Of a stretch of 64,000 bases of DNA, positions 1-64,000 are shown one piece after another (position 1 is the first letter of the stretch; each line of letters begins with the position of its first letter). This stretch comes from Shinella yambaruensis (lineage in GTDB: Bacteria; Pseudomonadota; Alphaproteobacteria; Rhizobiales; Rhizobiaceae): the NCBI RefSeq assembly GCF_022899355.1, contig NZ_JALJCK010000005.1:186001-250000 (forward strand), given 5' to 3'. Position numbers and translations under genes: made by a program. Under the pieces are notes generated by a model, which ran no database searches, was not told the DNA's origin, and saw nothing but the letters and a program-made list of their open reading frames with translations.

Positions 1-41
1 TGCATTCAGCCCATTTCCGGAGGAAGGAGCGGCACGGCATT

Positions 42-87
42 CCCCTTCTCCCCGCCCGCGGGGGAAGGTCCCGGCAGGGGGATGAGG
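42..87. repeat. Intergenic palindromic repeat, family A
   Basis: A pyrimidine-rich arm with a CTTCTCCCCG core is followed by a G-rich arm and a CCGGCAG...GATGAGGG tail. The same arrangement recurs near 45.8 kb and three times at 54.8-55.1 kb, so this is a dispersed non-coding element. It lies just past the stop codon of the DUF1344 gene on the minus strand and may serve as that transcript's 3' hairpin. Confidence 0.6.
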
Positions 88-96
88 GACGACCCT

Positions 97-357
97 CTAC
101 TGGATGATCTCCAGATCGTTGATGACGCGCTTGCCGTCGACTTCGGTGTAGAAGACCAGCACCTTCACGCCCGGCTCCAGGCCTTCGAAGTTGAACTCCT
201 CCGGCGCCTGGTACTTCTTGCCGTCGTCCAGCGAGAGGCTGAGATTCGTCGTGTCGACATTCGTGATCACCGCCTCCACGTCGGCGCTTTCGGCCGAAGC
301 GGCGAGCGGCGAGAGAAAAACGGCCGTGGCCATCAGCGCGGCGATCAGAAAGCGCAT
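97..357 (-). CDS. DUF1344 small secreted protein
   Basis: The product is an 86-residue exported protein of unknown function. Residues 1-22 form a signal peptide (MRFLIAALMATAVFLSPLAA, cleaved near ASA-ES). The remaining ~64 residues match the DUF1344 pattern common in Rhizobiales: a short beta-rich domain alternating hydrophobic and charged residues and ending in NDLEIIQ. An in-frame ATG lies upstream, but the start at 357 is preferred because it places the signal peptide at the N-terminus. The gene is divergent from the cyclic-di-GMP gene that follows. The periplasmic location is inferred from the signal peptide. Confidence 0.8.
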   Translation of the reverse strand: MRFLIAALMATAVFLSPLAASAESADVEAVITNVDTTNLSLSLDDGKKYQAPEEFNFEGLEPGVKVLVFYTEVDGKRVINDLEIIQ

Positions 358-557
358 CTTGCGAACCTCTGGGAATGAATCAGTCTTTTTGCTGGCCATG
401 TCAGATGCCCCCCAAATATGGCGAAATTCGCCCGCCCCCGCGCGCGTCACGAAATGGATGGCCGGAAAGGTCAGGCGAATCAAGGCGCACCGCCGGCTCG
501 TCCCCCGAATTGACGGACAAGTCGGCAACGCTCCTGTGGACGGAGCCGCCGTATCGG

Positions 558-3500
558 ATGGGAAGTGCAAGTATTTCAGCTGCTTATAAATGCAATTTTA
601 ACAATGCCTCACTTACCGTTTTGCGATCATCGGGGACCGCCGTCTTGCACCTTCCAGCCGCCCTTCGCCACGCTCTGGCGTCCATAGCAGAATGGGCGAA
701 GCCATCGCTCGTTCCGGCGGCCATCGCCGGCTGCGTCATCCTGACGGCGGGCGTCATCTACGAGCGGCAGAACGAGCGCATCTATCACAACGAGCTGCAG
801 AACCATGTCGCCGGCGATCTCGCGCTGGTCGGCGCCCGGCTGCAGAGCCAGGTGAGCAGCAACGTGGCGGCGCTGCGCAGCGTCGCCAACATGTTCGCCG
901 TGGCCCCCGAGCAGGCGACGCTGCAGTTCAATGTCTTCGCCCGCAAGCTGATGCTGCAGAACGCCCATTTCCGGCGCGTCGGCGTCGCGCCGGACGGCAT
1001 CGTCCGGCAGGCCTTCCCGCTCGACGGCAACCAGCACTATCTCGGCACCGACTTCAACCGCTTCCCCTCCTTCCGCCAGGCCGCCCAGGCGGACCGTTCG
1101 CGCGGGCGACCGCTGATGTTCGGGCCGGTGCAGTTCGCCAAGGGCGGTCGCGGCTTCAACCTCTTCATCCCGGTCTTCACCAATGCGGGCGCGCGGCACT
1201 ATTTCTGGGGCTACATCGACGGCCTGATCGACGAGCGCAAGCTCTTCAGCGATGCCGGCCTGTTCGATCCCGACCAGGCCGCCCTGCACGGCGCGCAACG
1301 GCATGAGACCGACATCCAGCTCGCCATCCGCGATGTCAGCGTGCCGGACAATATCGTCGATCCGTTCTTCGGCGATGCGGAGATCTTCGAGAAGGATCCC
1401 GTCGTGCAGGCCCTCGACTTTCCGGGCGGCCGCTGGGAACTGGCGGCCATTCCGGCCAAGGGCTGGCACCATCCGCCGGAAAACCTCACGCAGGTCCGGC
1501 TGATCATCGTCGCCGCCGCCCTCGTCATCATCGTGCCGATCTTCCTGACCGGCGGCCTCGTCAGCGAGCGCCAGCGCAACATCGCCCGCCTGCGGGCGCG
1601 CGAACGCCAGGTGCAATCGCTCTCCCAGCGCCTCGACATCGCGCTCGACGCCTCCAAGATCGGCATCTGGGAAGTCGAGCTCTCGACCGGCGCGCGCAAC
1701 TGGGACGCGCAGATGCATCGCCTGCACGGCTTTCCGGAGAACGAGACGCCGAACGACCACGCATGGCGTTCCGTCCTTCACCCGGAGGACGTCGCCACCA
1801 CCAGGGCCGAGATGGATATGATCCGTGCCGGCGGCAACGACTACAAGTCGCAGTACCGCATCCTCATGCCGGACGGCAGCTGGCACTACATCCGCAATGT
1901 CGGCTCACGCCTCGTCGGCCCGAACGGCGAGGAGAAACTGACCGGCATCAGCTGGGACGTCACCGAGGACGTGCTGCTCAACCAGGCGCTGAAGAGCGCC
2001 AAGGACCATGCCGAGGTGCAGAACGCCGAGCTTGCCAAGCTGACGCAGCGCCTCGACCTCGCGCTCGATTCCTACGAATGCGGCCTGTGGGAAGCCGACC
2101 TGGAGGACGGCCTGACGCTGTGGGACGACCGCATGCACCAGCTCTACGGCGTCACGAACACCGGCGAGCGCATCACGCACGAGACCTGGATCAACGCCAT
2201 CCACCCCGAGGACCGTGCGGAGGCCGAGAGCAAGGCCACGCAGACCATCAAGGAGAACGTGCCCTATCTGCGCACCTCGCGCGTCGTGCATCCTGACGGC
2301 TCCGTGCGCCACGTCCAGTCGGTGGGCAAGCTGCATGTCGGGCAGGATGGCCGGCGCAAGCTCGTCGGCCTCGCCTTCGACGTCACCAACGACATGCAGA
2401 TGACCGCCCGCCTGCGCGAGGCCAAGGAACAGTCCGACCGGCAGAATGCCGAGCTCGAACGGACCAGCCGCCGCCTCGACCTCGCGCTCGATTCCTACCA
2501 GTGCGGCCTGTGGGAGGCCGACCTCGACCTCGGCCGGACCTACTGGGACGAGCGCATGCACCAGCTCTACGGCCTCGCCTTCACCGACGGCATCGTGACG
2601 CACGAGGCCTGGCTCGAGGCGATGCATCCGGACGACCGCGCCGCGACGGTCGAGACCGTCAACCACTGCATCGAGCACCACCTGCCCTACGTTCATGAGG
2701 CCCGCGTCGTGCTGCCGGACGGCGAGGTCCGCCACGTCCGCTCCGTCGGCAAGGTCCATCTCGGCCAGGACGGCAGCCGCAAGCTCATCGGCCTTGCCTT
2801 CGACGTCACGGAAGACGTGATCCTGAAGGAGAACCTGAAGGCGGCCAAGGAGCAGGCGGACGCCAAGAATATCGAACTGGAACAGGCGAAGGTCCGCATC
2901 GAGCACAATGCGCTGCACGACCCGCTGACCGGCCTCGGCAACCGCCGCAAGCTCGACGACGAGCTGACCGGCATCGCCGCGCGCAGCGAGACGAAGGACG
3001 CCCGCGTCGGCATCCTGCATATCGACCTCGACCGCTTCAAGCAGATCAACGACACGCTCGGCCACGCCGCCGGAGATGCGCTGCTCGTGCATGCCTCGCA
3101 GGTGCTGCGGGCCTGCGTGCATGCCGGCGACCTCGTGGCGCGCATCGGCGGCGACGAATTCGTCGTCGTGGTGACGAACACGACGGACCAGACCTATCTC
3201 AGCGCGCTGTCGCGCCGCATCATCAGCCTGATGCAGCAGCCTGTCGAATATGAGGGTCATCTCTGCCGCTTCGGCGTCAGCATCGGCATCGCGCTGACCG
3301 AGGGCCGGTCGATCGACACCGCCAAGCTGCTCGTCAACGCCGATATCGCGCTCTACCGCGCCAAGGCGCTCGGGCGGAACCGGCACGAATTCTTCACCGA
3401 GGCGCTGCAGGCCGAGATCATCTCGAACAAGCGCATCGCCGACGACATCCTGGCCGGCATCGAGAACAACGAGTTCGTGCCCTACTACCAGCCGCAGATC

Positions 3501-4199
3501 GACGCGGGCACGCTGAAGCTCGCCGGCGCCGAGGCGCTCATCCGCTGGAACCACCCGCGCGACGGGCTGCTCACGCCCGACCGGTTCCTGAAGATCGCCG
3601 AGGACCTCAACGTCATGGCGACGCTCGACCGCATCGTCCTGGAAAAGGCGCTGCTGGACTGCGCCCGCTGGGCCGCCCAGGGCCTCATCATGCCGAAGAT
3701 CTCGGTCAATGTCTCGGCGCGGCGCCTCAGGGACGAGAGCCTGATCGACAGCCTGACGGGCCTGTCCATCCAGCCCGGCCAGATCGCCTTCGAGCTGGTC
3801 GAATCGATCTTCCTCGACGAGAGCGACGACGTGGTGCTTGCCAATCTCGAACGCATCAAGGCGCTCGGCATCGACATCGAGATCGACGATTTCGGCACCG
3901 GCCACACCTCCATCGTCAGCCTGCTCAAGCTGAAGCCGAAACGGCTGAAGATCGACCGCCAGCTCGTCGCCCCCATCCTCACCTCGCGCAACGAGCAGGC
4001 GCTGGTTCGCTCGATCATCGAGATCGGCCGCTCGCTCGGCATCGAGATCGTGGCGGAAGGCGTGGAGACGATGGCCCATGCCGAAATGCTCGGCCTGCTC
4101 GGCTGCGACCTGCTGCAGGGCTATGCCTTCGCCAAGCCGCTCTCCCGCGACGCCTTCCTCGCCTTCGGCAGCGAGATGCGTTGGAAACTGGCGTCCTAG
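558..4199 (+). CDS. CHASE-PAS x3-GGDEF-EAL cyclic-di-GMP protein
   Basis: This is a membrane-anchored sensor with both cyclic-di-GMP synthesis and hydrolysis domains. A first membrane helix near residues 55-75 is followed by a periplasmic CHASE-like region to about 310, a second helix at about 313-335, then three PAS/PAC units starting near 353, 496 and 637. GGDEF is intact (RIGGDEF near 863). The EAL domain is intact, with EALIRW near 990, DDFGTG and EGVET. The inhibitory RxxD site before GGDEF reads HAGD, so product feedback may be lost. PAS2 and PAS3 are near-duplicates. The start is uncertain: ATG 558 has GGACGGAG upstream, but an AT-rich promoter-like stretch at 580-612 makes TTG 621 a serious alternative. 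Confidence 0.9.
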   Translation: MGSASISAAYKCNFNNASLTVLRSSGTAVLHLPAALRHALASIAEWAKPSLVPAAIAGCVILTAGVIYERQNERIYHNELQNHVAGDLALVGARLQSQVSSNVAALRSVANMFAVAPEQATLQFNVFARKLMLQNAHFRRVGVAPDGIVRQAFPLDGNQHYLGTDFNRFPSFRQAAQADRSRGRPLMFGPVQFAKGGRGFNLFIPVFTNAGARHYFWGYIDGLIDERKLFSDAGLFDPDQAALHGAQRHETDIQLAIRDVSVPDNIVDPFFGDAEIFEKDPVVQALDFPGGRWELAAIPAKGWHHPPENLTQVRLIIVAAALVIIVPIFLTGGLVSERQRNIARLRARERQVQSLSQRLDIALDASKIGIWEVELSTGARNWDAQMHRLHGFPENETPNDHAWRSVLHPEDVATTRAEMDMIRAGGNDYKSQYRILMPDGSWHYIRNVGSRLVGPNGEEKLTGISWDVTEDVLLNQALKSAKDHAEVQNAELAKLTQRLDLALDSYECGLWEADLEDGLTLWDDRMHQLYGVTNTGERITHETWINAIHPEDRAEAESKATQTIKENVPYLRTSRVVHPDGSVRHVQSVGKLHVGQDGRRKLVGLAFDVTNDMQMTARLREAKEQSDRQNAELERTSRRLDLALDSYQCGLWEADLDLGRTYWDERMHQLYGLAFTDGIVTHEAWLEAMHPDDRAATVETVNHCIEHHLPYVHEARVVLPDGEVRHVRSVGKVHLGQDGSRKLIGLAFDVTEDVILKENLKAAKEQADAKNIELEQAKVRIEHNALHDPLTGLGNRRKLDDELTGIAARSETKDARVGILHIDLDRFKQINDTLGHAAGDALLVHASQVLRACVHAGDLVARIGGDEFVVVVTNTTDQTYLSALSRRIISLMQQPVEYEGHLCRFGVSIGIALTEGRSIDTAKLLVNADIALYRAKALGRNRHEFFTEALQAEIISNKRIADDILAGIENNEFVPYYQPQIDAGTLKLAGAEALIRWNHPRDGLLTPDRFLKIAEDLNVMATLDRIVLEKALLDCARWAAQGLIMPKISVNVSARRLRDESLIDSLTGLSIQPGQIAFELVESIFLDESDDVVLANLERIKALGIDIEIDDFGTGHTSIVSLLKLKPKRLKIDRQLVAPILTSRNEQALVRSIIEIGRSLGIEIVAEGVETMAHAEMLGLLGCDLLQGYAFAKPLSRDAFLAFGSEMRWKLAS

Positions 4200-4307
4200 A
4201 GCTTCTGGGATAGCGCCAAAACCGCTTCACCCACGCGAAACCCTTGTCCCGACCCCACCTTTTCCCCTAAGAGAGGGCGCACTTTCTTGTGGGGTCCGGT
4301 TCCGCTC

Positions 4308-5405
4308 ATGTCGCACAATACCTTCGGTCATCTCTTCCGCGTCACCACCTGGGGCGAAAGCCATGGGCCGGCGCTCGGCTGCGTGGTGGACGGCTGCCCG
4401 CCCGGCATCCGCTTCACGCTCGCCGAACTCCAGGCTTGGCTCGACAAGCGCAAGCCCGGCCAGTCGCGCTTCGTGACGCAGCGCCGCGAGGATGACCTCG
4501 TCAAGGTGCTCTCCGGCGTGATGATGGACGACGACGGCGAGACGATGATCACCACCGGCACGCCCGTCTCCATGCTGATCGAGAACACCGACCAGCGCTC
4601 CAAGGACTATGGCGAGATCGCCCGGCGCTACCGCCCCGGCCATGCCGACTATACCTATGACGTCAAGTACGGCATCCGCGATTATCGCGGCGGCGGCCGC
4701 TCTTCCGCCCGCGAGACGGCGGCGCGCGTCGCCGCCGGCGGGCTTGCCCGCAAGGTCGTGCCGGGCCTTACCGTGCGTGCCGCGCTGGTGCAGATCGGCA
4801 AGCACAGGATCAACCGCGACAACTGGGACTGGAACGCGGTGAACGACAACCCGTTCTTCGCGCCGGACCCCGCCATCGTTCCGGTCTGGGAAGAATACCT
4901 GGACGGCATCCGCAAGGCGGGCTCGTCCATCGGCGCGGTCGTCGAAGTGGTCGCCGAGGGTGTGCCAGCCGGCCTCGGCGCGCCGATCTACGGCAAGCTC
5001 GACCAGGACATCGCCTCGCTGCTGATGTCGATCAACGCCGTCAAGGGCGTGGAGATCGGCGAGGGTTTTGCGAGCGCGGAACTGACCGGCGAGGCGAACG
5101 CCGACGAGATGCGCATGGGCAATGACGGCAACCCGATCTTCCTCAGCAACCATGCCGGCGGCATCCTCGGCGGCATTTCCACCGGCCAGCCGGTGATCGC
5201 GCGCTTCGCCATCAAGCCCACGTCCTCCATCCTCACCGAGCGCCGCTCGATCGACGCCGACGGCAACAATGTCGACGTGCGCACCAAGGGCCGGCACGAT
5301 CCCTGCGTCGGCATCCGCGCCGTGCCGATCGGCGAGGCGATGGTTGCCTGCGCCATCGCCGACCACTATCTCCGCGACCGCGGCCAGACCGGCCGCCTGA
5401 AATAG
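4308..5405 (+). CDS. aroC: Chorismate synthase
   Basis: The enzyme converts 5-enolpyruvylshikimate-3-phosphate to chorismate, the last step of the shikimate pathway, using reduced FMN. The 365-residue protein has the family signatures: [14 protein letters not shown] near residue 16, [15 protein letters not shown] near 130 and [14 protein letters not shown] near 280. Length is normal. ATG 4308 is chosen because [10 protein letters not shown] is the standard N-terminus, although an upstream in-frame start exists. ribB follows after 9 bases, so the two are probably co-transcribed. Confidence 0.97.
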
Positions 5406-5414
5406 GAAACCGCC

Positions 5415-6515
5415 ATGAGCTACGACCAGAAGCGCGTCGTCGATGCCATCCGTGCCTTCGAGGCCGGCGAGATCGTCGTCGTCATGGATGACGACGGCCG
5501 CGAGAACGAGGGCGACCTCATCGTCGCCGCCGTGCACTGCACGCCGGAGAAGATGGCCTTCATCGTGCGCCACACCTCCGGCATCGTCTGCACGCCCATG
5601 CCGCGCGAGGAAGCCAAGCGCCTCAACCTCAACGCCATGGTGGCGGAGAACGATTCGGCCCACACCACCGCCTTCACCGTCTCCGTCGACTTCAAGCACG
5701 GCACGACGACCGGCATTTCTGCCGACGACCGCACGCTGACCGTGCGCAACCTCGCCAACCCGAATGTCGGCCCGACGGATTTCGTGCGCCCCGGCCACAT
5801 CTTCCCGCTCGTCGCGCGCGAGGGCGGCGTCTTGATGCGCTCCGGCCATACGGAAGCCGCCGTCGACCTCTGCAGGCTCGCAAGCCTGCCGCCGATCGGC
5901 GTGATCAGCGAACTCGTCAACGACGACGGCACCGTCATGCGCGGGCCGCAAGTCGCGAGCTTTGCCGAGCAGCATGGCCTCAAGCAGGTCTCCGTCGCCG
6001 ATCTCATCGCCTACCGCCAGCGCAAGGAGACGCTGATCGAGCAGGTCGACAGCTTCGACATCGACACGCCCTACGGCAAGGCGAAGGCCCTGACCTACAC
6101 CCTGCCCTGGGATCCGATGCAGCACCTCGCCGTCGTCTTCGGCGACATCCGCGACGGCGTGGACATTCCGGTGCGCCTGCATCTCGAGAATGTCGGCGGC
6201 GACGTTTTCGGCGCGAACCGCCAGATCGACGGCATCATGAAGCGGATCGCGGAGCAGGGCCGCGGCGTGATCGTCTACCTGCGCGAGGGCTCCGTCGGCG
6301 TCGGGCAGTCCTCCACCGCCCGAAAGGGCAAACACGACCGCGAGGGCCACGACGAGGCGCAGGCGCGCGAGAGCGAATGGCTGGAAATCGGCCTCGGCGC
6401 GCAGATCCTGAAGGATCTCGGCATCAGCTCGATCCGTCTCATGGCCTCGCGCGAGCGCCATTATGTCGGCCTTGAAGGGTTCGGCATCGCAATCGCCGGG
6501 ACGGACGTCCTTTAG
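5415..6515 (+). CDS. ribB: 3,4-dihydroxy-2-butanone 4-phosphate synthase
   Basis: The N-terminal half (residues 1-205) is a complete RibB domain that makes the four-carbon precursor of riboflavin from ribulose 5-phosphate. It shows the acidic loop DDDGRENEGDLI near 25 and SGHTEAAVDL near 143. Residues 210-366 have the length and fold pattern of GTP cyclohydrolase II, but the zinc-binding cysteine cluster is absent: the region reads VRLHLENVGGDVFGANR with no Cys. The second half is therefore probably inactive for GTP hydrolysis, as in other alphaproteobacterial RibBA-like proteins. It lies directly downstream of aroC. Confidence 0.93.
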   Translation: MSYDQKRVVDAIRAFEAGEIVVVMDDDGRENEGDLIVAAVHCTPEKMAFIVRHTSGIVCTPMPREEAKRLNLNAMVAENDSAHTTAFTVSVDFKHGTTTGISADDRTLTVRNLANPNVGPTDFVRPGHIFPLVAREGGVLMRSGHTEAAVDLCRLASLPPIGVISELVNDDGTVMRGPQVASFAEQHGLKQVSVADLIAYRQRKETLIEQVDSFDIDTPYGKAKALTYTLPWDPMQHLAVVFGDIRDGVDIPVRLHLENVGGDVFGANRQIDGIMKRIAEQGRGVIVYLREGSVGVGQSSTARKGKHDREGHDEAQARESEWLEIGLGAQILKDLGISSIRLMASRERHYVGLEGFGIAIAGTDVL

Positions 6516-6619
6516 GAATAGGAGGGCGCCGCGCCAACGGGCGCGGCCCTGCCCTGTTGCGCGCGTCCGCCGGCTTGTGGCATTATCGAAGTCCTGCCGC
6601 TCGGCAAGCGACGAACAGC

Positions 6620-7528
6620 ATGGTGACGATCGTGACAGACGGAGCTGGCTACGGCTGGAAAGGCAAGGAAGGCGCGACCGCCGATCACCATGGCGCGGAC
6701 GACATCATCCCGCGCGACATTCGCTTCGGGATCGTCGACAAGCCGACGCGGCACTGGTTCGCCGGTGACATCGTCAAGACGGCGCTGGCGGATGGCCTGT
6801 CCATCTTCCTGCCGGAAGGCGAACGCTTCTTCATCCGCTCGCTCAAGCATTATGCCACGCAGCTGGACGACCGCGAGCTTGCGGAGGAAATCAACGGCTA
6901 TGCCGTGCAGGAGGCCTACCATACCCGCGAGCACGAGGACTACAACCGCGCCATGGCCGCCCTCGGCTACGACGTGAAGGCGATGGAAGGGCCGGTCGCC
7001 TCGGCTCTCGGCCTGACGAAGAAACCCTTGCAGAGACTGGCGGTGACCTGCGCCATCGAGCATCTGACGGCGACGCTGTCCACCGTCACGCTGCGGCATC
7101 CGGAGATGTTCGACGGCGCGGAACCGCACTATCGCCGGCTCTGGATGTGGCATGCGCTGGAGGAAATCGAGCACAAGGCCGTCGCGCTCGACGTGCTGAA
7201 GAAGGCGACGGCGAACATGTCCGGCTGGCAGCGCTACCTGCTGCGCGTCATCGCCATGAACGCCACCATCGTCCCGTTCCTCCTGATCTTCCTGCGCAAC
7301 ACGCATCTCTATGCCAAGACAGACGGCGTGAAGCCCGGCTTCCGCTTCTGGATGCGCTTCCTGTGGGTCGTGTTCGTCTCTCCCGGCTTCTGGCGCCGCT
7401 GCATCCCGCTGCTCCTGCGCTACTATCTGCCGGGCTTCGATCCGCGCAACAGCGACGATGCCGCGCTTGTGATGAAGGGCCGTGAGTGGATCGCGCGGGA
7501 AATGCCCGCCGCCGGCGCCACGGCCTGA
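6620..7528 (+). CDS. PF10118-type putative metal-dependent hydrolase
   Basis: The 302-residue protein resembles the ferritin-like metal-dependent hydrolase family (PF10118). Glu/His pairs typical of a di-metal four-helix bundle are visible: EAYHTREHEDYN near residue 95, CAIEHLTA near 152 and HALEEIEHKA near 185. A hydrophobic stretch follows (MNATIVPFLLIFL near 225). The substrate is unknown. ATG 6620 is preferred over an upstream start because the extra residues look like translated intergenic sequence. The methyltransferase gene follows after 10 bases, suggesting co-transcription. Confidence 0.8.
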   Translation: MVTIVTDGAGYGWKGKEGATADHHGADDIIPRDIRFGIVDKPTRHWFAGDIVKTALADGLSIFLPEGERFFIRSLKHYATQLDDRELAEEINGYAVQEAYHTREHEDYNRAMAALGYDVKAMEGPVASALGLTKKPLQRLAVTCAIEHLTATLSTVTLRHPEMFDGAEPHYRRLWMWHALEEIEHKAVALDVLKKATANMSGWQRYLLRVIAMNATIVPFLLIFLRNTHLYAKTDGVKPGFRFWMRFLWVVFVSPGFWRRCIPLLLRYYLPGFDPRNSDDAALVMKGREWIAREMPAAGATA

Positions 7529-7538
7529 CGGACCGGAA

Positions 7539-8357
7539 ATGGGCAGCAGTCTCTTTTCCAATCTTCTCAAGTCGATTGAGCAAGGCCGGTTTCCGCGGGC
7601 GCAGAAATGGGTCTGGCGGCGCCTCTACAACCTGCTCTCCCGCTTCTGGCGCGACGAGGACTGGCGCTTCATGAACTACGGCTTCGTGCCGGAGGGCGTT
7701 CCGTTTCCCCTGAAGCCCGAGGACGAACCCGAAAGGGTCTTCATCGGGCTTTACCAGCAGGCCGTCGAAAACCTGCCCGTCGCCGGCCTGCGCGTCCTCG
7801 AAGTGGGCTCGGGCCGCGGCGGCGGATCACGCTACATCGCCCGCTACCACGCGCCGGCATCGGTGGTGGGCCTTGATTATTCCCAGGCGACCGTGGCCCG
7901 GGCGAAAAGCCTGAATGCCGGCACGCCGTCGCTTTCGTTCGAGGTGGGAGATGCCGAGCGCATGCCCTTTCCCGATGGCGCTTTCGATGTCGTCGTGAAC
8001 ATCGAATCGTCCCATTGCTACGCCGACGTGCCCGCCTTCGCCCGCGAAGTGGCCCGCGTGCTGGCGCCGGGCGGCTGGTTCACCTTCGCCGACATGCGCG
8101 CCAGGGCCAGCCTTGCGGAACTCGACGACCAGCTGGGCGCCCCGGGACTGGAGAAGATGGGCGAACGCGATCTTTCCGCGGGCGTCGTGGCGGCTCTCGA
8201 TGCGGCCGAGGCGCGCAAGCGGGAGCGTATCGGCCGGCTGCGCCTGATGCGGCGCTTCATGTCCGAATTTTCCGGCTCCAGGGGCTCGATCCTCTACAAG
8301 GGCCTCGCCACCGGGCAGGTGGCCTATGTCGCCCGCCGCTACCGGAAGGTGGGCTGA
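7539..8357 (+). CDS. Class I SAM-dependent methyltransferase
   Basis: The 272-residue protein has a Rossmann-type methyltransferase fold. Motif I reads LEVGSGRGGGSRYIA near residue 90, the acidic end of beta-2 is GLDYSQ, and the motif following is GDAERMPFPDGAFDVV near 137. A preceding region rich in Trp, Arg and Phe may bind substrate or membrane. It resembles small-molecule and lipid O-methyltransferases, but the substrate cannot be read from sequence. It follows the PF10118 gene and converges with alkX, whose stop is 10 bases away. Confidence 0.8.
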   Translation: MGSSLFSNLLKSIEQGRFPRAQKWVWRRLYNLLSRFWRDEDWRFMNYGFVPEGVPFPLKPEDEPERVFIGLYQQAVENLPVAGLRVLEVGSGRGGGSRYIARYHAPASVVGLDYSQATVARAKSLNAGTPSLSFEVGDAERMPFPDGAFDVVVNIESSHCYADVPAFAREVARVLAPGGWFTFADMRARASLAELDDQLGAPGLEKMGERDLSAGVVAALDAAEARKRERIGRLRLMRRFMSEFSGSRGSILYKGLATGQVAYVARRYRKVG

Positions 8358-8367
8358 CCGCCCGGCA

Positions 8368-9564
8368 TCACGCGTCCGCCCTCGCCCCGTCCAGCCACCG
8401 GACGTCCTCGACGCCCGCGAATTTCGCCACGCGCGCCAGTTCCGCCTCCAGCCTCTCCATCCGGCCGGCCGAGGCGCGCACCTTCGGTTCCCACCACAGC
8501 CGCTTGACGTCGAGCGTGCCGCCCTTGCGGTCGGCCTTCATGTCGATGCGGCCGACGAGGCGGTCGCCTTCGAGCAGCGGGAAGACATAGTAGCCGTATT
8601 GCCGCTTCGGCTCCGGCACGAAGATCTCGATGCGGTAGAAATAGCCGAACAGCCTTTCGGTGCGGTTGCGGTCGCGGATCAGCGGATCGAAGGGCGAGAG
8701 CACGCGCAGGCGGGCGGGCGGATCGGGAACGTCGCCGAGGCAGGCCGGGAAATCGGCGAAGGCATGGGAGGCGCGCGGCTTGCCGCCATCCGCCGGCGCG
8801 ATGGCGACGGGGCGCAGCTCCTCGCGATGCACCTCCACCCAGGCCCTGGCCTCGTCCGGCGAGACGAGGTCCCAGAAGGCGGCGATCTCGCCATGGGTGG
8901 CAAAACCCAGCCGCTCCAGCGCGCTGCGGCAGGCCCAGTCGACGAAGGCGTCGTGCTCGACATCCGGCGCATGATGATGGGCCGGCAGCACGCGCTCGAC
9001 GAGGTCGTAGACCTTCTGGAAGTTCTCGCGCCGGGCGATCGCCACCTTGCCGGTGCGCCAGAGATATTCCAGCGCCGTCTTGTTCGGATGCCAGTTCCAC
9101 CAGCCGCCGGACTTGTGATCGTCCGCCTTGAGATCACGCGACAGCACGGCACCGCCGGAAGCGATGCGCGCATAGGTCTCGTCGAAGGCCGCCTCGAAGC
9201 CCTCGCCGCGCCACTTGCGCCAGCGCTCGATGATGGCGGCGTCCTCGCGGCGGAAGCGATGCTTCCAGTAGCGGAAGAAGGCGCTCGGGATGACCGAGGC
9301 GTCGTGCGTCCAGTTCTCGAAGAGCTCGCCGTCCTTCTCCAGCAGCGCCGTCAGGTGCTCGCGCCGGTAGGTCTGGTTGCGCGAGAACAGGATCTGGTGA
9401 TGCGCCCGCTCCACGGTGGCGATGCTGTCCACCTGCACGAAGCCGATGTCGTGGATGAGGTTCAGCAGGCCGGCCTTGCCGAGAACGCGGCCGGGCGGCG
9501 CGCTCAGGCCCTGCCGGGCGAGAAAGATACGCCGGGCCTCGGCGTTGGAGAGGAGAATCGTCAT
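8368..9564 (-). CDS. alkX: AlkX/YcaQ-type DNA glycosylase
   Basis: The 398-residue protein belongs to the winged-helix HTH_42 family, whose members excise alkylated bases and unhook interstrand crosslinks. The catalytic motif in the E. coli YcaQ (AlkX) branch is Q-x-D; here it is GFVQVDSI, with Q44, V45 and D46. In the Streptomyces AlkZ branch the motif is QxQ, so this protein groups with AlkX. Other family features are SPFDPLIRDR and YGYYVFPLL in the C-terminal half. The start at 9564 is preferred over an upstream in-frame ATG because MTILLSNAEAR is the family N-terminus. It is divergent from bioM. Confidence 0.85.
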   Translation of the reverse strand: MTILLSNAEARRIFLARQGLSAPPGRVLGKAGLLNLIHDIGFVQVDSIATVERAHHQILFSRNQTYRREHLTALLEKDGELFENWTHDASVIPSAFFRYWKHRFRREDAAIIERWRKWRGEGFEAAFDETYARIASGGAVLSRDLKADDHKSGGWWNWHPNKTALEYLWRTGKVAIARRENFQKVYDLVERVLPAHHHAPDVEHDAFVDWACRSALERLGFATHGEIAAFWDLVSPDEARAWVEVHREELRPVAIAPADGGKPRASHAFADFPACLGDVPDPPARLRVLSPFDPLIRDRNRTERLFGYFYRIEIFVPEPKRQYGYYVFPLLEGDRLVGRIDMKADRKGGTLDVKRLWWEPKVRASAGRMERLEAELARVAKFAGVEDVRWLDGARADA

Positions 9565-9702
9565 GGTGGATGATAGGCACATATTCTTGGTTTGTTCCAC
9601 CCGATTTCGACAGGAATGCGGGGATCGGCCGTTTTGCCCTTCGCCCGATTGTCGCTTATCGCACAGGCCGGCGCGGAAAACCTCTTCGCACATGCGGTAG
9701 AA

Positions 9703-9712
9703 TTGCCTATAG
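9703..9712 (+). promoter_or_regulatory. Possible degenerate BioR box before bioM
   Basis: The ten bases TTGCCTATAG match the alphaproteobacterial BioR consensus TTATCTATAA at seven positions. They sit 33 bases upstream of the bioM start, where a repressor could block transcription. The core TATAG could equally be a promoter -10 element. The match is weak and position is the main support. Confidence 0.25.
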
Positions 9713-9745
9713 CTCCTCCAGCATCCGCGAAACGGGACCCCGCTC

Positions 9746-10426
9746 TTGGATATCGTCTTCTCCGCCGCAACGGTGACCTATGCCGGGCGCGCCGCGCTAC
9801 ATCCGCTGACGCTTGCGCTGAGCGAACCGCGCATCGGCGTCGTCGGGCTCAACGGTTCGGGCAAGACCACCATGGCGCGGCTGATCAACGGCCTCGTCAA
9901 GCCGACGGGCGGCACGGTGACGGTCGACGGGCTGGACACCGTGAAGGACGAGAGCGCCGCGCGCGGAAAAACCGGGTTCATCTTCCAGAACCCGCAGCAC
10001 CAGATGATCCTGCCGATCCTTGCCGAGGACATCGCCTTCGGCCTCAAGAACCGCGGCCTCGGCAAGGCGGAGATCGCCGAACGGACGGAGGCGGTGCTTG
10101 CCCGCTTCGGCATAACCCACCTGGCGCGGCGGCGCGTGCACGAGCTTTCCGGCGGCGAGACGCAGCTCGGCGCGATCGCCAGCGTGCTCGTCACCGGCCC
10201 GGACCTCCTGATCCTCGACGAGCCGACCAACCAGCTCGACCTGAAGAACCGCGCGCTCATCGAGCGCACGGTGGCGGGCCTGCCGGAACAGGTGCTCGTC
10301 ATCACGCACGATCTCGCGTTGCTCGACGGTTTCGACCGGGTGCTGGTCTTCCACGAGGGCCGGCTTGCGGCCGACGACCGGCCGGCGGAGGCGATCCGCG
10401 CCTACCGGGAGATCGCGGCATGCTGA
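9746..10426 (+). CDS. bioM: Biotin ECF transporter ATPase BioM
   Basis: BioM is the ATPase of the BioMNY energy-coupling-factor importer that brings biotin across the inner membrane. The 226-residue protein has Walker A GLNGSGKTT near residue 34, signature LSGGETQ near 134, Walker B LLILDEPTNQLD and the switch His in VITHDL. The start is TTG 9746, giving the usual short lead into the first strand; no clear ribosome site precedes it. Its stop overlaps the bioN start (ATGCTGA). Confidence 0.93.
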   Translation: MDIVFSAATVTYAGRAALHPLTLALSEPRIGVVGLNGSGKTTMARLINGLVKPTGGTVTVDGLDTVKDESAARGKTGFIFQNPQHQMILPILAEDIAFGLKNRGLGKAEIAERTEAVLARFGITHLARRRVHELSGGETQLGAIASVLVTGPDLLILDEPTNQLDLKNRALIERTVAGLPEQVLVITHDLALLDGFDRVLVFHEGRLAADDRPAEAIRAYREIAAC

Positions 10427-11025
10427 ACGGGCTCGACATCGAGGGGAATTCGCCGCTGCACCGCATGCCCGTGCGCGGCAAGCTGATCCTGCTCTTCGCC
10501 GCCGCGATCGGGCTCTTCCTCGTTTCGGACCTGCGCATCCTCGTGCCGGCGCTCGGGCTTTCCGCCTTCCTCTACCTTTCGACCGGCATCGGCTTTCGCG
10601 AGGCCCTACGGCGCGTGCGCTTCGTGCTCTTCACGGTGCTCCTCGTCGCGGCCGCGAACTATGCGTTCCATTCGCTGCACGAGGCGCTGGTCGTCCTTTG
10701 CCGGCTGAGCGCGCTGGTCCTGCTCGCCGCCGCCGTCACCGCCACGACCTCCATCTCCGCCTTCATGGACGAGATCACCCGGCTCCTGAGGCCGCTCGAG
10801 CGCTTCGGCTTCGTGCGGGCGGCCGATGTGAGTCTGGCGGTCGGCCTCGTCATCCGCTTCGTGCCGGAAATCTTCGCGCGCTATGGCGAGATCGCGGATG
10901 CGCACCGGGCGCGCGGCCTGCCGGTCCGGCCATTGACCACCCTCGTGCCGCTCATCATCCTGACGCTGAAGGACGCCGATACGATCGCCATGGCGATTGA
11001 CGCGCGCGGCTTTCGGCGGCACTAA
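10420..11025 (+). CDS. bioN: Biotin ECF transporter T component BioN
   Basis: BioN is the transmembrane coupling subunit linking BioM to the biotin-binding BioY. The 201-residue protein has several hydrophobic helices (for example LILLFAAAIGLFLV near residue 22) and the two Ala-Arg-Gly coupling motifs of EcfT proteins, HRARGL near 165 and DARGF near 195. It starts inside the last codons of bioM, overlapping by 7 bases, which implies translational coupling. bioY follows after 36 bases. Confidence 0.93.
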   Translation: MLNGLDIEGNSPLHRMPVRGKLILLFAAAIGLFLVSDLRILVPALGLSAFLYLSTGIGFREALRRVRFVLFTVLLVAAANYAFHSLHEALVVLCRLSALVLLAAAVTATTSISAFMDEITRLLRPLERFGFVRAADVSLAVGLVIRFVPEIFARYGEIADAHRARGLPVRPLTTLVPLIILTLKDADTIAMAIDARGFRRH

Positions 11026-11061
11026 ACATTCTACCCTATTTTGTCCACCGGGGAACCCGAC

Positions 11062-11625
11062 ATGACCACCAGAGACATCGTCCTCGTCGCCCTCTTCGCC
11101 GCGATCATCGTGGTGCTGGGCCTGCTGCCGCCGCTCACGCTCGGCTTCATTCCGGTGCCGATCACCGCGCAGACGCTCGGCGTCATGCTCGCCGGCTGCA
11201 TTCTCGGCGCCAGGCGCGGCGCGGCGGCCGTGCTGCTCGTGCTGCTGCTCGTGGCGATCGGCCTGCCGGTCCTGTCTGGCGGGCGCGGCGGCCTTGCCGT
11301 CTTTGCCGGGCCGACGGCCGGCTATCTCGTCGGCTGGTTCTTCGGCGCCTATGTCTGCGGCCTGATCGCCGAGCGCTTCGTGCGGGAAGACCAGCCGGAG
11401 CTGGCGCAGTTCCTCGCCTTCCTCGCCGCCTCGGTCGCCGGCGGCATCGCGGTCGTCTACCTCTTCGGCATTCCGTGGCTCGCCTATATGAGCGGCAAGG
11501 CCTTCTTCGAGACGGCCCTCGCCTCGATGGTCTTCGTGCCCGGCGATCTCATCAAGGCGTTCGTCGCCATGCTGGCCGGCCGCGCCGTGCTCGCCGGCTA
11601 TCCGCTGCTGCCGCAGCGCGCCTGA
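11062..11625 (+). CDS. bioY: Biotin transporter substrate-binding protein BioY
   Basis: BioY is the membrane S component that captures biotin. The 187-residue protein is almost entirely hydrophobic helices. It carries the BioY pattern of PVPITAQTLGVMLAG near residue 32, LPVLSGGRGGLAVFAGPTAGYL near 70-90 and a GIPWLAYMSG loop. ATG 11062 is chosen over an upstream TTG because MTTRDIVLVALFAA is the usual N-terminus and GGGGAA lies about 8 bases before it. The acyl-CoA ligase gene begins 4 bases after its stop, so the operon probably continues. Confidence 0.95.
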   Translation: MTTRDIVLVALFAAIIVVLGLLPPLTLGFIPVPITAQTLGVMLAGCILGARRGAAAVLLVLLLVAIGLPVLSGGRGGLAVFAGPTAGYLVGWFFGAYVCGLIAERFVREDQPELAQFLAFLAASVAGGIAVVYLFGIPWLAYMSGKAFFETALASMVFVPGDLIKAFVAMLAGRAVLAGYPLLPQRA

Positions 11626-11629
11626 GCCG

Positions 11630-13117
11630 ATGCCGCTTTCCGGCGCCCTCGAACGGCACGCCGCCGAAAGCCCCGCGAACCCGGCCTTCCACCTGGAGGA
11701 CCGGGTTCTTTCCTATGGCACGCTCACGGCGACCGCCCGGCGGCTCCACGCCGCCTTCGCCGATCTCGCCCCACAGGGGCGCAGCGCCATCGGGCCGAAA
11801 GACCGGCTGGTCGCGATCATGACCGGCAACCACGCGCTCTTTCCCGCCGCCTTCGCGGCCGCGACGGCCGGCACCCATTGCGCCGCGCTGATCGATCCGC
11901 ACCTGCCGGAGGCGCAGCGCCAGCGCCTGATCGGGAAAATCGACCCCGACCTTCTTGTCACGGCCCATGGAGCGAACCTCGTCGTCGAGAGCCGGCGCGG
12001 CGATGCGCGGGACGTGATCGCCGAAAGCGCCGCGCTGGACACGCCGCCCCTGCCGGAAGGGGCGGCCGACGCTCCGTTCCTCATCGTCTTCACCTCGGGC
12101 ACGACGGCCGATCCGAAGCCGATCATCCGCGACCGGCGCTCCTGGCGGACCAGCCTTGCCACGGGCGCGCCCTTCTTCGGCATCGACCGGACGGTGAGCA
12201 CCTATGCCCCCGGCCCGCTCGCCCATGGCCTTGCGCTCTATGCGATGACCGAGACGCTGCTTGCCGGCGGTGCCTTTCATTCCGCCGCGCATTTCGATCC
12301 GGATGCGGCGCTGGCGACGATCCGGGCGAACACGATCCGCCGCCTCGTCCTGGTGCCGACCATGCTGCGCCGCCTCGCCGCGGAGCCCCCGGTGACCGGC
12401 GTCACGGCCATCACCATTGCCGGTGCGAAACTGACGGCGGCGGACCATGCGCTCTGCGCGGCGCATTTCCCCAGGGCGGCGCTGCGCGAATATTACGGCG
12501 CCTCCGAACTCGGTTTCGTCACCGTCACCGCGCCGGGCGAGGCCGCCTCCTCCACGGCGGTCGGCAGGGCCTTTCCGGGCGTCAGGATCGCCGTGCTCGA
12601 CGATGCCGGCAGGCCGCTGCCGGCGGGCGAGACGGGCACGGTCTTCGTCGAAAGCCCGCTGGTCGCGACCGGCTATCTCGGACAGGGCGACGGGGCTGGG
12701 CTTGCCCGTTCCGGCAGGCTCGCGACCGTCGGCGACCTCGGCTTTCTGGAGGCGGACGGCATGCTGCACCTGCTCGGCCGCTCCGGCGGCATGGTGCTGT
12801 CCGGCGGCAACAACATCTATCCTTCGGAGGTGGAGACGGCGTTGCGCGACACCGGCCTCGTGCGCGCCGCCCATGTCTTCGGCATCGACCATGCCGATCT
12901 CGGCAGCGAGCTCGTCGCGGTGATCGAGCCGGAACGGCCGGGCCTGACGCCCCGGGCGCTGACGGCGGCGCTCTCGGAATTCCTGCCGCGCTACAAGCAG
13001 CCGCGCCGCATCTGGCTGTGCCGCGCCATGCCGATGACATCCTCCGGCAAGGTGGCGGCGAAGACCGTGCGGCAATGGGTGGCGGAGGAAAGCGATGCGC
13101 TCGACCGTTTCCTCTGA
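11630..13117 (+). CDS. AMP-dependent acyl-CoA ligase-like enzyme
   Basis: The 495-residue protein belongs to the adenylate-forming ligases, which activate carboxylic acids to acyl-AMP and then acyl-CoA. The phosphate loop reads FTSGTTADPKP near residue 152. The motif usually written YGxTE is YYGASELG near 288. The hinge region GDLG...GRSGGMVLSGGNNIYPSEVE and the C-terminal catalytic lysine in SSGKVAAK are present. The substrate is unknown. It starts 4 bases after bioY and overlaps the thiolase by 23 bases, so a role in using or making a biotin-related acid is possible but unproven. Confidence 0.85.
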   Translation: MPLSGALERHAAESPANPAFHLEDRVLSYGTLTATARRLHAAFADLAPQGRSAIGPKDRLVAIMTGNHALFPAAFAAATAGTHCAALIDPHLPEAQRQRLIGKIDPDLLVTAHGANLVVESRRGDARDVIAESAALDTPPLPEGAADAPFLIVFTSGTTADPKPIIRDRRSWRTSLATGAPFFGIDRTVSTYAPGPLAHGLALYAMTETLLAGGAFHSAAHFDPDAALATIRANTIRRLVLVPTMLRRLAAEPPVTGVTAITIAGAKLTAADHALCAAHFPRAALREYYGASELGFVTVTAPGEAASSTAVGRAFPGVRIAVLDDAGRPLPAGETGTVFVESPLVATGYLGQGDGAGLARSGRLATVGDLGFLEADGMLHLLGRSGGMVLSGGNNIYPSEVETALRDTGLVRAAHVFGIDHADLGSELVAVIEPERPGLTPRALTAALSEFLPRYKQPRRIWLCRAMPMTSSGKVAAKTVRQWVAEESDALDRFL

Positions 13118-14270
13118 CCGCATCCCCGTCGTCGCCGCGGCCTTCCGCACGCCGGTCGGCCGCATCGGCGGCACGCTTTCGGCCATCGAGCCGGCCAGCC
13201 TCGCCGTGCCGCTCATCCGGAAAATCCTTGCCGAGACGGGACTGCCGCCCGATGCCGTCGACGACGTGATCCTCGGCAATGCCGCCAACAGCGCGGGCAA
13301 TCTGGCGCGCCTTGCCGCGCTGGAGGCGGGCCTTCCGGTTTGCGTGCCCGGCATGACTATCGACCGGCAATGCGGCTCCGGGCTGGAGGCGATCGCGCTG
13401 GCGGCGCGGCTGGTGCAGGCGGGCGCCGGGCGCTTCTACCTTGCCGGCGGCACCGAGAGCACCAGCCGCGCCCATCTGCGCTTCCGCCCGCCGTCGACGG
13501 CGGGCGGCACGCCCGAGCCGCTCCGCCGCGCCCGCATGGCACCGGATACGGTGGGCGATCCGGACATGGGCATCGCCGCCGAAAACGTCGCCGCCCATGC
13601 CGGCATCAGCCGGGAGCGGCAGGACCTTTTCGCGCTCGAAAGCCACCGCCGCGCCGTGGCGGCGCAGAAGGCCGGGCGCTTTGCCGGCGAGATCGTACCG
13701 GTCGACACGCCCGCCGGCCCCGTCTCCCGCGACGAATGCCCGCGCGAAAACACCGCACTGGAGAAACTCGCCGCGCTGAAGCCCGTCTTCCGCCCCGGCG
13801 GCACGGTGACGGCGGGCAATGCCTGCCCGGTCAACGACGGCGCCGCCGTCGTGCTCGTCACGTCGCTCGCCGAGGCGCAGAGACTGGGCCTGACCGAGCT
13901 GCTGGAAATCGTCGACAGCGCGGTCGCCGGCGTCGATCCGAACCTGCTCGGCCTCGGCCCCGTGCCGGCCATGCGGAAGCTCGCCGCGCGCCATCCCGGC
14001 CTTGACGCAGCGCGCGTTCCCTTCATCGAATTCAACGAGGCCTTCGCGTCCCAGGTGCTCGCCAGCCTCGATGCGCTCGGCATCGATCCCGCCGCCGTCA
14101 ACCGCGAGGGCGGTGCGCTGGCGCTCGGCCATCCCTATGGGGCCTCCGGCGCCATCCTCGTCACGCGGCTGTTCGCGCAGATGCGGGCAGCGGAAGCGGG
14201 CGCCGAGGCGCTTGCCATGATGGGTGTCGGCGGCGGCATGGGGATCGTGACGCTTTTCCGGAAACTGTGA
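13095..14270 (+). CDS. Thiolase-family protein lacking second catalytic Cys
   Basis: The 391-residue protein aligns along its length with acetyl-CoA acetyltransferases. The acyl-accepting Cys is present (DRQCGSG, C93), as are NEAFA (N314) and GHPYGASG (H346). The second active-site Cys, normally in CIGGGMG, is replaced: the sequence reads MMGVGGGMG with G377 at that position. Classical thiolysis or Claisen condensation needs that Cys, so the activity is doubtful or altered. ATG 13095 has a strong GGAGGAAA site 5 bases upstream, inside the ligase gene, so the two are translationally coupled. Confidence 0.88.
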   Translation: MRSTVSSDRIPVVAAAFRTPVGRIGGTLSAIEPASLAVPLIRKILAETGLPPDAVDDVILGNAANSAGNLARLAALEAGLPVCVPGMTIDRQCGSGLEAIALAARLVQAGAGRFYLAGGTESTSRAHLRFRPPSTAGGTPEPLRRARMAPDTVGDPDMGIAAENVAAHAGISRERQDLFALESHRRAVAAQKAGRFAGEIVPVDTPAGPVSRDECPRENTALEKLAALKPVFRPGGTVTAGNACPVNDGAAVVLVTSLAEAQRLGLTELLEIVDSAVAGVDPNLLGLGPVPAMRKLAARHPGLDAARVPFIEFNEAFASQVLASLDALGIDPAAVNREGGALALGHPYGASGAILVTRLFAQMRAAEAGAEALAMMGVGGGMGIVTLFRKL

Positions 14271-14280
14271 GGGAGGGACC

Positions 14281-14676
14281 ATGGGCGAGAAGATCCATGC
14301 CGGCGGCTGCCTGTGCGGCGCCATCCGTTTCGAGGCGCGGGGCGTGGCGGAAAAGCCGCATACCTGCTCCTGCCGCTTCTGCCAGCGGCATACGGGCGCG
14401 CCGACCGCCGCCTGGGTGGAGTTTCCCGCCGAGCGCCTCGCCTGGACCGGCAGCGGCGGCAGGCCTGCCACCTGGCGCTCCTCCGACTATTCCAGCCGTG
14501 CCTTCTGCCCGGCCTGCGGCAGCTCCATCGGCGCGATCGACGACGAACCGGTCGTGGCGCTGCTGATCGGCGGCTTCGACGATCCGGCCGATCCGACGCT
14601 TGCGCCGCAATATCATTCCTTCGAGGATTGCCGGCCGGGCTGGCTGCAGGTCGGGACGGCGTCAGGCGAGGAATGA
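14281..14676 (+). CDS. GFA/CENP-V family zinc protein
   Basis: The 131-residue protein has the paired zinc sites of the glutathione-dependent formaldehyde-activating (GFA) family: GGCLCGAIRF near residue 8, CSCRFCQR near 29 and FCPACGSS near 75. Members bind two zinc ions; few have a proven reaction. A good ribosome site (GGGAGG) precedes the ATG, and the gene begins 10 bases after the thiolase stop, so it probably ends the biotin-transport operon. Its last 15 bases overlap the 3' end of the convergent thioesterase gene. Confidence 0.85.
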   Translation: MGEKIHAGGCLCGAIRFEARGVAEKPHTCSCRFCQRHTGAPTAAWVEFPAERLAWTGSGGRPATWRSSDYSSRAFCPACGSSIGAIDDEPVVALLIGGFDDPADPTLAPQYHSFEDCRPGWLQVGTASGEE

Positions 14677-15063
14677 CTTCAGCCAGTCACGCACCGGCTG
14701 CGGCACGTTGACGGGCTGGCGGCTTGCCGGATCGACGGCGACCCAGACGATCTCCAGGTCGGCGACCGGCGCGCCTTCTGCGGAAATCGCGACCGCGAAG
14801 CTCAGCGAGGTCGCGCCGATGCGCGTGACGGACACCTTCAGGCGGGCAAGGTCATCGAGCTTCAGGCCGCGATGGAAGGTGCAGCCGGACTTGCGCACGA
14901 AATAGACCGGATCGGCCGCGCCGTGCGGCCGGTGCCGCCAGAGCCCGGCGACGGCCGCCTCGGCATGGGCATAATAGGCGGCATTGTGCATGTGGCCGTG
15001 CATGTCTATATCGCGGAAGGGTATCCGGACCTCGCTGAGCGTGATGTCTGCCGCCTGTTCCAC
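14662..15063 (-). CDS. Acyl-CoA thioesterase, hotdog fold
   Basis: The 133-residue protein resembles the 4-hydroxybenzoyl-CoA/YbgC thioesterase family, which hydrolyses acyl-CoA thioesters. The conserved acidic segment near the N-terminus reads FRDIDMHGHMHNAAYYAHAE, with the catalytic Asp near residue 18. There is no ATG in a suitable place. GTG 15063 is chosen because GGGG lies 6 bases upstream and gives a normal length. The 3' end overlaps the GFA gene by 15 bases, and its start is only 21 bases from the start of the divergent oxidoreductase. Confidence 0.85.
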   Translation of the reverse strand: MEQAADITLSEVRIPFRDIDMHGHMHNAAYYAHAEAAVAGLWRHRPHGAADPVYFVRKSGCTFHRGLKLDDLARLKVSVTRIGATSLSFAVAISAEGAPVADLEIVWVAVDPASRQPVNVPQPVRDWLKSFLA

Positions 15064-15069
15064 GTCCTG

Positions 15070-15077
15070 CCCCGGGG
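15070..15077. promoter_or_regulatory. Palindromic ribosome site shared by divergent genes
   Basis: CCCCGGGG is its own reverse complement. It sits 6 bases before the GTG of the thioesterase on the minus strand and 7 bases before the ATG of the oxidoreductase on the plus strand, so the same eight base pairs can provide a GGGG ribosome site in both directions. The 21 bases between the start codons are too short for two promoters, so each promoter must lie inside the opposite gene. Confidence 0.55.
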
Positions 15078-15084
15078 TAAAGCC

Positions 15085-16035
15085 ATGTTCCGTGCCGTTG
15101 TTAGAGCGTTCGGCGATCCCCGGCAAGTGATCCGCCTCGAGGAAGCCGAGCGCACCGCGCCCGGCCCCGGCGAGGTGCAAATCCGCATTCGCCGCGCGGC
15201 GATCAACCCCTCCGACCTCATCCCCGTCACCGGTGCCTATCGCAGCCGCACGGTGCTGCCCTTCGTGCCCGGCTTCGAGGGCATCGGGGAGATCGCCGCG
15301 CTCGGCGAGGGCGTCAGCGGGCTTTCCCTCGGCCAGCGCGTGCTGCCGATCGGCGCGAGCGGACTGTGGCAGTCCTTTCTTCTCCGCCCGGCCGACTGGT
15401 GCTTCGCCGTGCCGGACGACCTCTCCGACGAGGCCGCCGCCATGGCCTATGTGAACCCGCTCACCGCCTTCCGGCTGGTCGAGGCCGCCAGGACGCATTT
15501 CGGCGCGGCAGGGGGCCAGCGCGTCGGCGTCACGGCCGCGGCCTCCGCCATCGGGGGCATGCTGCTGGTGCTGCTGGCCGAGGCCGGCTTCCGGCCCGTC
15601 GCCCTCGTGCGCAGCGCGGCGAGCGCGGCGCGGCTGGCGGAGACATTTGCCGGCGAGATCGTTCCCCATGCCGCCCCGCCGCTCGACGCGGTGCTCGACG
15701 CGGTCGGCGGGGAACCCGGCAATGCGCTGTTCCGGCAGATCCGCGGCGGCGGCGCCTTCATCCAGTACGGCGCGCTGAGCGGGGCGCAGCTCGATGCCGC
15801 GCTGGTGGCGAGCCGGCGCGAGACGGTGGCCTTCTCCTTCCTCTGGCTGCGCAACTGGGTGCATTCGGCGCCGCGCGCGGCGATCGAGGCAGCCTTCGCG
15901 CGCAGCTTTGCGGGCATCCGCGCCGGCGTCCTCGGCTCGGCCGTCGACGGCGTCTTTCCCCTTTCCGACCTTCCCGCAGCCCTCGCCCGGCAGGACGATC
16001 CCGCGCGCACCGGAAAGCTGCTTCTCGCTCCCTGA
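15085..16035 (+). CDS. Quinone oxidoreductase-like zinc-free MDR enzyme
   Basis: The 316-residue protein belongs to the medium-chain dehydrogenase/reductase superfamily. It has the N-terminal GroES-like domain with INPSDL near residue 40 and PGFEGIGEI near 66, and a nucleotide-binding domain beginning [14 protein letters not shown] near 153. The cysteines and GHE motif of zinc alcohol dehydrogenases are absent, which points to the quinone reductase or trans-2-enoyl reductase branch using NADPH. The start at 15085 has GGGG 7 bases upstream. The substrate is not readable from sequence. Confidence 0.82.
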
Positions 16036-16104
16036 CGGTTGAAAAGCCGTGGACACGGCCCATTTCCCGTGGACCTCGTGAACCGCAATGGGTAGCTTCC
16101 GGCC

Positions 16105-17031
16105 ATGACGACGTGTCTCTTCGAGAACCCGATCTTCCTCGAGCACCATACGCCGGAGGGCCACCCGGAGCGGTCGGACCGCATCCGGGCGATCAACCTC
16201 GCGCTGGAGCACGAGCGCTTTTCGCCGCTCGTTCGCGAGAAGGCGCCGCAGGCGAACGAGGACGTCGTGCTGCTCGCCCATCCCGAGCGCCACCTCACCG
16301 CCGTCATGTCCGCCATGCCGGAGGAGGACATCAACCAGGTCGAGGCCGACACCTATGCGAGCCCCGCGACGCTGCAGGCGGCGCTGACCGGCATCGGCGG
16401 CGCCATCGCCGCGATCGACGCCGTCTTCACCGGCAAGGCGGACAATGCCTTCGTCGCCGCCCGCCCGCCCGGCCACCATGCCGAGCGCGACAGGGCGATG
16501 GGCTTCTGTTTCTTCAACAATGCCGCCATCGCCGCCCGCCATGCCCAGAAGGCGCACGGCGCCGAGCGCGTCGCCATCGTCGACTGGGACGTGCACCACG
16601 GCAACGGCACGCAGGACATCTTCTACGACGACCCGTCGGTGCTGTTCTGCTCGACGCACCAGATGCCGCTCTATCCCGGCAGCGGCGCGAAGGACGAGAC
16701 GGGCGCCGGCAACATCGTCAACGCGCCGCTCTCGATGAACGACGGCAGCGACCATTTCCGCGACGCCTTCCGCTCGCGCGTCCTGCCGCGCGTCGCCGAT
16801 TTCCGGCCGGACGTGATCATCATATCCGCCGGCTTCGACGCCCATCACCGCGATCCGCTGGCGCAGATCAACCTCGTCGCCGACGACTTCGACTGGGCGA
16901 CCGCCAAGCTGATGGAGCTTTCCGAAAAATCGGCGAACAACCGGGTGGTCAGCCTGCTGGAAGGCGGCTACGACCTCACCGGCCTCGCCGAATCCGCCGC
17001 CACCCATATCCTTCGCCTGATGAGAGGCTGA
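16105..17031 (+). CDS. Histone deacetylase-family amidohydrolase
   Basis: The 308-residue protein is a zinc-dependent deacetylase of the arginase/HDAC superfamily. The motifs [20 protein letters not shown] (residues ~118-137), [12 protein letters not shown] (two zinc ligands) and SAGFDAH (third ligand) are complete, and the transition-state Tyr is in GGYD near 290. Bacterial members act on acetylated polyamines, acetoin-related proteins or other N-acetyl compounds, so histones are not implied. xseB starts 2 bases after its stop, so the two are co-transcribed. Confidence 0.9.
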
Positions 17032-17033
17032 CC

Positions 17034-17285
17034 ATGACAAACGCCGCCGCCCCTGACGTCTCCGCCCTCTCCTTCGAACAGGCCGTGGAGGAGCTGGAGA
17101 AGATCGTCGCCGCCCTCGAGCGCGGCGACGTGCCGCTCGACCGCTCCATCGAGATCTACGAGCGCGGCGAGGCGCTGAAGAAGCATTGCGAGACGCTGCT
17201 CTCGGCCGCCGAGAACCGCATCGAGAAGATCCGCCTCGACCGCGCCGGCAAGCCGCAGGGCACCGAGCCGCTCGACGGGGCATAA
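17034..17285 (+). CDS. xseB: Exodeoxyribonuclease VII small subunit
   Basis: XseB is the small subunit of exonuclease VII, which degrades single-stranded DNA together with XseA. The 83-residue protein has the family core [20 protein letters not shown] (near residues 12-31) followed by [19 protein letters not shown], a helical hairpin. Length is typical. It starts 2 bases after the HDAC-family gene. xseA is not in this window. Confidence 0.95.
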
Positions 17286-17295
17286 GCCCCCAACT

Positions 17296-17314
17296 CGACG
17301 CCCTTCTCGCGTCG
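17296..17314. terminator. Short hairpin after xseB
   Basis: CGACGC and GCGTCG form a 6-bp stem around a 7-base loop, and a run of T follows about 10 bases later (AATTTTT at 17321-17327). It could end the HDAC-xseB transcript. The gap between stem and T run makes it imperfect. Confidence 0.4.
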
Positions 17315-17330
17315 TGGTAGAATTTTTCCC

Positions 17331-17639
17331 ATGACCAGGGACGAGATCATCGCGAAGCTTCTGGAACACCGCGCCGAACTTGAGGCGGCGGGGGCGGAGC
17401 ATATCTCGCTGTTCGGCTCGGTGGCGCGCGGAACTGCCACCGCCAGCTCCGACATCGACGTTCTGGTCAAGCTTTCGGAGCCGGTCCGGCAGTCCGGCTT
17501 CGGTTACTTTGGCGCCCTTGTCGATCTCAAGGAGATGATAGAAAACCTCACCGGGCGGCCGGTGGACGTGCTTCCAGAACCGATCCAGAGAGAAAGACTC
17601 CGGCAGAATGTCGAGCGGGAGCGCGTCGTTGCCTACTGA
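17331..17639 (+). CDS. mntA: MNT-type nucleotidyltransferase antitoxin
   Basis: The 102-residue protein is a minimal nucleotidyltransferase. It carries the GSx10DxD motif in the form GSVARGTATASSDIDVLV near residues 31-48, with both metal-binding Asp present. In MntA/HepT systems this protein silences the HEPN toxin by attaching AMP to a tyrosine near its active site. The 3' end overlaps the HEPN gene by 32 bases. The assignment as antitoxin rests on this pairing. The symbol reflects family resemblance only. Confidence 0.85.
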   Translation: MTRDEIIAKLLEHRAELEAAGAEHISLFGSVARGTATASSDIDVLVKLSEPVRQSGFGYFGALVDLKEMIENLTGRPVDVLPEPIQRERLRQNVERERVVAY

Positions 17640-17982
17640 GCGGCCGAAGACCCGTCTGCAGGACATCGTCGAGAATGCGGCGAGTATCCTCACCTATACC
17701 ACCGGCATGGACCGAGAGGCTTTCGCACGCAACAATCTGGTCCGCGATGCGGTGGAACGGTGCCTGGAGCGGATATCTGAGGCGGCCAGCAAGCTCGGTG
17801 GAACCGCCGAAACACTGCTTCCAAACCATCCATGGCGGCAAATCCGCGATCTCGGCAATATCCTTCGCCACGCCTATGACAATGTCGATGAGGAAATCGT
17901 CTGGTCGATCGTGACCGAACGCCTGCCCACATTGATCATCGACGCCGAGCGTGCTGCTGCGCAGCTTCCCGACGACACCTGA
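17608..17982 (+). CDS. hepT: HepT-like HEPN protein (DUF86), putative toxin
   Basis: The 124-residue helical protein matches DUF86/HepT ribonucleases. The active site of the family is Rx4HxY. Here HAY is present (H88, Y90) but the expected Arg position is G83 (DLGNILRHAY), with an Arg at 87 beside the His. Y90 is the residue that MntA-type partners modify. The start may be ATG 17608 or TTG 17629; both lie inside mntA. The missing Arg leaves catalytic activity uncertain, though GNxLRHxY variants may form their own subgroup. Confidence 0.8.
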   Translation: MSSGSASLPTERPKTRLQDIVENAASILTYTTGMDREAFARNNLVRDAVERCLERISEAASKLGGTAETLLPNHPWRQIRDLGNILRHAYDNVDEEIVWSIVTERLPTLIIDAERAAAQLPDDT

Positions 17983-18087
17983 GAGGCAGTGGCCGAACCC
18001 GGCGACACACCGTCAACGCCCGCTGCCCTATCCATGCCCCTGCCCGCCCGCTAGCATCCGCGAACGAAGCAACGACAGGAGGGCGCA

Positions 18088-19011
18088 ATGAGCTTCTTTC
18101 CCGGAAAGGACCCGGAGGCCGGCGATGCGGCGGCGTGCGATGCGCTGGAGCATCTGATCATTCCGCGCACGAGCGATATCGGCGGGCTGGAGGTGCGGCG
18201 GGCGCTGCCGACGGCCAAGCGCCGGCTCGTCGGGCCGTTCATCTTCTTCGACCGCATGGGGCCGGCGCTGCTGCGCGCCGGCGAGGCCATCGACGTCAAG
18301 CCGCATCCGCATATCGGGCTGTCCACCGTCACCTATCTCTTCGACGGCGAGATCAAGCACCGCGACAGCCTCGGCACCGAGATGGTCATCGCCCCCGGCG
18401 ACGTGAACCTGATGACGGCGGGCCGCGGCATCGTGCATTCGGAGCGCTCGCCGGAGAACCTGCGCGGCCGGCCGCAGTCGATCTCCGGCCTGCAGACCTG
18501 GCTGGCGCTGCCCGACAGCCACGAGGAGATGGCACCCGTCTTCGCCCACACGACCAAGGCGGAGCTTCCGGCCTTCTCGGCGGGCGGCATCACCGGGCGC
18601 ACCATCATCGGCTCCTACGAGGGCTATGCCTCGCCGGTCGGCGTGCCGACGCAGACGCTCTACGCCGACCTGACACTGGCGCCCGGCGCTTCCGCGCCGC
18701 TTGCGGCGGACTGGGAGGAGCGGGCGGTCTACGTGCTGTCGGGCACGCTCGACGTCGCCGGCGACGTCTTTGCGCCCGACCAGCTGCTTGTCTTCCGCCC
18801 CGGCGACGCGATCACGCTGAAGGCCGGGCCGGAGGGCTGTCATATCATGCTGTTCGGCGGCGCGCCGCTCGGCTCCAGGCGCCATATCTGGTGGAACTTC
18901 GTCTCCTCCTCGAAGGAACGCATCGAACAGGCCAAGGAGGAGTGGCGCAGCGGCCGCTTCGACATCGTGCCCGGCGACGAAGAGGAATTCGTACCGCTGC
19001 CGGCCGGCTGA
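18088..19011 (+). CDS. Pirin family protein
   Basis: The 307-residue protein has a double-cupin architecture. The N-terminal cupin holds the pirin metal site: HPHIGLSTVTYLFDGEIKH near residue 73 and GRGIVHSER near 112, giving His/His/His/Glu ligands for iron. The C-terminal pirin_C domain covers about residues 180-285. Some bacterial pirins have quercetin 2,3-dioxygenase activity; most are uncharacterised. GGAGGGC precedes the ATG. It is followed by the ArsR promoter region. Confidence 0.92.
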   Translation: MSFFPGKDPEAGDAAACDALEHLIIPRTSDIGGLEVRRALPTAKRRLVGPFIFFDRMGPALLRAGEAIDVKPHPHIGLSTVTYLFDGEIKHRDSLGTEMVIAPGDVNLMTAGRGIVHSERSPENLRGRPQSISGLQTWLALPDSHEEMAPVFAHTTKAELPAFSAGGITGRTIIGSYEGYASPVGVPTQTLYADLTLAPGASAPLAADWEERAVYVLSGTLDVAGDVFAPDQLLVFRPGDAITLKAGPEGCHIMLFGGAPLGSRRHIWWNFVSSSKERIEQAKEEWRSGRFDIVPGDEEEFVPLPAG

Positions 19012-19077
19012 TATATAGACAGATAAGCATATATTTCAGGAAAGCGGAGCCGGACCTTTTCGCCTCTCTTTGCCTTC

Positions 19078-19107
19078 TTGACTTATTCATAGTCAACCGG
19101 CTATAGA
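19078..19107 (+). promoter_or_regulatory. arsR promoter with palindromic operators
   Basis: TTGACT (19078-19083) and CTATAG (19101-19106) are separated by 17 bases, a good -35/-10 pair 31 bases before the ArsR start. TTGACT also pairs with AGTCAA (19091-19096) as an inverted repeat around 7 bases. ATAGCTAT, a perfect palindrome, lies just downstream at 19115-19122. Operators overlapping the promoter fit autorepression by the ArsR-type protein. Confidence 0.55.
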
Positions 19108-19137
19108 AAATCCATAGCTATCAAGGTATGGATCGAC

Positions 19138-19461
19138 GTGGCCGAAGCACATGATGCGCTCTTCCGCACGCTTGCGGATCCCACCCGCCGGGCGCTTTTC
19201 GAGCGGCTGTGCCGCGAGGGGGAGAAGACGGTGGGGGCGCTGACGGCGCAGGCCGGCGTCTCCCAGCCGGTCGTCTCCAGGCATCTCGCCCTGCTCAAGC
19301 AGGCGGGCCTGGTGCGCGACCGGCACGAGGGCCGGCAGACGCATTACAGCGCGCAACTCGATGCCCTCGCCCCGCTCGTCGACTGGACGAGCCAGATGGC
19401 CGGCTTCTGGCAGAGCCGGTTCGATCGCCTGGAAGACCTCCTGAAGAGAATGGATCAATGA
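19138..19461 (+). CDS. ArsR-family transcriptional regulator
   Basis: The 107-residue protein is a winged-helix regulator: ADPTRRALFERL near residue 13 starts the domain, QAGVSQPVVSRHLALLKQAG near 38-57 is the recognition helix, and RHEGRQTHY is the wing. No metal-binding ELCVCDL-type Cys motif is seen, so a metal sensor is unlikely; it resembles the subgroup paired with SRPBCC proteins. The start is GTG 19138 with AAGG 10 bases upstream. Its stop overlaps the next start (ATGA). Confidence 0.88.
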   Translation: MAEAHDALFRTLADPTRRALFERLCREGEKTVGALTAQAGVSQPVVSRHLALLKQAGLVRDRHEGRQTHYSAQLDALAPLVDWTSQMAGFWQSRFDRLEDLLKRMDQ

Positions 19462-19856
19462 CAGAAACCCTTTCCGTCGTCATGGAACGGCACATCCCCC
19501 ATCCGCCGGAAAAGATCTGGCGCGCTTTGACCCAACCCCATCTCATCGCCGAATGGCTGATGGAGACCGACTTTGCGGCCAGTGTCGGCCATCGCTTCGA
19601 TTTCCGGGCGGAGTGGGGCTCGGTGAACTGCGAGGTGCTGGAGGTCGAGCCGCACCGCAGCCTTTCCTATACATGGGGCGATTCGCGCCTGAAGAGCATC
19701 GTCACCTGGACGCTGACGCCCGTCGGCGCGGGCACGACGCTGCGCATGGAACAGACCGGCTTCAAGCCGGACCAGCCGCGCTATTTCCAGGGCGCGCAGG
19801 CCGGCTGGCCGCGGTTCCTCGACAATCTCGACCGCGTCCTGGACAATCTGGACTGA
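19458..19856 (+). CDS. SRPBCC/AHSA1-domain protein
   Basis: The 132-residue protein has the START-like AHSA1 fold: ERHIPHPPEKIWRALTQPHLI near residue 10 and EWL...GHRFDFRAEWG form the start, followed by strands and a long C-terminal helix (RFLDNLDRVLDNLD). Such proteins bind hydrophobic ligands. It is translationally coupled to the ArsR gene by an ATGA overlap, a pairing seen again at 50.9-51.7 kb. The ligand is unknown. Confidence 0.85.
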   Translation: MTETLSVVMERHIPHPPEKIWRALTQPHLIAEWLMETDFAASVGHRFDFRAEWGSVNCEVLEVEPHRSLSYTWGDSRLKSIVTWTLTPVGAGTTLRMEQTGFKPDQPRYFQGAQAGWPRFLDNLDRVLDNLD

Positions 19857-19891
19857 ATCGCCGGGCTCTCTTGTCGCTTGAGGAGGCAACA

Positions 19892-20110
19892 ATGAACTGG
19901 AACATGCGGATCCGGCAGATACACCGCTGGCTCTCGATCGTCTTCACCGTCGCGGTGCTGATCAACATCGCGGCCATGACGCAGGAGAACCCGGCCCTGT
20001 GGATCGGCCTTCTCGCGCTCTTCCCGCTCATCCTGCTGCTGGCAAGCGGGCTCTATCTCTTCGCCCTGCCCTATCTGGCGCGGCGGCGCAGCCCGGGGGG
20101 CCTGCGATGA
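19892..20110 (+). CDS. Small two-helix membrane protein
   Basis: The 72-residue protein has two membrane helices (IVFTVAVLINIAAM near residue 17 and IGLLALFPLILLLASGLYLFAL near 38-59) and a basic C-terminus. A perfect AGGAGG lies 5 bases before the ATG. Its stop overlaps the next start (ATGA), so it is coupled to the DUF1801 gene. The function is unknown. Confidence 0.75.
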   Translation: MNWNMRIRQIHRWLSIVFTVAVLINIAAMTQENPALWIGLLALFPLILLLASGLYLFALPYLARRRSPGGLR

Positions 20111-20526
20111 CCAAGGCACCGGACGAACCGAAGCTCCTTTCGGGCGGCAATCCGCAGATCGCCAAGGGTTATGGCGACGGCCCGATCCAGGCCTATATCG
20201 CGGCCATGCCAGGGTGGAAGAGCGATGTCGGCCGCAAGCTCGACGCGCTGATCGTCAAGACGGTGCCTGATGTCCACAAGGCGGTGAAGTGGAACTCGCC
20301 GTTCTACGGCATCGAGGGCGACGGCTGGTTTCTCAGCTACCACTGCTTTGCGAAATACATCAAGCTCACCTTCTTCCGCGGCACGTCGCTCGATCCCGTC
20401 CCGCCGGTCGCCTCGAAAACCCCGGAAACGCGCTATTTCCACATCCATGACGGCGACGACCTCGACAAGACGCCGCTTGCCGAGTGGATCCGGCAGGCGA
20501 GCCGGCTTCCGGGCGAGCGCATGTGA
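20107..20526 (+). CDS. DUF1801 protein, first copy
   Basis: The 139-residue protein belongs to DUF1801 (YdhG-like fold): a helical start IQAYIAAMPGWKSDVGRKLD near residue 27, the conserved AVKWNSPFYG near 57 and a strand region with KYIKLTFFRGTSLDP. The function is not established; members are often linked to iron or small-ligand binding. It overlaps the membrane protein gene by 4 bases and is followed closely by another DUF1801 gene with low similarity, perhaps an old duplication. Confidence 0.8.
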   Translation: MTKAPDEPKLLSGGNPQIAKGYGDGPIQAYIAAMPGWKSDVGRKLDALIVKTVPDVHKAVKWNSPFYGIEGDGWFLSYHCFAKYIKLTFFRGTSLDPVPPVASKTPETRYFHIHDGDDLDKTPLAEWIRQASRLPGERM

Positions 20527-20543
20527 CGAAGGGCACGAGGACG

Positions 20544-20957
20544 ATGGACAAGATGGAAAGCAAAACGGCCACCCCTTCCGCGTTGATCGACGCGCGTATT
20601 GCCGAGCTTGCAGACTGGCGGGGCGAGACGCTCGCCCGGCTGCGCGCGCTCGTGAAGGCGGCCGACCCCGATATCGTCGAGGCATGGAAGTGGCGCGGCG
20701 TGCCGGTCTGGGAGCATGACGGCATCGTCTGCACCGGGGAGACCTACAAGGCCGTCGTGAAGCTGACCTTCGCCAGGGGCGCTTCCCTGGAGGATCCGGC
20801 GGGCCTCTTCAATTCCAGCCTGGACGGCAACACCCGCCGCGCCATCGATTTCCGCGAGGGCGACGTCATCCACGAGGCCGCCTTCAAGGCGCTGATCCGC
20901 GCCGCGGTGGCGCTGAATGGAGCCGCGCGCGCCAAGTCGCGTTCGAAGAAGGCATAG
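20544..20957 (+). CDS. DUF1801 protein, second copy
   Basis: The 137-residue protein carries the DUF1801 pattern: LADWRGETLARLRALVKAAD near residue 19, then EAWKWRGVPVWEHDG (matching KWNSPFYG in the first copy) and VKLTFARGASLEDP. A basic tail (AKSRSKKA) ends it. ATG 20544 has GAGG upstream; GTG 20523, overlapping the previous stop, is an alternative. It probably ends the ArsR-SRPBCC-DUF1801 operon. Confidence 0.8.
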   Translation: MDKMESKTATPSALIDARIAELADWRGETLARLRALVKAADPDIVEAWKWRGVPVWEHDGIVCTGETYKAVVKLTFARGASLEDPAGLFNSSLDGNTRRAIDFREGDVIHEAAFKALIRAAVALNGAARAKSRSKKA

Positions 20958-21211
20958 GGAACTTCCGCGTCCGGAAATCACGACAACGTGAGTGTAGGGG
21001 CCTTACGTCCGCAAAATGCCCCAATTGCCCGGGAGAACGCGGGAATGCGTCGGATTGCGCGGTATCAATCCGGCGAAATACGCTCTAGACTTGCTGAAAC
21101 GGTTGAAATCGCGCGCCGCATTCTGCATGTGACAGGTGAGCGCGGCATGAGACCGCATGTCCGGGCCGGGTTCCCCAACGGAACCAGGGCACGCGGGCGA
21201 GAACACGAGGC

Positions 21212-23137
21212 ATGAGAGTGACACAAGCACCCGCCACCCCCCTGCTCGACAAGGTCCACATTCCCGCGGACCTGAAGGCCGTGGACGATCGCGACCTGCC
21301 GCAGCTGGCCAGCGAACTGCGCGCCGAGATGGTCGATGCCGTCTCGCGCACCGGCGGGCATCTGGGCGCGGGCCTCGGCGTGGTGGAACTGACCATCGCC
21401 ATCCACAAGGTCTTCGACACGCCCAAGGACCGGCTGATCTTCGACGTCGGCCACCAGTGCTATCCGCACAAAATCCTGACCGGCCGGCGCGAGCGCATCC
21501 GCACGCTGCGCCAGGAGGACGGCCTGTCCGGCTTCACCCGCCGGGCGGAAAGCGAATACGATCCCTTCGGCGCCGCCCATTCCTCGACCTCGATCTCCGC
21601 CGGCCTCGGCATGGCGGTGGCGGCCGATCTTTCCGGCGAGCACCGCAACGTCATCGCCGTCATCGGCGACGGCGCGATGTCGGCCGGCATGGCCTATGAG
21701 GCGCTGAACAATGCCGGCGCGCTCGATGCGCGCCTCATCGTCATCCTCAACGACAACGACATGTCGATCGCCCCGCCGACGGGCGCGATGAGCGCCTATC
21801 TCGCGCGCCTCGCCTCCGGCCGCACCTATATGGGCTTTCGCGAACTCGGCAAGAAACTGACGGCCTATCTCGGCAAGACGGTCGACCGGGCGATTACCCG
21901 CGCCGTCGAGCATGCGCGCGGCTACGTCACCGGCGGCACGCTGTTCGAGGAACTGGGTTTCTACCATATCGGCCCGATCGACGGCCATTCCTTCGAGCAC
22001 CTCCTGCCCGTGCTGCGCAATGTGCGCGACAATTCCAGGGGGCCGGTGCTCATCCACGTCGTCACCCAGAAGGGCAAGGGCTATCCGCCGGCGGAAGCGG
22101 CCGCCGACAAGTATCACGGCGTCAACACCTTCGACGTCATCACCGGCGCGCAGGCGAAGGCCAAGCCGAACGCGCCCGCGTATACCTCCGTCTTCGCCGA
22201 GGCGCTGGTGCAGGAGGCGGGCTTCGACGAGAAGATCCTCGCCATCACCGCCGCCATGCCCTCCGGCACCGGGCTCGACAAGTTCGCCAAGGCCTATCCG
22301 GCCCGCACCTTCGATGTCGGCATTGCCGAGCAGCATGCCGTGACCTTCGCCGCCGGCCTTGCCTCCGAAGGCTACAAGCCGTTCTGCGCGCTCTATTCCA
22401 CCTTCCTGCAGCGCGGCTATGACCAGGTCGTGCACGACGTCGCCATCCAGGGCCTGCCGGTGCGTTTCCCGATCGACCGCGCCGGCTTCGTCGGCGCCGA
22501 CGGGCCGACCCATGCCGGCTCGTTCGACACGACCTACCTCGCCACCCTGCCCGGCTTCGTGGTGATGGCCGCCGCCGACGAGGCGGAGCTGAAACACATG
22601 GTGCGCACCGCCAGCGCCTATGACGACGGTCCGATCTCCTTCCGCTATCCGCGCGGCGAAGGCGTCGGCGTCGACATGCCGGCACGCGGGGAGATCCTTG
22701 CGATCGGCAGGGGCCGCGTCGTCAAGCAGGGCTCCAAGGTGGCCCTCCTCTCCTTCGGCACGCGGCTGGCCGACTGTCTGCTGGCCGCAGAAGACCTCGA
22801 TGCCGCCGGCCTTTCTACGACCGTTGCCGATGCGCGCTTCGCCAAGCCGCTCGACCACGACCTCATCCGCCAGCTCGCCCGCCACCACGAGGTGCTGATC
22901 ACCATCGAGGAAGGCGCCATCGGCGGTTTCGGCAGCCATGTGCTGCAGTTCCTGGCGCTGGAGGGCCTGCTCGACCACGGCCTGAAGGTGCGCCCGATGG
23001 TGCTGCCGGACATCTGGATGGAACAGGCCAAGCCCGAGGCGATGTATGCCAAGGCCGGCCTCGACCGCGCCGGCATCATCTCCACCGTGTTCCAGGCGCT
23101 CGGCCAGAAGGCCGTTGGCGTCGGCGTGGCCGGGTGA
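21212..23137 (+). CDS. dxs: 1-deoxy-D-xylulose-5-phosphate synthase
   Basis: DXS condenses pyruvate and glyceraldehyde 3-phosphate, the first and controlling step of the MEP isoprenoid pathway. The 641-residue protein has the family landmarks: [14 protein letters not shown] near residue 48, [15 protein letters not shown] near 78, the thiamine-diphosphate motif GDGAMSAG...[14 protein letters not shown] near 152-190, and [14 protein letters not shown] near 370. Length is normal. The 254-base gap upstream holds its promoter but no recognised element. A hairpin follows the stop codon. Confidence 0.97.
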
Positions 23138-23158
23138 CCTGAACACCCGTCCCTTCCT

Positions 23159-23188
23159 TGCCTGCCGGGCATTGCCTTCCGGCAGGCA
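23159..23188 (+). terminator. Hairpin after dxs
   Basis: TGCCTGCCGG (23159-23168) pairs perfectly with CCGGCAGGCA (23179-23188) around a 10-base loop. The stem lies 21 bases after the dxs stop. The following bases are not T-rich, so termination may be inefficient or the stem may protect the 3' end. Confidence 0.5.
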
Positions 23189-23315
23189 GGCATGTTCCGT
23201 CACGGTTTCTCAACCATCCGGATTTGCAACCCTGTAACCACATCCCTTGGCCGTTCTGAAACCTCCGGCTGCTAGGTTTCACGCCAAAGAGAAGAACCGG
23301 ACACGGATTTTCACC

Positions 23316-23588
23316 ATGCGTCACGCGCTGCTTGCGGCCCTTGCCGCCACGCTTTGCCATGCCTCCATCGCGGCGGCCGGAGAACGGCCGTCGCACGACC
23401 CGGCCATCGAGGCCGCCGCCATCGCGATGCTGCAGAAGCGGCTGCCGGATATCCGCCCGGCGCACGGGATCCACAGCGCGCCCATCTTCGTGCGTGCGGC
23501 ACGGCCGGTGCAGGCGCCACGCGGCATTGCCGCGCTTGTCGACCTTGAATCGCACCGATATTTCCCCGGCCGCATCATCTGGCTGTGA
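23316..23588 (+). CDS. Small secreted protein, function unknown
   Basis: The 90-residue protein begins with a signal peptide (MRHALLAALAATLCHASIAA, cleavage near AAA-GE). The mature part of about 68 residues has a helix (EAAAIAMLQKRLPDI), then VRAARPVQAPRGIAALVDLE and ends HRYFPGRIIWL. I do not recognise the family. The ATG at 23316 gives the signal peptide; an upstream TTG start is possible but would bury it. It sits alone between dxs and tlyA. Confidence 0.6.
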   Translation: MRHALLAALAATLCHASIAAAGERPSHDPAIEAAAIAMLQKRLPDIRPAHGIHSAPIFVRAARPVQAPRGIAALVDLESHRYFPGRIIWL

Positions 23589-23630
23589 GGCGGGACTTGC
23601 CTCTTGGCCTGCGAGGCGTCATGAGAGGCA

Positions 23631-24383
23631 ATGTCCCAACCCACAGAAACCATCCGCCTCGACCAGCTTCTCTTGAACGCCGGTCTCGTCGCCAGCCGCT
23701 CGCGGGCGCGTGATGCCATCTCGCGCGGCACCGTCCGCGTCGACGGCCGCGTCGTCACAAAGCCGAGCTCGGCCTTTCCCGCCTCTGCCACCATCGAGAT
23801 CGACGATCCCGCGCAGGCCTATGTCTCGCGCGCGGCGCTGAAGCTGAAGGCCGCGCTCGACGCCTTCGGGCTCGATCCCGCAGGCCTCGACTGTCTCGAC
23901 ATCGGCGCCTCCACCGGCGGCTTCACGGAGATCCTGCTGGAGCGCGGCGCCAGCCATGTCGTCGCGGTCGATGTGGGACACGGCCAGCTTCACCCAAGGC
24001 TGGCGGCGGACGCCCGCGTCACCAGCCACGAGGGCCTCAACGCCCGCGTGCTCGATGCGGACCATCTCGACGGCCGCGCCATCGGCGCCGTCGTCTCCGA
24101 CGTCTCCTTCATCTCGCTGAAACTGGCGCTGCCCCCGGCCCTGGCGCTGGCACGGCCCGGCGCCTTCTGCGCCCTGCTCGTCAAGCCGCAATTCGAGGCG
24201 GGGCGCGAGGCGATCAGCAAGGCGGGGCTGCTGAAGGACCCGGAGAGCGCGCCGGCGGTCGCGGCGGAACTGGAACGCTGGCTCGTCGAGGACATGGGCT
24301 GGCAGAGCCTCGGCCTCATCCCCTCGCCGATCACCGGCGGCGACGGCAATCACGAATTTCTTCTGGGAGGCCGAAAGCCATGA
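23631..24383 (+). CDS. tlyA: TlyA-family rRNA 2'-O-methyltransferase/hemolysin
   Basis: The 250-residue protein has an N-terminal S4 RNA-binding domain (RLDQLLLNAGLVASRSRARD near residue 9-28 and VRVDGRVVTKPSS) followed by a FtsJ-like methyltransferase domain with DIGASTGGFTEILLERGA near 87. TlyA proteins methylate the 2'-hydroxyl of cytidine in rRNA; the hemolysin label is historical. It overlaps the next RNA methyltransferase gene by 4 bases, so both probably modify RNA from one transcript. Confidence 0.9.
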   Translation: MSQPTETIRLDQLLLNAGLVASRSRARDAISRGTVRVDGRVVTKPSSAFPASATIEIDDPAQAYVSRAALKLKAALDAFGLDPAGLDCLDIGASTGGFTEILLERGASHVVAVDVGHGQLHPRLAADARVTSHEGLNARVLDADHLDGRAIGAVVSDVSFISLKLALPPALALARPGAFCALLVKPQFEAGREAISKAGLLKDPESAPAVAAELERWLVEDMGWQSLGLIPSPITGGDGNHEFLLGGRKP

Positions 24384-25630
24384 CGACGGAAACGCTCACC
24401 ATCGCGCGGCTCGGCAGCGGCGGCGACGGCATCGCGGAGGCGGCCGGCGGCCCGGTCTACGTGCCCTTCACCCTGCCCGGCGAAACGGCCGCCGTCGCGC
24501 GGGTGAAGAACCACGGCACGGTGATGTCCATGTCGGTGGTCTCGCCGGAACGGGTGGAGCCGCCCTGCGTGCATTTCGGCCCGGACGGCAGGAACGGCAC
24601 CTGCGGCGGCTGCACGCTGCAGCACGCTTCCGATGCACTCTACCACGACTTCAAGCGGAGCCTCGTCGTCAACGCGCTGAAGGCCAAGGGCCTTGCGCCC
24701 GAGGTCGCCCCGCTCGTCATCGCCCGGCCGGGCGAACGCCGCCGCGTCGTCTTCACCGTCCGCCGGACGGAAAAGGAGATGCTGCTCGGCTTCAACCAGG
24801 CCGGCAGCCACCACATCGTCTCCATTGAGCACTGTCCGATCTCGAGCGACGGCATCGTCTCCATGCTGGCAGCGATCCGCCGGGTGGCCGCCGCCATCGC
24901 CACCTCGGCCGAGCCCTTCCGCGTCACCGTGCTCGAAACGCTCTCCGGCCTCGACCTTGCCTTCGAGGGCGTGAAGAAGGTGGGCGACAAGGAGCGGCGC
25001 GCCGTCACCGAATGCATCCTCTCGCTGCGCGGCATCGCCCGCGTTTCGAGCGACGGAGAGGTCCTCATCGAGCCGCAGAAGCCGGTGATCGATTTTTCCG
25101 GCGTGCGCGTCTTCCCGCCCGCCGGCGGCTTCACCCAGGCGACGAAGCCGGCCGAGGACGCCATGGCGGACCTGGTGCTGGCGGCGCTCGGCAAGGCCAG
25201 GCGCGTCGCCGATCTCTTCGCCGGCTCCGGCACCTTCGCGCTGCGCATCGCGCGGCAGGCCAAGGTGCATGCGGTGGAGGGCGAGGAGAAGGCGCTGAAG
25301 GCGCTCGACCAGGCCGCGCGCAACACGCAAGGCCTGAAGCCGGTGACGGTGGAGCGGCGCGACCTCTTCCGCCGCCCGCTGATGGCCTCCGAGCTGAAGG
25401 TGTTCGACGCCGTGGTCTTCGATCCGCCGCGCGCCGGCGCGGAGGACCAGTGCCGGGAACTCGCCCGCTCCGGCGTCAAGACCATCGTCGCCGTCTCGTG
25501 CAATCCCGTGAGCCTTGCCCGCGACCTCGCCATCCTCACAGCCGCCGGCTATCGCATCCGCCTCGTGACACCGATCGACCAGTTCCTGTGGTCGGCGCAT
25601 GTGGAAGCGGTGGCGGTGCTGGAGAAGTAG
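24380..25630 (+). CDS. TrmA/RlmD-family RNA (uracil-5-)-methyltransferase
   Basis: The 416-residue protein has a TRAM-like N-terminus (residues 1-60), the iron-sulfur cluster cysteines (PPCVHFG..., CGGCTLQH, HCPIS) and a C-terminal methyltransferase with DLFAGSGTFALRIA near 275. The catalytic Cys is in VSCNPVSLARD near 374, and DPPRAGAEDQC precedes it. Members make 5-methyluridine in tRNA or rRNA; the exact site is not predictable here. ATGA overlap couples it to tlyA. Confidence 0.9.
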   Translation: MTTETLTIARLGSGGDGIAEAAGGPVYVPFTLPGETAAVARVKNHGTVMSMSVVSPERVEPPCVHFGPDGRNGTCGGCTLQHASDALYHDFKRSLVVNALKAKGLAPEVAPLVIARPGERRRVVFTVRRTEKEMLLGFNQAGSHHIVSIEHCPISSDGIVSMLAAIRRVAAAIATSAEPFRVTVLETLSGLDLAFEGVKKVGDKERRAVTECILSLRGIARVSSDGEVLIEPQKPVIDFSGVRVFPPAGGFTQATKPAEDAMADLVLAALGKARRVADLFAGSGTFALRIARQAKVHAVEGEEKALKALDQAARNTQGLKPVTVERRDLFRRPLMASELKVFDAVVFDPPRAGAEDQCRELARSGVKTIVAVSCNPVSLARDLAILTAAGYRIRLVTPIDQFLWSAHVEAVAVLEK

Positions 25631-25634
25631 GCGT

Positions 25635-26057
25635 TCAGATAGGCTCCCAGGGATTTATCAGCGCGACACCCATCGGTGCAAAATCCTGAACATTGCGGGT
25701 GACGAGCGTCATGCCATGGACGAGCGCGCTCGCCGCAATGAAGGCATCCCGCTCCGGTCGTGGGTCGGGCACATGCAGGCGCGCGCAGGCAAGCGCGACG
25801 CTCCTGTCGACGGGCACGATGCGATCGGAGAACTCCGGGAGCACATATTTCTCCATCCAGGTACGCAGGCGTGCGCCCTGCACCGGATCACGCCGCTCCA
25901 TCAGCAGGATTCCGAGATCCAGCTCCATCAGCGTGACGGCTGAGACAAAGCAGGCCGCCGCGTCACGGGCCGCGAGCCAGGCGACGACATTCTCGTCCGC
26001 TTTTCCGGCGCCCATCTTGCGCGATTCGGAAAGGACATTCGTGTCGAGCAGGAACAT
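25635..26057 (-). CDS. vapC: VapC-like PIN-domain toxin
   Basis: The 140-residue protein is a PIN ribonuclease. It has the acidic active-site residues in order: LLDTNVLSE (Asp5), MELDLGILL (Glu near 46), RDAFIAASALVHG (Asp near 104) and LVTRNVQDF (Asp near 124). VapC-type toxins cut specific RNAs, often initiator tRNA. Its start overlaps the antitoxin stop by one base (ATGA). The converging RNA methyltransferase gene ends 4 bases away. Confidence 0.9.
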   Translation of the reverse strand: MFLLDTNVLSESRKMGAGKADENVVAWLAARDAAACFVSAVTLMELDLGILLMERRDPVQGARLRTWMEKYVLPEFSDRIVPVDRSVALACARLHVPDPRPERDAFIAASALVHGMTLVTRNVQDFAPMGVALINPWEPI

Positions 26058-26311
26058 CAGGAAAAGTCGGCCGGACGCGGCAGTGCCCCGGTGCGGGGAA
26101 TGTCCAGCTCCGTCTCGCCAAGACCGGGCATGGAAAGCGCCTCGACAAGGCTTCGACGGCCGCCGGTAAGCTGGCGGTATTCTTCATAGCTGAGAAGGAC
26201 ATGGGCCGTCCGCCCCCGGTTGGTGATGAAGACGGGGCCGTCTTTCGCAGCCTTCTGCGCCTTGTTGGCATTCTGCTGGAATTCGCGGCTCGATAGGGTG
26301 GTGATCGTCAT
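26057..26311 (-). CDS. Phd/YefM-type antitoxin
   Basis: The 84-residue protein has the Phd/YefM N-terminal DNA-binding fold: SSREFQQNANKAQKAAKDGP near residue 7-26, VFITNRGRTAHVLLSYEEY, then a C-terminal tail (SMPGLGETELDIPRT) that would wrap the toxin. Such antitoxins also repress their own operon. The VapC gene is translationally coupled downstream. Confidence 0.9.
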   Translation of the reverse strand: MTITTLSSREFQQNANKAQKAAKDGPVFITNRGRTAHVLLSYEEYRQLTGGRRSLVEALSMPGLGETELDIPRTGALPRPADFS

Positions 26312-26368
26312 GGCGGCACCTCCTCAACGGATATTTGTTGACACATTAGAACAATACTCCGCTCATGA

Positions 26369-26399
26369 CAACGCCGGCCTCCGAGGAAGGCCGGCGTTG
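26369..26399 (-). terminator. Chemoreceptor transcript terminator
   Basis: CAACGCCGGCCT (26369-26380) pairs perfectly over 12 bp with AGGCCGGCGTTG (26388-26399) around a 7-base loop, 20 bases past the chemoreceptor stop codon. There is no strong T run on either side. It separates the chemoreceptor from the antitoxin gene. Confidence 0.6.
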
Positions 26400-26419
26400 G
26401 ATCATGCCGCCTGGAGGCC

Positions 26420-28513
26420 TTATGCCGCGCGGCGTGCCGGCGTCGCGGCGTAACCAGCGCCGCCCGCGCCGAGCTTGAACTGGGCGAGCAGGGCGTTGAG
26501 GGCGCCCGCCTCGGCGGCGAGGCCATGGCTGGCGGCGGTCTGTTCCTCCACCATGGCGGCGTTCTGCTGCGTGCCCTGGTCCATCGTGTTGACGGCGGTG
26601 TTGATCTCCTGCAGGCCCGTCGACTGCTCGCGGGCGGCCGTGACGATGGCGTTCACATGACCGTTGATCTCCTGCACCTCGCGCACGATGGCCTCCAGCG
26701 CGGCGCCCGTCTCGTCGACGAGCGAGACGCCGGAGCGGACCTGCTCTCCGGACGCGGTGATCAGCGCCTTGATCTCCTTGGCGGCATTGGCCGAGCGCTG
26801 GGCAAGCTCGCGCACTTCCTGCGCAACGACGGCAAAGCCCTTGCCGGCCTCGCCCGCGCGGGCCGCTTCCACGCCGGCATTGAGCGCAAGGAGGTTCGTC
26901 TGGAAGGCGATGTCGTCGATGACGCCGATGATGTTGGAGATCTCGTGCGAGGACTTCTCGATGCCCTGCATGGCCGAGACGGCGCGGCGCACCACCTCGC
27001 CGGACTTCTCCGCACCCTGGCGGGTGCGCGAGACGAGCGAACCGACCTCCTCGGCGCGGCGGGTGGAGTCCTTCACGGTCGTGGTGATCTCCTCCAGCGC
27101 GGCGGCGGTTTCCTCGACGGACGCCGCCTGCTGCTCCGTGCGGCGGGCGAGATCGTCGGCGGCCGAGCGGATCTCGGTGGCACCGGCATCGATGGCGCGG
27201 GCGTTCTGGCCGACCGTCGTCATCGCCGTGTGCAGCCTGGTGAGCGAGTGGTTGAAGTCGGTGCGCAGGCGGTCGAGATGGCCGGCGAAGGGTTCCTCGA
27301 TGCGATGGGCGAGATCGCCGTCGGCAAGGCGACCGAGGCCGTCCGCCAGCGCCTCGACGGCGTGCTGGATCTCGCCGGCTTCGCGCGCCTTGACAGCCTC
27401 GCGCTCGCGGCGCTCGCTTTCGGAGAGCACGCGGCCTTCTTCCGCGGCGTTTTCGAGGCGGGTGCGCTCGATGGCATTGTCGCGGAAGACGGCGACGGCG
27501 GCGGCCATGCGACCGATCTCGTCGGTACGGTCCTCGCCGGGAATGGCGGCGGTGACATCGCCAGAGGCGAGCTTGTCCATGGCGGCGGTCATGTCCTTGA
27601 CCGGGCGCACGACGAGGCGGGAGAGCACGGTGGCGAGGAAGCCCATCATGACGACGACGGCGAGGATGGTGGCGATCGTCGCGGCGATGCGGAACTGGTC
27701 GATCGCCGCATAGGCCATGCCGCTGTCGATGGTGAAGCCGAGATACCATTCGACCGACGGCAGGCCGGTGACCGGCACGAAGGAGACCAGCACCGGCTTG
27801 CCGGCATAGGTCGTGTGGGCGATGCCGCCGCCGATGGCCGGCGTCGCCTTCGGGAAGGCATCGGCGAGTGTCTTGGTGACGAGCCCCTTGTCCTGGTGCA
27901 CGAGGATCTGGCCGTTCTTGCTGACGAGGAAGGCGAAGCCCGTGCCGCCGAGATCGACCGAATTGACCATGTCGACGAGCGACTTCAGCGAAAAATCGCT
28001 GCCGGCGACGCCGAGCAGCTTGCCGTCATGCTTGACGGGCGTCGCGGCGCTGATGATCAGGTCGTTGGTGGAGGCGTCGATATAGGGCTCGGTCAGGACG
28101 CTGCCGTTGGCCTTGACGGCATCCTGATACCACGGGCGCTGGCGCGGATCGTAGCCCTCGGGCATCTCCGATTTCGGCCACATGGTGAAGAGGCCCGTCT
28201 CGTCGCCGACATAGGTGGTCATGAACTGGCTGACGAGCACGTCGTTCTGCAGAACGGCCTCGATGCCAGACGCCTCGACGGCCTTGCCGGCGGCGTTGCC
28301 GGCCATTTCGGTCAGCGAGACGCGGGCATTCAGCCAGTTGGCGATGCTCTGGGCGGCCTGCTTGCCGGAACTGTCGATGCTTTCCTCGACGGAGTTCGTC
28401 AAGACGCTGCGCTGCAGGCTGTCGATATAGAGGGAGAAGCCGGTGAAGGCGGCGACGACGACGAGGGACGCGACGACGAGGATGCGCGTCATCAGATTGG
28501 AGCGCTTGGCCAT
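26420..28513 (-). CDS. Methyl-accepting chemotaxis protein, amino-acid dCache type
   Basis: The 697-residue chemoreceptor has a membrane helix (residues 11-30), a periplasmic double-Cache domain to about 280, a second helix near 285-305, two HAMP-like segments (near 310 and 390) and a signalling domain whose hairpin tip is [19 protein letters not shown]. The Cache domain carries the amino-acid-binding signature: Y121, R126, W128, Y129, Y144, D146 and D173. These are the spacings, and from this start the same numbers, as in Pseudomonas PctA, which supports both the ligand class and the ATG at 28513. No NWETF-type tail is present. Confidence 0.93.
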
Positions 28514-28652
28514 GGAAAGGGTGTTCCTTCGGGCGCCTCTGCCAAAACCGGCGGGCGCGATGCTGAACGACATGCCGGAGGGCGGAAATCGGGCGCATCA
28601 TGCGGCCGCCGGCCTTAGGCGCCGGAGAATGCCGTACCATAAGAAAACGTGT

Positions 28653-28667
28653 TTAAGGCGCTGTTAA
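28653..28667. promoter_or_regulatory. CtrA-like binding site upstream of chemoreceptor
   Basis: TTAA, seven bases (GGCGCTG), then TTAA matches the TTAA-N7-TTAA pattern of full CtrA sites. It is about 140 bases upstream of the chemoreceptor start. In alphaproteobacteria CtrA commonly controls motility and chemotaxis genes. The motif is short and could occur by chance, though TTAA is rare in this GC-rich sequence. Confidence 0.4.
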
Positions 28668-28714
28668 AATGAACATACCACAAATTACGAGCCGCCGCGG
28701 CGGCGCCGCGCGCC

Positions 28715-29470
28715 TCAGCGGCGGGCCATGAAGGCCTCGAAGGCGGCGCGAGCTTCCGGGCTTTTCAGTTGCGCCGCGAAATGCCCCGCCTCCTCGTCGA
28801 TGCGTGCCGCCACGTCCACGCGCGCGCCGCGGATGAGGGTGCGGGCGATGGCGAGCGCCTTCGGCGGCTTGGCGGCGAGGCGCGCGGCGGCGGCAAGCGT
28901 CTCGCGCTCCACCGCGGCGGGTTCGACGACGGCGTAGACAAGGCCCGCATCCCGCGCGGCGGTGGCGGAAAAGCCCTCGCCGGCGGCGAGCAGCGCGAAG
29001 GCGCGCTGGTGGCCCATCAGGCGCGGGGCGAGAAGGCTGGAGGCCGCCTCGGGCACCAGCGCCAGATCGACGAAGGGCGTGCGGAACTCGGTGCGGATCG
29101 AGGCATAGGTGAGGTCGCAGTGCAGATGGATCGTCGTGCCGATGCCGATCGCCAGGCCGTCAACGCCGGAAACGAGCGGCTTGCCATGGGCGGCAAGCGC
29201 ATGGAGGAAGTCGATCACCTCGCGGCCCATCGTGCCGCCCATGGCGAAGGCGAGGAAATCGTTGAGGTCGTTGCCGGCGGAAAAGCAGCCCTCGCTGCCG
29301 AGGAAGACGGTGGCGCGCACCGTCTCGTCCGCATCACCCGCCGCCAGCGCCCCGGTCATCGCCTGGTACATGGCGCGGGTGATGGCGTTCTTCTTGTCGG
29401 CACGGTTGAGGCGGATCACCTGGACGCCCGGGGCCGCTTCGGGGCGCTCGATCAGGATATGGTCGGTCAT
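28715..29470 (-). CDS. Enoyl-CoA hydratase/isomerase family protein
   Basis: The 251-residue protein belongs to the crotonase family. The first oxyanion-hole segment is CFSAGNDLNDF near residue 62 and the second is GLAIGIGTTIHLHCD near 103. The canonical Glu144/Glu164 of hydratases are hard to place: one region reads PFVDLALVPEAASS near 126, with only one acidic residue in the usual position, as in isomerase members. It is upstream of the chemoreceptor and downstream of the acyl-CoA dehydrogenase, separated from the latter by a large inverted repeat. Confidence 0.85.
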   Translation of the reverse strand: MTDHILIERPEAAPGVQVIRLNRADKKNAITRAMYQAMTGALAAGDADETVRATVFLGSEGCFSAGNDLNDFLAFAMGGTMGREVIDFLHALAAHGKPLVSGVDGLAIGIGTTIHLHCDLTYASIRTEFRTPFVDLALVPEAASSLLAPRLMGHQRAFALLAAGEGFSATAARDAGLVYAVVEPAAVERETLAAAARLAAKPPKALAIARTLIRGARVDVAARIDEEAGHFAAQLKSPEARAAFEAFMARR

Positions 29471-29508
29471 GGGTATCGGTTTCCTTCATCGAATGGCTGT
29501 CACTCGGG

Positions 29509-29678
29509 TGCCGGATCCCCCCTCTGCCCTGCCGGGCATCTCCCCCTCAATGGGGGAGGTCAGCAGGACGCGAGAACCTCGCTCAACCGGCAACGCCGGA
29601 GATGGGCGAAACGGCGGCCCCAACCAATCTCCCCCCTTGAGGGGGAGATGCCCGGCAGGGCAGAGGGGGGATCCGGCA
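29509..29678. repeat. Perfect 42-bp inverted repeat, family B
   Basis: A 42-base arm (29509-29550) is repeated exactly as its reverse complement at 29637-29678, with 86 bases between. Each arm contains CTGCCCTGCCGGGCATCTCC. A second, diverged pair of the same family lies at 60317-60432. The element fills the gap between the enoyl-CoA hydratase start and the acyl-CoA dehydrogenase stop. It looks like a rhizobial mosaic-type intergenic element; no coding capacity is visible. Confidence 0.85.
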
Positions 29679-29715
29679 GCTACAGTCTCTCACTTCGCTG
29701 GCAGCCCAAGCGTTC

Positions 29716-31512
29716 CTATCCCAGCACCACGCGCGCGGCTTCCAGGCTCCCGGCACCGGAGACCACCCTGTCCCGCAGCGCCGCCGTCTCGCCGATGATA
29801 TTCTCCGCGGCGAAGCGGCACAGCGCGGCGCGTTCGCCGTTGCGGCCGTCGCCGCCGTCGGCGAGCGCGCCCTTGGCGAGATAGGCGCCGGTCAGGACCA
29901 GGCCGAAGAGGCGCTGGTAGGGCGTGGCGCCGGCGAGCGCCTCGGCCTGCCGGCCTTCCGCCAGCGCGGCGAGCAGCCATTCGCTCGCCGCCTCAAGGTC
30001 TGCGATGGCGGCATCGAGGCGGGATGCGGTCTCGCCGAGGGCCGGCGCATTCGCCTGCCCGGCCCTTGCCGCGATCTCCCGCAGTTCGGCGATGAAGCCG
30101 CGCAGATGGTCGCCGTCCGAAAGCGGCAGCTTGCGCGTGACGAGGTCGATGGCCTGGATGCCGTTGGTGCCCTCGTAGATCGGCGCGATGCGGGCGTCGC
30201 GATAGAGGCGGGCCGCGCCCGTCTCCTCGATGAAGCCCATGCCGCCATGCACCTGCACGCCGAGCGAGGCGACGTCGACGCCGGCATCGGTGGCGAAGCT
30301 CTTTGCGATGGGGGTGAGCAGGCTCGCGCGCTCGGCCCAGTGCTTCGCCTCCGCGCCGTGGCTCATGTCGACGGCGTGGGCGCAGGCATAGGTGATGGCG
30401 CGGGCGCCCTGGGTGAGCACCTTCATGGTCAGAAGCATGCGGGCGACGTCGGGATGCTCGATGATCGGGCTCATGCCCGAACCTTGGCCCGAACCTTGTC
30501 CCGATCCGTGCCAGCCGGGCGCCTTGCCCTGCGTGCGCTCCTTTGCATAGGCGATCGCCTTCTGCGTCGCCGCCTCCGCGATCGCCACACCCTGCATGCC
30601 GACGGCAAGGCGGGCGTTGTTCATCATGGTGAACATGCAGGCAAGGCCCCGGTTCTCCTCGCCGACCAGCCAGCCGATGGCGCCCGGCTCGTCGCCGAAG
30701 CGGCCGTCGCCGTAGATCATCGTGCAGGTGGGCGAGCCGTGGATGCCGAGCTTGTGCTCGATGGAATGGCAATGGGCGTCGTTGCGGGGCCCAAGCGAAC
30801 CATCGTCATTGACAAGGAACTTCGGCACGAGGAAGAGCGAGATGCCGCGCGTGCCGGCCGGCGCATCCGGCAGGCGGGCGAGAACCAGATGCACGATGTT
30901 GTCGGTGAAATCGTGCTCGCCATAGGTGATGAAGATCTTCTGGCCGAAGAGGCGATAGGTGCCGTCGTCGCGCCGCTCGGCGCGGGTCTTCATCACGCCG
31001 AGGTCCGAGCCGGCATGGGGCTCGGTGAGGTTCATCGAGCCCATCCATTCGCCCGACACCATCTTCGGCAGATAGGTGGACTTCAGGTGATCCGAGCCAT
31101 GCGCCGCCAGCGCCTCGATAGCGCCGATCGTCAGCGTCGGGCCGATCGCAAACGCCATGGAGCCGCTGTTCCACATTTCGAGCGCGGCGACATGCAGCAT
31201 ATGCGGCAGGCCCTGCCCGCCGAATTCGGGCGAGGCCGTCAGCGAGTTCCAGCCGCCCTCCGCCCAGGCCTTGTAGAGTGCCGGCCAGCCGTCGGGCATC
31301 TTCACCGCGCCATCGACAAGGCGGGCACCCTGCCTGTCGCCGATCTCGGCGAGCGGGGCCACCTCCTCGGTGGCGAACCGCCCGGCTTCGGAGAGGATGG
31401 CATCGACGAGGTCGTCCGTCAGCTCGCCGAGGTGGCCGCCTTCCAGCGCGGGCGCAAGCCCCGCCACATGCTTCAGCGTGAATGCAATCTCCTCGACCGG
31501 CGCCTTGTACAT
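29716..31512 (-). CDS. Acyl-CoA dehydrogenase, DmdC/FadE-like
   Basis: The 598-residue FAD enzyme oxidises an acyl-CoA at the alpha-beta bond. Visible features are SPEFGGQGLPHM near residue 93, the FAD-binding MNLTEPHAGSDLG near 163, GMGFIEETG near 425 and the catalytic Glu in YEGTNGIQ near 447. The ~600-residue length with a C-terminal extension matches the family that includes 3-methylmercaptopropionyl-CoA dehydrogenase and long-chain enzymes. An unusual GSGQ repeat lies at residues 334-345. A LiuR-like operator precedes the gene. Confidence 0.92.
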   Translation of the reverse strand: MYKAPVEEIAFTLKHVAGLAPALEGGHLGELTDDLVDAILSEAGRFATEEVAPLAEIGDRQGARLVDGAVKMPDGWPALYKAWAEGGWNSLTASPEFGGQGLPHMLHVAALEMWNSGSMAFAIGPTLTIGAIEALAAHGSDHLKSTYLPKMVSGEWMGSMNLTEPHAGSDLGVMKTRAERRDDGTYRLFGQKIFITYGEHDFTDNIVHLVLARLPDAPAGTRGISLFLVPKFLVNDDGSLGPRNDAHCHSIEHKLGIHGSPTCTMIYGDGRFGDEPGAIGWLVGEENRGLACMFTMMNNARLAVGMQGVAIAEAATQKAIAYAKERTQGKAPGWHGSGQGSGQGSGMSPIIEHPDVARMLLTMKVLTQGARAITYACAHAVDMSHGAEAKHWAERASLLTPIAKSFATDAGVDVASLGVQVHGGMGFIEETGAARLYRDARIAPIYEGTNGIQAIDLVTRKLPLSDGDHLRGFIAELREIAARAGQANAPALGETASRLDAAIADLEAASEWLLAALAEGRQAEALAGATPYQRLFGLVLTGAYLAKGALADGGDGRNGERAALCRFAAENIIGETAALRDRVVSGAGSLEAARVVLG

Positions 31513-31578
31513 CTCTATCCTCCTCCCGGCCGCCCTGCCCGGCTGGCGGAGCGACGTGTTGTCGGCAGATTATTGATT

Positions 31579-31594
31579 TTTACGTAAACGTCAA
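31579..31594. promoter_or_regulatory. LiuR-like operator before acyl-CoA dehydrogenase
   Basis: TTTACGTAAACGTCAA is a 16-base near-palindrome (TTnACGT-AA-ACGTnAA) lying 67 bases upstream of the acyl-CoA dehydrogenase start. It fits the operator pattern of LiuR, a MerR-family regulator of branched-chain amino acid and fatty acid breakdown in Proteobacteria. No such regulator gene is in the window. Confidence 0.55.
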
Positions 31595-31695
31595 CGTGAT
31601 TAGACCGGCGCAAACGGAAACGGGCCGGCCGGTCGATGACCGGTCAGCCCGTTCCAGGTGCCGGGGGGACCATCCGGCACGCAGGGGATCACCCA

Positions 31696-32307
31696 TCAGC
31701 TATAGGGCGAGATGCACTGGCGACGCGGCCCGTTATAGGGCTGGAACGTGTTGTCGTAGGCCCTGTAGGAACGATAGCGGTTGGCGCACCAGTTCACATG
31801 CGCGCTGCCGCCGCCGACATAGGTCCGGTCGTTGGCGATCGCACCGCCGATGATGGTGCCGACGCCGAAAGCGGCGAGCGGGAACCAGAAACCGTCATGA
31901 TAGCGATAGCCCGGGCGCTGGTAGCGGTAGCCGCGATGGCCGCGATACCAGCCGTAGCGGTCGCCCCGGTCACGCCAGCCGACATCCCGGTCGCGATAGC
32001 GGTAGCGGCGATTGTCACGCCAGCCGCTGTCGCCGTTCCAGGCACGCTCGATCCGGCGGTTGCGCTCGCGCGTTCCCAGGCGGTTATAGTTGCGCCGGAC
32101 GTCGCGCGAATTCCCGTCGAAGCGGAAGTTGCGCTTCAGCCAGAACGGACGCTCGCCATCGCGCACAAGCTGCACGTCGCCGCCGCCGGTCGTGGTGACC
32201 GGCTGGGCCTTCGGAACGGCAAGCGGCATGGCGCCCGCCGGCACGACCGGCGTCGCGGCGAAGAGCGCCGACATGGCCACGGCCAGGCATTTGTTGAGAA
32301 ACCTCAT
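31696..32307 (-). CDS. BA14K-family exported protein
   Basis: The 203-residue protein starts with a signal peptide (cleavage near PAGA-MP), followed by an Arg/Tyr/Asn-rich region with repeated RYR, DRD and GYRY segments, a short hydrophobic segment ([17 protein letters not shown] near 142-158) and a C-terminal BA14K-type motif [15 protein letters not shown]...RRQC with two cysteines. The family was named for a Brucella immunoreactive, lectin-like protein. The ATG at 32307 is used because it places the signal peptide at the N-terminus. It is divergent from the GH25 gene. Confidence 0.85.
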
Positions 32308-32464
32308 GACACTTCTCCCTAACGGTGCCTTTCGACTGTTGCTCGAACGGCAATTTGAACGCGAAACGCACAAAAGTCCCTTTCGTTCCATATGCGGTCT
32401 CCCCGCTTCCGATTCAATGGCTGCCGAAGCGCCTTCGCGCAGCCTTGCGCGCGTTAGCCGTCCG

Positions 32465-32472
32465 TTAACCAT
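32465..32472 (+). promoter_or_regulatory. CtrA-type half site before GH25 gene
   Basis: TTAACCAT matches the alphaproteobacterial CtrA half-site consensus exactly and lies 54 bases before the GH25 start, in the region shared with the divergent BA14K gene. Cell-cycle control of a wall hydrolase would make sense, but the motif is only eight bases. Confidence 0.35.
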
Positions 32473-32525
32473 GCTTCGTCCACCATGGCCGCTTGCGGAG
32501 GCAAAGGAATCGAACAGGAGCGTCC

Positions 32526-33620
32526 ATGAACCCGAAGCATCGTGCCGGCCTGGCCGCTCTTCTCCTTCTGGCGGGCCTGCCCTTCTCCGCCAGCGCGGCC
32601 TATGTGGAACCATGGAAGAAACCCGAGAACGCCATCGTCATCGACGCCTATGAGCTGAACGAGATCGACTGGTCGGAAATGCTCTCCGACAGCCGCATCG
32701 CCGGCTTCATCTCCAAGGCTTCCGACGGCTTGCCCGAGAGTTTCAGCTGCAAGGGCGAGCATGGCGGCGACACGGTGGCGCATTGCAAGACCATGTGGCG
32801 CAAATACGCGGTGAGCCGCGAGCTCTACCAGACGCGCCGGCTGCTCGCCCGGTCGAAAGGGCTGCTCTGGGGCGCCTATCACCTCGCCCGGCCGGGCAAT
32901 CCGGTCGACCAGGCCAATCATTTCCTCGACTACGCCAATCCGCAGGACGACGAGATGATGGTGCTGGACATCGAGGGCATCGATCCGGACAACTACATGT
33001 CGCTTGCGGATGCGCAGGTCTTCGCCGGCCATATCAAGACGCGCACGGGCCGCTATCCGGTGCTCTACACCAACCATTCGACCGCCCGGCACATCGCGCT
33101 CAACCGCGACACATACCGCATCCTCTCGCGCCTGCCGCTCTGGTACGCCCGCTACAAGCCCGGGATCGAGGATGCCTTCCCGATGGGCAACTGGGACAGC
33201 TACGCGCTCTGGCAGTTCTCCGCCGGCGTCAACTGCTCGAAGCGGCGCTGCCCCTACCGGGTGAAGGGCGCACTGACGGATATCGACGTCAACGTGGCGC
33301 CGATGACCAAGGCGGCGCTCGGCAAGGCCTGGGCCTTTGGCGGGCTGCTGCCGGAAAAACCCTTCGAGCCTCTCGACGGGATGCTCACCGCCTCCATCCC
33401 GGCAGGCGGCGCCTTCAAGGCCACGGTGACGGCCGAAGCCGAGGCCGGCACCGCCGCGCAGACGGCCGGCGCCGTCACGCTCGCCTCGGGCGCGACGGCG
33501 TCTTTCCCCGTCGCCGTGACGGCCGAGGTGCGCGCCGGCATCATGGCAAAAGGCACCGCGACCATCACGCTCGGCCGCCGCCTGGTGGAGGTCACGCCGC
33601 TAAACTACCAGGATTTCTGA
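32526..33620 (+). CDS. GH25-family muramidase-like protein
   Basis: The 364-residue exported protein has a signal peptide (cleavage near SASA-AY) and a glycoside hydrolase 25 domain to about residue 265. The family landmarks are the first Asp strand [13 protein letters not shown] near 38, the catalytic DxE in MVLDIEG near 139, [10 protein letters not shown] and WQFSAG near 230. Such enzymes cleave peptidoglycan glycan strands. Residues 270-364 form an extra Ala/Thr-rich, probably beta-sandwich domain I do not recognise. An exact CtrA half site lies upstream. It converges with the reductase gene, 10 bases away. Confidence 0.85.
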
Positions 33621-33630
33621 GGTCCCGCTC

Positions 33631-34734
33631 CTACGCCTCGATCTGCACGTCGCCGATGGGCCGAGAGCAGCAGGCGAGAATGTAGCCCTCCTCGATCTCG
33701 TCGTCGAGGATGCCGCCATTGTGGCGCATGTCGACCTCGCCCGAGACCTTCATGACCCGGCAGGTGCCGCACAGGCCACCCTCGCAGGCTGCGCCGATGC
33801 GCACGCCGGCAGCGCGGGCCGTCTGCAGGATCGTCTGGCCCGGCGGACATTTGGCGTCCTTGCCGGCCATGGTGAAGGTGACGGTCGCAACGGCGTTGGC
33901 ATCCACCTCCTGCTCGCCGGCACCGGCACGGATGGCGATCTCCTCGGGCGCGGGGGCGGCGGCCGGCTGGAAGCTCTCCTCGTGGTAACGCTCCATGTTG
34001 AAGCCGCAGACCTTCAGCATGTCGCGCACGCCGCGCATGAAGGGTTCCGGGCCGCAGCAGAAGACGGTGCGCTCGCGGAAGTCGGGTGCCAGAAGCGAGA
34101 GACGGGCGGCGTCGATGCGGCCGCGCAGGCCGTGCCAGCCGTCGCGCGGATTGTGCCCTTCCACGACGAAGCCGAGCGCCAGCTTCGGCATCTGCGCGGC
34201 GAGGCATTCCAGCTCCGCCTTGAACAGAAGGTCTTCGGGCTTGCGGGCACAGGTGACGAAGGCGACGTCGGACTGCGGTGCGCAATCCGACATCCAGCGC
34301 GTCATCGACATCATCGGCGTGACGCCGGAGCCGGCCGAGATGAAGAGGTATTTTTCGGCGGGATAGCGCACGAAGGAAAAGTCGCCGAGCGGACCGAAGG
34401 CCTTCAGCCGCATGCCGGGGCGCAGGGTGTCGAACATCCAGCGCGTGCCGATCGAGTTCTTCTGCGCCTTCACCGTCACGGAAACGGAGAAGGGGCGCGA
34501 GGGCGTCGAGGAGAGCGTGTAGGTCCGCATCACGGGCTCGTCTTCCGACACCGGCAGTTCCAGCGTGACGAACTGGCCCGGCAGGTAGCGGAACCAGTTG
34601 TCGCGATCGGAGCGGAACGTGAAGGTCATCACGTCCGATGTCTCCACCGTGGCGGCGATGCATTCCAGCATGTGCTGGCGATCGTTCCACGGATGAAGCT
34701 CGTCGAAGTGGCGGAAATGGCTGGCGATCGTCAT
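33631..34734 (-). CDS. gbcB: Reductase subunit of Rieske demethylase, GbcB-like
   Basis: The 367-residue protein passes electrons from NAD(P)H through FAD and a plant-type 2Fe-2S centre to a Rieske oxygenase. The flavin site is MRTYTLSSTPS near residue 69, the nucleotide site is FISAGSGVTPMMSM near 130, FCCGPEPFM is near 230, and the C-terminal ferredoxin domain has CEGGLCGTC plus a later Cys in ACCSRP. This domain order matches glycine betaine or stachydrine demethylase reductases. It starts one base after the oxygenase stop codon (TGACATG), so the two are coupled. Confidence 0.85.
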   Translation of the reverse strand: MTIASHFRHFDELHPWNDRQHMLECIAATVETSDVMTFTFRSDRDNWFRYLPGQFVTLELPVSEDEPVMRTYTLSSTPSRPFSVSVTVKAQKNSIGTRWMFDTLRPGMRLKAFGPLGDFSFVRYPAEKYLFISAGSGVTPMMSMTRWMSDCAPQSDVAFVTCARKPEDLLFKAELECLAAQMPKLALGFVVEGHNPRDGWHGLRGRIDAARLSLLAPDFRERTVFCCGPEPFMRGVRDMLKVCGFNMERYHEESFQPAAAPAPEEIAIRAGAGEQEVDANAVATVTFTMAGKDAKCPPGQTILQTARAAGVRIGAACEGGLCGTCRVMKVSGEVDMRHNGGILDDEIEEGYILACCSRPIGDVQIEA

Positions 34735-34735
34735 G

Positions 34736-35980
34736 TCAGGCCACCCGCGAGAGCGGCTTCCTGCCGCCGTCGAGCCGGTCGATCATGAAATTCGCATACC
34801 ATTCGACGAACTGCATGACGCCGCCCTCGTCCTCCGGCGAATAGGGGCCGGGCTGGTAGGCCGGCGAGCGGATGCCGAAGGCGTTTTCCTCGACGATCCG
34901 CCGGTCCTGATCGTTCGTCTCGGTCCAGACATGGGTGAGCTCGTCCAGACGGTAGTCGACCCCCTCGACGGCGTCCTTGCTGACGAGCCATTTCGTCGTG
35001 ACCTGCGTCAGCTCGGGACCGAGCGGCAGGACGCGGAAGGTGATGGCGTGATCGGCGAGCACATGGTTCCATGTCGTCGGATAGTGGAAGAGCAGCAGCG
35101 TGCCGATGTGGCTTTCCAGCACCTCATTGGATAGGGGGCGCTGGACGGCCCGGGCCCCGGACATGGTGTAGCTTTCGGCATCCTGGATGAGCGGCATGCG
35201 CGCGGCGCGGAACTGGCCGGTCGGCGACATCCTGAATTCGCTCGGCAGGCCCGCCGCCTCGCACTTTTCCCAGTGCGCGGCGATGACCGGATCGTCCTTG
35301 GCGCCCTGTACGCCCGTCGCAGTCGGCGCCTCGGGGTAGGTGCGGCAGAGTTCGGGATGGTTGGCCGCGCAATGGTAGCACTCGCGGTTGTTCTCCCAGA
35401 CGAGCTTCCAGTTGCCCTTCTCAATGATCGTGCTTTCGAAGGCGACCTTCGTCTCGCCGAGGCGATGGCGGGCGAGATAGGGCTCGACCGTGGCGCGGAA
35501 CGGCGCGAAATCGGGGGCTTCGTCGGCCAGGCAGAGGAAGATGTAGCCGCCGACGGTCTCGCAGTGCACCCGTTTCAGGCCATGCTGGCTCTTGTCGAAA
35601 TCCTCCGCCATGTGGCGGGCGAAGAGCAGCGAACCGTCCAGCTCGTAGGTCCACTGGTGGTAGGGACAGACGAGCTTGGCCGAGGAGCCCCTGTGCTGCG
35701 TGCAGACGCGCGAGCCGCGGTGGCGGCAGGAATTGTGCAGGGCGCGCACGGTGCCCGTGCGGTCGCGGGTGATAACCACGGGATAGTCGCCGATCTGCAC
35801 GGTGAAGTAGTTGCCGGCCTTCGGGATCTCGCAGTCATGGCCGACGAACAGCCAGTCGCGGTACCAGATCGTCTCCAGGTCCAGCTTGTAATGGTCGGGG
35901 TCGATGTAGAAGGCCTGCTCGAGGCTGTGGCCCTCGCGCCGGTTCTTGAGCTTGCGGAGCACGTCGCTGCGAATGTCCAT
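34736..35980 (-). CDS. gbcA: Rieske oxygenase, glycine betaine demethylase-like GbcA
   Basis: The 414-residue terminal oxygenase has a Rieske centre (SCRHRGSRVC and CPYHQWTY, residues ~84-112) and a mononuclear iron site in WENNRECYHCAANHPE near 200. This iron-site motif and the partner reductase resemble glycine betaine and proline betaine monooxygenases, which oxidatively remove an N-methyl group and release formaldehyde. The substrate is inferred. The ATG at 35980 has GAGGAT 7 bases upstream. A cobalamin riboswitch lies about 105 bases upstream on the same strand, so B12 likely controls this pair. Confidence 0.85.
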   Translation of the reverse strand: MDIRSDVLRKLKNRREGHSLEQAFYIDPDHYKLDLETIWYRDWLFVGHDCEIPKAGNYFTVQIGDYPVVITRDRTGTVRALHNSCRHRGSRVCTQHRGSSAKLVCPYHQWTYELDGSLLFARHMAEDFDKSQHGLKRVHCETVGGYIFLCLADEAPDFAPFRATVEPYLARHRLGETKVAFESTIIEKGNWKLVWENNRECYHCAANHPELCRTYPEAPTATGVQGAKDDPVIAAHWEKCEAAGLPSEFRMSPTGQFRAARMPLIQDAESYTMSGARAVQRPLSNEVLESHIGTLLLFHYPTTWNHVLADHAITFRVLPLGPELTQVTTKWLVSKDAVEGVDYRLDELTHVWTETNDQDRRIVEENAFGIRSPAYQPGPYSPEDEGGVMQFVEWYANFMIDRLDGGRKPLSRVA

Positions 35981-36084
35981 GCCGGATCCTCGGATTGCAA
36001 ATTGGGGATACGGCGCACGGAAGGAGACGGCGTCCGGGCGCAAGACGCACGGACTGCACGCTTCCCGGCCGCCCGCCGCAGCCA

Positions 36085-36263
36085 GTCACGATCGTTGCCC
36101 AAGGCTGGTTTCCGGGCTGAGGAGCGTCCTTGCGGACCGTCGCGGCGCCTTCCCGGACATCTTGTCCAGTGGCGTCCTGCCGCGTTTTCTCCAACACCGT
36201 TGCGGGGGCAGCGCCGGATTTCAACCGGCTTCCCAATTCTCCGCCTTTTCGGACGGCACCTCG
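36085..36263 (-). ncRNA. Cobalamin (B12) riboswitch
   Basis: Read on the minus strand, this segment shows the conserved cobalamin riboswitch blocks in order: GAGGTGCC near 36261; the core GGGAA, GGTTGAAATCC, CTGCCCCCGCAAC between 36235 and 36198; GCCACTGG near 36172; CCGGGAAG near 36155; and the B12 box CAGCCCGGAAACCAGCC near 36119-36103. It ends about 105 bases before gbcA. The TCCTC just before the B12 box could pair with the GAGGA ribosome site of gbcA, suggesting translational control. Boundaries are approximate. Confidence 0.88.
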
Positions 36264-36375
36264 AGTGTCCTTATCTAAGCGCAAGAATCGGCGAATGACA
36301 TGCCAGAAAGCGACATGCCATTCCGATTTGACGACAGGAGGAAAACAGCGAGAACCTGAACGGCTCTTTACAATA

Positions 36376-36402
36376 TTGCATATATTTCAATCGATTATGC
36401 AA
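36376..36402. promoter_or_regulatory. TTGCATA inverted repeat upstream of gbcA
   Basis: TTGCATA (36376-36382) and TATGCAA (36396-36402) form an exact inverted repeat with 13 bases between, in an AT-rich island within GC-rich sequence. It lies upstream of the riboswitch on the minus strand and 154 bases before the divergent gene at 36556. The roughly two-turn spacing fits a dimeric regulator. The rest of 35981-36555 is riboswitch and leader. Confidence 0.45.
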
Positions 36403-36555
36403 AATAAGCGGGCATGCTGACCGCATCGGAGGCAGGCCGGCCGCCGGGCTGCCACATTTGCCATATTGCGACCCGGCGCACCAAAGGAAACGGGAGCGCC
36501 CCGGCAAGGAATGCTTAACGCGGTTTCCATAAACTTGCCGCAGGGAAGCGCGAGG

Positions 36556-37176
36556 ATGGAGTACCGGCGCGTGCAGCAAACCAAGTTCCGTTATTACGAC
36601 GCGGTCGCCTACAAGCGTGCGAACCAGCCGAAGCCGGCGGTGCATACCGAATTCCTGCGCACCGGCCGCATCGACCGGAACCTCCCCTGGAGCCCGAGCG
36701 AGAAGCGTTACCTCACCTACCAGGAGGTGGCCGAGCGCACCGGCCGCAAGCTGGAAAATGCCGGCAACGTGACGCATGACCGCATCAACGGCTTCCACCA
36801 GTCGATCCGCTTTCCCAAGCTGATCTTCCACCGCACGCTCGCCCAGACGCCGCATCTCGGCTATTGCCACATCACCGTCGCCAATTCCCGCTTCGCGGAA
36901 TTCGAGAACGTGCAATGGGCCTTCTACATGGCCAATTTCTTCGCCGAGATCGGCGAGGAGGAGCAGTTCTTCGCCGATATCTCGAAGACCGCGAAGCGCA
37001 TGTACTTCGCCGTCGCCATCACGCCGGCCGAAGAGGAAGGCCGCCTGCAGATCGACCGCAAGGTGCGCGGCAACGGCGTGCTCTTCCGCACCGACGATCC
37101 CAAGCTCGCCATGAAGAACGTGCTGATGCTCGGCGCGCACAACGAGGCGCTGCGCAAGATCATCCGCGCGCTGTAG
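36556..37176 (+). CDS. Conserved hypothetical protein
   Basis: The 206-residue protein has no signal peptide or membrane segment. It begins basic (YRRVQQTKFRYYDAVAYKR) and has a mixed alpha/beta core with HITVANSRFAEFENVQWAFYMANFF and a C-terminal region RKVRGNGVLFRTDDP. I recognise it only as a type of uncharacterised rhizobial protein, possibly DUF6656, which I am unsure of. ATG 36556 has GGGAAG about 7 bases upstream; ATG 36508 is an alternative. It is divergent from the gbcAB unit. Confidence 0.7.
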   Translation: MEYRRVQQTKFRYYDAVAYKRANQPKPAVHTEFLRTGRIDRNLPWSPSEKRYLTYQEVAERTGRKLENAGNVTHDRINGFHQSIRFPKLIFHRTLAQTPHLGYCHITVANSRFAEFENVQWAFYMANFFAEIGEEEQFFADISKTAKRMYFAVAITPAEEEGRLQIDRKVRGNGVLFRTDDPKLAMKNVLMLGAHNEALRKIIRAL

Positions 37177-37331
37177 CCCCTTCCCCGCCGCGTCAGGTCC
37201 TTCCGGACGGCCGGTAGATCATCCATTCCTTGCCGGCCGGGAAGGGTTGGGGTGAGGATGGCCTTGCGACAGCGCCCCTTGGCTTTTGCCGGAAAAGCCC
37301 TGTAAAGGAAGCCCGGACAAGGAAGGGCGAC

Positions 37332-38306
37332 ATGGCGGACATCGTGGATACGCGGACGGATGCGGAGACGGCGCTGGCACGGGCCTACGAGGCGCTCGGC
37401 CGGGGCGTGCCGGTCGCCATTCCCACCGAGACGGTCTACGGCCTTGCCGCCGACGCCACCAACCCGCTGGCCATCACCCGCATCTACGAGATGAAGGGCC
37501 GGCCGTGCTTCAATCCGCTGATCTGCCACATGGCCGACCTTGCCATGGCCGAGGCGCATGCGGTCTTCGATCCGCTGTCGCGCGCGATCGCCGAGGCCTT
37601 CTGGCCGGGGCCGCTGACGCTCGTGCTGCCGATCCGGCCGGAAAGCGCCATCCATCCGCTTGCCCGCGCCGGGCTCGACACGATCGGCATCCGCGTGCCC
37701 AAGGGTTTCGCCAGCCGGCTGCTCTCGGCCTTCGGCCGGCCGCTCGCCGCCCCCAGCGCCAACACGTCCGGCCGCATCAGCCCGACCACCGCGCGGCACG
37801 TCGCCGAGGATTTCGGCGCGAAGCTGGAGCTGGTGCTGGATGCGGGACCGGCGGTCGTGGGGCTGGAATCCACCATCCTCAAGGTCGAGGGCGAGACGAT
37901 CCGGCTGCTCAGGCCCGGCGGGCTGGATGCCGCCGAGGTCGAGCGCGTCACCGGCCGGCCGGTCCTGCGCAACGAAAAGGCAGGCGCCGCGATCGAGGCG
38001 CCGGGCATGCTCGCCTCGCATTATGCGCCCGATGCGCCGGTGCGGCTCGATGCGCGCGACGTGGCGCCCGGCGAGGTGCTGATCCGCTTCGGCGGCACGG
38101 CGCTGCCCGGCGAGGCCGATGCGGCGCTGGTGCTGGACCTCAGCCCCGCCGGCGACCTCGCGGAGGCGGCCGCCAACCTCTTCGGCTACATGAAGCAGGC
38201 GGATGCGACGGGCGCGCGCTCCATCGCCTTCGCACCGATCCCCTCCCGCGGCCTCGGCGAGGCGATCAACGACCGCCTGCAGCGCGCCGCCGCCCCGCGC
38301 GGCTAA
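37332..38306 (+). CDS. tsaC: Threonylcarbamoyl-AMP synthase, Sua5 type
   Basis: The enzyme makes threonylcarbamoyl-AMP for the universal t6A modification of tRNAs reading ANN codons. The 324-residue protein has the YrdC domain (PTETVYGLAADATN near residue 31, KGRPCFNPLICH near 55, APSANTSGRISPT near 142) and the extra C-terminal Sua5 domain after a PGMLASHYAPDAP linker near 225. Length fits Sua5 rather than short TsaC. The oxidoreductase gene begins about 210 bases downstream. Confidence 0.93.
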   Translation: MADIVDTRTDAETALARAYEALGRGVPVAIPTETVYGLAADATNPLAITRIYEMKGRPCFNPLICHMADLAMAEAHAVFDPLSRAIAEAFWPGPLTLVLPIRPESAIHPLARAGLDTIGIRVPKGFASRLLSAFGRPLAAPSANTSGRISPTTARHVAEDFGAKLELVLDAGPAVVGLESTILKVEGETIRLLRPGGLDAAEVERVTGRPVLRNEKAGAAIEAPGMLASHYAPDAPVRLDARDVAPGEVLIRFGGTALPGEADAALVLDLSPAGDLAEAAANLFGYMKQADATGARSIAFAPIPSRGLGEAINDRLQRAAAPRG

Positions 38307-38515
38307 GCGCCCCGAAACGAAGTGCGTTCTCCCGTTCCGGAGAACACCCGGGCAGCATCGCGACCGCTTCATGCGCACCCTGCCCTCTTGATTTCCGGCA
38401 TGCCGTTGGCGCAAAACCGTTGCATACCTTGCGCGCCATGCTTCAGGCGTTTCCACACCGTTTCCGATGCAGGCCGTTCCGCCCCTTGCGGCACGGCGCC
38501 AACGAGGACAGAGCC

Positions 38516-39946
38516 ATGATCCAGGCGACGCTTTCCCCCGACCTCATCGATCGCTTCGCCGCCATCACCGGCCCGGCCCATGCGCTGACGGCGGACCGCG
38601 ACATCGCCCCTTACCTCGTCGAAAGCCGGGGGCTCTATCACGGCACCTCGCCGCTCGTGCTGCGTCCAGGCTCGGTGGAAGAGGTCTCGAAGATCCTGGC
38701 GCTCGCCACCGAGACACGCACGGCCATCGTGCCGCAGGGCGGCAATACGGGCCATGTCGGGGGCGCGGCGCCCCGCGAGGGGGCGATGGATGTCGTACTG
38801 TCACTCACCCGGCTCAACCGCATCCGCGATGTCGATCCGGTCGGCAATGTCGTCGTCGCAGACGGCGGCTGCGTGCTTGCAACGATCCAGGAGGCGGCGG
38901 AGGCGGTGGACCGGCTGTTCCCGCTGTCGCTCGGCTCGGAAGGCTCCTGCCAGATCGGCGGCAACCTTTCCACCAATGCCGGCGGCACGGCGGTGCTCGC
39001 CTATGGCAACATGCGCCAGCTCTGCCTCGGCCTCGAAGTCGTGCTGCCGACCGGCGAGGTCTGGAACGGCTTGCGCCGGCTGAAGAAGGACAATACGGGC
39101 TACGACCTGCGCGACCTCTTCATCGGCGCGGAAGGCACGCTCGGCGTCATCACCGGCGCGGTGCTGAAACTCTTCCCCCGGCCGCTCGGCCACGAGGTGG
39201 CCTTCGCCGGGCTGAAATCCGTCGCGGACGCGCTCACCCTCTTCGAGCGCGCCTCCAGCCGCTGCGGCACCGCGCTGACCGGCTTCGAGCTGATGCCGCG
39301 GCTCGGCGTCGACTTCACCACGCGGCACATTCCGGGCGTGCGCGACCCGCTCGCCAGCCGGCACGACTGGTACGTGCTGGTCGACATCTCGACGTCGGAC
39401 GCGCCGGAGACGGCGGCGCGCATGATGGAGGCGCTGCTGGCCGAGGGCATCGAGGCGGGGCTCGTCGAGGATGCGGTGATCGCCGCCAGCGAAGAGCAGC
39501 GCCGGGCGCTCTGGCACATGCGCGAGAGCATGTCGCCGGCGCAGAAGCCGGAGGGCGGCTCGATCAAGCACGACGTCTCCGTGCCTGTCTCGGCCGTCCC
39601 GGCCTTCATGGCGGAGGCGGATGCGGCGGTCATGGCGGCAATCGACGGCGCGCGCATCTGCTCCTTCGGCCATATGGGCGACGGCAACATCCACTACAAC
39701 ATCTCCCAGCCCGTCGGCGCCGACACGGCGGCCTTCCTCGGCCGCTGGCGCGAGATCAACGACCTCGTGCACGGCATCGTGCTGAAACATGGCGGATCGA
39801 TCTCCGCCGAGCACGGCATCGGCCAGTTGAAGCGCGACGAGCTCGCGGCGATACGCGCGCCGATCGAGATGGACCTGATGGCAAGGGTCAAGCGGGCCTT
39901 CGACCCCGCCGGCATCATGAATCCCGGCAAGGTCGTCAGGAACTAG
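38516..39946 (+). CDS. FAD-linked D-2-hydroxyacid dehydrogenase
   Basis: The 476-residue protein belongs to the GlcD/D-lactate/D-2-hydroxyglutarate dehydrogenase family. The FAD-binding PP-loop is VPQGGNTGHVGGA near residue 70, followed by GGNLSTNAGGTAVLAYGN near 145, and the C-terminal cap has FGHMGDGNIHYN near 384 and SAEHGIGQLKR near 430, which contribute metal and substrate contacts. Which D-hydroxyacid is used is not clear. ATG 38516 has GAGGAC upstream. Confidence 0.88.
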   Translation: MIQATLSPDLIDRFAAITGPAHALTADRDIAPYLVESRGLYHGTSPLVLRPGSVEEVSKILALATETRTAIVPQGGNTGHVGGAAPREGAMDVVLSLTRLNRIRDVDPVGNVVVADGGCVLATIQEAAEAVDRLFPLSLGSEGSCQIGGNLSTNAGGTAVLAYGNMRQLCLGLEVVLPTGEVWNGLRRLKKDNTGYDLRDLFIGAEGTLGVITGAVLKLFPRPLGHEVAFAGLKSVADALTLFERASSRCGTALTGFELMPRLGVDFTTRHIPGVRDPLASRHDWYVLVDISTSDAPETAARMMEALLAEGIEAGLVEDAVIAASEEQRRALWHMRESMSPAQKPEGGSIKHDVSVPVSAVPAFMAEADAAVMAAIDGARICSFGHMGDGNIHYNISQPVGADTAAFLGRWREINDLVHGIVLKHGGSISAEHGIGQLKRDELAAIRAPIEMDLMARVKRAFDPAGIMNPGKVVRN

Positions 39947-39947
39947 A

Positions 39948-40046
39948 GTAGTTCCGCTTTTCTTCGAATCGCGAAAACGCTCTGTCTGTTTGTTTAACGC
40001 AATTGCGGACGCAAAACCGCGCCGCGCTTTTGCTGGAATTGCTCCA
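39948..40046. repeat. Rhizobial palindromic repeat, family C
   Basis: This block includes GCAATTGCGGACGCAAAACCGC followed by GCTTTTGCTGGAATTGC, a loose palindrome. A related block, CATTTCC...GGTTTTCCG..CGGAAATGCG, lies at 53774-53839. Similar units are common between rhizobial genes. Here it fills the gap between converging genes and may stop transcription from both sides. Confidence 0.5.
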
Positions 40047-40051
40047 AGCGG

Positions 40052-42373
40052 TCAGCCGCCGGTGCGCAGCTGTGCCAGCGACATCATGAGATCGGCGCTG
40101 ATGCCGGCCGAGCCGGAATTGGTGAGCACCGACAGCGCCGGGTCCGTCGTGTTCTGGTTTTCAAGGTCGTAGAGCACGGAGAACTTCACGATCATCTTGG
40201 AGACCTTCTCCGGATCCTGCAGGTCCTTCAGTTCGAGATAGCGCTCGATCATGTCGGCCTGGGCATCGACGTCCGCGCTGGCGATCTCGTCCGGCAGCTG
40301 GTAGAGCACCTTGAAGACCTCGAAGAGCGCGTCGTCGGCCAGCAGGTCGTAGGGGCTCGAAACCGTTTCCGCCTTGCGCTCGAAATAAAGCGCCAGGCGC
40401 ACGCCGGCATTGTCGTTGCCGGCATCCTCCTCCAGCTTCTGGCGCACATAGCTGTCGACCGTCTGGTAGATGCCGCGGCGCGACTGGATCTCGGCATCGT
40501 CCGGCCGCATGACCAGGCCCTCGGCATTGAAGTTGAACGAGGCGACGATCCTGCGGAAGGCGCGGTCGGGCTGCTGGTTGGCGAAGCTGTCGGGGTCGTC
40601 GAGATCGGAGGTGAAGATCTTCGCCATGAATTCGGCGTCGACGCTTTCCGTGTCGATGCCGTTCGCCACCAGCACGAAGGCGACGAGGCGCGCGTCGGAG
40701 AGGAATTCCTCGACGCTGTCGATCTTCTGCATCTGGGCGGAGTAATATTTCGCCTCCTCCTCCGCCAAGGTCTTATCATCTTCCGTTCCGAAACGGGATT
40801 TCGCCGTCACATAGGCGCGCGACATGACGAGGATCTCGGATTCCGACTGTGCCAGCTTCGGCGCGGTGATGTTGCCGTCCGCCCCGAAATTGAACGCCTT
40901 GGCGAACTCCACGAAGCGTTCGTCCTTCAGCCGGTACACATAGCTCTTCGGGTCGTTGAGGTCGCTCTTCAGCACGTTCTTGATCGTCAGGGCCGAAACC
41001 TTGGCCGGATCGAGGCCGTAGGCCTTCAACGCGAAGTCGTAGACGCTCGCCTCGCCGACGAAGTCGCTCACGGTCTGCACCGCGGCGATCTGGCTCTTGA
41101 AGCGCTTGATGGCCAGTTCGTCCGCCTCGTCGTCCTTGTCGTTGTAGCGGTTCATGTAGTCCCTGGTGACCGCCGCGGTCTGGGCGGCGGTCTGCGGCGC
41201 GTCGCCGGGCGCCAGCGTGCCGTCCTCCTGGAAGTTGAACGCGGCGCGCAGGGCGAAATAGGCCTCCTTGTCCGCCCCGCCGAACTTGTTGATGTAGCTG
41301 TCGGCGTTGTCCGGGTCGGGATCGCTGGTCACGATATTGGCGATGGTGGAGCTGACGATCGACAGCTTGTCGAGGCCGAAGGCCACCTTGACATAGCTGA
41401 CGAGGCGCGGATCGGCGGCCAGCTCGCTCGCCGTCGTGATACTGGCGATCCGGCTTTCGTAATAGTCCCTGTGGATCAGCGCGGCGGTCGACGTCGTGCG
41501 CGGATTGGAGAGCGTGTAGAGCTCGGTCGTGCTGGTCTTCTGGCCGGCATTCTGCACCGTGCCGGCCACCGCCGTACCATCGGCGGCGAAATTGAAGGCG
41601 CTGGCGAGCGTGGCGTATTTCTCGGCGCTGGCGATGGTGGCGTTCTGGCGGGCGATCACGGCCTTGAGCTCGGCGATGCGGGCCGCGTTGGCCGCGTTGG
41701 ATTCAAGCGTCGCCAGCTCGGCATTGGCGGCCTGGATGGCGTTCTGGGCGGCCGCGGCCCTGGCGCCGAACTGCGTGTTGAAATAGCTGTCCGGGTCGTC
41801 GAGGTCGCTCGCCAGCACGCCGCGGATCGTCTGGCGCGACCAGGTCGACGGATCGATGCCGAAGGCCGTGAAGACGTAGCTGCGCAGCCGGTCGTTGTTC
41901 AGAAGCTGATCGACGCTCGTCACCGTGTCGATGACGGCATTGTAGTACCGCGTCTCCTCCTTGATCGCCGCGCCGGCATTGGCGGCGGTCGCCGAATAAA
42001 GGCCGATGACCGCGTCGAGCTGCGCCTCGGTCTGTGCCGTGGCGGTGGACGCCTCGAAGCTGAAGGCGGTGGCGAACTCGCGGTAGCGCGAATCCGTCAG
42101 GAGGTTGACGAAGCTGCCCGTATCCGACGGATCGCTCTCCAGCACCTTGCGCATGAAGGCCGTGGCATAGGTCATGTCCTCAAGGCCATAGGCCTTCATG
42201 GCATAGGAATAGAGCCGGTAGTCGTCGAGGAACTCGTCGACGGTGCTCACCTTGCCGATGTTTTCCTTGTAGTACGCAGCTTCGCGGGCCGTGACCGTCT
42301 CGCTCGCCGTGCGGTCCAGCGACATCAGCATGTCGCGCGCGATGAGGTTGTAGCTCGTATAGGTGGACAGCAT
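40052..42373 (-). CDS. Six-repeat DUF1217-like protein
   Basis: The 773-residue protein consists of about six tandem units of 110-150 residues related to DUF1217. Each unit has a helical start, a core like SVDEFLxDxRLxxYxxxAxG, then LxSDxxDPxSY and ends in a variant of AFNFxxDG. Unit 2 contains an extra Ala-rich coiled segment. There is no signal peptide or membrane helix. DUF1217 proteins are found near flagellar genes in Rhizobiales, but none are nearby here. The ATG at 42373 starts MLSTYTSYNL, typical for the family. Confidence 0.85.
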   Translation of the reverse strand: MLSTYTSYNLIARDMLMSLDRTASETVTAREAAYYKENIGKVSTVDEFLDDYRLYSYAMKAYGLEDMTYATAFMRKVLESDPSDTGSFVNLLTDSRYREFATAFSFEASTATAQTEAQLDAVIGLYSATAANAGAAIKEETRYYNAVIDTVTSVDQLLNNDRLRSYVFTAFGIDPSTWSRQTIRGVLASDLDDPDSYFNTQFGARAAAAQNAIQAANAELATLESNAANAARIAELKAVIARQNATIASAEKYATLASAFNFAADGTAVAGTVQNAGQKTSTTELYTLSNPRTTSTAALIHRDYYESRIASITTASELAADPRLVSYVKVAFGLDKLSIVSSTIANIVTSDPDPDNADSYINKFGGADKEAYFALRAAFNFQEDGTLAPGDAPQTAAQTAAVTRDYMNRYNDKDDEADELAIKRFKSQIAAVQTVSDFVGEASVYDFALKAYGLDPAKVSALTIKNVLKSDLNDPKSYVYRLKDERFVEFAKAFNFGADGNITAPKLAQSESEILVMSRAYVTAKSRFGTEDDKTLAEEEAKYYSAQMQKIDSVEEFLSDARLVAFVLVANGIDTESVDAEFMAKIFTSDLDDPDSFANQQPDRAFRRIVASFNFNAEGLVMRPDDAEIQSRRGIYQTVDSYVRQKLEEDAGNDNAGVRLALYFERKAETVSSPYDLLADDALFEVFKVLYQLPDEIASADVDAQADMIERYLELKDLQDPEKVSKMIVKFSVLYDLENQNTTDPALSVLTNSGSAGISADLMMSLAQLRTGG

Positions 42374-42635
42374 CGGAGAGGTCTCTTTCGACAAAGCGGG
42401 CAGGCTTATCGGGAGCCACTCTCGCGCGCGAGGCTTGTCCCGGCCTGTCGCCGGCGTTCACCTCTCCTAAACCCTAGCCCGTGCGGTTTTGCTAACCATC
42501 AGGAACTGCAAAGTTTTCTTAACCGCGATTTTTAAGCGGCTCGGAAGGGGGCGCGCCTATTCTCGCCCTCAGAGGACGAAAAGTCCCGATGAGAAGACCG
42601 GGCACCGGCTCTCAAGGAAAACAAGGGCGAAAGAC

Positions 42636-43199
42636 ATGCTGAATACCGTTTCCAAGCCGGCCTGGGCCGGCACCACGCTCCGGCTGGATCCCAAGCGCTT
42701 TCCGCAGCAGGTGACATTCGAGCTGCGCACCGAGGGAACCGACGCCACCATCACGCTCGACGAACGCGGCGCCGTGCTGCGCAAGGTCCTGCCCGCAAGC
42801 GGCCTGCCGCTCTCGATCGCGCTGCCGGCCCGCGCCTTCAAGGGCGTCGCGGCCCGCGCCATCGACCATGGCAACGGCGACGTGACCGTCACCCTCGAAT
42901 TGCACCATGACGATCCGGGCCTGTGCATCCCCCTGCTCGTGGCGCACGACCTGTGCGACATTGCCGCCGACTGGCGCAGCTGGGCCGAGGCCTACCGCAT
43001 CCCCATGCTGATGGTCGAGGCCGACGGCGTCGCCCGGCCGCTCGACGACAACCTGGCGGTCGGCAGCCGCCCCGCCAAGCCCCGCCGCCGCCACTCCTAT
43101 TTCGCCGACCGCCGCCCGCGTTTCCTGGTGCGCCGCACCACGGGCAAGCTCGGCGTGCAGATGAAGATCGACGGCCGGGAGATCATCGCCCGGCGCTGA
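42636..43199 (+). CDS. Conserved hypothetical protein (possibly DUF6101)
   Basis: The 187-residue protein lacks signal or membrane segments. It has a beta-rich core (TLRLDPKRFPQQVTFELRT near residue 13, VTVTLELHHDDPGLCIPLLVAHDL near 91) and an Arg-rich C-terminal part with RRRHSYFADRRPRFLVRRT. It resembles a Rhizobiales family of unknown function; the DUF number is from memory and unsure. A strong terminator follows 22 bases after its stop. Confidence 0.7.
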   Translation: MLNTVSKPAWAGTTLRLDPKRFPQQVTFELRTEGTDATITLDERGAVLRKVLPASGLPLSIALPARAFKGVAARAIDHGNGDVTVTLELHHDDPGLCIPLLVAHDLCDIAADWRSWAEAYRIPMLMVEADGVARPLDDNLAVGSRPAKPRRRHSYFADRRPRFLVRRTTGKLGVQMKIDGREIIARR

Positions 43200-43221
43200 G
43201 CCTTGACGCCATGACCTGCGC

Positions 43222-43250
43222 AAAGCCGGCCGTTCCCTGCGGCCGGCTTT
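43222..43250 (+). terminator. Rho-independent terminator
   Basis: AAAGCCGGCCG (43222-43232) pairs perfectly with CGGCCGGCTTT (43240-43250) around a 7-base loop and runs into TTTTCC. This is the clearest intrinsic terminator in the window, ending the transcript of the preceding hypothetical gene. Confidence 0.85.
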
Positions 43251-43364
43251 TCCATGTCCCCCCGCTTGTTCCCCCGGGAACACTTTTCCCGCGCCCGGCA
43301 TGGGAAACAGCGTTCAACACACCGGGTTCGTTACCTGGGAACGCGAAGCAAGGGACAGATCACA

Positions 43365-43535
43365 ATGGCAAAGTTCTTCACCACCCTCCTCGGCCGCATC
43401 CGCACCGTCGACAGCGCGATCGTCGAGCGTGCCCGCCCGCCGCGCCGCGGCTTCGAGATCGCCCTTCACCCGACGACGCTCCGGCGCAGCCAGGACCGCC
43501 CGCAGACCGGCTCGCGCGGGCCGCGGCACCGCTGA
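43365..43535 (+). CDS. Small basic protein, function unknown
   Basis: The 56-residue product (MAKFFTTLLGRIRTVDSAIV...) is strongly basic in its C-terminal half (RARPPRRG, GSRGPRHR), with a short amphipathic N-terminal helix. It has an AAGGGA ribosome site about 11 bases upstream. Its stop codon abuts that of convergent ubiA. The presence of a good ribosome site supports expression, but the family is not recognised. Confidence 0.5.
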   Translation: MAKFFTTLLGRIRTVDSAIVERARPPRRGFEIALHPTTLRRSQDRPQTGSRGPRHR

Positions 43536-44489
43536 TCAGGCGAACGGGATGGCGATGGTGAGCGCGAGGAAGAGGCAGAGGCCGACGATGCCGTTGAACT
43601 TGAAGAGCGCCAGGCACTGCTCCGGGTCGTCGATGTCGAGCGTGGCGATCTGCCAGGCGAGCATGGCGGCCGCCACGCCGAGGCCGAGCCAGGCGACGAT
43701 GCCGATGCCGGCGAGCCAGAAGGAGAGCGCGATCAGCACGACCGTCAGGCTGTAGAGGCCGATGAGCCACCCGGCGGTCTTCTCGCCGAAGAGGCGCGCG
43801 GTGGAGCGCACGCCGATCAGCGCATCGTCCTCCTTGTCCTGATGGGCGTAGATCGTGTCGTAGCCGATGGTCCAGGCGATGGCGGCGATGTAGAGCGCCA
43901 GCGAGGCGGCCGACACCGCGGAAAACTCCGCCGCCCAGCCCATCAGCGCGCCCCAGGAGAAGGCCATGCCGAGGAAGAATTGCGGCCAGTCGGTGAAGCG
44001 CTTCGCGAAGGGATAGATCGCGACGATCGCCAGCGAGGCGATGCCGAGCACGATGGTGAAGAGATTGAACTGCAACAGCACGACGAGGCCGACGAGCGCC
44101 TGCAGCGCCATGAAGACCTTCGCCTGCCGGCGCGTGACGCGGCCCGACGGCAGCGGGCGCGATCGGGTGCGGGCAACCGCCTGGTCGATCTCGTGATCGA
44201 CGAGATCGTTATAGGTGCAGCCGGCGCCGCGCATCGCGACGGCCCCGACGAAGAAGAGGAAGAGCTGCGTGACGAAGCGCGCAAGATCGAAGGTGCCGAT
44301 CGCCGCCGAGACATTGGCCGCAAGTGCCGTCGACCAGAGGCAGGGCAGGAGGAGCAGCTGCCAGCCGATCGGCCGGTCCCAGCGGGCGAGCTGCGCATAG
44401 GGCCAGGCCGCGCGCGGCAGCACGCGGTAGACCCAGTTTCGCGACGGCGCGTCGGCGACGCGGCCGGAATCGGAGGGAGAGCTGATCAT
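43536..44489 (-). CDS. ubiA: 4-hydroxybenzoate polyprenyltransferase
   Basis: UbiA attaches the polyprenyl tail to 4-hydroxybenzoate in ubiquinone synthesis, in the inner membrane. The 317-residue protein has 7-9 hydrophobic helices and both Asp-rich sites: AGCTYNDLVDHEIDQAVART near residues 91-110 and TIGYDTIYAHQDKEDD near 213. The start at 44489 is preferred over an upstream in-frame ATG. The polyprenyl synthase at 60.8 kb would supply its substrate. Confidence 0.95.
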   Translation of the reverse strand: MISSPSDSGRVADAPSRNWVYRVLPRAAWPYAQLARWDRPIGWQLLLLPCLWSTALAANVSAAIGTFDLARFVTQLFLFFVGAVAMRGAGCTYNDLVDHEIDQAVARTRSRPLPSGRVTRRQAKVFMALQALVGLVVLLQFNLFTIVLGIASLAIVAIYPFAKRFTDWPQFFLGMAFSWGALMGWAAEFSAVSAASLALYIAAIAWTIGYDTIYAHQDKEDDALIGVRSTARLFGEKTAGWLIGLYSLTVVLIALSFWLAGIGIVAWLGLGVAAAMLAWQIATLDIDDPEQCLALFKFNGIVGLCLFLALTIAIPFA

Positions 44490-44566
44490 GCCCCTAGATC
44501 GCAAGCCGCCCGGCGCCGGTCAAGCCGGCACCGCGCCGCAGGAGCGCCCGCGCGGGCCGAAAGGAT

Positions 44567-45376
44567 TTACGGCAGCGTGAAATCGAACCTGTAGGTGGCG
44601 GAAAGGCCGATCAGCACCTGGTCGCGGCTGCCCCGCTCCTTGACGAGGCTGGACTTGGCCGCGTCGCCGACGAGGCGCTTGTATTCGGCAAAGGCGCTCG
44701 TCTCGATCTTCTCGTTGACCTGCCAGGTGATGGCCGCGCCCGCGCCCACCGAGTGGATGCCGCCATCGGGATCATAGGCGGAAAGGCCGGACTTGGCGAC
44801 CTGGTTCGGCTTCACGCCGTAATAGGTGTCCATGTAGTCGTTCGAGGCGAGCGTCACGCGCGGGCCGGCCGACACGCGCACGTCCGGGCGCACGTCGACG
44901 AAGGCATCCGCCGCGATATCGGCGACGATGCCGTCATGGCTGCGGATGCCGTGGCGCACCTCGCCGCGCACGCGCAGCCAGTCCGTCGGATAGGCTTCGG
45001 CGAAGGCGCCGAGCTCGCCGCCGAACTTCACGGGCGTCAGGCCGCGCAGGTCCTTCGAATCGTCCTTGTCGCGCGGCATGACGAGTTTTCCCGTCGCGCC
45101 GGCTCGAAAGCCGCCATTGTCGATCAGCGCGAAGGACGGGTTGTCGTTGCGCGAGGAGAAGCGGACGGTGCTGCCCGCCTTGCCGAGCGAGATCATCGGC
45201 GTGACCTGCAGCAGGTACTTTTTCGCCCCCTCGTAGCGCGGCGCGGCGAAGCCGGCGGCGCCGACCTTCAGATACCAGTCGCCGGACCAGAAATAGCCGC
45301 CCTCGCCGGCACGGGCGGAAACGGGCGCAAGAATAAGGGCGGCCGCAGTCATTGCGGTCGAGACACGGATACGCAA
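44567..45376 (-). CDS. MipA/OmpV-family outer membrane protein
   Basis: The 269-residue protein has a signal peptide (cleavage near ARA-GE) and alternating amphipathic strands ending in a terminal aromatic-charged strand ATYRFDFTLP, typical of an outer-membrane barrel. The opening GYFWSGDWYLKVGAAGFAAP and later DGIVADIAADAFVDVRP match MipA/OmpV proteins, named for a murein scaffold in E. coli. The role here is unknown. Confidence 0.85.
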   Translation of the reverse strand: MRIRVSTAMTAAALILAPVSARAGEGGYFWSGDWYLKVGAAGFAAPRYEGAKKYLLQVTPMISLGKAGSTVRFSSRNDNPSFALIDNGGFRAGATGKLVMPRDKDDSKDLRGLTPVKFGGELGAFAEAYPTDWLRVRGEVRHGIRSHDGIVADIAADAFVDVRPDVRVSAGPRVTLASNDYMDTYYGVKPNQVAKSGLSAYDPDGGIHSVGAGAAITWQVNEKIETSAFAEYKRLVGDAAKSSLVKERGSRDQVLIGLSATYRFDFTLP

Positions 45377-45543
45377 AACACAATCCTCGCTTCACCGGCA
45401 GGCCCGCTGCGGGCTGCCGAAACCTTTGATTGCGTGAACATTAGCCGCGTTTCATTACCGCTTTGCTAACCATCCGGTAGGACGGCACGCGGAACGAATC
45501 GGCCGGGCCGGCGTTTTTCGGGGAACGAACAAGGAGTTTCCCG

Positions 45544-45783
45544 ATGACCGTCAGCACGATGGAATTGAAGCTGCAGGCAATCCGCAACGACACCGGCCTT
45601 TCCCGAAAGGAGAAGATCGCCAAGCTGGAAAAGCTGCGCACCGAAGCACGCGCCCTCCAGCGCGCGGCCACCGAGAGCGCCATGGTGGAGGATGACGGCT
45701 GGTATGAGGACGTGCACCTGATCGATACGGAGCTGGAAACCCTCGGCCGTACCGTCGAGGAAAAGGGCGCGGCGACGCTGTAG
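45544..45783 (+). CDS. Small helical protein, function unknown
   Basis: The 79-residue protein is charged and helical: TMELKLQAIRNDTGLSRKEK followed by KLEKLRTEARALQRAATES. It has no signal or membrane segment. AAGGAG lies 8 bases before the ATG, so expression is likely. I do not recognise the family. It is followed by a repeat-filled gap of about 310 bases. Confidence 0.65.
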   Translation: MTVSTMELKLQAIRNDTGLSRKEKIAKLEKLRTEARALQRAATESAMVEDDGWYEDVHLIDTELETLGRTVEEKGAATL

Positions 45784-45811
45784 GGGCAGTGCCCCTACCC
45801 ATTCGCGCTCG

Positions 45812-45970
45812 CCCCTCATCCCGCTGCCGCGACCTTCTCCCCGCAAGCGGGGCGAAGGGGAGGATGGAACCGGTTTCCCGACCCATCGAACCGCAGGGAT
45901 CGGGGAATATGGGCCTCCTCTTCCTTCTCCTCACTTGCCTTCCCTCCGCTTGCGGGAAGACCGTCGCGGC
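45812..45970. repeat. Intergenic palindromic repeat pair, family A
   Basis: A copy of CCCCTCATCC..CTGCCG..CCTTCTCCCCGCAAGCGGGG at 45812-45860 is partly mirrored near 45938-45976 (GCTTGCGGGAAGACC..CGGCAGGGG). Together they fill most of the gap between the 79-residue gene and purD. No gene is visible in 45784-46094. Confidence 0.6.
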
Positions 45971-46094
45971 AGGGGTGCAGCCCGCCAGCCCGGCATTATG
46001 CTGTCCTTGCGCGCTCCCGCGACCCGCAGCCCTTGACCTTTCAGCCCCGTCCCCTTAACCCGCCAGCAACGAAGGACGGATCGAGGGTATGGGC

Positions 46095-47366
46095 ATGAAG
46101 GTTCTGTTGATCGGATCGGGCGGACGCGAGCACGCCCTTGCCTGGAAGCTGGCACAGTCCCCTCTCCTCGAAACGCTCTATGCCGCCCCAGGCAATCCGG
46201 GCATCGCCGAATGCGCGACGCTGATCTCTCTCGATATCGACGACCATGCGGCCGTCGCCGCCTTCTGCAAGGCGAACGGCGTCACCTTCGTGGTGGTCGG
46301 ACCGGAAGCCCCCTTGGTCGCGGGCATGGCCGATGAGCTGCGCGCTGCCGACATCGACGTCTTCGGCCCCTCGGCCGCCGCCGCGCAGCTCGAGGGCTCC
46401 AAGGGCTTCACCAAGGACCTCTGCGCGAAATACGACATCCCCACCGGCGCCTACCAGCGCTTCACCGATGCCGCCGCCGCGAAGGCCTATGTCGAGCGCG
46501 AAGGCGCGCCGATCGTCATCAAGGCGGACGGGCTTGCCGCCGGCAAGGGCGTGACGGTGGCCATGACGCTCGGCGAGGCGCTGGCCGCCGTGGACGACTG
46601 CTTCGACGGCGCCTTCGGCGCGGCGGGGGCGGAAGTCGTGGTGGAGGCCTTCCTCGACGGCGAGGAGGCGAGCTTCTTCTGCCTGTGCGACGGCGCGAAC
46701 GCCCTGCCGCTCGCCTCCGCCCAGGACCACAAGCGCGTCGGCGACGGCGATACCGGCCCCAATACCGGCGGCATGGGCGCCTATTCGCCCGCCCCCGTCA
46801 TGACGCCCGACATGGTCGCGCGCACCATGAAGGAGATCATCGAGCCGACGATCCGCGGCATGGCGGCCGACGGTCACGCCTTCCAGGGCGTGCTCTTCGC
46901 CGGGCTGATGATCACCGCCAAAGGCCCCGAGCTCATCGAATACAATGTGCGGTTCGGCGATCCGGAATGCCAGGTGCTGATGATGCGGCTCGAAAGCGAC
47001 CTGCTGCCGATCCTGCATGCGGCCGCGACCGGCAGGCTCGACACGGTTTCCGCCAGCTGGCGCGACGCCGCGGCACTCACCGTCGTCATGGCCTCGAAGG
47101 GCTATCCCGGCGCCTACGAGAAGAACACGCCGATCCGCGCGCTGCCGGCCGACGATGCGGTCAGCAAGGTGTTTCATGCCGGCACAGCCCTGAAGGACGG
47201 CCAGCTGGTGGCGACCGGCGGGCGCGTGCTCAACGTCACGGCGGTCGCCCCGACCGTCGCGGAGGCGCAAAAGGCGGCCTACCAGGCGCTCGACCGGGTC
47301 GAATGGGACAACGGCTTCTGCCGCCGCGACATCGGCTGGCGCGCCATCGCCCGCGAAAAGGCGTGA
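46095..47366 (+). CDS. purD: Phosphoribosylamine-glycine ligase
   Basis: PurD joins glycine to phosphoribosylamine in the second step of purine synthesis. The 423-residue ATP-grasp enzyme begins [19 protein letters not shown], has APGNPGIAE near residue 34, the ATP-binding [11 protein letters not shown] near 144, [14 protein letters not shown] near 224 and [10 protein letters not shown] near 285. The start at 46095 has GAGGG 7 bases upstream; ATG 46089 is too close to it. Confidence 0.97.
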
Positions 47367-47471
47367 GCCCCGGCGCGAAAAACGCGGGATCGCTCAAATT
47401 TTACCAATTCCCCTGACGGGACCGTAACCGGCGGGCGCTATTCTCCCTACAACCATAAGGGAGAACCGTTG

Positions 47472-47948
47472 ATGCGTACCCTGCTGCCGACCTTTGCCTT
47501 CCTGTTTCTTGCCGCCCCCGCCCTTGCGGGTTCGATCGAGCCCGTTGCCAGTGCGTCGTCCGAGGGCTCGAGCATTTCGGCGATCCGCTGCGACGACTGC
47601 CCGGCGCTGAAGCCGAAGTCGAAATCCGCCGCCTACCATGTCGACGCCATCGAGCCCGGCACGCAGAAGGTGGAGATCCGCGAGGAAAACGGCGAGCGCA
47701 AGATCTTCCGCACGGAAGCCTGGATGGGCGGCTCGCCGGTGCTCTTCGTCAGCAAGGCGCCCGTGGAGGTCCAGCAGGCCGCCGAGGCCGAAAAGCCGGC
47801 GGACGCGGATGCCACCGCCGTGGAAACCGTCGATGCGGGCGCCCGCACCGGCGCCCTCGACGAGACAGCGGCCAGCAGGACGGCAACGGCCGGCATGGTC
47901 CCTTCACGGGAGTTTGATCCGGCAGGGTTTGAACTTCGGGTCAACTGA
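47472..47948 (+). CDS. Exported protein of unknown function
   Basis: The 158-residue protein has a signal peptide (MRTLLPTFAFLFLAAPALA, cleavage ALA-GS). The mature part has a CDDC motif (IRCDDCPALKPK near residue 39), then VEIREENGERKIFRTEAWMGGSPVLFVSKAP and a low-complexity Ala/Glu/Asp-rich tail. AAGGGAGAA lies 6-8 bases before the ATG. The CxxC could bind metal or be redox active, but this is a guess. The family is not recognised. Confidence 0.7.
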   Translation: MRTLLPTFAFLFLAAPALAGSIEPVASASSEGSSISAIRCDDCPALKPKSKSAAYHVDAIEPGTQKVEIREENGERKIFRTEAWMGGSPVLFVSKAPVEVQQAAEAEKPADADATAVETVDAGARTGALDETAASRTATAGMVPSREFDPAGFELRVN

Positions 47949-48050
47949 CCCCATATTGAACGCGCCCTGCCTCTCAGTCCCTCCAGGCTGACAGGAATCC
48001 GCGAAAGCGGACGTTTTGCGCCCCTGACCTCAAGCGGGGGCGCAAGCGTA

Positions 48051-48545
48051 TCAGCCGCCCTCCCCGAGATCGCCGACCAGCCGATCGACCTCCCTGTCGG
48101 AATAGATCGCGATGCCGCCGCGCCGCAAGAGCGCCGCCGTCACTCCCTGCCCCGCATGCCGGACACCTGAAAACGTGCCGTCATAGACGAAGCCGGAGCC
48201 GCAGGACGGGCTGCCGTCGATGAGCAGCGCATGCCGGCAGCCGTTTTCCCGCGCCACGTCGAGCGCGATGCGCGCGCCCGCTATATAGGCCGCCGAAACA
48301 TCCCCGCCGGACACTTCCAGCACCCGCGCCCGCCCGTCGAGCACGTCCTCGCCGTCAAGCCCGTTCTCGATCTCCGCCGGCGGCCGCGGCACCTGGAAGC
48401 CGCCGGAAAGCTCCGGACAGAGCGTGACCAGCCGCCCCTCCGCCCGCCACCGCTCGACCGCCCCATGGACAAGCGGCTTGGCCGAACCGTTATAGCGCAC
48501 CGGCAGGCCGGCAAGACAGGCGCTGATGAGGATCCTTGCGGCCAT
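48051..48545 (-). CDS. DUF523 family protein
   Basis: The 164-residue protein has the conserved cysteines of DUF523: SACLAGLPVRYNG near residue 8, TLCPELSGGFQVPRPPAEI near 41-59 and DGSPSCGSGFVYDG near 110. Members may bind an iron-sulfur cluster; the function is unknown. It lies 13 bases downstream of glyS on the same strand and is probably co-transcribed. Confidence 0.88.
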   Translation of the reverse strand: MAARILISACLAGLPVRYNGSAKPLVHGAVERWRAEGRLVTLCPELSGGFQVPRPPAEIENGLDGEDVLDGRARVLEVSGGDVSAAYIAGARIALDVARENGCRHALLIDGSPSCGSGFVYDGTFSGVRHAGQGVTAALLRRGGIAIYSDREVDRLVGDLGEGG

Positions 48546-48558
48546 TACCGCCCTTCCC

Positions 48559-50673
48559 TTACCCCGCGATCTTGGAGAAATCCGCGACCGTGCCGGTGGC
48601 GGCGCGGATGGCGGAGAGCAGGGCGAGGCGGTTGGCGCGGATGGCGGGGTCCTCGTCGTTGACCAGCACGTCGTTGAAGAACTGGTCGACCGGGGCGCGC
48701 AGCGCCGAGAGGGCTTCCATGGCGGAGCGGAAGTCTTCCTTGGCAACGGCAGCCGCAGCATCCTTCGTCGCGATCTCGACGGCGGCATGGAGGGCCTTTT
48801 CGGCGTCGAGCAGGAGAAGATCGGCCGAGACGGCGCCATCGACGACGGTGCCCTTCTTCTCCTCGGCGGCGAGAAGCTGCGTGGCGCGCTTGGTGCCGGC
48901 GAGCAGGTTCTGGCCCTCCTCCGAGGTGATGAAGGCCGTCAGCGCCTCGACGCGGCGGGCGACCATCAGGAGATCGTCGGCCTCGGGCGTCAGCACGGCG
49001 TCGATCAGGTCGTGGCGCGCGCCCATGTCGCGCAGATAGACCTTGAGGCGATCGTGGAAGAAGGCGACGAGGTCCGGATCCTTCGCGACCGAGGCGAGCG
49101 GCAGGCGGATGTTCTTTTCGAGCAGCATGCGGATGACGCCGAGGGCGGCGCGGCGCAGCGCATAGGGGTCCTTCGAGCCGGTCGGCTTCTCGTCGATGGC
49201 CCAGAATCCGATCAGCGTGTCCAGCTTGTCGGCGAGCGCGACGGTGAGGCCCACCTTGCCCGCGGGCACGCGGTCGGAGGGCCCCTGCGGCTTGTAGTGA
49301 TCCTCGATCGCCTCGGCCACCGCGGCGTCCTCGCCCTGGAGCGCGGCGTATTTGCGGCCCATGATGCCCTGCAGTTCCGGGAATTCGCCGACGGCCTCGG
49401 TGCGCAGGTCCGCCTTGGCGAGCACCACGGCCCGGTCGACGAGCGTCGCATCGGCGCCGATGACGGGGGCGAGTTCGTCTGCAAGCTTGCGGATGCGCTC
49501 GACGCGGGCGCCCTGGGTGCCCAGCTTGGCATGGAAGGTGACGTTCAGCGCATCGAGCTTGGCCATGCGTTGGTCGAGCGGCTTCTTCAGGTCGAGGCCG
49601 AACTTTTCGGCGGAGGCCTTCAGCGTGTCGAGGTCCGGCAGGTCGCCCTGGTCGCGCAGCCAGAAGTGCTTGGCATCCGACAGGCGGGCGCGCACGACCT
49701 TGCCATTGCCGTGCACGATCTCCTTGCCGCCGTCCTTCGCCTCGATGTTCGAGACGAGGACGAAGTGGTTGGAGAGCGTTTCGGCGCCCGGCTTGCGGGT
49801 GACGAAGCATTTCTGGTTCGTCTTGATGGTGAGGCGGATGATTTCCGAGGGGATCGCCAGGAACTCTTCCTCGAAGGTGCCCATCAGCACCTGCGGCCAT
49901 TCGACGAGGCCTGAGACCTCCTCCAGCAGGCCCTCGTCCTCGACCAGCTCCAGGCCGTTCGCAAAGGCGATGTTGTTCGCATCCGTCGCGATGATCTGCT
50001 TGCGGCGCTCGGCGTCGAGCACGACCCTGGCCTTCTCCAGATTGGCGACATAGTCCTCGAAGCGGCGCACGGTGATCGCCTCGGGCGCATGGAAGCGGTG
50101 GCCGTAGGTGACGTTGCCGGCGACGAGCCCGTCGACCTCGAAGGGCACGACGCGGGTCTCCTCGGTCTCCGAGCCGAAGGTGCAGACGATCGACTGCAGC
50201 GGGCGCACCCAGCGCAGCGCGCCGGGCCTGGCGGAGGCGGCGCCGGAACGCATCGACTTAGGCCAGGGGAAGTTGCGGATGATGCCGGGCATCACCTCGG
50301 CGATGATCTCGTCGGCCGGGCGGCCCGGCTTGACGATATGGGCGACGTAGAAATCGCCTTTCTTCGGGTCCGAATGCACATGGGCTTCGGAAACAGAGGC
50401 AAGGCCCGCCTTGCGCAGGAAGCCCTGGATCGCCTGTTCGGGCGCCGAGGTCGTCGGGCCCTTGATATCCTCGCGCACGTCGCTCGAGCGGGCGTTGAGG
50501 CCGCGGATGTCGAGCGTCAGGCGGCGCGGCGTCCAATATTCGCGCGCGCCCTCATAGGTCAGGCCCGCATCCACCAGCGCGTCCGTGACGAGCTTCTTCA
50601 GGTCGCCCGCGGCCTTCCGCTGCATGCGGGCGGGGATTTCCTCGGAGCGGAGTTCAAGCAGAAGATCGGGCAT
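48559..50673 (-). CDS. glyS: Glycyl-tRNA synthetase beta subunit
   Basis: GlyS is the beta subunit of the tetrameric bacterial glycyl-tRNA synthetase. The 704-residue protein begins [18 protein letters not shown], the family N-terminus, has [17 protein letters not shown] in the body and a C-terminal anticodon-binding region with [20 protein letters not shown]. The start at 50673 replaces a longer in-frame start. glyQ is 5.2 kb upstream on the same strand, with other genes between. Confidence 0.97.
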
Positions 50674-50855
50674 GTCAACTTTCCTCACCCTCCCCTTCGC
50701 CGGAGAGGGTCGGCGCAGCGGCCGGAGTGGGGTCAAAATCGTGCGCCTCTGCTAGCAAAGTTCGGCGGTGCTGTTCAACGGCAAATGTGAGCCGCGCCGC
50801 CCAATCGCGGCGAATACGCGGCCGGACGGCTTTCTCTCCGGCCTGCGCTTCCCGT

Positions 50856-51335
50856 TCAGGCGGCGGCGCTGGCCGCGACTTCCTTTGCCAACTGTTCGAG
50901 CAGCCCCCGCGTCCCTTCCTTGCGGCCTTCGATGTTGCCGTCGCGATAGGCGCCCTGCTCGGTGAGGAGAAGGCGCGTCCGGCCGTCCTCCGCCTGGAAC
51001 TCGGCCGTCAGCAGCGAGGCGGAGAGCGGCGTGCCGTCCAGCGTCATCGCATAGGCGAGGATGACGCATTCCCCCTCGCGCACTTCCAGGAAGGTGGTTT
51101 CGTTGGTGAGCACGACCTCCGCACCGGGCGGGCTGAACCTGCTGAATTCCTGCGCACCGGCGACAGCGCGTCCGGCAGGACGATATTCGTGCACCGTCCA
51201 GCCATCGGAGCTGATGAGCCAGCGATAGCGCGCCTCGGCTTCAACATAGGCGGCAAAGACCTTTGCAAGGGGAGCGTCATAGAGGCGGTCGAGCGTGAAG
51301 CTGCCGTGGACGATCTTCGGATCGGTCATGTTCAT
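50856..51335 (-). CDS. SRPBCC/AHSA1-domain protein, second pair
   Basis: The 159-residue protein has the AHSA1 pattern: FTLDRLYDAPLAKVFAAYVE near residue 13, then RYRWLISSDGWTVHEYRPAG and the C-terminal helix GTRGLLEQLAKEVA. It is coupled to the ArsR gene by an ATGA overlap, as in the pair at 19.1-19.9 kb, but gene sequences are not close. The ligand is unknown. Confidence 0.85.
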   Translation of the reverse strand: MNMTDPKIVHGSFTLDRLYDAPLAKVFAAYVEAEARYRWLISSDGWTVHEYRPAGRAVAGAQEFSRFSPPGAEVVLTNETTFLEVREGECVILAYAMTLDGTPLSASLLTAEFQAEDGRTRLLLTEQGAYRDGNIEGRKEGTRGLLEQLAKEVAASAAA

Positions 51336-51667
51336 TCCTCTTCCTTGGTTTCCTTCAGATAGGCATCGAGATGGTCGAGCTTGCGCTCCCATGGCCGGCT
51401 TTGGGCGGCAGCCCAGCGCTCCAGATCCTTCAAGGCACCCGGCTTCAGCGATACGGTCCGCACGCGGCCGACCTTTTCCGAAACGATCAGTTTCGCCTCC
51501 TCGAGCACGCCGAGATGCTGCATCACCGCGGGCAGCGAAATCGGCGCGACCTCGGTGAGGCCGCTGACGGAGCACGGCCCCCTGGCCAGGCGTTCGACGA
51601 TGCGGCGTCGGACGGGCTCCGACAGGGCGTTGAGCAGGATGTCTATCGGGTCTGAATATTTAGGCAT
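51332..51667 (-). CDS. ArsR-family regulator, second pair
   Basis: The 111-residue winged-helix protein has LSEPVRRRIVERLARGP near residue 15, the recognition helix region ISLPAVMQHLGVLEEAKLI near 43-61 and wing EKVGRVRTVSL. No metal-binding Cys motif is present. TTAAGT inverted pairs (51673-51678 and 51721-51726: ACTTAAGT / CTTAAGT) upstream may be operators. It likely represses its own operon with the SRPBCC gene. Confidence 0.88.
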   Translation of the reverse strand: MPKYSDPIDILLNALSEPVRRRIVERLARGPCSVSGLTEVAPISLPAVMQHLGVLEEAKLIVSEKVGRVRTVSLKPGALKDLERWAAAQSRPWERKLDHLDAYLKETKEEE

Positions 51668-51812
51668 GCACTTAAGTATTCGAAAGCGGCCAATCCGTCA
51701 ATGAAAAACTTCAGCCGTGACTTAAGTGTTCAGGCCGCCCGTGCCACCGGCATGCGCCGCCGATCGGGAGAGGTCCGGATCCGGGGGATCGTCTTTGCGC
51801 AAGAGCGGCCGG

Positions 51813-53756
51813 TTACCAGCCGCCACCGCCGCCGCCGCCACCCCCGCCCCCGGACGAGCCGCCACCGCCGCCCGAGGAGAAACCGGAGGACGAGCTTTTC
51901 GGCGGGTCCGGCAGGGAGGCGGTCATGGTGCTCGCCATGGAGCCGGCAAAGCCGCCCATGCGGTCGGAGAAGCGGCCGGAGGAAAAGCCGTCGCCGTGAT
52001 ACCAGGCGGGCTGGTAGGCGGCAGCGGCAGCACCGGCCGCCGCGGCGGCGGCGAGCCAGCGGTCGAAGGTTTCCGACCAGGGTTTTTCGACGCCGAGCGC
52101 CACGGCATAGGGCAAGAGGGTCTCGTAGTGGCGCGGCGACATTTCCGGCGCGCCGGCCATGTTCATGCGGTCCTTCTCGGCGAGCGTCAGGTATTGGCGC
52201 AGGCCCTCGATGCCGTCCATCATCCTGCGGCCGAGCGGCGTCGGCGCGCCCATCAGGAAGAAGAAGACGAGATTGGTGACGACGATGCCGCCAACGGCGG
52301 CAAAGAGCGGCATCTGGCCGGCGGCCGCGCTGGTGACGAACAGCGTGACGAGAACGCCGCCGAAGACCGTCAGGAGAACGAAGCCGACGAAGGCGATCAT
52401 CACGACGGCGAGGATACGCGCGCCGAGCGTTTTCGCCCGCCGGAAGTTCTGCCCGAGCGCCAGCGCGAAGATCGACACGAAGACCGAGGCGAAGACGGGC
52501 AGGATGACGAGCACGATGCCCTCCTCCGGCAGCGTGCCGAAGATCAGCAGGGCCGCAAGGCAGGCGAGCGACAGGAGGATGCCGCAGATCACCTGCGGCC
52601 AGTTGGCGAGGTAATATTTGTAACGGTGCTCCTTCTCCATCGCCTGGCTGAAATCATGGCCCAGCGTCTGCACGCGCTTGCCGTTCGACTTGTCGATGAC
52701 GAAGGTGCTTCCTCCCGACCCCATGGTCTTCAGGAGGGTCGCCTCGCCGGTCGGCAGGGTCCCCTCGACCGGCTTTTGCGTCCGGGTGACGGTGATGGAG
52801 GTCTTCAGGTCCTTCAGCTCGACAAGGCCCTTGACCGCAAGGTTGAGGAAGGCGGCGGAGATTGCCGTCCAGCCCCGCCCGCCGAACCCCTTCTCGTCGA
52901 TATAGTTGACGAGCGCCGGCGATATGCCCTCCGGCGCATCCCAGCGCGGCACGATGACGCCGCGCGGCGGGTCGCGGCCGACGGAGAGCCAGGCCCAGAG
53001 ATAATAGCCGACGACCAGCACCAGGCCGCCGAAGGCGAGGAAGAGGTTGCGGTTGTCCTTGAGGAACAGCGCGCGCTCTTCCGCCGCCGTCGGCCGGTCG
53101 ATGCTGCCGGCCGGCATCTTCACGCCGATCGTCAGGCCCTCGTTCGGCCCGAGCGCGCGCGTCGTCTCGAAGCTCGCCCGGTTGCCCTGGTTTTCGCCGC
53201 GCGCATCCTTGCCCGTGGCGCCGAGCGGGCCGGTGAAGACGGTCAGCTCCTCCGCCCGCACGCCCTGCGGCAGCGTCACCGTCGCCGTCGCCCTCTCGAT
53301 CGGGAAGGCCCATTCGGTGCCGGTGACGTTCCAGAAGAGTTCGTCATGCGTGTCGAAGAAGCGGATCTGCCGCGTCGTCTCGTAGGTCAGGCGATATTCG
53401 TGGAAGCCCGGATCGATGAGCACGTCGGCCGAGCCGAAATAGATGCGGATGCCGCGGCGGATGGTTTCCGTGCGGTAGGGCTCCGGCCGCCCGTCGCGCT
53501 CGACGCGAAGGATCTTGAAGCCCACCTCGCGCTCCCGTCCGCCGGCATCGACGAAGGTGAGCGGGAAATCGCGATAGATGCCGCGGCGGATCCGGTTGCC
53601 CTCGGCATGGACGCGGATCGTCTCCGTCACGGTCAGGGTGCCGTTCTTCGAAATGGCGATGTCGGAATGGTAGCGGTCGAAATACTCCTCCGCCCGGGCC
53701 GCGCCCCCGACCAGAAGGCAGAGCCACAGCGTCAGGAGAGCGGCAATCCGCATCAT
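51813..53756 (-). CDS. DUF2207 membrane protein
   Basis: The 647-residue protein has a signal peptide (cleavage near ARA-EE), an extracytoplasmic DUF2207 beta-domain to about residue 235, membrane helices near 240-258 and several near 400-510, and a low-complexity tail of Ser and Gly ending in a run of 11 glycines and Trp. This tail (GGGGGSSGG...) is typical of the family. LemA lies just upstream on the same strand, a common partner. The function is unknown. Confidence 0.88.
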   Translation of the reverse strand: MMRIAALLTLWLCLLVGGAARAEEYFDRYHSDIAISKNGTLTVTETIRVHAEGNRIRRGIYRDFPLTFVDAGGREREVGFKILRVERDGRPEPYRTETIRRGIRIYFGSADVLIDPGFHEYRLTYETTRQIRFFDTHDELFWNVTGTEWAFPIERATATVTLPQGVRAEELTVFTGPLGATGKDARGENQGNRASFETTRALGPNEGLTIGVKMPAGSIDRPTAAEERALFLKDNRNLFLAFGGLVLVVGYYLWAWLSVGRDPPRGVIVPRWDAPEGISPALVNYIDEKGFGGRGWTAISAAFLNLAVKGLVELKDLKTSITVTRTQKPVEGTLPTGEATLLKTMGSGGSTFVIDKSNGKRVQTLGHDFSQAMEKEHRYKYYLANWPQVICGILLSLACLAALLIFGTLPEEGIVLVILPVFASVFVSIFALALGQNFRRAKTLGARILAVVMIAFVGFVLLTVFGGVLVTLFVTSAAAGQMPLFAAVGGIVVTNLVFFFLMGAPTPLGRRMMDGIEGLRQYLTLAEKDRMNMAGAPEMSPRHYETLLPYAVALGVEKPWSETFDRWLAAAAAAGAAAAAYQPAWYHGDGFSSGRFSDRMGGFAGSMASTMTASLPDPPKSSSSGFSSGGGGGSSGGGGGGGGGGGW

Positions 53757-53773
53757 GAAGGACTCCGGGATTA

Positions 53774-53839
53774 GGGCATTTCCAGGAAAAGTGGATACCG
53801 GTTTTCCGTTCGGAAATGCGACAAAACAAAATGCTCTAG
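53774..53839. repeat. Rhizobial palindromic repeat, family C
   Basis: GCATTTCCAGGAAAAGTGGATACCGGTTTTCCGTTCGGAAATGC contains arms CATTTCC and GGAAATG. It is related to 39948-40046. Its end at 53836-53838 supplies the TAG stop codon of lemA, so the element reaches into the gene. Confidence 0.6.
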
Positions 53840-54384
53840 AACTTTACGGTCGGCACGGCCCGGTCGGCCGGGTTCTCGATCTCGAAATAGGGCGCTTTGA
53901 GGAATTTGAAGAGGCCGGCGACGAGGTTCGAGGGGAAACTCTCGACCTTGACGTTGAGATCGCGGGCGGCGCCGTTGTAGTAGCGGCGCGACATCTGGAT
54001 CTCGCTTTCCAGCGTTTCCAGCGTTTCCTGCAGCTCGGCGAAGTTCTGGTTGGCCTTGAGGTCGGGATAGGCCTCGGCGAGCGCGAAGATGCGGCCGAGC
54101 GCCTGGCTGAGCAGGCCTTCGGCCTGCGCCCTGCCCGCGACGTCACCCGCCGGCACGGCCTGCGCCCGGTTGCGCAGCTCCACCACCTTTTCCAGCGTGT
54201 CCTTCTCGTGCGCGGCGTAGCCTTTCACGGTCTCGATGAGGTTGGGGATGAGGTCGGCACGGCGCTTCAGCTGCACGTCGATGCCGGACCAGGCCTCCTC
54301 CTTCACCTGACGGGCTTTGACGAGGCCATTGTAGAGAATGATGGCGTAGAGGACGACCACCGCCGCGATTGCCAGACCGATCAT
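53836..54384 (-). CDS. lemA: LemA family protein
   Basis: The 182-residue protein has one N-terminal membrane helix (GLAIAAVVVLYAIILYNGLV, residues 3-22) and a long helical bundle with RRADLIPNLIETVKGYAAHE near 46, FAELQETLETLESEIQMSRRYYN near 115 and SNLVAGLF near 155. The function is unclear despite wide distribution; it is often next to DUF2207 or TPM-domain genes, as here. The final codons come from the adjacent repeat. Confidence 0.92.
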   Translation of the reverse strand: MIGLAIAAVVVLYAIILYNGLVKARQVKEEAWSGIDVQLKRRADLIPNLIETVKGYAAHEKDTLEKVVELRNRAQAVPAGDVAGRAQAEGLLSQALGRIFALAEAYPDLKANQNFAELQETLETLESEIQMSRRYYNGAARDLNVKVESFPSNLVAGLFKFLKAPYFEIENPADRAVPTVKF

Positions 54385-54584
54385 GAAAGTCTCCGCTCCT
54401 TCTTTGTCCCGGGCCTGACCTTAGCATTCGCATCGCCGCAGGAAAGCCCCCGCGGGCTCCGAGGCCGCCTGCTTTTCATCAAAGAGAACGATCGCCCGCC
54501 GGTCCTGTCACCCCGGGAACCGCGCGGCGGCGTGCCTTGGCCGATAGTCGCTTCACCAACAACACGAACCTTGAAGCAACCGTC

Positions 54585-54782
54585 ATGAAAGCCCTCGTCC
54601 TCACCATCAACGTTCTCGGTTTCACCGCCCTCTTCCTCGCCTACACGATGGGCGCTGCGGTCGACCGTCCGAAGGGTGTGCGCCGGGCGCTCCAGACCTA
54701 TGCCGGCCAGCTTCCCACCGGCGCGATGCCGACGCTGAAGCCCGTCTGGGAACTCGGCGTGAAGGTTTCGACCCTCGCCTGA
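54585..54782 (+). CDS. Small membrane protein, function unknown
   Basis: The 65-residue product has one hydrophobic segment (LTINVLGFTALFLAYTMGAAV, residues 6-26) followed by a basic stretch (DRPKGVRRALQTYAG). It lies alone between two minus-strand genes. The ribosome site is not obvious (GAAGC 10 bases upstream). Expression is plausible but unproven. Confidence 0.45.
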   Translation: MKALVLTINVLGFTALFLAYTMGAAVDRPKGVRRALQTYAGQLPTGAMPTLKPVWELGVKVSTLA

Positions 54783-54808
54783 ACGAAAAAGGCTCTTCGG
54801 GACGTCGG

Positions 54809-55092
54809 CCCCTCATCCGCCTGCCGGTCCCCTTCTCCCCGCAAGCGGGGCGAAGGGGAGATGCTGTGCCGTTTTCCTCTGATATCGCCGGTTCACGGGG
54901 CAGCCCCCCGGCTTGCGGCATGGCAATAGGATATGGAGGAAACCCCTTACCATATCCCCTTCTCCCCCACGGGGAGAAGGTGCCGGCAGGCGGATGAGGG
55001 GGAGCCCGCCGGCAAGAAAAGCAAAGGATTCCACCTGCATAACCCCCTCATCCGGCCCTTCGGGCCACCTTCTCCCCGTGGGGGAGAAGGGG
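54809..55092. repeat. Three copies of intergenic repeat, family A
   Basis: Copy 1 (54809-54858) and copy 3 (55043-55092) read CCCCTCATCCG...CTTCTCCCCG in the plus direction; copy 2 (54957-55002) is inverted (CTTCTCCCCC..AAGGTGCCGGCAGGCGGATGAGGGG). They fill the 385-base gap 54783-55167, which has no credible gene. A diverged relative lies upstream of glyS at about 50682-50734. Confidence 0.75.
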
Positions 55093-55167
55093 ATGCGCGG
55101 CAACGTCGAGCGCCACATGCGATTGTCCTGCCGCAGGCGGGGAGAGGGTTAGGATACCGGACCCGTC

Positions 55168-55872
55168 TCAGATCGAGCGCGTGATGCCGCCGTCGACGCG
55201 GATGTTCTGGCCGGTGATGTAGGCGGCACCGTCGGAAGCGAGGAAGGCCACCGTCGCGGCGATCTCCTCGCTCGTGCCGTAGCGCTTCATCGGCACGCCG
55301 TCGCGCCGTTCCTCGGTCGCCGGCAGGCTGTCGATCCAGCCGGGCAGCACGTTGTTCATGCGGATGTTGTCGGCCGCATAGGTGTCCGCGAAGATCTTCG
55401 TGAACGAGGCGAGGCCCGCGCGGGCGACGGCCGAGGTCGGGAACATGGAGCTCGGCTCGAAGGCCCAGGCGGTCGAGATGTTGATGATCACGCCGGACTT
55501 CTGCTTCTGCATGATCGGGGTGACGAGGCGCGTCGGGCGCACGGCATTGAGGAAATAGACGTCGATGCCCGCGTGCCAGTCCTCGTCCGTCAGGTCGAGG
55601 ATCGGCTTGCGGGGGCCGTGGCCGGCGCTGTTGACGAGGACGTCCACGCGGCCCCAGCGCTCCAGCGCGCCATCGACGAGGCGCTTCAGGTCGTCGTTCG
55701 ACTGGTTCGAGCCGGTGACGCCGAAACCGCCGCTTTCGGCCGCCAGCGCCTCGCCCTTGCCGGAGGAGGAGAGCACGGCGATCCTGAAGCCGTCCGCCGC
55801 CAGCCGTCTTGCCGCCGCCGCGCCCATGCCGCTGCCGCCGGCCGTGATGATCGCCACTTTTTCTGTCGCCAT
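55168..55872 (-). CDS. SDR-family protein with altered active site
   Basis: The 234-residue protein has the short-chain dehydrogenase cofactor motif TAGGSGMGAAAAR near residue 10, NSAGHG near 81 and the C-terminal ITGQNIRVDGG. The catalytic Ser is present (NIS, S133), but the YxxxK pair is replaced: the region reads TSAVARAGL, with S147 and R151 at the Tyr and Lys positions. It may be a non-canonical oxidoreductase or binding protein. It lies 28 bases downstream of glyQ and is probably co-transcribed. Confidence 0.85.
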   Translation of the reverse strand: MATEKVAIITAGGSGMGAAAARRLAADGFRIAVLSSSGKGEALAAESGGFGVTGSNQSNDDLKRLVDGALERWGRVDVLVNSAGHGPRKPILDLTDEDWHAGIDVYFLNAVRPTRLVTPIMQKQKSGVIINISTAWAFEPSSMFPTSAVARAGLASFTKIFADTYAADNIRMNNVLPGWIDSLPATEERRDGVPMKRYGTSEEIAATVAFLASDGAAYITGQNIRVDGGITRSI

Positions 55873-55900
55873 GTTCCTCTCCCTTGGAAACGGTTGCGGC

Positions 55901-56863
55901 TCAGGCCGCGTCCTTCGTCCAGTTCACGCCGCCGGCATCCGTCAGGAGGAAGGCCTCGCCGCAGGCTTTCGCCAGCGTGCGCACACGCAGAATGTAGCTC
56001 TGGCGCTCGGTGACGGAGATCACGCCGCGTGCGTCGAGCAGGTTGAAGACGTGCGAGGCCTTGATGCACTGGTCGTAGGCCGGCAGCACGCACTTGTGCA
56101 GGCGCTGGTTTTCCGCATCGCCCGGCGCGCCGGCGGAAAGCAGCGCCTGGCACTCCTTCTCCGCATCGATGAAGTGGCGGTGCAGCATGGCGGTGTCGGC
56201 GAATTCGAAATTGTGGCGGGAGTATTCCTGCTCGGCCTGCAGGAAGACGTCGCCATAGGTGATCTTCTCATCGCCCTCGCGGCCGTTGAAATTGAGGTCG
56301 TAGACATTGTCGACGCCCTGCACATACATGGCGAGGCGTTCGAGGCCGTAGGTCAACTCGCCGGCGACGGGCGCGCATTCGATGCCGCAGACCTGCTGGA
56401 AATAGGTGAACTGCGAGACCTCCATGCCGTCGCACCAGCATTCCCAGCCGAGACCCCAGGCGCCGAGCGTCGGGCTTTCCCAGTCGTCCTCGACGAAGCG
56501 CACGTCATGCAGCAGCGGATCGAGGCCGATGGCGGCGAGCGAGCCGAGATAGAGATCCTGCAGGTTCGACGGGTTCGGCTTCAGGATGACCTGATACTGG
56601 TAATAGTGCTGCAGGCGGTTCGGGTTCTCGCCGTACCGGCCGTCGGACGGGCGGCGCGAGGGCTGCACATAGGCGGCGCGCCACGGGCGGGGGCCGAGCG
56701 CACGCAGCGTCGTGGCCGGGTGGAACGTGCCGGCGCCCACTTCCATGTCGTAGGGCTGCAGCACCGCGCAGCCCTTGTCCGCCCAGTAATTGTGCAGCGT
56801 CAGGATCAGCCCCTGGAAAGAGCGCGTCGGGTTCATGTGGTCAGGCAGGGCGGCAGAGGTCAT
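55901..56863 (-). CDS. glyQ: Glycyl-tRNA synthetase alpha subunit
   Basis: GlyQ is the catalytic alpha subunit of tetrameric GlyRS, activating glycine. The 320-residue protein has [17 protein letters not shown] near residue 16, [17 protein letters not shown] near 38, [20 protein letters not shown] near 72 and [19 protein letters not shown] near 140. The start at 56863 is chosen for its GGAC-like upstream site; ATG 56836 is another option. glyS is separated by other genes. Confidence 0.97.
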
Positions 56864-56954
56864 CGGTTTCGTCCGGGCATTCTTGGAAAGGTGCCGGACT
56901 GGTGCCACGATGCGCCGGAAGGGTCAAGGGTTTCGGGCCGGCGCCCGAAACGGG

Positions 56955-58025
56955 TCAGTGCCGTTCGAGCGAGCGGAAGAGCCCGGAGCCGGCGGCCTGG
57001 GTAACGGCCTGCACGCGCTGCGGGGCGAGATCCGGCACCTGCCGCACCTGGCGGCGCAGGCCCGCCGGCATGCGCGCGCCGTACCAGGCGGCCAGCATCG
57101 GAAGCTCGCGGCGCAGCGTGCCCTTCGCCTGCCAACCGAGCGCCTTCAAGGCCCGCGTGTCGAGCGGCGGGCGGCTGGCATTGCCCGGCCGGCCGGCGGC
57201 AAAGCTGACGCCGGAAACGGGCTCCTGCACAGTCTCCAGCACCAGGCGCGCGACGGAGAGGATGTCGAGGAAATCGTCGCCGGCCACGTTGTAGGTGGCG
57301 TTCTCCGCCCCGCGCGCCACCACCGCGCGCAACGCCGAACAGAAATCCGCCATGGTGACGAAGCCGCGCGTCTGCCGGCCGTCGCCATGCACCGGCAGCG
57401 GCCGGCCGACGGCGGCAAGCTCGAGGAAGCGCGGCAGGAGCTTTTCGGTGTTCTGGCGCGTGCCGACGATGTTGACGGGGCGCAGCACGCGGATATCGAG
57501 GTCGAAGGAGCGGCGCAGGCCGGCAATCAGCATTTCGGCGGCAGCCTTGGAGGCGGCGAGCGGATTGTCGGGCAGCAGCGGCGCGAGCTCGCCGACCGGC
57601 TGGCCGTTGCCGGCGCCGTAGACCTCGGCGGAGCTGACATGGATCATCAGCGGCACGCGGCGGCGGCCCATCGCCTCGACCAGCACCTGCGTGCCGAGCG
57701 CATTGGCGAGCGTGAAGCGCTCCGGCACCGAGAAGGCGCGCTCGACATGGCTTTCGCCCGCCGCATGCACGACGAGGTCCGCATCCTTCAGCATTTCGGT
57801 GACGAGGTCGAGATTGCCGACATCGCCCTCCTGCAGCGTCACGCGGCCGGTGCGGAAGGCGGCATCGAGATAGGACATGTCGGCGGCATAGGTGAAGGCG
57901 TCGAGCACGCGGATGCGCGCCTTCGGGCAATGGGCGAGGAGGTCGTCGACGATATGCGAGCCGATGAATCCGGCGCCACCCGTCACGACGATGGTGCGAA
58001 TCCAGTCGAGGTCAAGCGAGGCCAT
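56955..58025 (-). CDS. Epimerase-like SDR protein lacking catalytic Tyr
   Basis: The 356-residue protein is an extended SDR resembling nucleotide-sugar epimerases and dehydratases. The NAD site TGGAGFIGSHIV (near residue 15), HAAGESHVERA (near 87) and RPVNIVGTRQN are intact. The active site is not: YxxxK reads L156-A-A-S-K160, and the dehydratase TDE triad is SAE (S132, A133, E134). Canonical 4,6-dehydration or 4-epimerisation is unlikely. The C-terminal ~60 residues are unusual and basic. It is close to glyQ, 91 bases upstream of it. Confidence 0.85.
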   Translation of the reverse strand: MASLDLDWIRTIVVTGGAGFIGSHIVDDLLAHCPKARIRVLDAFTYAADMSYLDAAFRTGRVTLQEGDVGNLDLVTEMLKDADLVVHAAGESHVERAFSVPERFTLANALGTQVLVEAMGRRRVPLMIHVSSAEVYGAGNGQPVGELAPLLPDNPLAASKAAAEMLIAGLRRSFDLDIRVLRPVNIVGTRQNTEKLLPRFLELAAVGRPLPVHGDGRQTRGFVTMADFCSALRAVVARGAENATYNVAGDDFLDILSVARLVLETVQEPVSGVSFAAGRPGNASRPPLDTRALKALGWQAKGTLRRELPMLAAWYGARMPAGLRRQVRQVPDLAPQRVQAVTQAAGSGLFRSLERH

Positions 58026-58138
58026 GGATCTTCTCCGTTCACTGCCGGGACGCCCTCATGGCAGCCCTGACCGCTAGATCGGCCTTCTTACGCGCGGGGG
58101 CAACGCCGGCAGGCGGCTGCAAAAGCTTAAATCCCGCG

Positions 58139-58161
58139 TTAACCTTACGGAGCGTGGTTAA
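58139..58161. promoter_or_regulatory. TTAACC inverted repeat in intergenic region
   Basis: TTAACC (58139-58144) and GGTTAA (58156-58161) form an exact inverted repeat with 11 bases between, about 115 bases upstream of the epimerase-like gene. The 298-base gap 58026-58323 has no credible gene; this repeat is the only notable structure in it. Confidence 0.35.
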
Positions 58162-58323
58162 TGTCCCGGGACCGCACGACAGGGCCTCGTTTCCAGTCCC
58201 GCGCCGGCACACAGCCGTGCCGCGGCGACAGATCCTTCCATCGTGTTCCCAAATCGCGAAAAGTGTCCATATCGCTGTTTTCACGCCGGGCGCCGAACCG
58301 CATCCCGCGCTTGCCGGGCCCCT

Positions 58324-58515
58324 CTACTCGTCGTCGCGGCGCAGGCGGTATTCGCCGGTTTCCGGATCCTTGACGAGCGTGCCGGTGGCACCGGTGCGGC
58401 GTTCCTCCTCGGACCGCTTGCGCAGCTTGCTCAGGCGTTCGGCGTCGGCCACGAACTTGCGATAGCCGAACCAGGCAAGGCCGACGACCAGCAGCAGAAA
58501 GATGATCTGGGCCAT
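58324..58515 (-). CDS. Small membrane-anchored protein
   Basis: The 63-residue protein has one N-terminal membrane helix (MAQIIFLLLVVGLAWFGYRKF) and a charged cytoplasmic tail (ERLSKLRKRSEEERRTG, then KDPETGEYRLRRDDE). The DPETGEYR end is common in small rhizobial proteins of unknown function. It lies 27 bases downstream of the S49 peptidase gene, so co-transcription is likely. Confidence 0.75.
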   Translation of the reverse strand: MAQIIFLLLVVGLAWFGYRKFVADAERLSKLRKRSEEERRTGATGTLVKDPETGEYRLRRDDE

Positions 58516-58542
58516 CGCCCCTCCCCTTGTTTCACGCGCGCC

Positions 58543-59418
58543 TTATCCGGAAAGGCCGAAGCGGCCCCACAGCGCCTTTTCTTCCGCAAGGCCCGCCACG
58601 GCGGCCACGCCTGCAGAGCCTATACGCTCCGCCATGTCGCCGGAAGGCCCCCCGACGCCCGGCGCCTTGCGGCCGAACAGCCCCTTGGGCGCCAAGACCA
58701 GCTCCAGCCGCGTCTTCTCGCCATAGCGCTTCTTCAGCTCCGAGCGCATGTCGGCAAGGCCATCGACAAGGCCGAGCGCCAGGCCCCGGCCGCCGGTCCA
58801 GAACAGGCCGGAAAAGAGGTCGGGATCGTCCGTGAGCTTTGCGCCGCGGCGTTCCTTCACCATGTCGATGAAGACCTGGTGGATCTCGAGCTGCAGGGAT
58901 TTGAGATATTCGATCTCGTTTTCGCGCTCGGGCTGGAACGGATCGAGGATCGCCTTGTTGCTGCCGGCCGTGTAGACGCGCCGCTCGACGCCGATCTTCT
59001 TCAGCATTTCCGGAAAGCCGAAGCCGCCCGAGACGACGCCGATCGAGCCGACGATCGAGGTCGGGTCGGCATAGATCTCGTCGCCGGCAAGCGCGATCAT
59101 GTAGCCGCCGGAGGCCGCCACGTCCTCGACGAAGACGAGCACGCGCTTGTTCTTTTCCGCCGCGAGCGCGCGGATGCGCTGGAAGATCAGCCGCGACTGC
59201 ACCGGCGAGCCGCCGGGCGAATTGATGGAGATCGCCACGGCCGGCGCCTGCTTGTAGCCGAAGGCCTTTTCGAGCGCGGGCGCGGCGGTGGCCAGATTGA
59301 GCGGCGGCCGGAACTGGCTGCCGGAGGCCATGATCGCCCCGTGCAGCCGGACGACCGGGATCGCGACCCCTTCCTTGCGGAACCTCTTCGGCACCAGCGT
59401 CTTCAAAAATCCGGCCAT
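58543..59418 (-). CDS. S49 (SppA/SohB-like) serine peptidase
   Basis: The 291-residue protein belongs to the signal peptide peptidase A family, whose Ser/Lys dyad degrades cleaved signal peptides or membrane fragments. Visible are SINSPGGSPVQSRLI near residue 64, the nucleophile region VAASGGYMIALAGD near 102 and the TSIVGSIGVVSGG loop near 119; GSNKAILDPF near 155 may provide the Lys. It is short, with a single domain, and lacks an obvious membrane helix at its N-terminus. The start at 59418 is preferred over an upstream TTG/ATG. Confidence 0.88.
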   Translation of the reverse strand: MAGFLKTLVPKRFRKEGVAIPVVRLHGAIMASGSQFRPPLNLATAAPALEKAFGYKQAPAVAISINSPGGSPVQSRLIFQRIRALAAEKNKRVLVFVEDVAASGGYMIALAGDEIYADPTSIVGSIGVVSGGFGFPEMLKKIGVERRVYTAGSNKAILDPFQPERENEIEYLKSLQLEIHQVFIDMVKERRGAKLTDDPDLFSGLFWTGGRGLALGLVDGLADMRSELKKRYGEKTRLELVLAPKGLFGRKAPGVGGPSGDMAERIGSAGVAAVAGLAEEKALWGRFGLSG

Positions 59419-59496
59419 CGCGCGATCCTGCCTCCTGTTCGTTTGCCCGGCTGATGTATGCACGACGGGCGAAAACGCAAGACAATCACGGAATAT

Positions 59497-60276
59497 TCAG
59501 GTCTTCGACAGGCGCGGATAGCTTGCCCGGCCGTTGTTGAGGTCGTCGACGAAGGGGGTGAAGGCATGCCGGCCGGGTTCGTGCATGACGAGCGGCATGC
59601 GCAGCGCGAGCCTGGCGCGCGAGCCCTTGATGGCGGTGACGAGGATGCGCAGGGCCGGTTCGCCGGGGCGGGGATGGAGGGCGGTGATCTCGATGCCGCC
59701 GAAGCGGCGGCCGCAGGCGGCGACGATCTCGGCAATCGATTCCGGCCGGGCGATGAGGGAGAGCTGGCCGCCCGGCTTCAGGATCGCGCCCGCCGTCCGG
59801 ATCCAGCGTTCGAAGAGGTCATGCTCCATGGCATGGGCCTCGGCCTTCAGCGCGTCCGGCGTGCGGCTGCCGATGCGGTCGTTGAAGGGCGGGTTCATGA
59901 TAACGTGGTCGAAGACCTCGTCGGCGAGGCCCGCCGCGACGCGGGCCGTGCCCGCGAGCCCGACATCGGCCTCCAGCACGCCGACGCGGGCGGAGAAGAC
60001 GGCGTTTTCCGGAAGCGCCACCGACTTGCGGGCAAAACCCGCCATCAGGGGCGAGCGCTCGACGAGCAGCACCTCGGCCCTTTCGTTGCATGCGGCGACG
60101 GCAAGGCCGGCAGCGCCCGCCCCGGCGCCGAGATCGGCGACGCGCATCGGTCCCTTCCCCGTCACCAGCGCGGCGAGCAGCATGGCGTCCATGCCCGAAC
60201 GATGGCCGATGCCCTTCGGCTGGACGACGTGGAAGCGGCCGTAGTGGAAGGCGTCGACGGTTTCGGTGACGGTCAT
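59497..60276 (-). CDS. trmN6: tRNA1(Val) adenine-37 N6-methyltransferase
   Basis: The 259-residue protein is an N6-adenine RNA methyltransferase. The SAM site is VADLGAGAGAAGLAVA near residue 46 and the catalytic motif is IMNPPFND near 121, characteristic of N6-methyltransferases. The N-terminus (YGRFHVVQPKGIGHRSGMDAMLLAA) matches TrmN6/YfiC proteins acting on tRNA. A repeat sits between its start and the DUF2007 gene. Target assignment is by family. Confidence 0.85.
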   Translation of the reverse strand: MTVTETVDAFHYGRFHVVQPKGIGHRSGMDAMLLAALVTGKGPMRVADLGAGAGAAGLAVAACNERAEVLLVERSPLMAGFARKSVALPENAVFSARVGVLEADVGLAGTARVAAGLADEVFDHVIMNPPFNDRIGSRTPDALKAEAHAMEHDLFERWIRTAGAILKPGGQLSLIARPESIAEIVAACGRRFGGIEITALHPRPGEPALRILVTAIKGSRARLALRMPLVMHEPGRHAFTPFVDDLNNGRASYPRLSKT

Positions 60277-60316
60277 GGGCAGGTCGTCCCCTGCGCGCGG
60301 GGCCGGCCTTGGCCAT

Positions 60317-60432
60317 CCCCCCTCTGCCCAGCCGGGCATCTCCCCCACAAGGGGGGAGATTGGATCGTGGCACTGCCTTGCCCCAAGTCGATCTCCCCCA
60401 TCGAGGGGGAGATGCCCGGCAGGGCAGAGGGG
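60317..60432. repeat. Intergenic inverted repeat, family B
   Basis: The arm CCCCTCTGCCCAGCCGGGCATCTCCCCC (60317-60345) is mirrored at 60403-60432 with one change (CCAG versus CCTG). The pair matches the family of the perfect 42-bp repeat at 29509-29678. Inner hairpins (CTCCCCC..GGGGGAG) are present in each arm. Confidence 0.75.
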
Positions 60433-60472
60433 CGCGCTCCGAATGCAGCCTTCACCGTGAAAACCACGGCCC

Positions 60473-60694
60473 TCACGCCCGCAGCTCCGCTTCGAGCCCC
60501 GCATCCTTGAGGATCCGCCGGGCCTCGTCCGCCCGGTCGCTCTCCACCAGGAAGCGGCGGGGCAGCATGCCGAGCGAGCCTTCGAGGATGCTCATCGCCT
60601 GATCGGCGATCAGGCAATGGATTCCCGCCTCCTTCATCAGGCTTTCCGCGAAGGAGAGCAGGACGGCGTCGTTGGTGCGGATCAATTCGATCAT
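60473..60694 (-). CDS. DUF2007-type small protein
   Basis: The 73-residue protein matches the DUF2007/signal-transducing family: MIELIRTNDAVLLSFAESLM followed by GIHCLIADQAMSILEGSLG and the PRRFLVESDRADEARRIL strand-helix. Members are thought to bind regulators such as PII but are little studied. The ATG at 60694 is chosen for the family N-terminus; a longer reading exists upstream. It is divergent from polyprenyl synthase. Confidence 0.82.
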   Translation of the reverse strand: MIELIRTNDAVLLSFAESLMKEAGIHCLIADQAMSILEGSLGMLPRRFLVESDRADEARRILKDAGLEAELRA

Positions 60695-60802
60695 TCCGGT
60701 CGTTTTCCAGCCATAATTCCCGAGGCGGGACAATTCGCCTCTTGCCGCAGGAAGCCCCGCTTTCTATTGTCTTTCAACAAAAATGAACAGGAGTCCGGGC
60801 AT

Positions 60803-61819
60803 TTGGGCGTCGTGATACCGCTTGAAGAAGGCAAAAACAAACAGGCGTCTGTGAAGCCGCTCGTCGATCTCACGAAGGCCGACATGGAGCGGGTGAACCA
60901 GCTCATCCTGTCGAAAGCCGGCTCCGACGTCGCGATGATCCCGGAGGTCGCCAACCACCTGATCTCCTCCGGCGGCAAGCGCCTGCGCCCCATGCTGACG
61001 CTCGCCTCCGCCGCGATGTTCGGCTATGACGGCGACCAGCACATCAAGCTCGCCACCAGCGTCGAGTTCATGCACACGGCGACGCTCCTGCATGACGACG
61101 TGGTCGACGAGAGCGACATGCGCCGCGGCAAATCCACCGCCCGCATGATCTGGGGCAACCAGGCGAGCGTGCTCGTCGGCGACTTCCTGCTCGGCCAGGC
61201 CTTCAAGATGATGGTCGAGGTCGGCTCGCTGGAGGCCCTCGACGTGCTCTCCACCGCCGCCACCGTGATCGCCGAAGGCGAGGTGCTGCAGCTCTCCGTC
61301 GCCAAGAACATGGAGACGACCGAGGACGACTATCTCCAGGTCATCCGCGCCAAGACGGCGGCGCTCTTCGCCGCGGCCTCGGAAGTGGGGCCGATCATCG
61401 CCAATACCGGCCGGGCCGAGCGCAACGCGCTGAAATCCTACGGCATGAATCTCGGCCTTGCCTTCCAGCTCGTCGACGACGCGCTCGATTATGGCGGCAA
61501 GGCGGCCGATCTCGGCAAGAACACCGGCGACGATTTCCGCGAGGGCAAGATCACCCTGCCCGTCATCCTCGCCTGGCGCCGCGGCACGGCGGAAGACCGC
61601 GCCTTCTGGCGCGAGGCGATCGAGGGCGGAAAAAGCGACGACGCGAACCTCGAACGCGCCTTCGGCCTCATCACCCGCTATGGCGGGCTGACGGACACGA
61701 TCGCCCGCGCCCAGCACTACGGCATGATCGCCCGCGACGCACTCGCGCCCCTGCCGGCCTCGCCCTGGAAGAACGCGCTGCTCGAAGTCATCGACTTCTC
61801 CATCGCCCGCGTCAGCTGA
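60803..61819 (+). CDS. ispB: Polyprenyl (octaprenyl) diphosphate synthase
   Basis: The 338-residue enzyme extends isoprenyl diphosphates to the chain used for ubiquinone. The two Asp-rich motifs are HDDVVDE near residue 97 and LVDDALDY near 224, with GGKRLRP near 57. The start is TTG 60803: AGGAGT lies 8 bases upstream and LGVVIPLEEGKNKQ matches the N-terminus of rhizobial homologues. Chain length (8 to 10 units) is inferred from family. It would feed UbiA at 43.5 kb. Confidence 0.93.
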   Translation: MGVVIPLEEGKNKQASVKPLVDLTKADMERVNQLILSKAGSDVAMIPEVANHLISSGGKRLRPMLTLASAAMFGYDGDQHIKLATSVEFMHTATLLHDDVVDESDMRRGKSTARMIWGNQASVLVGDFLLGQAFKMMVEVGSLEALDVLSTAATVIAEGEVLQLSVAKNMETTEDDYLQVIRAKTAALFAAASEVGPIIANTGRAERNALKSYGMNLGLAFQLVDDALDYGGKAADLGKNTGDDFREGKITLPVILAWRRGTAEDRAFWREAIEGGKSDDANLERAFGLITRYGGLTDTIARAQHYGMIARDALAPLPASPWKNALLEVIDFSIARVS

Positions 61820-61830
61820 TCGGCGAATAC

Positions 61831-61861
61831 GCGGTCCGGCAGGATTTTCTTGCCGCACCGC
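61831..61861 (+). terminator. Imperfect hairpin after polyprenyl synthase
   Basis: GCGGT and ACCGC enclose an inner GGCA/TGCC stem with a 2-base internal loop and a 9-base terminal loop. It starts 12 bases after the stop codon. A T run is missing, so termination is plausible but weak. Confidence 0.4.
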
Positions 61862-61980
61862 GCCAAAAAAGCCATTCTCTGCCGTCATGAGTCCGTGATT
61901 GATTTGGGCGTGATCGTGGCTGAATTTGTCACGGCAATCCCCATAGGGCTACGGCACAGCTTCTGGCGAAAGGCATTTTG

Positions 61981-63834
61981 ATGCGGCATTCCCTTCTCCT
62001 TCGGCTTCTCTCCGGCGTGGCGATCGCGGCCAGCATCGCGCTTGCCGGTACCCTGGCCGGCCCTCTGGCGGCATATGCGGAGGAAAAGCCGGCAGCCGCG
62101 GCCGCAGAGGAAAGGCCGTTCGATCCGTTGAGCGTCAACACCTTCTCCGGCGCCTTCCTCGCCGCCCGCACGGCCGATTTCGACAAGGAATACGAGACCG
62201 CCGTCGCGCTCTACAAGATCGCCCTGCAGTTCGACCCCACCAACAAGGACGTCAAGCAGCGCCTGATGGTGACGCAGCTGATGAACGGCGATTTCGAGGA
62301 GGGCGTGAAGCTTGCCGATGCGCTGCGCAACGACCCCGCCGTCGAGCGCATCACCGCCGTGGTGCGCGGCATGGAGGCGATCCGCAAGCGCGAATACAAG
62401 AGCGCCGAGAAGATCCTCGTCTATAGAGGGCCGAACGATCTCGACCGCATGATGAACGACCTCCTGCTCGCCTGGGCCAAGTTCGGCGACGGCAAGTCGA
62501 AGGAAGCGCTGAAGCTGATCGGCGGCATGGAGGGGCCGGACTGGCTCGCCATCTTCAAGAACTACCATGCCGGGGCGCTGGCCGCGGCGGCCGGCGACAA
62601 GGCGACAGCGCGCGCGCGCCTCAACGACGCCATCCTCGACCGCAACGGCGCGAGCGCCGCTCCGGACACCTTCATCCGCGCCGTGATGGCGCTCGCCCGC
62701 CTCGAGGCCCATGAGGGCAACAAGCAGAAGGCGCTCGACGCCATCTCGGTCGGCGACAACTTCATCACCAGCTATGCGCCGCTCAAAGCGTTGCGCCAGA
62801 GCATCGAGGCCGGCGAGAAGCAGGAGCAGCAGGTGCGCAACGCCGCGCAGGGCGCCGCCGCCGTGCTCTTCTCGATCGGCGGCGCGCTCAACCGCGACGG
62901 CGCGGAGGACATCGTCTCGCTCTACCTGCAGGCCGCCCGCGCGCTCGACCCGGACAGCGACGACATGCTGGTGCTGCTCGGCGGGCTGGCGGAGAACCAG
63001 AAGAAGCCGGAGCGGGCGATCGAATATTACCGCGCCGTGCCGGAAAAGTCGCCGATGCGGCGCATTTCCGAGCTGCAGCTCGGCCTCAACCTTGCCGATA
63101 CGGGCAAGGTTCCCGAGGCGAAGAAGCACCTGCAGGAACTGATCGAGGCCGATCCGGCGGACCTGCGCTCCTATCTTGCGCTCGGCAGCGTGCTGTCGGA
63201 CGCCAAGGACTACAAGGAGATGGCCAGTCTCTACGACCGTGCGGTCGCCGCCATCGGCCCGGTCCCGACACGCAACCACTGGAGCATCTTCTTCCAGCGC
63301 GCCATCGCCTATGAGCGACTGAAGGAATGGGAGAAGGCCGAGCCGAACTTCCGCAAGGCGCTGGAGCTGAACCCGGAACAGCCGCAGGTACTGAACTACC
63401 TCGGCTATTCCTGGGTGGACATGAACATGAACCTCGACGAGGGCCTGGACATGATCCGCCGGGCCGTCAGCATCAAGCCGGACGACGGCTATATCGTCGA
63501 TTCGCTCGGCTGGGCCTACTATCGCCTCAACCGCTTCTCCGACGCCGTGGCGGAGCTGGAGCGGGCGGCGGAGCTGAAGGCGGGCGACCCGACGATCAAC
63601 GACCATCTCGGCGATGCCTACTGGCGCGTCGGCCGCAAGCTGGAAGCCACCTTCCAGTGGAACCGTGCGCTCGGCCTGAAGCCGGAAGAGGCGGAAATCC
63701 CGAAGATCAAGCTGAAGATCGAAAACGGCCTGCCGGAGCTGGAGAAGACCGAGCCGGCCTCCGCGGAAGCCAAGGACGAAAAGCCGGTGCAGAACCCCTC
63801 GCCCGAGGGCACGGCGGCCGACCGCAAGTCCTGA
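61981..63834 (+). CDS. Exported tetratricopeptide-repeat protein
   Basis: The 617-residue protein has a signal peptide (cleavage near AYA-EE) and many TPR units. Clear ones are YETAVALYKIALQFDPTN near residue 62, PERAIEYYRAVPEKSP near 343, WEKAEPNFRKALELNPEQ near 450 and FSDAVAELERAAELKAGD near 520. TPR proteins of this kind act as protein scaffolds in the periplasm or outer membrane. A Glu/Pro-rich tail ends the protein. ispE starts 6 bases after the stop, so both are co-transcribed. Confidence 0.88.
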   Translation: MRHSLLLRLLSGVAIAASIALAGTLAGPLAAYAEEKPAAAAAEERPFDPLSVNTFSGAFLAARTADFDKEYETAVALYKIALQFDPTNKDVKQRLMVTQLMNGDFEEGVKLADALRNDPAVERITAVVRGMEAIRKREYKSAEKILVYRGPNDLDRMMNDLLLAWAKFGDGKSKEALKLIGGMEGPDWLAIFKNYHAGALAAAAGDKATARARLNDAILDRNGASAAPDTFIRAVMALARLEAHEGNKQKALDAISVGDNFITSYAPLKALRQSIEAGEKQEQQVRNAAQGAAAVLFSIGGALNRDGAEDIVSLYLQAARALDPDSDDMLVLLGGLAENQKKPERAIEYYRAVPEKSPMRRISELQLGLNLADTGKVPEAKKHLQELIEADPADLRSYLALGSVLSDAKDYKEMASLYDRAVAAIGPVPTRNHWSIFFQRAIAYERLKEWEKAEPNFRKALELNPEQPQVLNYLGYSWVDMNMNLDEGLDMIRRAVSIKPDDGYIVDSLGWAYYRLNRFSDAVAELERAAELKAGDPTINDHLGDAYWRVGRKLEATFQWNRALGLKPEEAEIPKIKLKIENGLPELEKTEPASAEAKDEKPVQNPSPEGTAADRKS

Positions 63835-63840
63835 CGCCGC

Positions 63841-64000
63841 ATGGCTGACGCCGACGCCCTGTCGGGGTTCGCGGTCGTCGAGCCGGCCCCGGCCAAGATC
63901 AACCTCGCGCTCGCCGTCACCAGCCGGCGCGAGGATGGCTACCACCTCCTCGACAGCCTCGTGACCTTCACCGCCTTCGGCGACCGCATCGGCCTTGCGC
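63841..64000 (+). CDS. ispE: 4-diphosphocytidyl-2-C-methylerythritol kinase, partial
   Basis: Only the first 53 codons are in the window; the gene runs off the end. The N-terminus reads [20 protein letters not shown] and [12 protein letters not shown], the signature of IspE, a GHMP kinase in the MEP isoprenoid pathway. PAKINL is the first conserved block and DGYHLL the second. It lies 6 bases after the TPR gene and belongs to the same pathway as dxs at 21.2 kb. Confidence 0.93.

Follow-up and report, generated by a model that had tools for sequence, protein, structure and literature searches.

The window analysed here is a 64,000 nt stretch of the Shinella yambaruensis genome, the minus strand of which carries a cobalamin riboswitch followed by the genes for a Rieske oxygenase and a reductase. 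The features of this locus, in the order of transcription, are as follows:

36086..36278, minus strand: cobalamin riboswitch aptamer (RF00174; cmscan 109.1 bits, E 2e-26)
36067..36083, minus strand: putative regulatory hairpin immediately 3' of the aptamer core, with a 5-bp stem and the 7-base loop CGGCGGG
35987..35991, minus strand: probable Shine-Dalgarno sequence (GAGGA) of the oxygenase gene, read from the sequence
34736..35980, minus strand: Rieske oxygenase, group Vb quaternary-amine demethylase (GbcA/Stc2-like), 414 aa, ATG at 35980
33631..34734, minus strand: GbcB-like reductase with FAD, NAD and 2Fe-2S domains (Pfam, NCBIfam), 367 aa

The identity of the riboswitch is certain. The aptamer is full length, covering model positions 1-189 of 189, its score compares with a gathering score of 31.5 bits, and no other Rfam match in the whole 64 kb window reaches the gathering score; a whole-genome covariance search returned it at the same place. 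The original prediction, which put the element at 36263-36085 on the minus strand, lay within 15 bases of this match, and its claim is upheld by the covariance model. The RNA is predicted to bind cobalamin and thereby change the expression of the oxygenase gene, from which it is separated by 105 bases. The reductase gene starts one base past the oxygenase stop codon, at a TGA-C-ATG junction, and the genes flanking the pair, a family 25 glycosyl hydrolase and a DUF6656 gene, point the opposite way.

The pair had been described as gbcA- and gbcB-like. A Rieske oxygenase, with Pfam Rieske and Ring_hydroxyl_A domains, and a reductase are indeed the next genes downstream; however, the former is not a GbcA orthologue, and both fall below the NCBIfam cut-offs, the oxygenase scoring 511.4 bits against the 670 of the GbcA model NF058607 and the reductase 386.1 bits against the 500 of the GbcB model NF058606. 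In a tree of 58 rows, including 32 from the window clade and nine GbcA members over the cut-off, the window clade and GbcA were each set off from the rest by a branch with 100/100 support, and the window oxygenase was 44-48% identical to the nine. The cut-off and the tree placement together rule out filing it as GbcA. Its clade is instead the sister of the Stc2 clade (99/97 support), lying outside the Stc2 clade itself, and its identity to Stc2, the stachydrine demethylase that is the closest characterised demethylase in the PDB (3vca and 4qup), is 57.5%, as against 46% for GbcA. The Rieske CxH/CxxH motif, the 2-His-1-Asp iron site, a Cys pair and the group Vb Asn are invariant in all 32 window-clade rows; according to passages of PMC7948474 and PMC10952381, it is this Asn that replaces the aromatic residue of group Va enzymes. 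Hence the ligands, the Asn and the position in the tree lead to the name GbcA/Stc2-like demethylase. GbcAB/BmoAB glycine betaine monooxygenases share the two-component oxygenase and reductase plan, the group Vb Asn and the catalytic residues with the window pair, but belong to their separate clade.

Of the 75 leaders having an exact B12 box, 74 have a hairpin with a CGGYGGG loop on the 3' side of the aptamer core. Its stem pairs were standard in 119 of 120 cases, taken over 24 distinct versions and including exchanges between G-C and A-U, whilst slid controls gave at most 50% standard pairs. As the loop of the window hairpin would be able to pair with CCCCCGC, a complementary and conserved stretch of the aptamer, the sequences suggest control of the kissing-loop type. 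There was no U-run 3' of the aptamer by eye in the window sequence, from which we infer that control acts at translation. In a second type of leader, represented by 30 sequences other than that of the window, the ribosome site lies inside a conserved hairpin (94.8% of cells paired) and a competing pairing is also present; as neither structure shows informative covariation in these 30 leaders, though both are well paired, the translational mechanism is best worded as a proposal. No clear alternative fold was found in the leader type to which the window itself belongs.

The riboswitch is conserved before close orthologues. All 20 close orthologue loci (at least 88% identity) carry it, and three of nine more distant loci do so; hence in the latter set, with the window's own copy included, the count is four of ten. 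In a scan of named genomes, from which 80 loci with 76-94% identity were kept, the riboswitch motif was detected in 70, although a few of these positives were weak and one of the ten negatives (L243) had merely 41 bases of upstream sequence. Nineteen of the 80 share their oxygenase sequence with earlier loci and are therefore not independent. Rfam was applied to 19 of the 80 together with Rhizobium sp. CB3090 (L190), and matched 15 of these 20, including Ensifer adhaerens, Rhizobium tropici, Sinorhizobium medicae and Mycoplana azooxidifex; L190 and four motif-negative loci gave no match. The riboswitch scores 100.3 bits in S. meliloti Ak57, where the gene order is that of the window, and 99.9 bits in Sinorhizobium sp. 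K101, whilst none was found upstream of the orthologues in Paracoccus versutus and Agrobacterium pAt1D1609a. Remnants of the element precede the oxygenase genes of Rhizobium freirei PRF 81, R. lusitanum SEMIA 4060 and Rhizobium sp. CB3090 (L255, L257 and L190, respectively), in which parts of the B12 box and of the hairpin are left and the 5' half of the aptamer has been lost or has decayed. The S. meliloti Ak57 record CP090106.1, labelled pSymB, is 3.7 Mb long and contains the gene neighbourhood of the window; it may in fact be the chromosome, wrongly labelled.

Eleven RF00174 matches are present in the 6.87 Mb Shinella genome. By position and domain search, the genes downstream of these copies include metE, class Ib nrdEF, MetH and BluB, with a BtuB-like receptor, a BtuC-type ABC permease and SBP_bac_5 importers as further targets. 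Both metE and nrdEF encode B12-independent isozymes. The same genome has five MTTB-family genes, one of which adjoins a gene for a B12-binding protein; the best model for the latter is MtgC, at 211.4 bits and so below the cut-off of 370, and DUF1638, MTHFR and pterin methyltransferase genes lie close to the two. In passages of Mausz et al. (2025, PMC12478193), the set of MtgC, MTTB, DUF1638, MTHFR and pterin methyltransferase is presented as a B12-dependent betaine demethylase, and mtgBCDE of S. meliloti is reported together with a cobalamin operon. The MtgC-like and MTTB genes would be the B12-dependent counterpart of the window pair: MtgBCDE, termed both a betaine demethylase and a split methionine synthase in the same source, shares a genome with the pair and is co-distributed with the riboswitch, but, unlike the pair, represents a B12-dependent route.

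Were the oxygenase a backup for MtgBCD, the riboswitch would be expected solely where MtgC is kept. In a sample of 247 Rhizobiaceae genomes, 98 had an oxygenase match at E 1e-140 and 181 had MtgC at E 1e-40. Four of the former (G022, G133, G141 and G285) were set aside as Stc2-type, their best matches being 56-58% identical, and 17 further Shinella genomes were added to the 94 left, such that 111 were counted. Both riboswitch and MtgC were found in 79 of these and neither in 25, with five having the riboswitch only and two MtgC only (Fisher p 9e-18, a value that ignores kinship). Hence MtgC is present in 79 of the 84 riboswitch-positive genomes, and the riboswitch in 79 of the 81 genomes with MtgC, whilst it is absent from 25 of the 30 lacking MtgC. 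Rfam underlies these assignments for 52 of the 79 double positives, all five riboswitch-only genomes and all 27 negatives, the other 27 being called from the motif scan only; motif-scan positives put to Rfam were confirmed in 11 of 11 cases in one batch and 16 of 16 in another, and the two riboswitches that the scan missed (G101 and G105) were recovered by Rfam. By genus (n = 47), 32 have both in all genomes, ten have neither, two contain both kinds, one has the riboswitch only, one has MtgC only, and Shinella combines double positives with riboswitch-only genomes. Eleven independent contrasts for the riboswitch, drawn on an oxygenase gene tree in which some branches are weak, comprised nine concordant with MtgC, none discordant and two ties (sign test p 0.004). 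The riboswitches of the five genomes lacking MtgC score 56.3-64.8 bits, under every one of the 52 Rfam-scored double positives, the lowest of which has 68.8 bits and the next 86.1.

Absence of the riboswitch does not reflect a general loss of B12 use. RF00174 copies occur elsewhere in all 34 genomes examined, including the 25 with neither riboswitch nor MtgC, and MetH, sought with a query that itself reaches 1743 bits against the MetH model, was found in 30 of 32 genomes, all 25 double negatives among them. Consequently, neither B12 use nor B12 regulation has been lost along with the leader, and general loss of B12 use is rejected as the cause. The two genomes without MetH are the two MtgC-only exceptions, G145 and G216 (genus g126). 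Both encode MtgC and the oxygenase, with no riboswitch and, at E 1e-100, no match to MetH; in this genus MtgC may be used to make methionine. Eighteen of the 25 double negatives have CobN, which marks B12 synthesis; this counts against B12 synthesis as the driver, though the other seven lack it.

Taken with the gene contents described above, this distribution makes it probable that the oxygenase pair is a riboswitch-repressed, B12-independent backup of MtgBCD, most likely for glycine betaine, that is turned on at low B12. When B12 is plentiful, the riboswitch would repress the oxygenase and reductase, and MtgB, MtgC and MtgD would transfer the methyl group of betaine to tetrahydrofolate. When B12 is scarce, MtgC would not be charged and the riboswitch would stop hiding the ribosome site, such that the oxygenase could demethylate betaine using O2, with the release of formaldehyde. 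The metE/metH logic would thereby be carried over to osmolyte breakdown. Cobalamin riboswitches usually act as OFF switches, and the proposed direction of response, with betaine demethylation turned on at low B12, fits this behaviour. The likeness to metE and class Ib nrdEF, both of which have leaders with a riboswitch of this RNA family in the Shinella genome, extends to the proposed logic, in which a B12-free enzyme is repressed when B12 is available (for metE/metH, see the relevant passages of PMC9600662). The difference lies in the target, here a catabolic osmolyte demethylase, and in the two routes diverging in both chemistry and the fate of the methyl group, which would become methyl-tetrahydrofolate through MtgBCD and formaldehyde through the oxygenase. 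The control of B12-independent isozymes had also been named originally as a normal use of such riboswitches, and it is this option that fits better, given that the riboswitch follows MtgC. Comparative evidence lends good support to the proposed role as a backup switch within the Rhizobiaceae, and less outside the family. Counting against it are the two genomes of genus g126 with MtgC and no riboswitch, the five with the converse, the P. versutus orthologue, which has the best betaine context and no riboswitch, and the Agrobacterium pAt1D1609a orthologue, which likewise has none.

The nature of the substrate is a separate question. The backup logic could apply unchanged to proline betaine (stachydrine) or to a different quaternary amine on which one of the five MTTB-family methyltransferases acts, an alternative that we regard as possible but doubtful. 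The proximity of the oxygenase to Stc2 rather than GbcA, as well as the number of MTTB copies in the Shinella genome, speak for it, and a comparison of active-site residues did not separate betaine from stachydrine use, as the catalytic residues are common to both kinds of enzyme. However, Rfam detected no riboswitch before any of seven Stc2-clade or adjoining genes (L039, L144-L147, L176 and L181; L164 was left out), six of which are in genomes with MtgC, and the one genome carrying both oxygenase types (G012) has the riboswitch solely before the window-type gene. The riboswitch is also kept in G002 and G034, in each of which the single MTTB gene adjoins mtgC. Furthermore, the P. versutus orthologue, 70% identical to the window oxygenase, is surrounded by genes for a GlxA-family regulator, ETF, folD, a large FAD oxidoreductase, purU, a formaldehyde dehydrogenase and a BCCT transporter, which we take to be a set for betaine breakdown. 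This neighbourhood favours glycine betaine without proving it, and glycine betaine appears the likelier substrate.

The original prediction ascribed a different purpose to the switch: low B12 would raise the use of betaine, yielding glycine and one-carbon units for 5-aminolevulinate, corrin methylation or methyl supply. Passages of PMC3766115 indicate that cobalamin riboswitches often control genes of B12 supply, and a B12 production medium for S. meliloti contains betaine, according to part of PMC5948670. Yet this explanation predicts a linkage to B12 synthesis, whereas most of the double negatives keep CobN and all of them keep MetH, and it offers no reason for the link between riboswitch and MtgC; we consider it improbable. 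Least credible of all, and in our judgement very improbable, is that the riboswitch has merely been inherited as a relic, or acts only weakly, with its co-occurrence with MtgC reflecting genome lineage only: the survey is correlative, its contrasts are drawn on a tree of the oxygenase gene and kinship makes genomes non-independent, but joint absence recurs, including once within each of two genera (g72 and g131), riboswitch scores are lowest where MtgC is absent, compensatory change preserves the hairpin and the same genomes retain other B12 riboswitches.

Outside the Rhizobiaceae, the oxygenase pair as a backup of MtgBCD was put to a prediction made in advance, namely that MtgC would be present in genomes with the riboswitch and mostly absent from those without it. 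Among 385 class-level genomes, a homologue at E 1e-120 was found in 13 besides Shinella's own, and in seven of these it lies downstream of a riboswitch. The first half of the prediction held, with MtgC in all seven riboswitch-positive genomes; the second half failed, as MtgC is also present in four of the six riboswitch-negative genomes and missing only from two. Consequently, the riboswitch is absent from four of the 11 MtgC-positive genomes, in each case before a gene of another clade. In a later tree, two of the four (G515 and G576) grouped with the Stc2 clade and two (G808 and G735) fell in a distant clade, whilst G812, the riboswitch-negative member of the window clade, is without MtgC. 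Placement in other clades could thus account for the four exceptions, albeit after the fact. Three riboswitch-bearing genes, 47-52% identical to that of the window, form a separate clade outside the group of the window and Stc2 clades. A wider reading, for and against which we find the case evenly balanced, is that across the Alphaproteobacteria the riboswitch toggles the fate of betaine methyl groups on at least two separate clades of Rieske demethylase, one being the window clade with its neighbours and the other this second clade, and is kept only while MtgC is present; B12 would then choose between a corrinoid route that conserves the methyl groups and a route that depends on oxygen and releases formaldehyde.

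If the oxygenase pair is such a backup, a further isozyme pair would be added to the cobalamin riboswitch regulon, in which we know of no earlier pair from osmolyte catabolism, and vitamin supply in soil or nodules would decide whether betaine methyl groups are conserved or burnt. Searches of the open-access literature, covering titles, abstract beginnings and some passages, gave no paper in which a cobalamin riboswitch is tied to a Rieske or betaine demethylase, and neither 'betaine' nor 'Rieske' appears in the main text of PMC3766115, a survey of riboswitch regulons. In passages of PMC12478193, GbcAB figures only as an alternative pathway, and the sole mention of 'riboswitch' is in the title of a reference. 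The same source assigns to MtgBCDE the betaine-demethylating route beyond Bmt in S. meliloti, which was inferred from mutants; the riboswitch-bearing oxygenase orthologue of this species would be a further candidate for that route, acting at low B12.

Several other loci were noted in the Shinella genome. A second, distant Rieske oxygenase (approximately 32-35% identical) is located between two cobalamin riboswitches (G000:C4:107968-109128; L042:15918-17147), although it can be rejected as a target, as it sits behind neither of them and just before the one preceding metE. The riboswitches at G000:C30:92961-93181 and C22:12920-13153 (L045 and L046) precede ABC importer genes accompanied by genes for SAM-dependent methyltransferases; for one of the latter the best match, under the cut-off, is to the corrinoid-protein-associated model CpaM. 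The riboswitch at G000:C32:356626-356815 (L048; 84.7 bits) precedes an alcohol-dehydrogenase-like gene. Finally, one MTTB gene (G000:C28:260274-261764; L058) lies beside FAD/GCV_T proteins resembling dimethylglycine dehydrogenase and another (G000:C7:26966-28474; L056) beside a creatinase-type peptidase, contexts that suggest additional corrinoid-dependent routes for quaternary amines.
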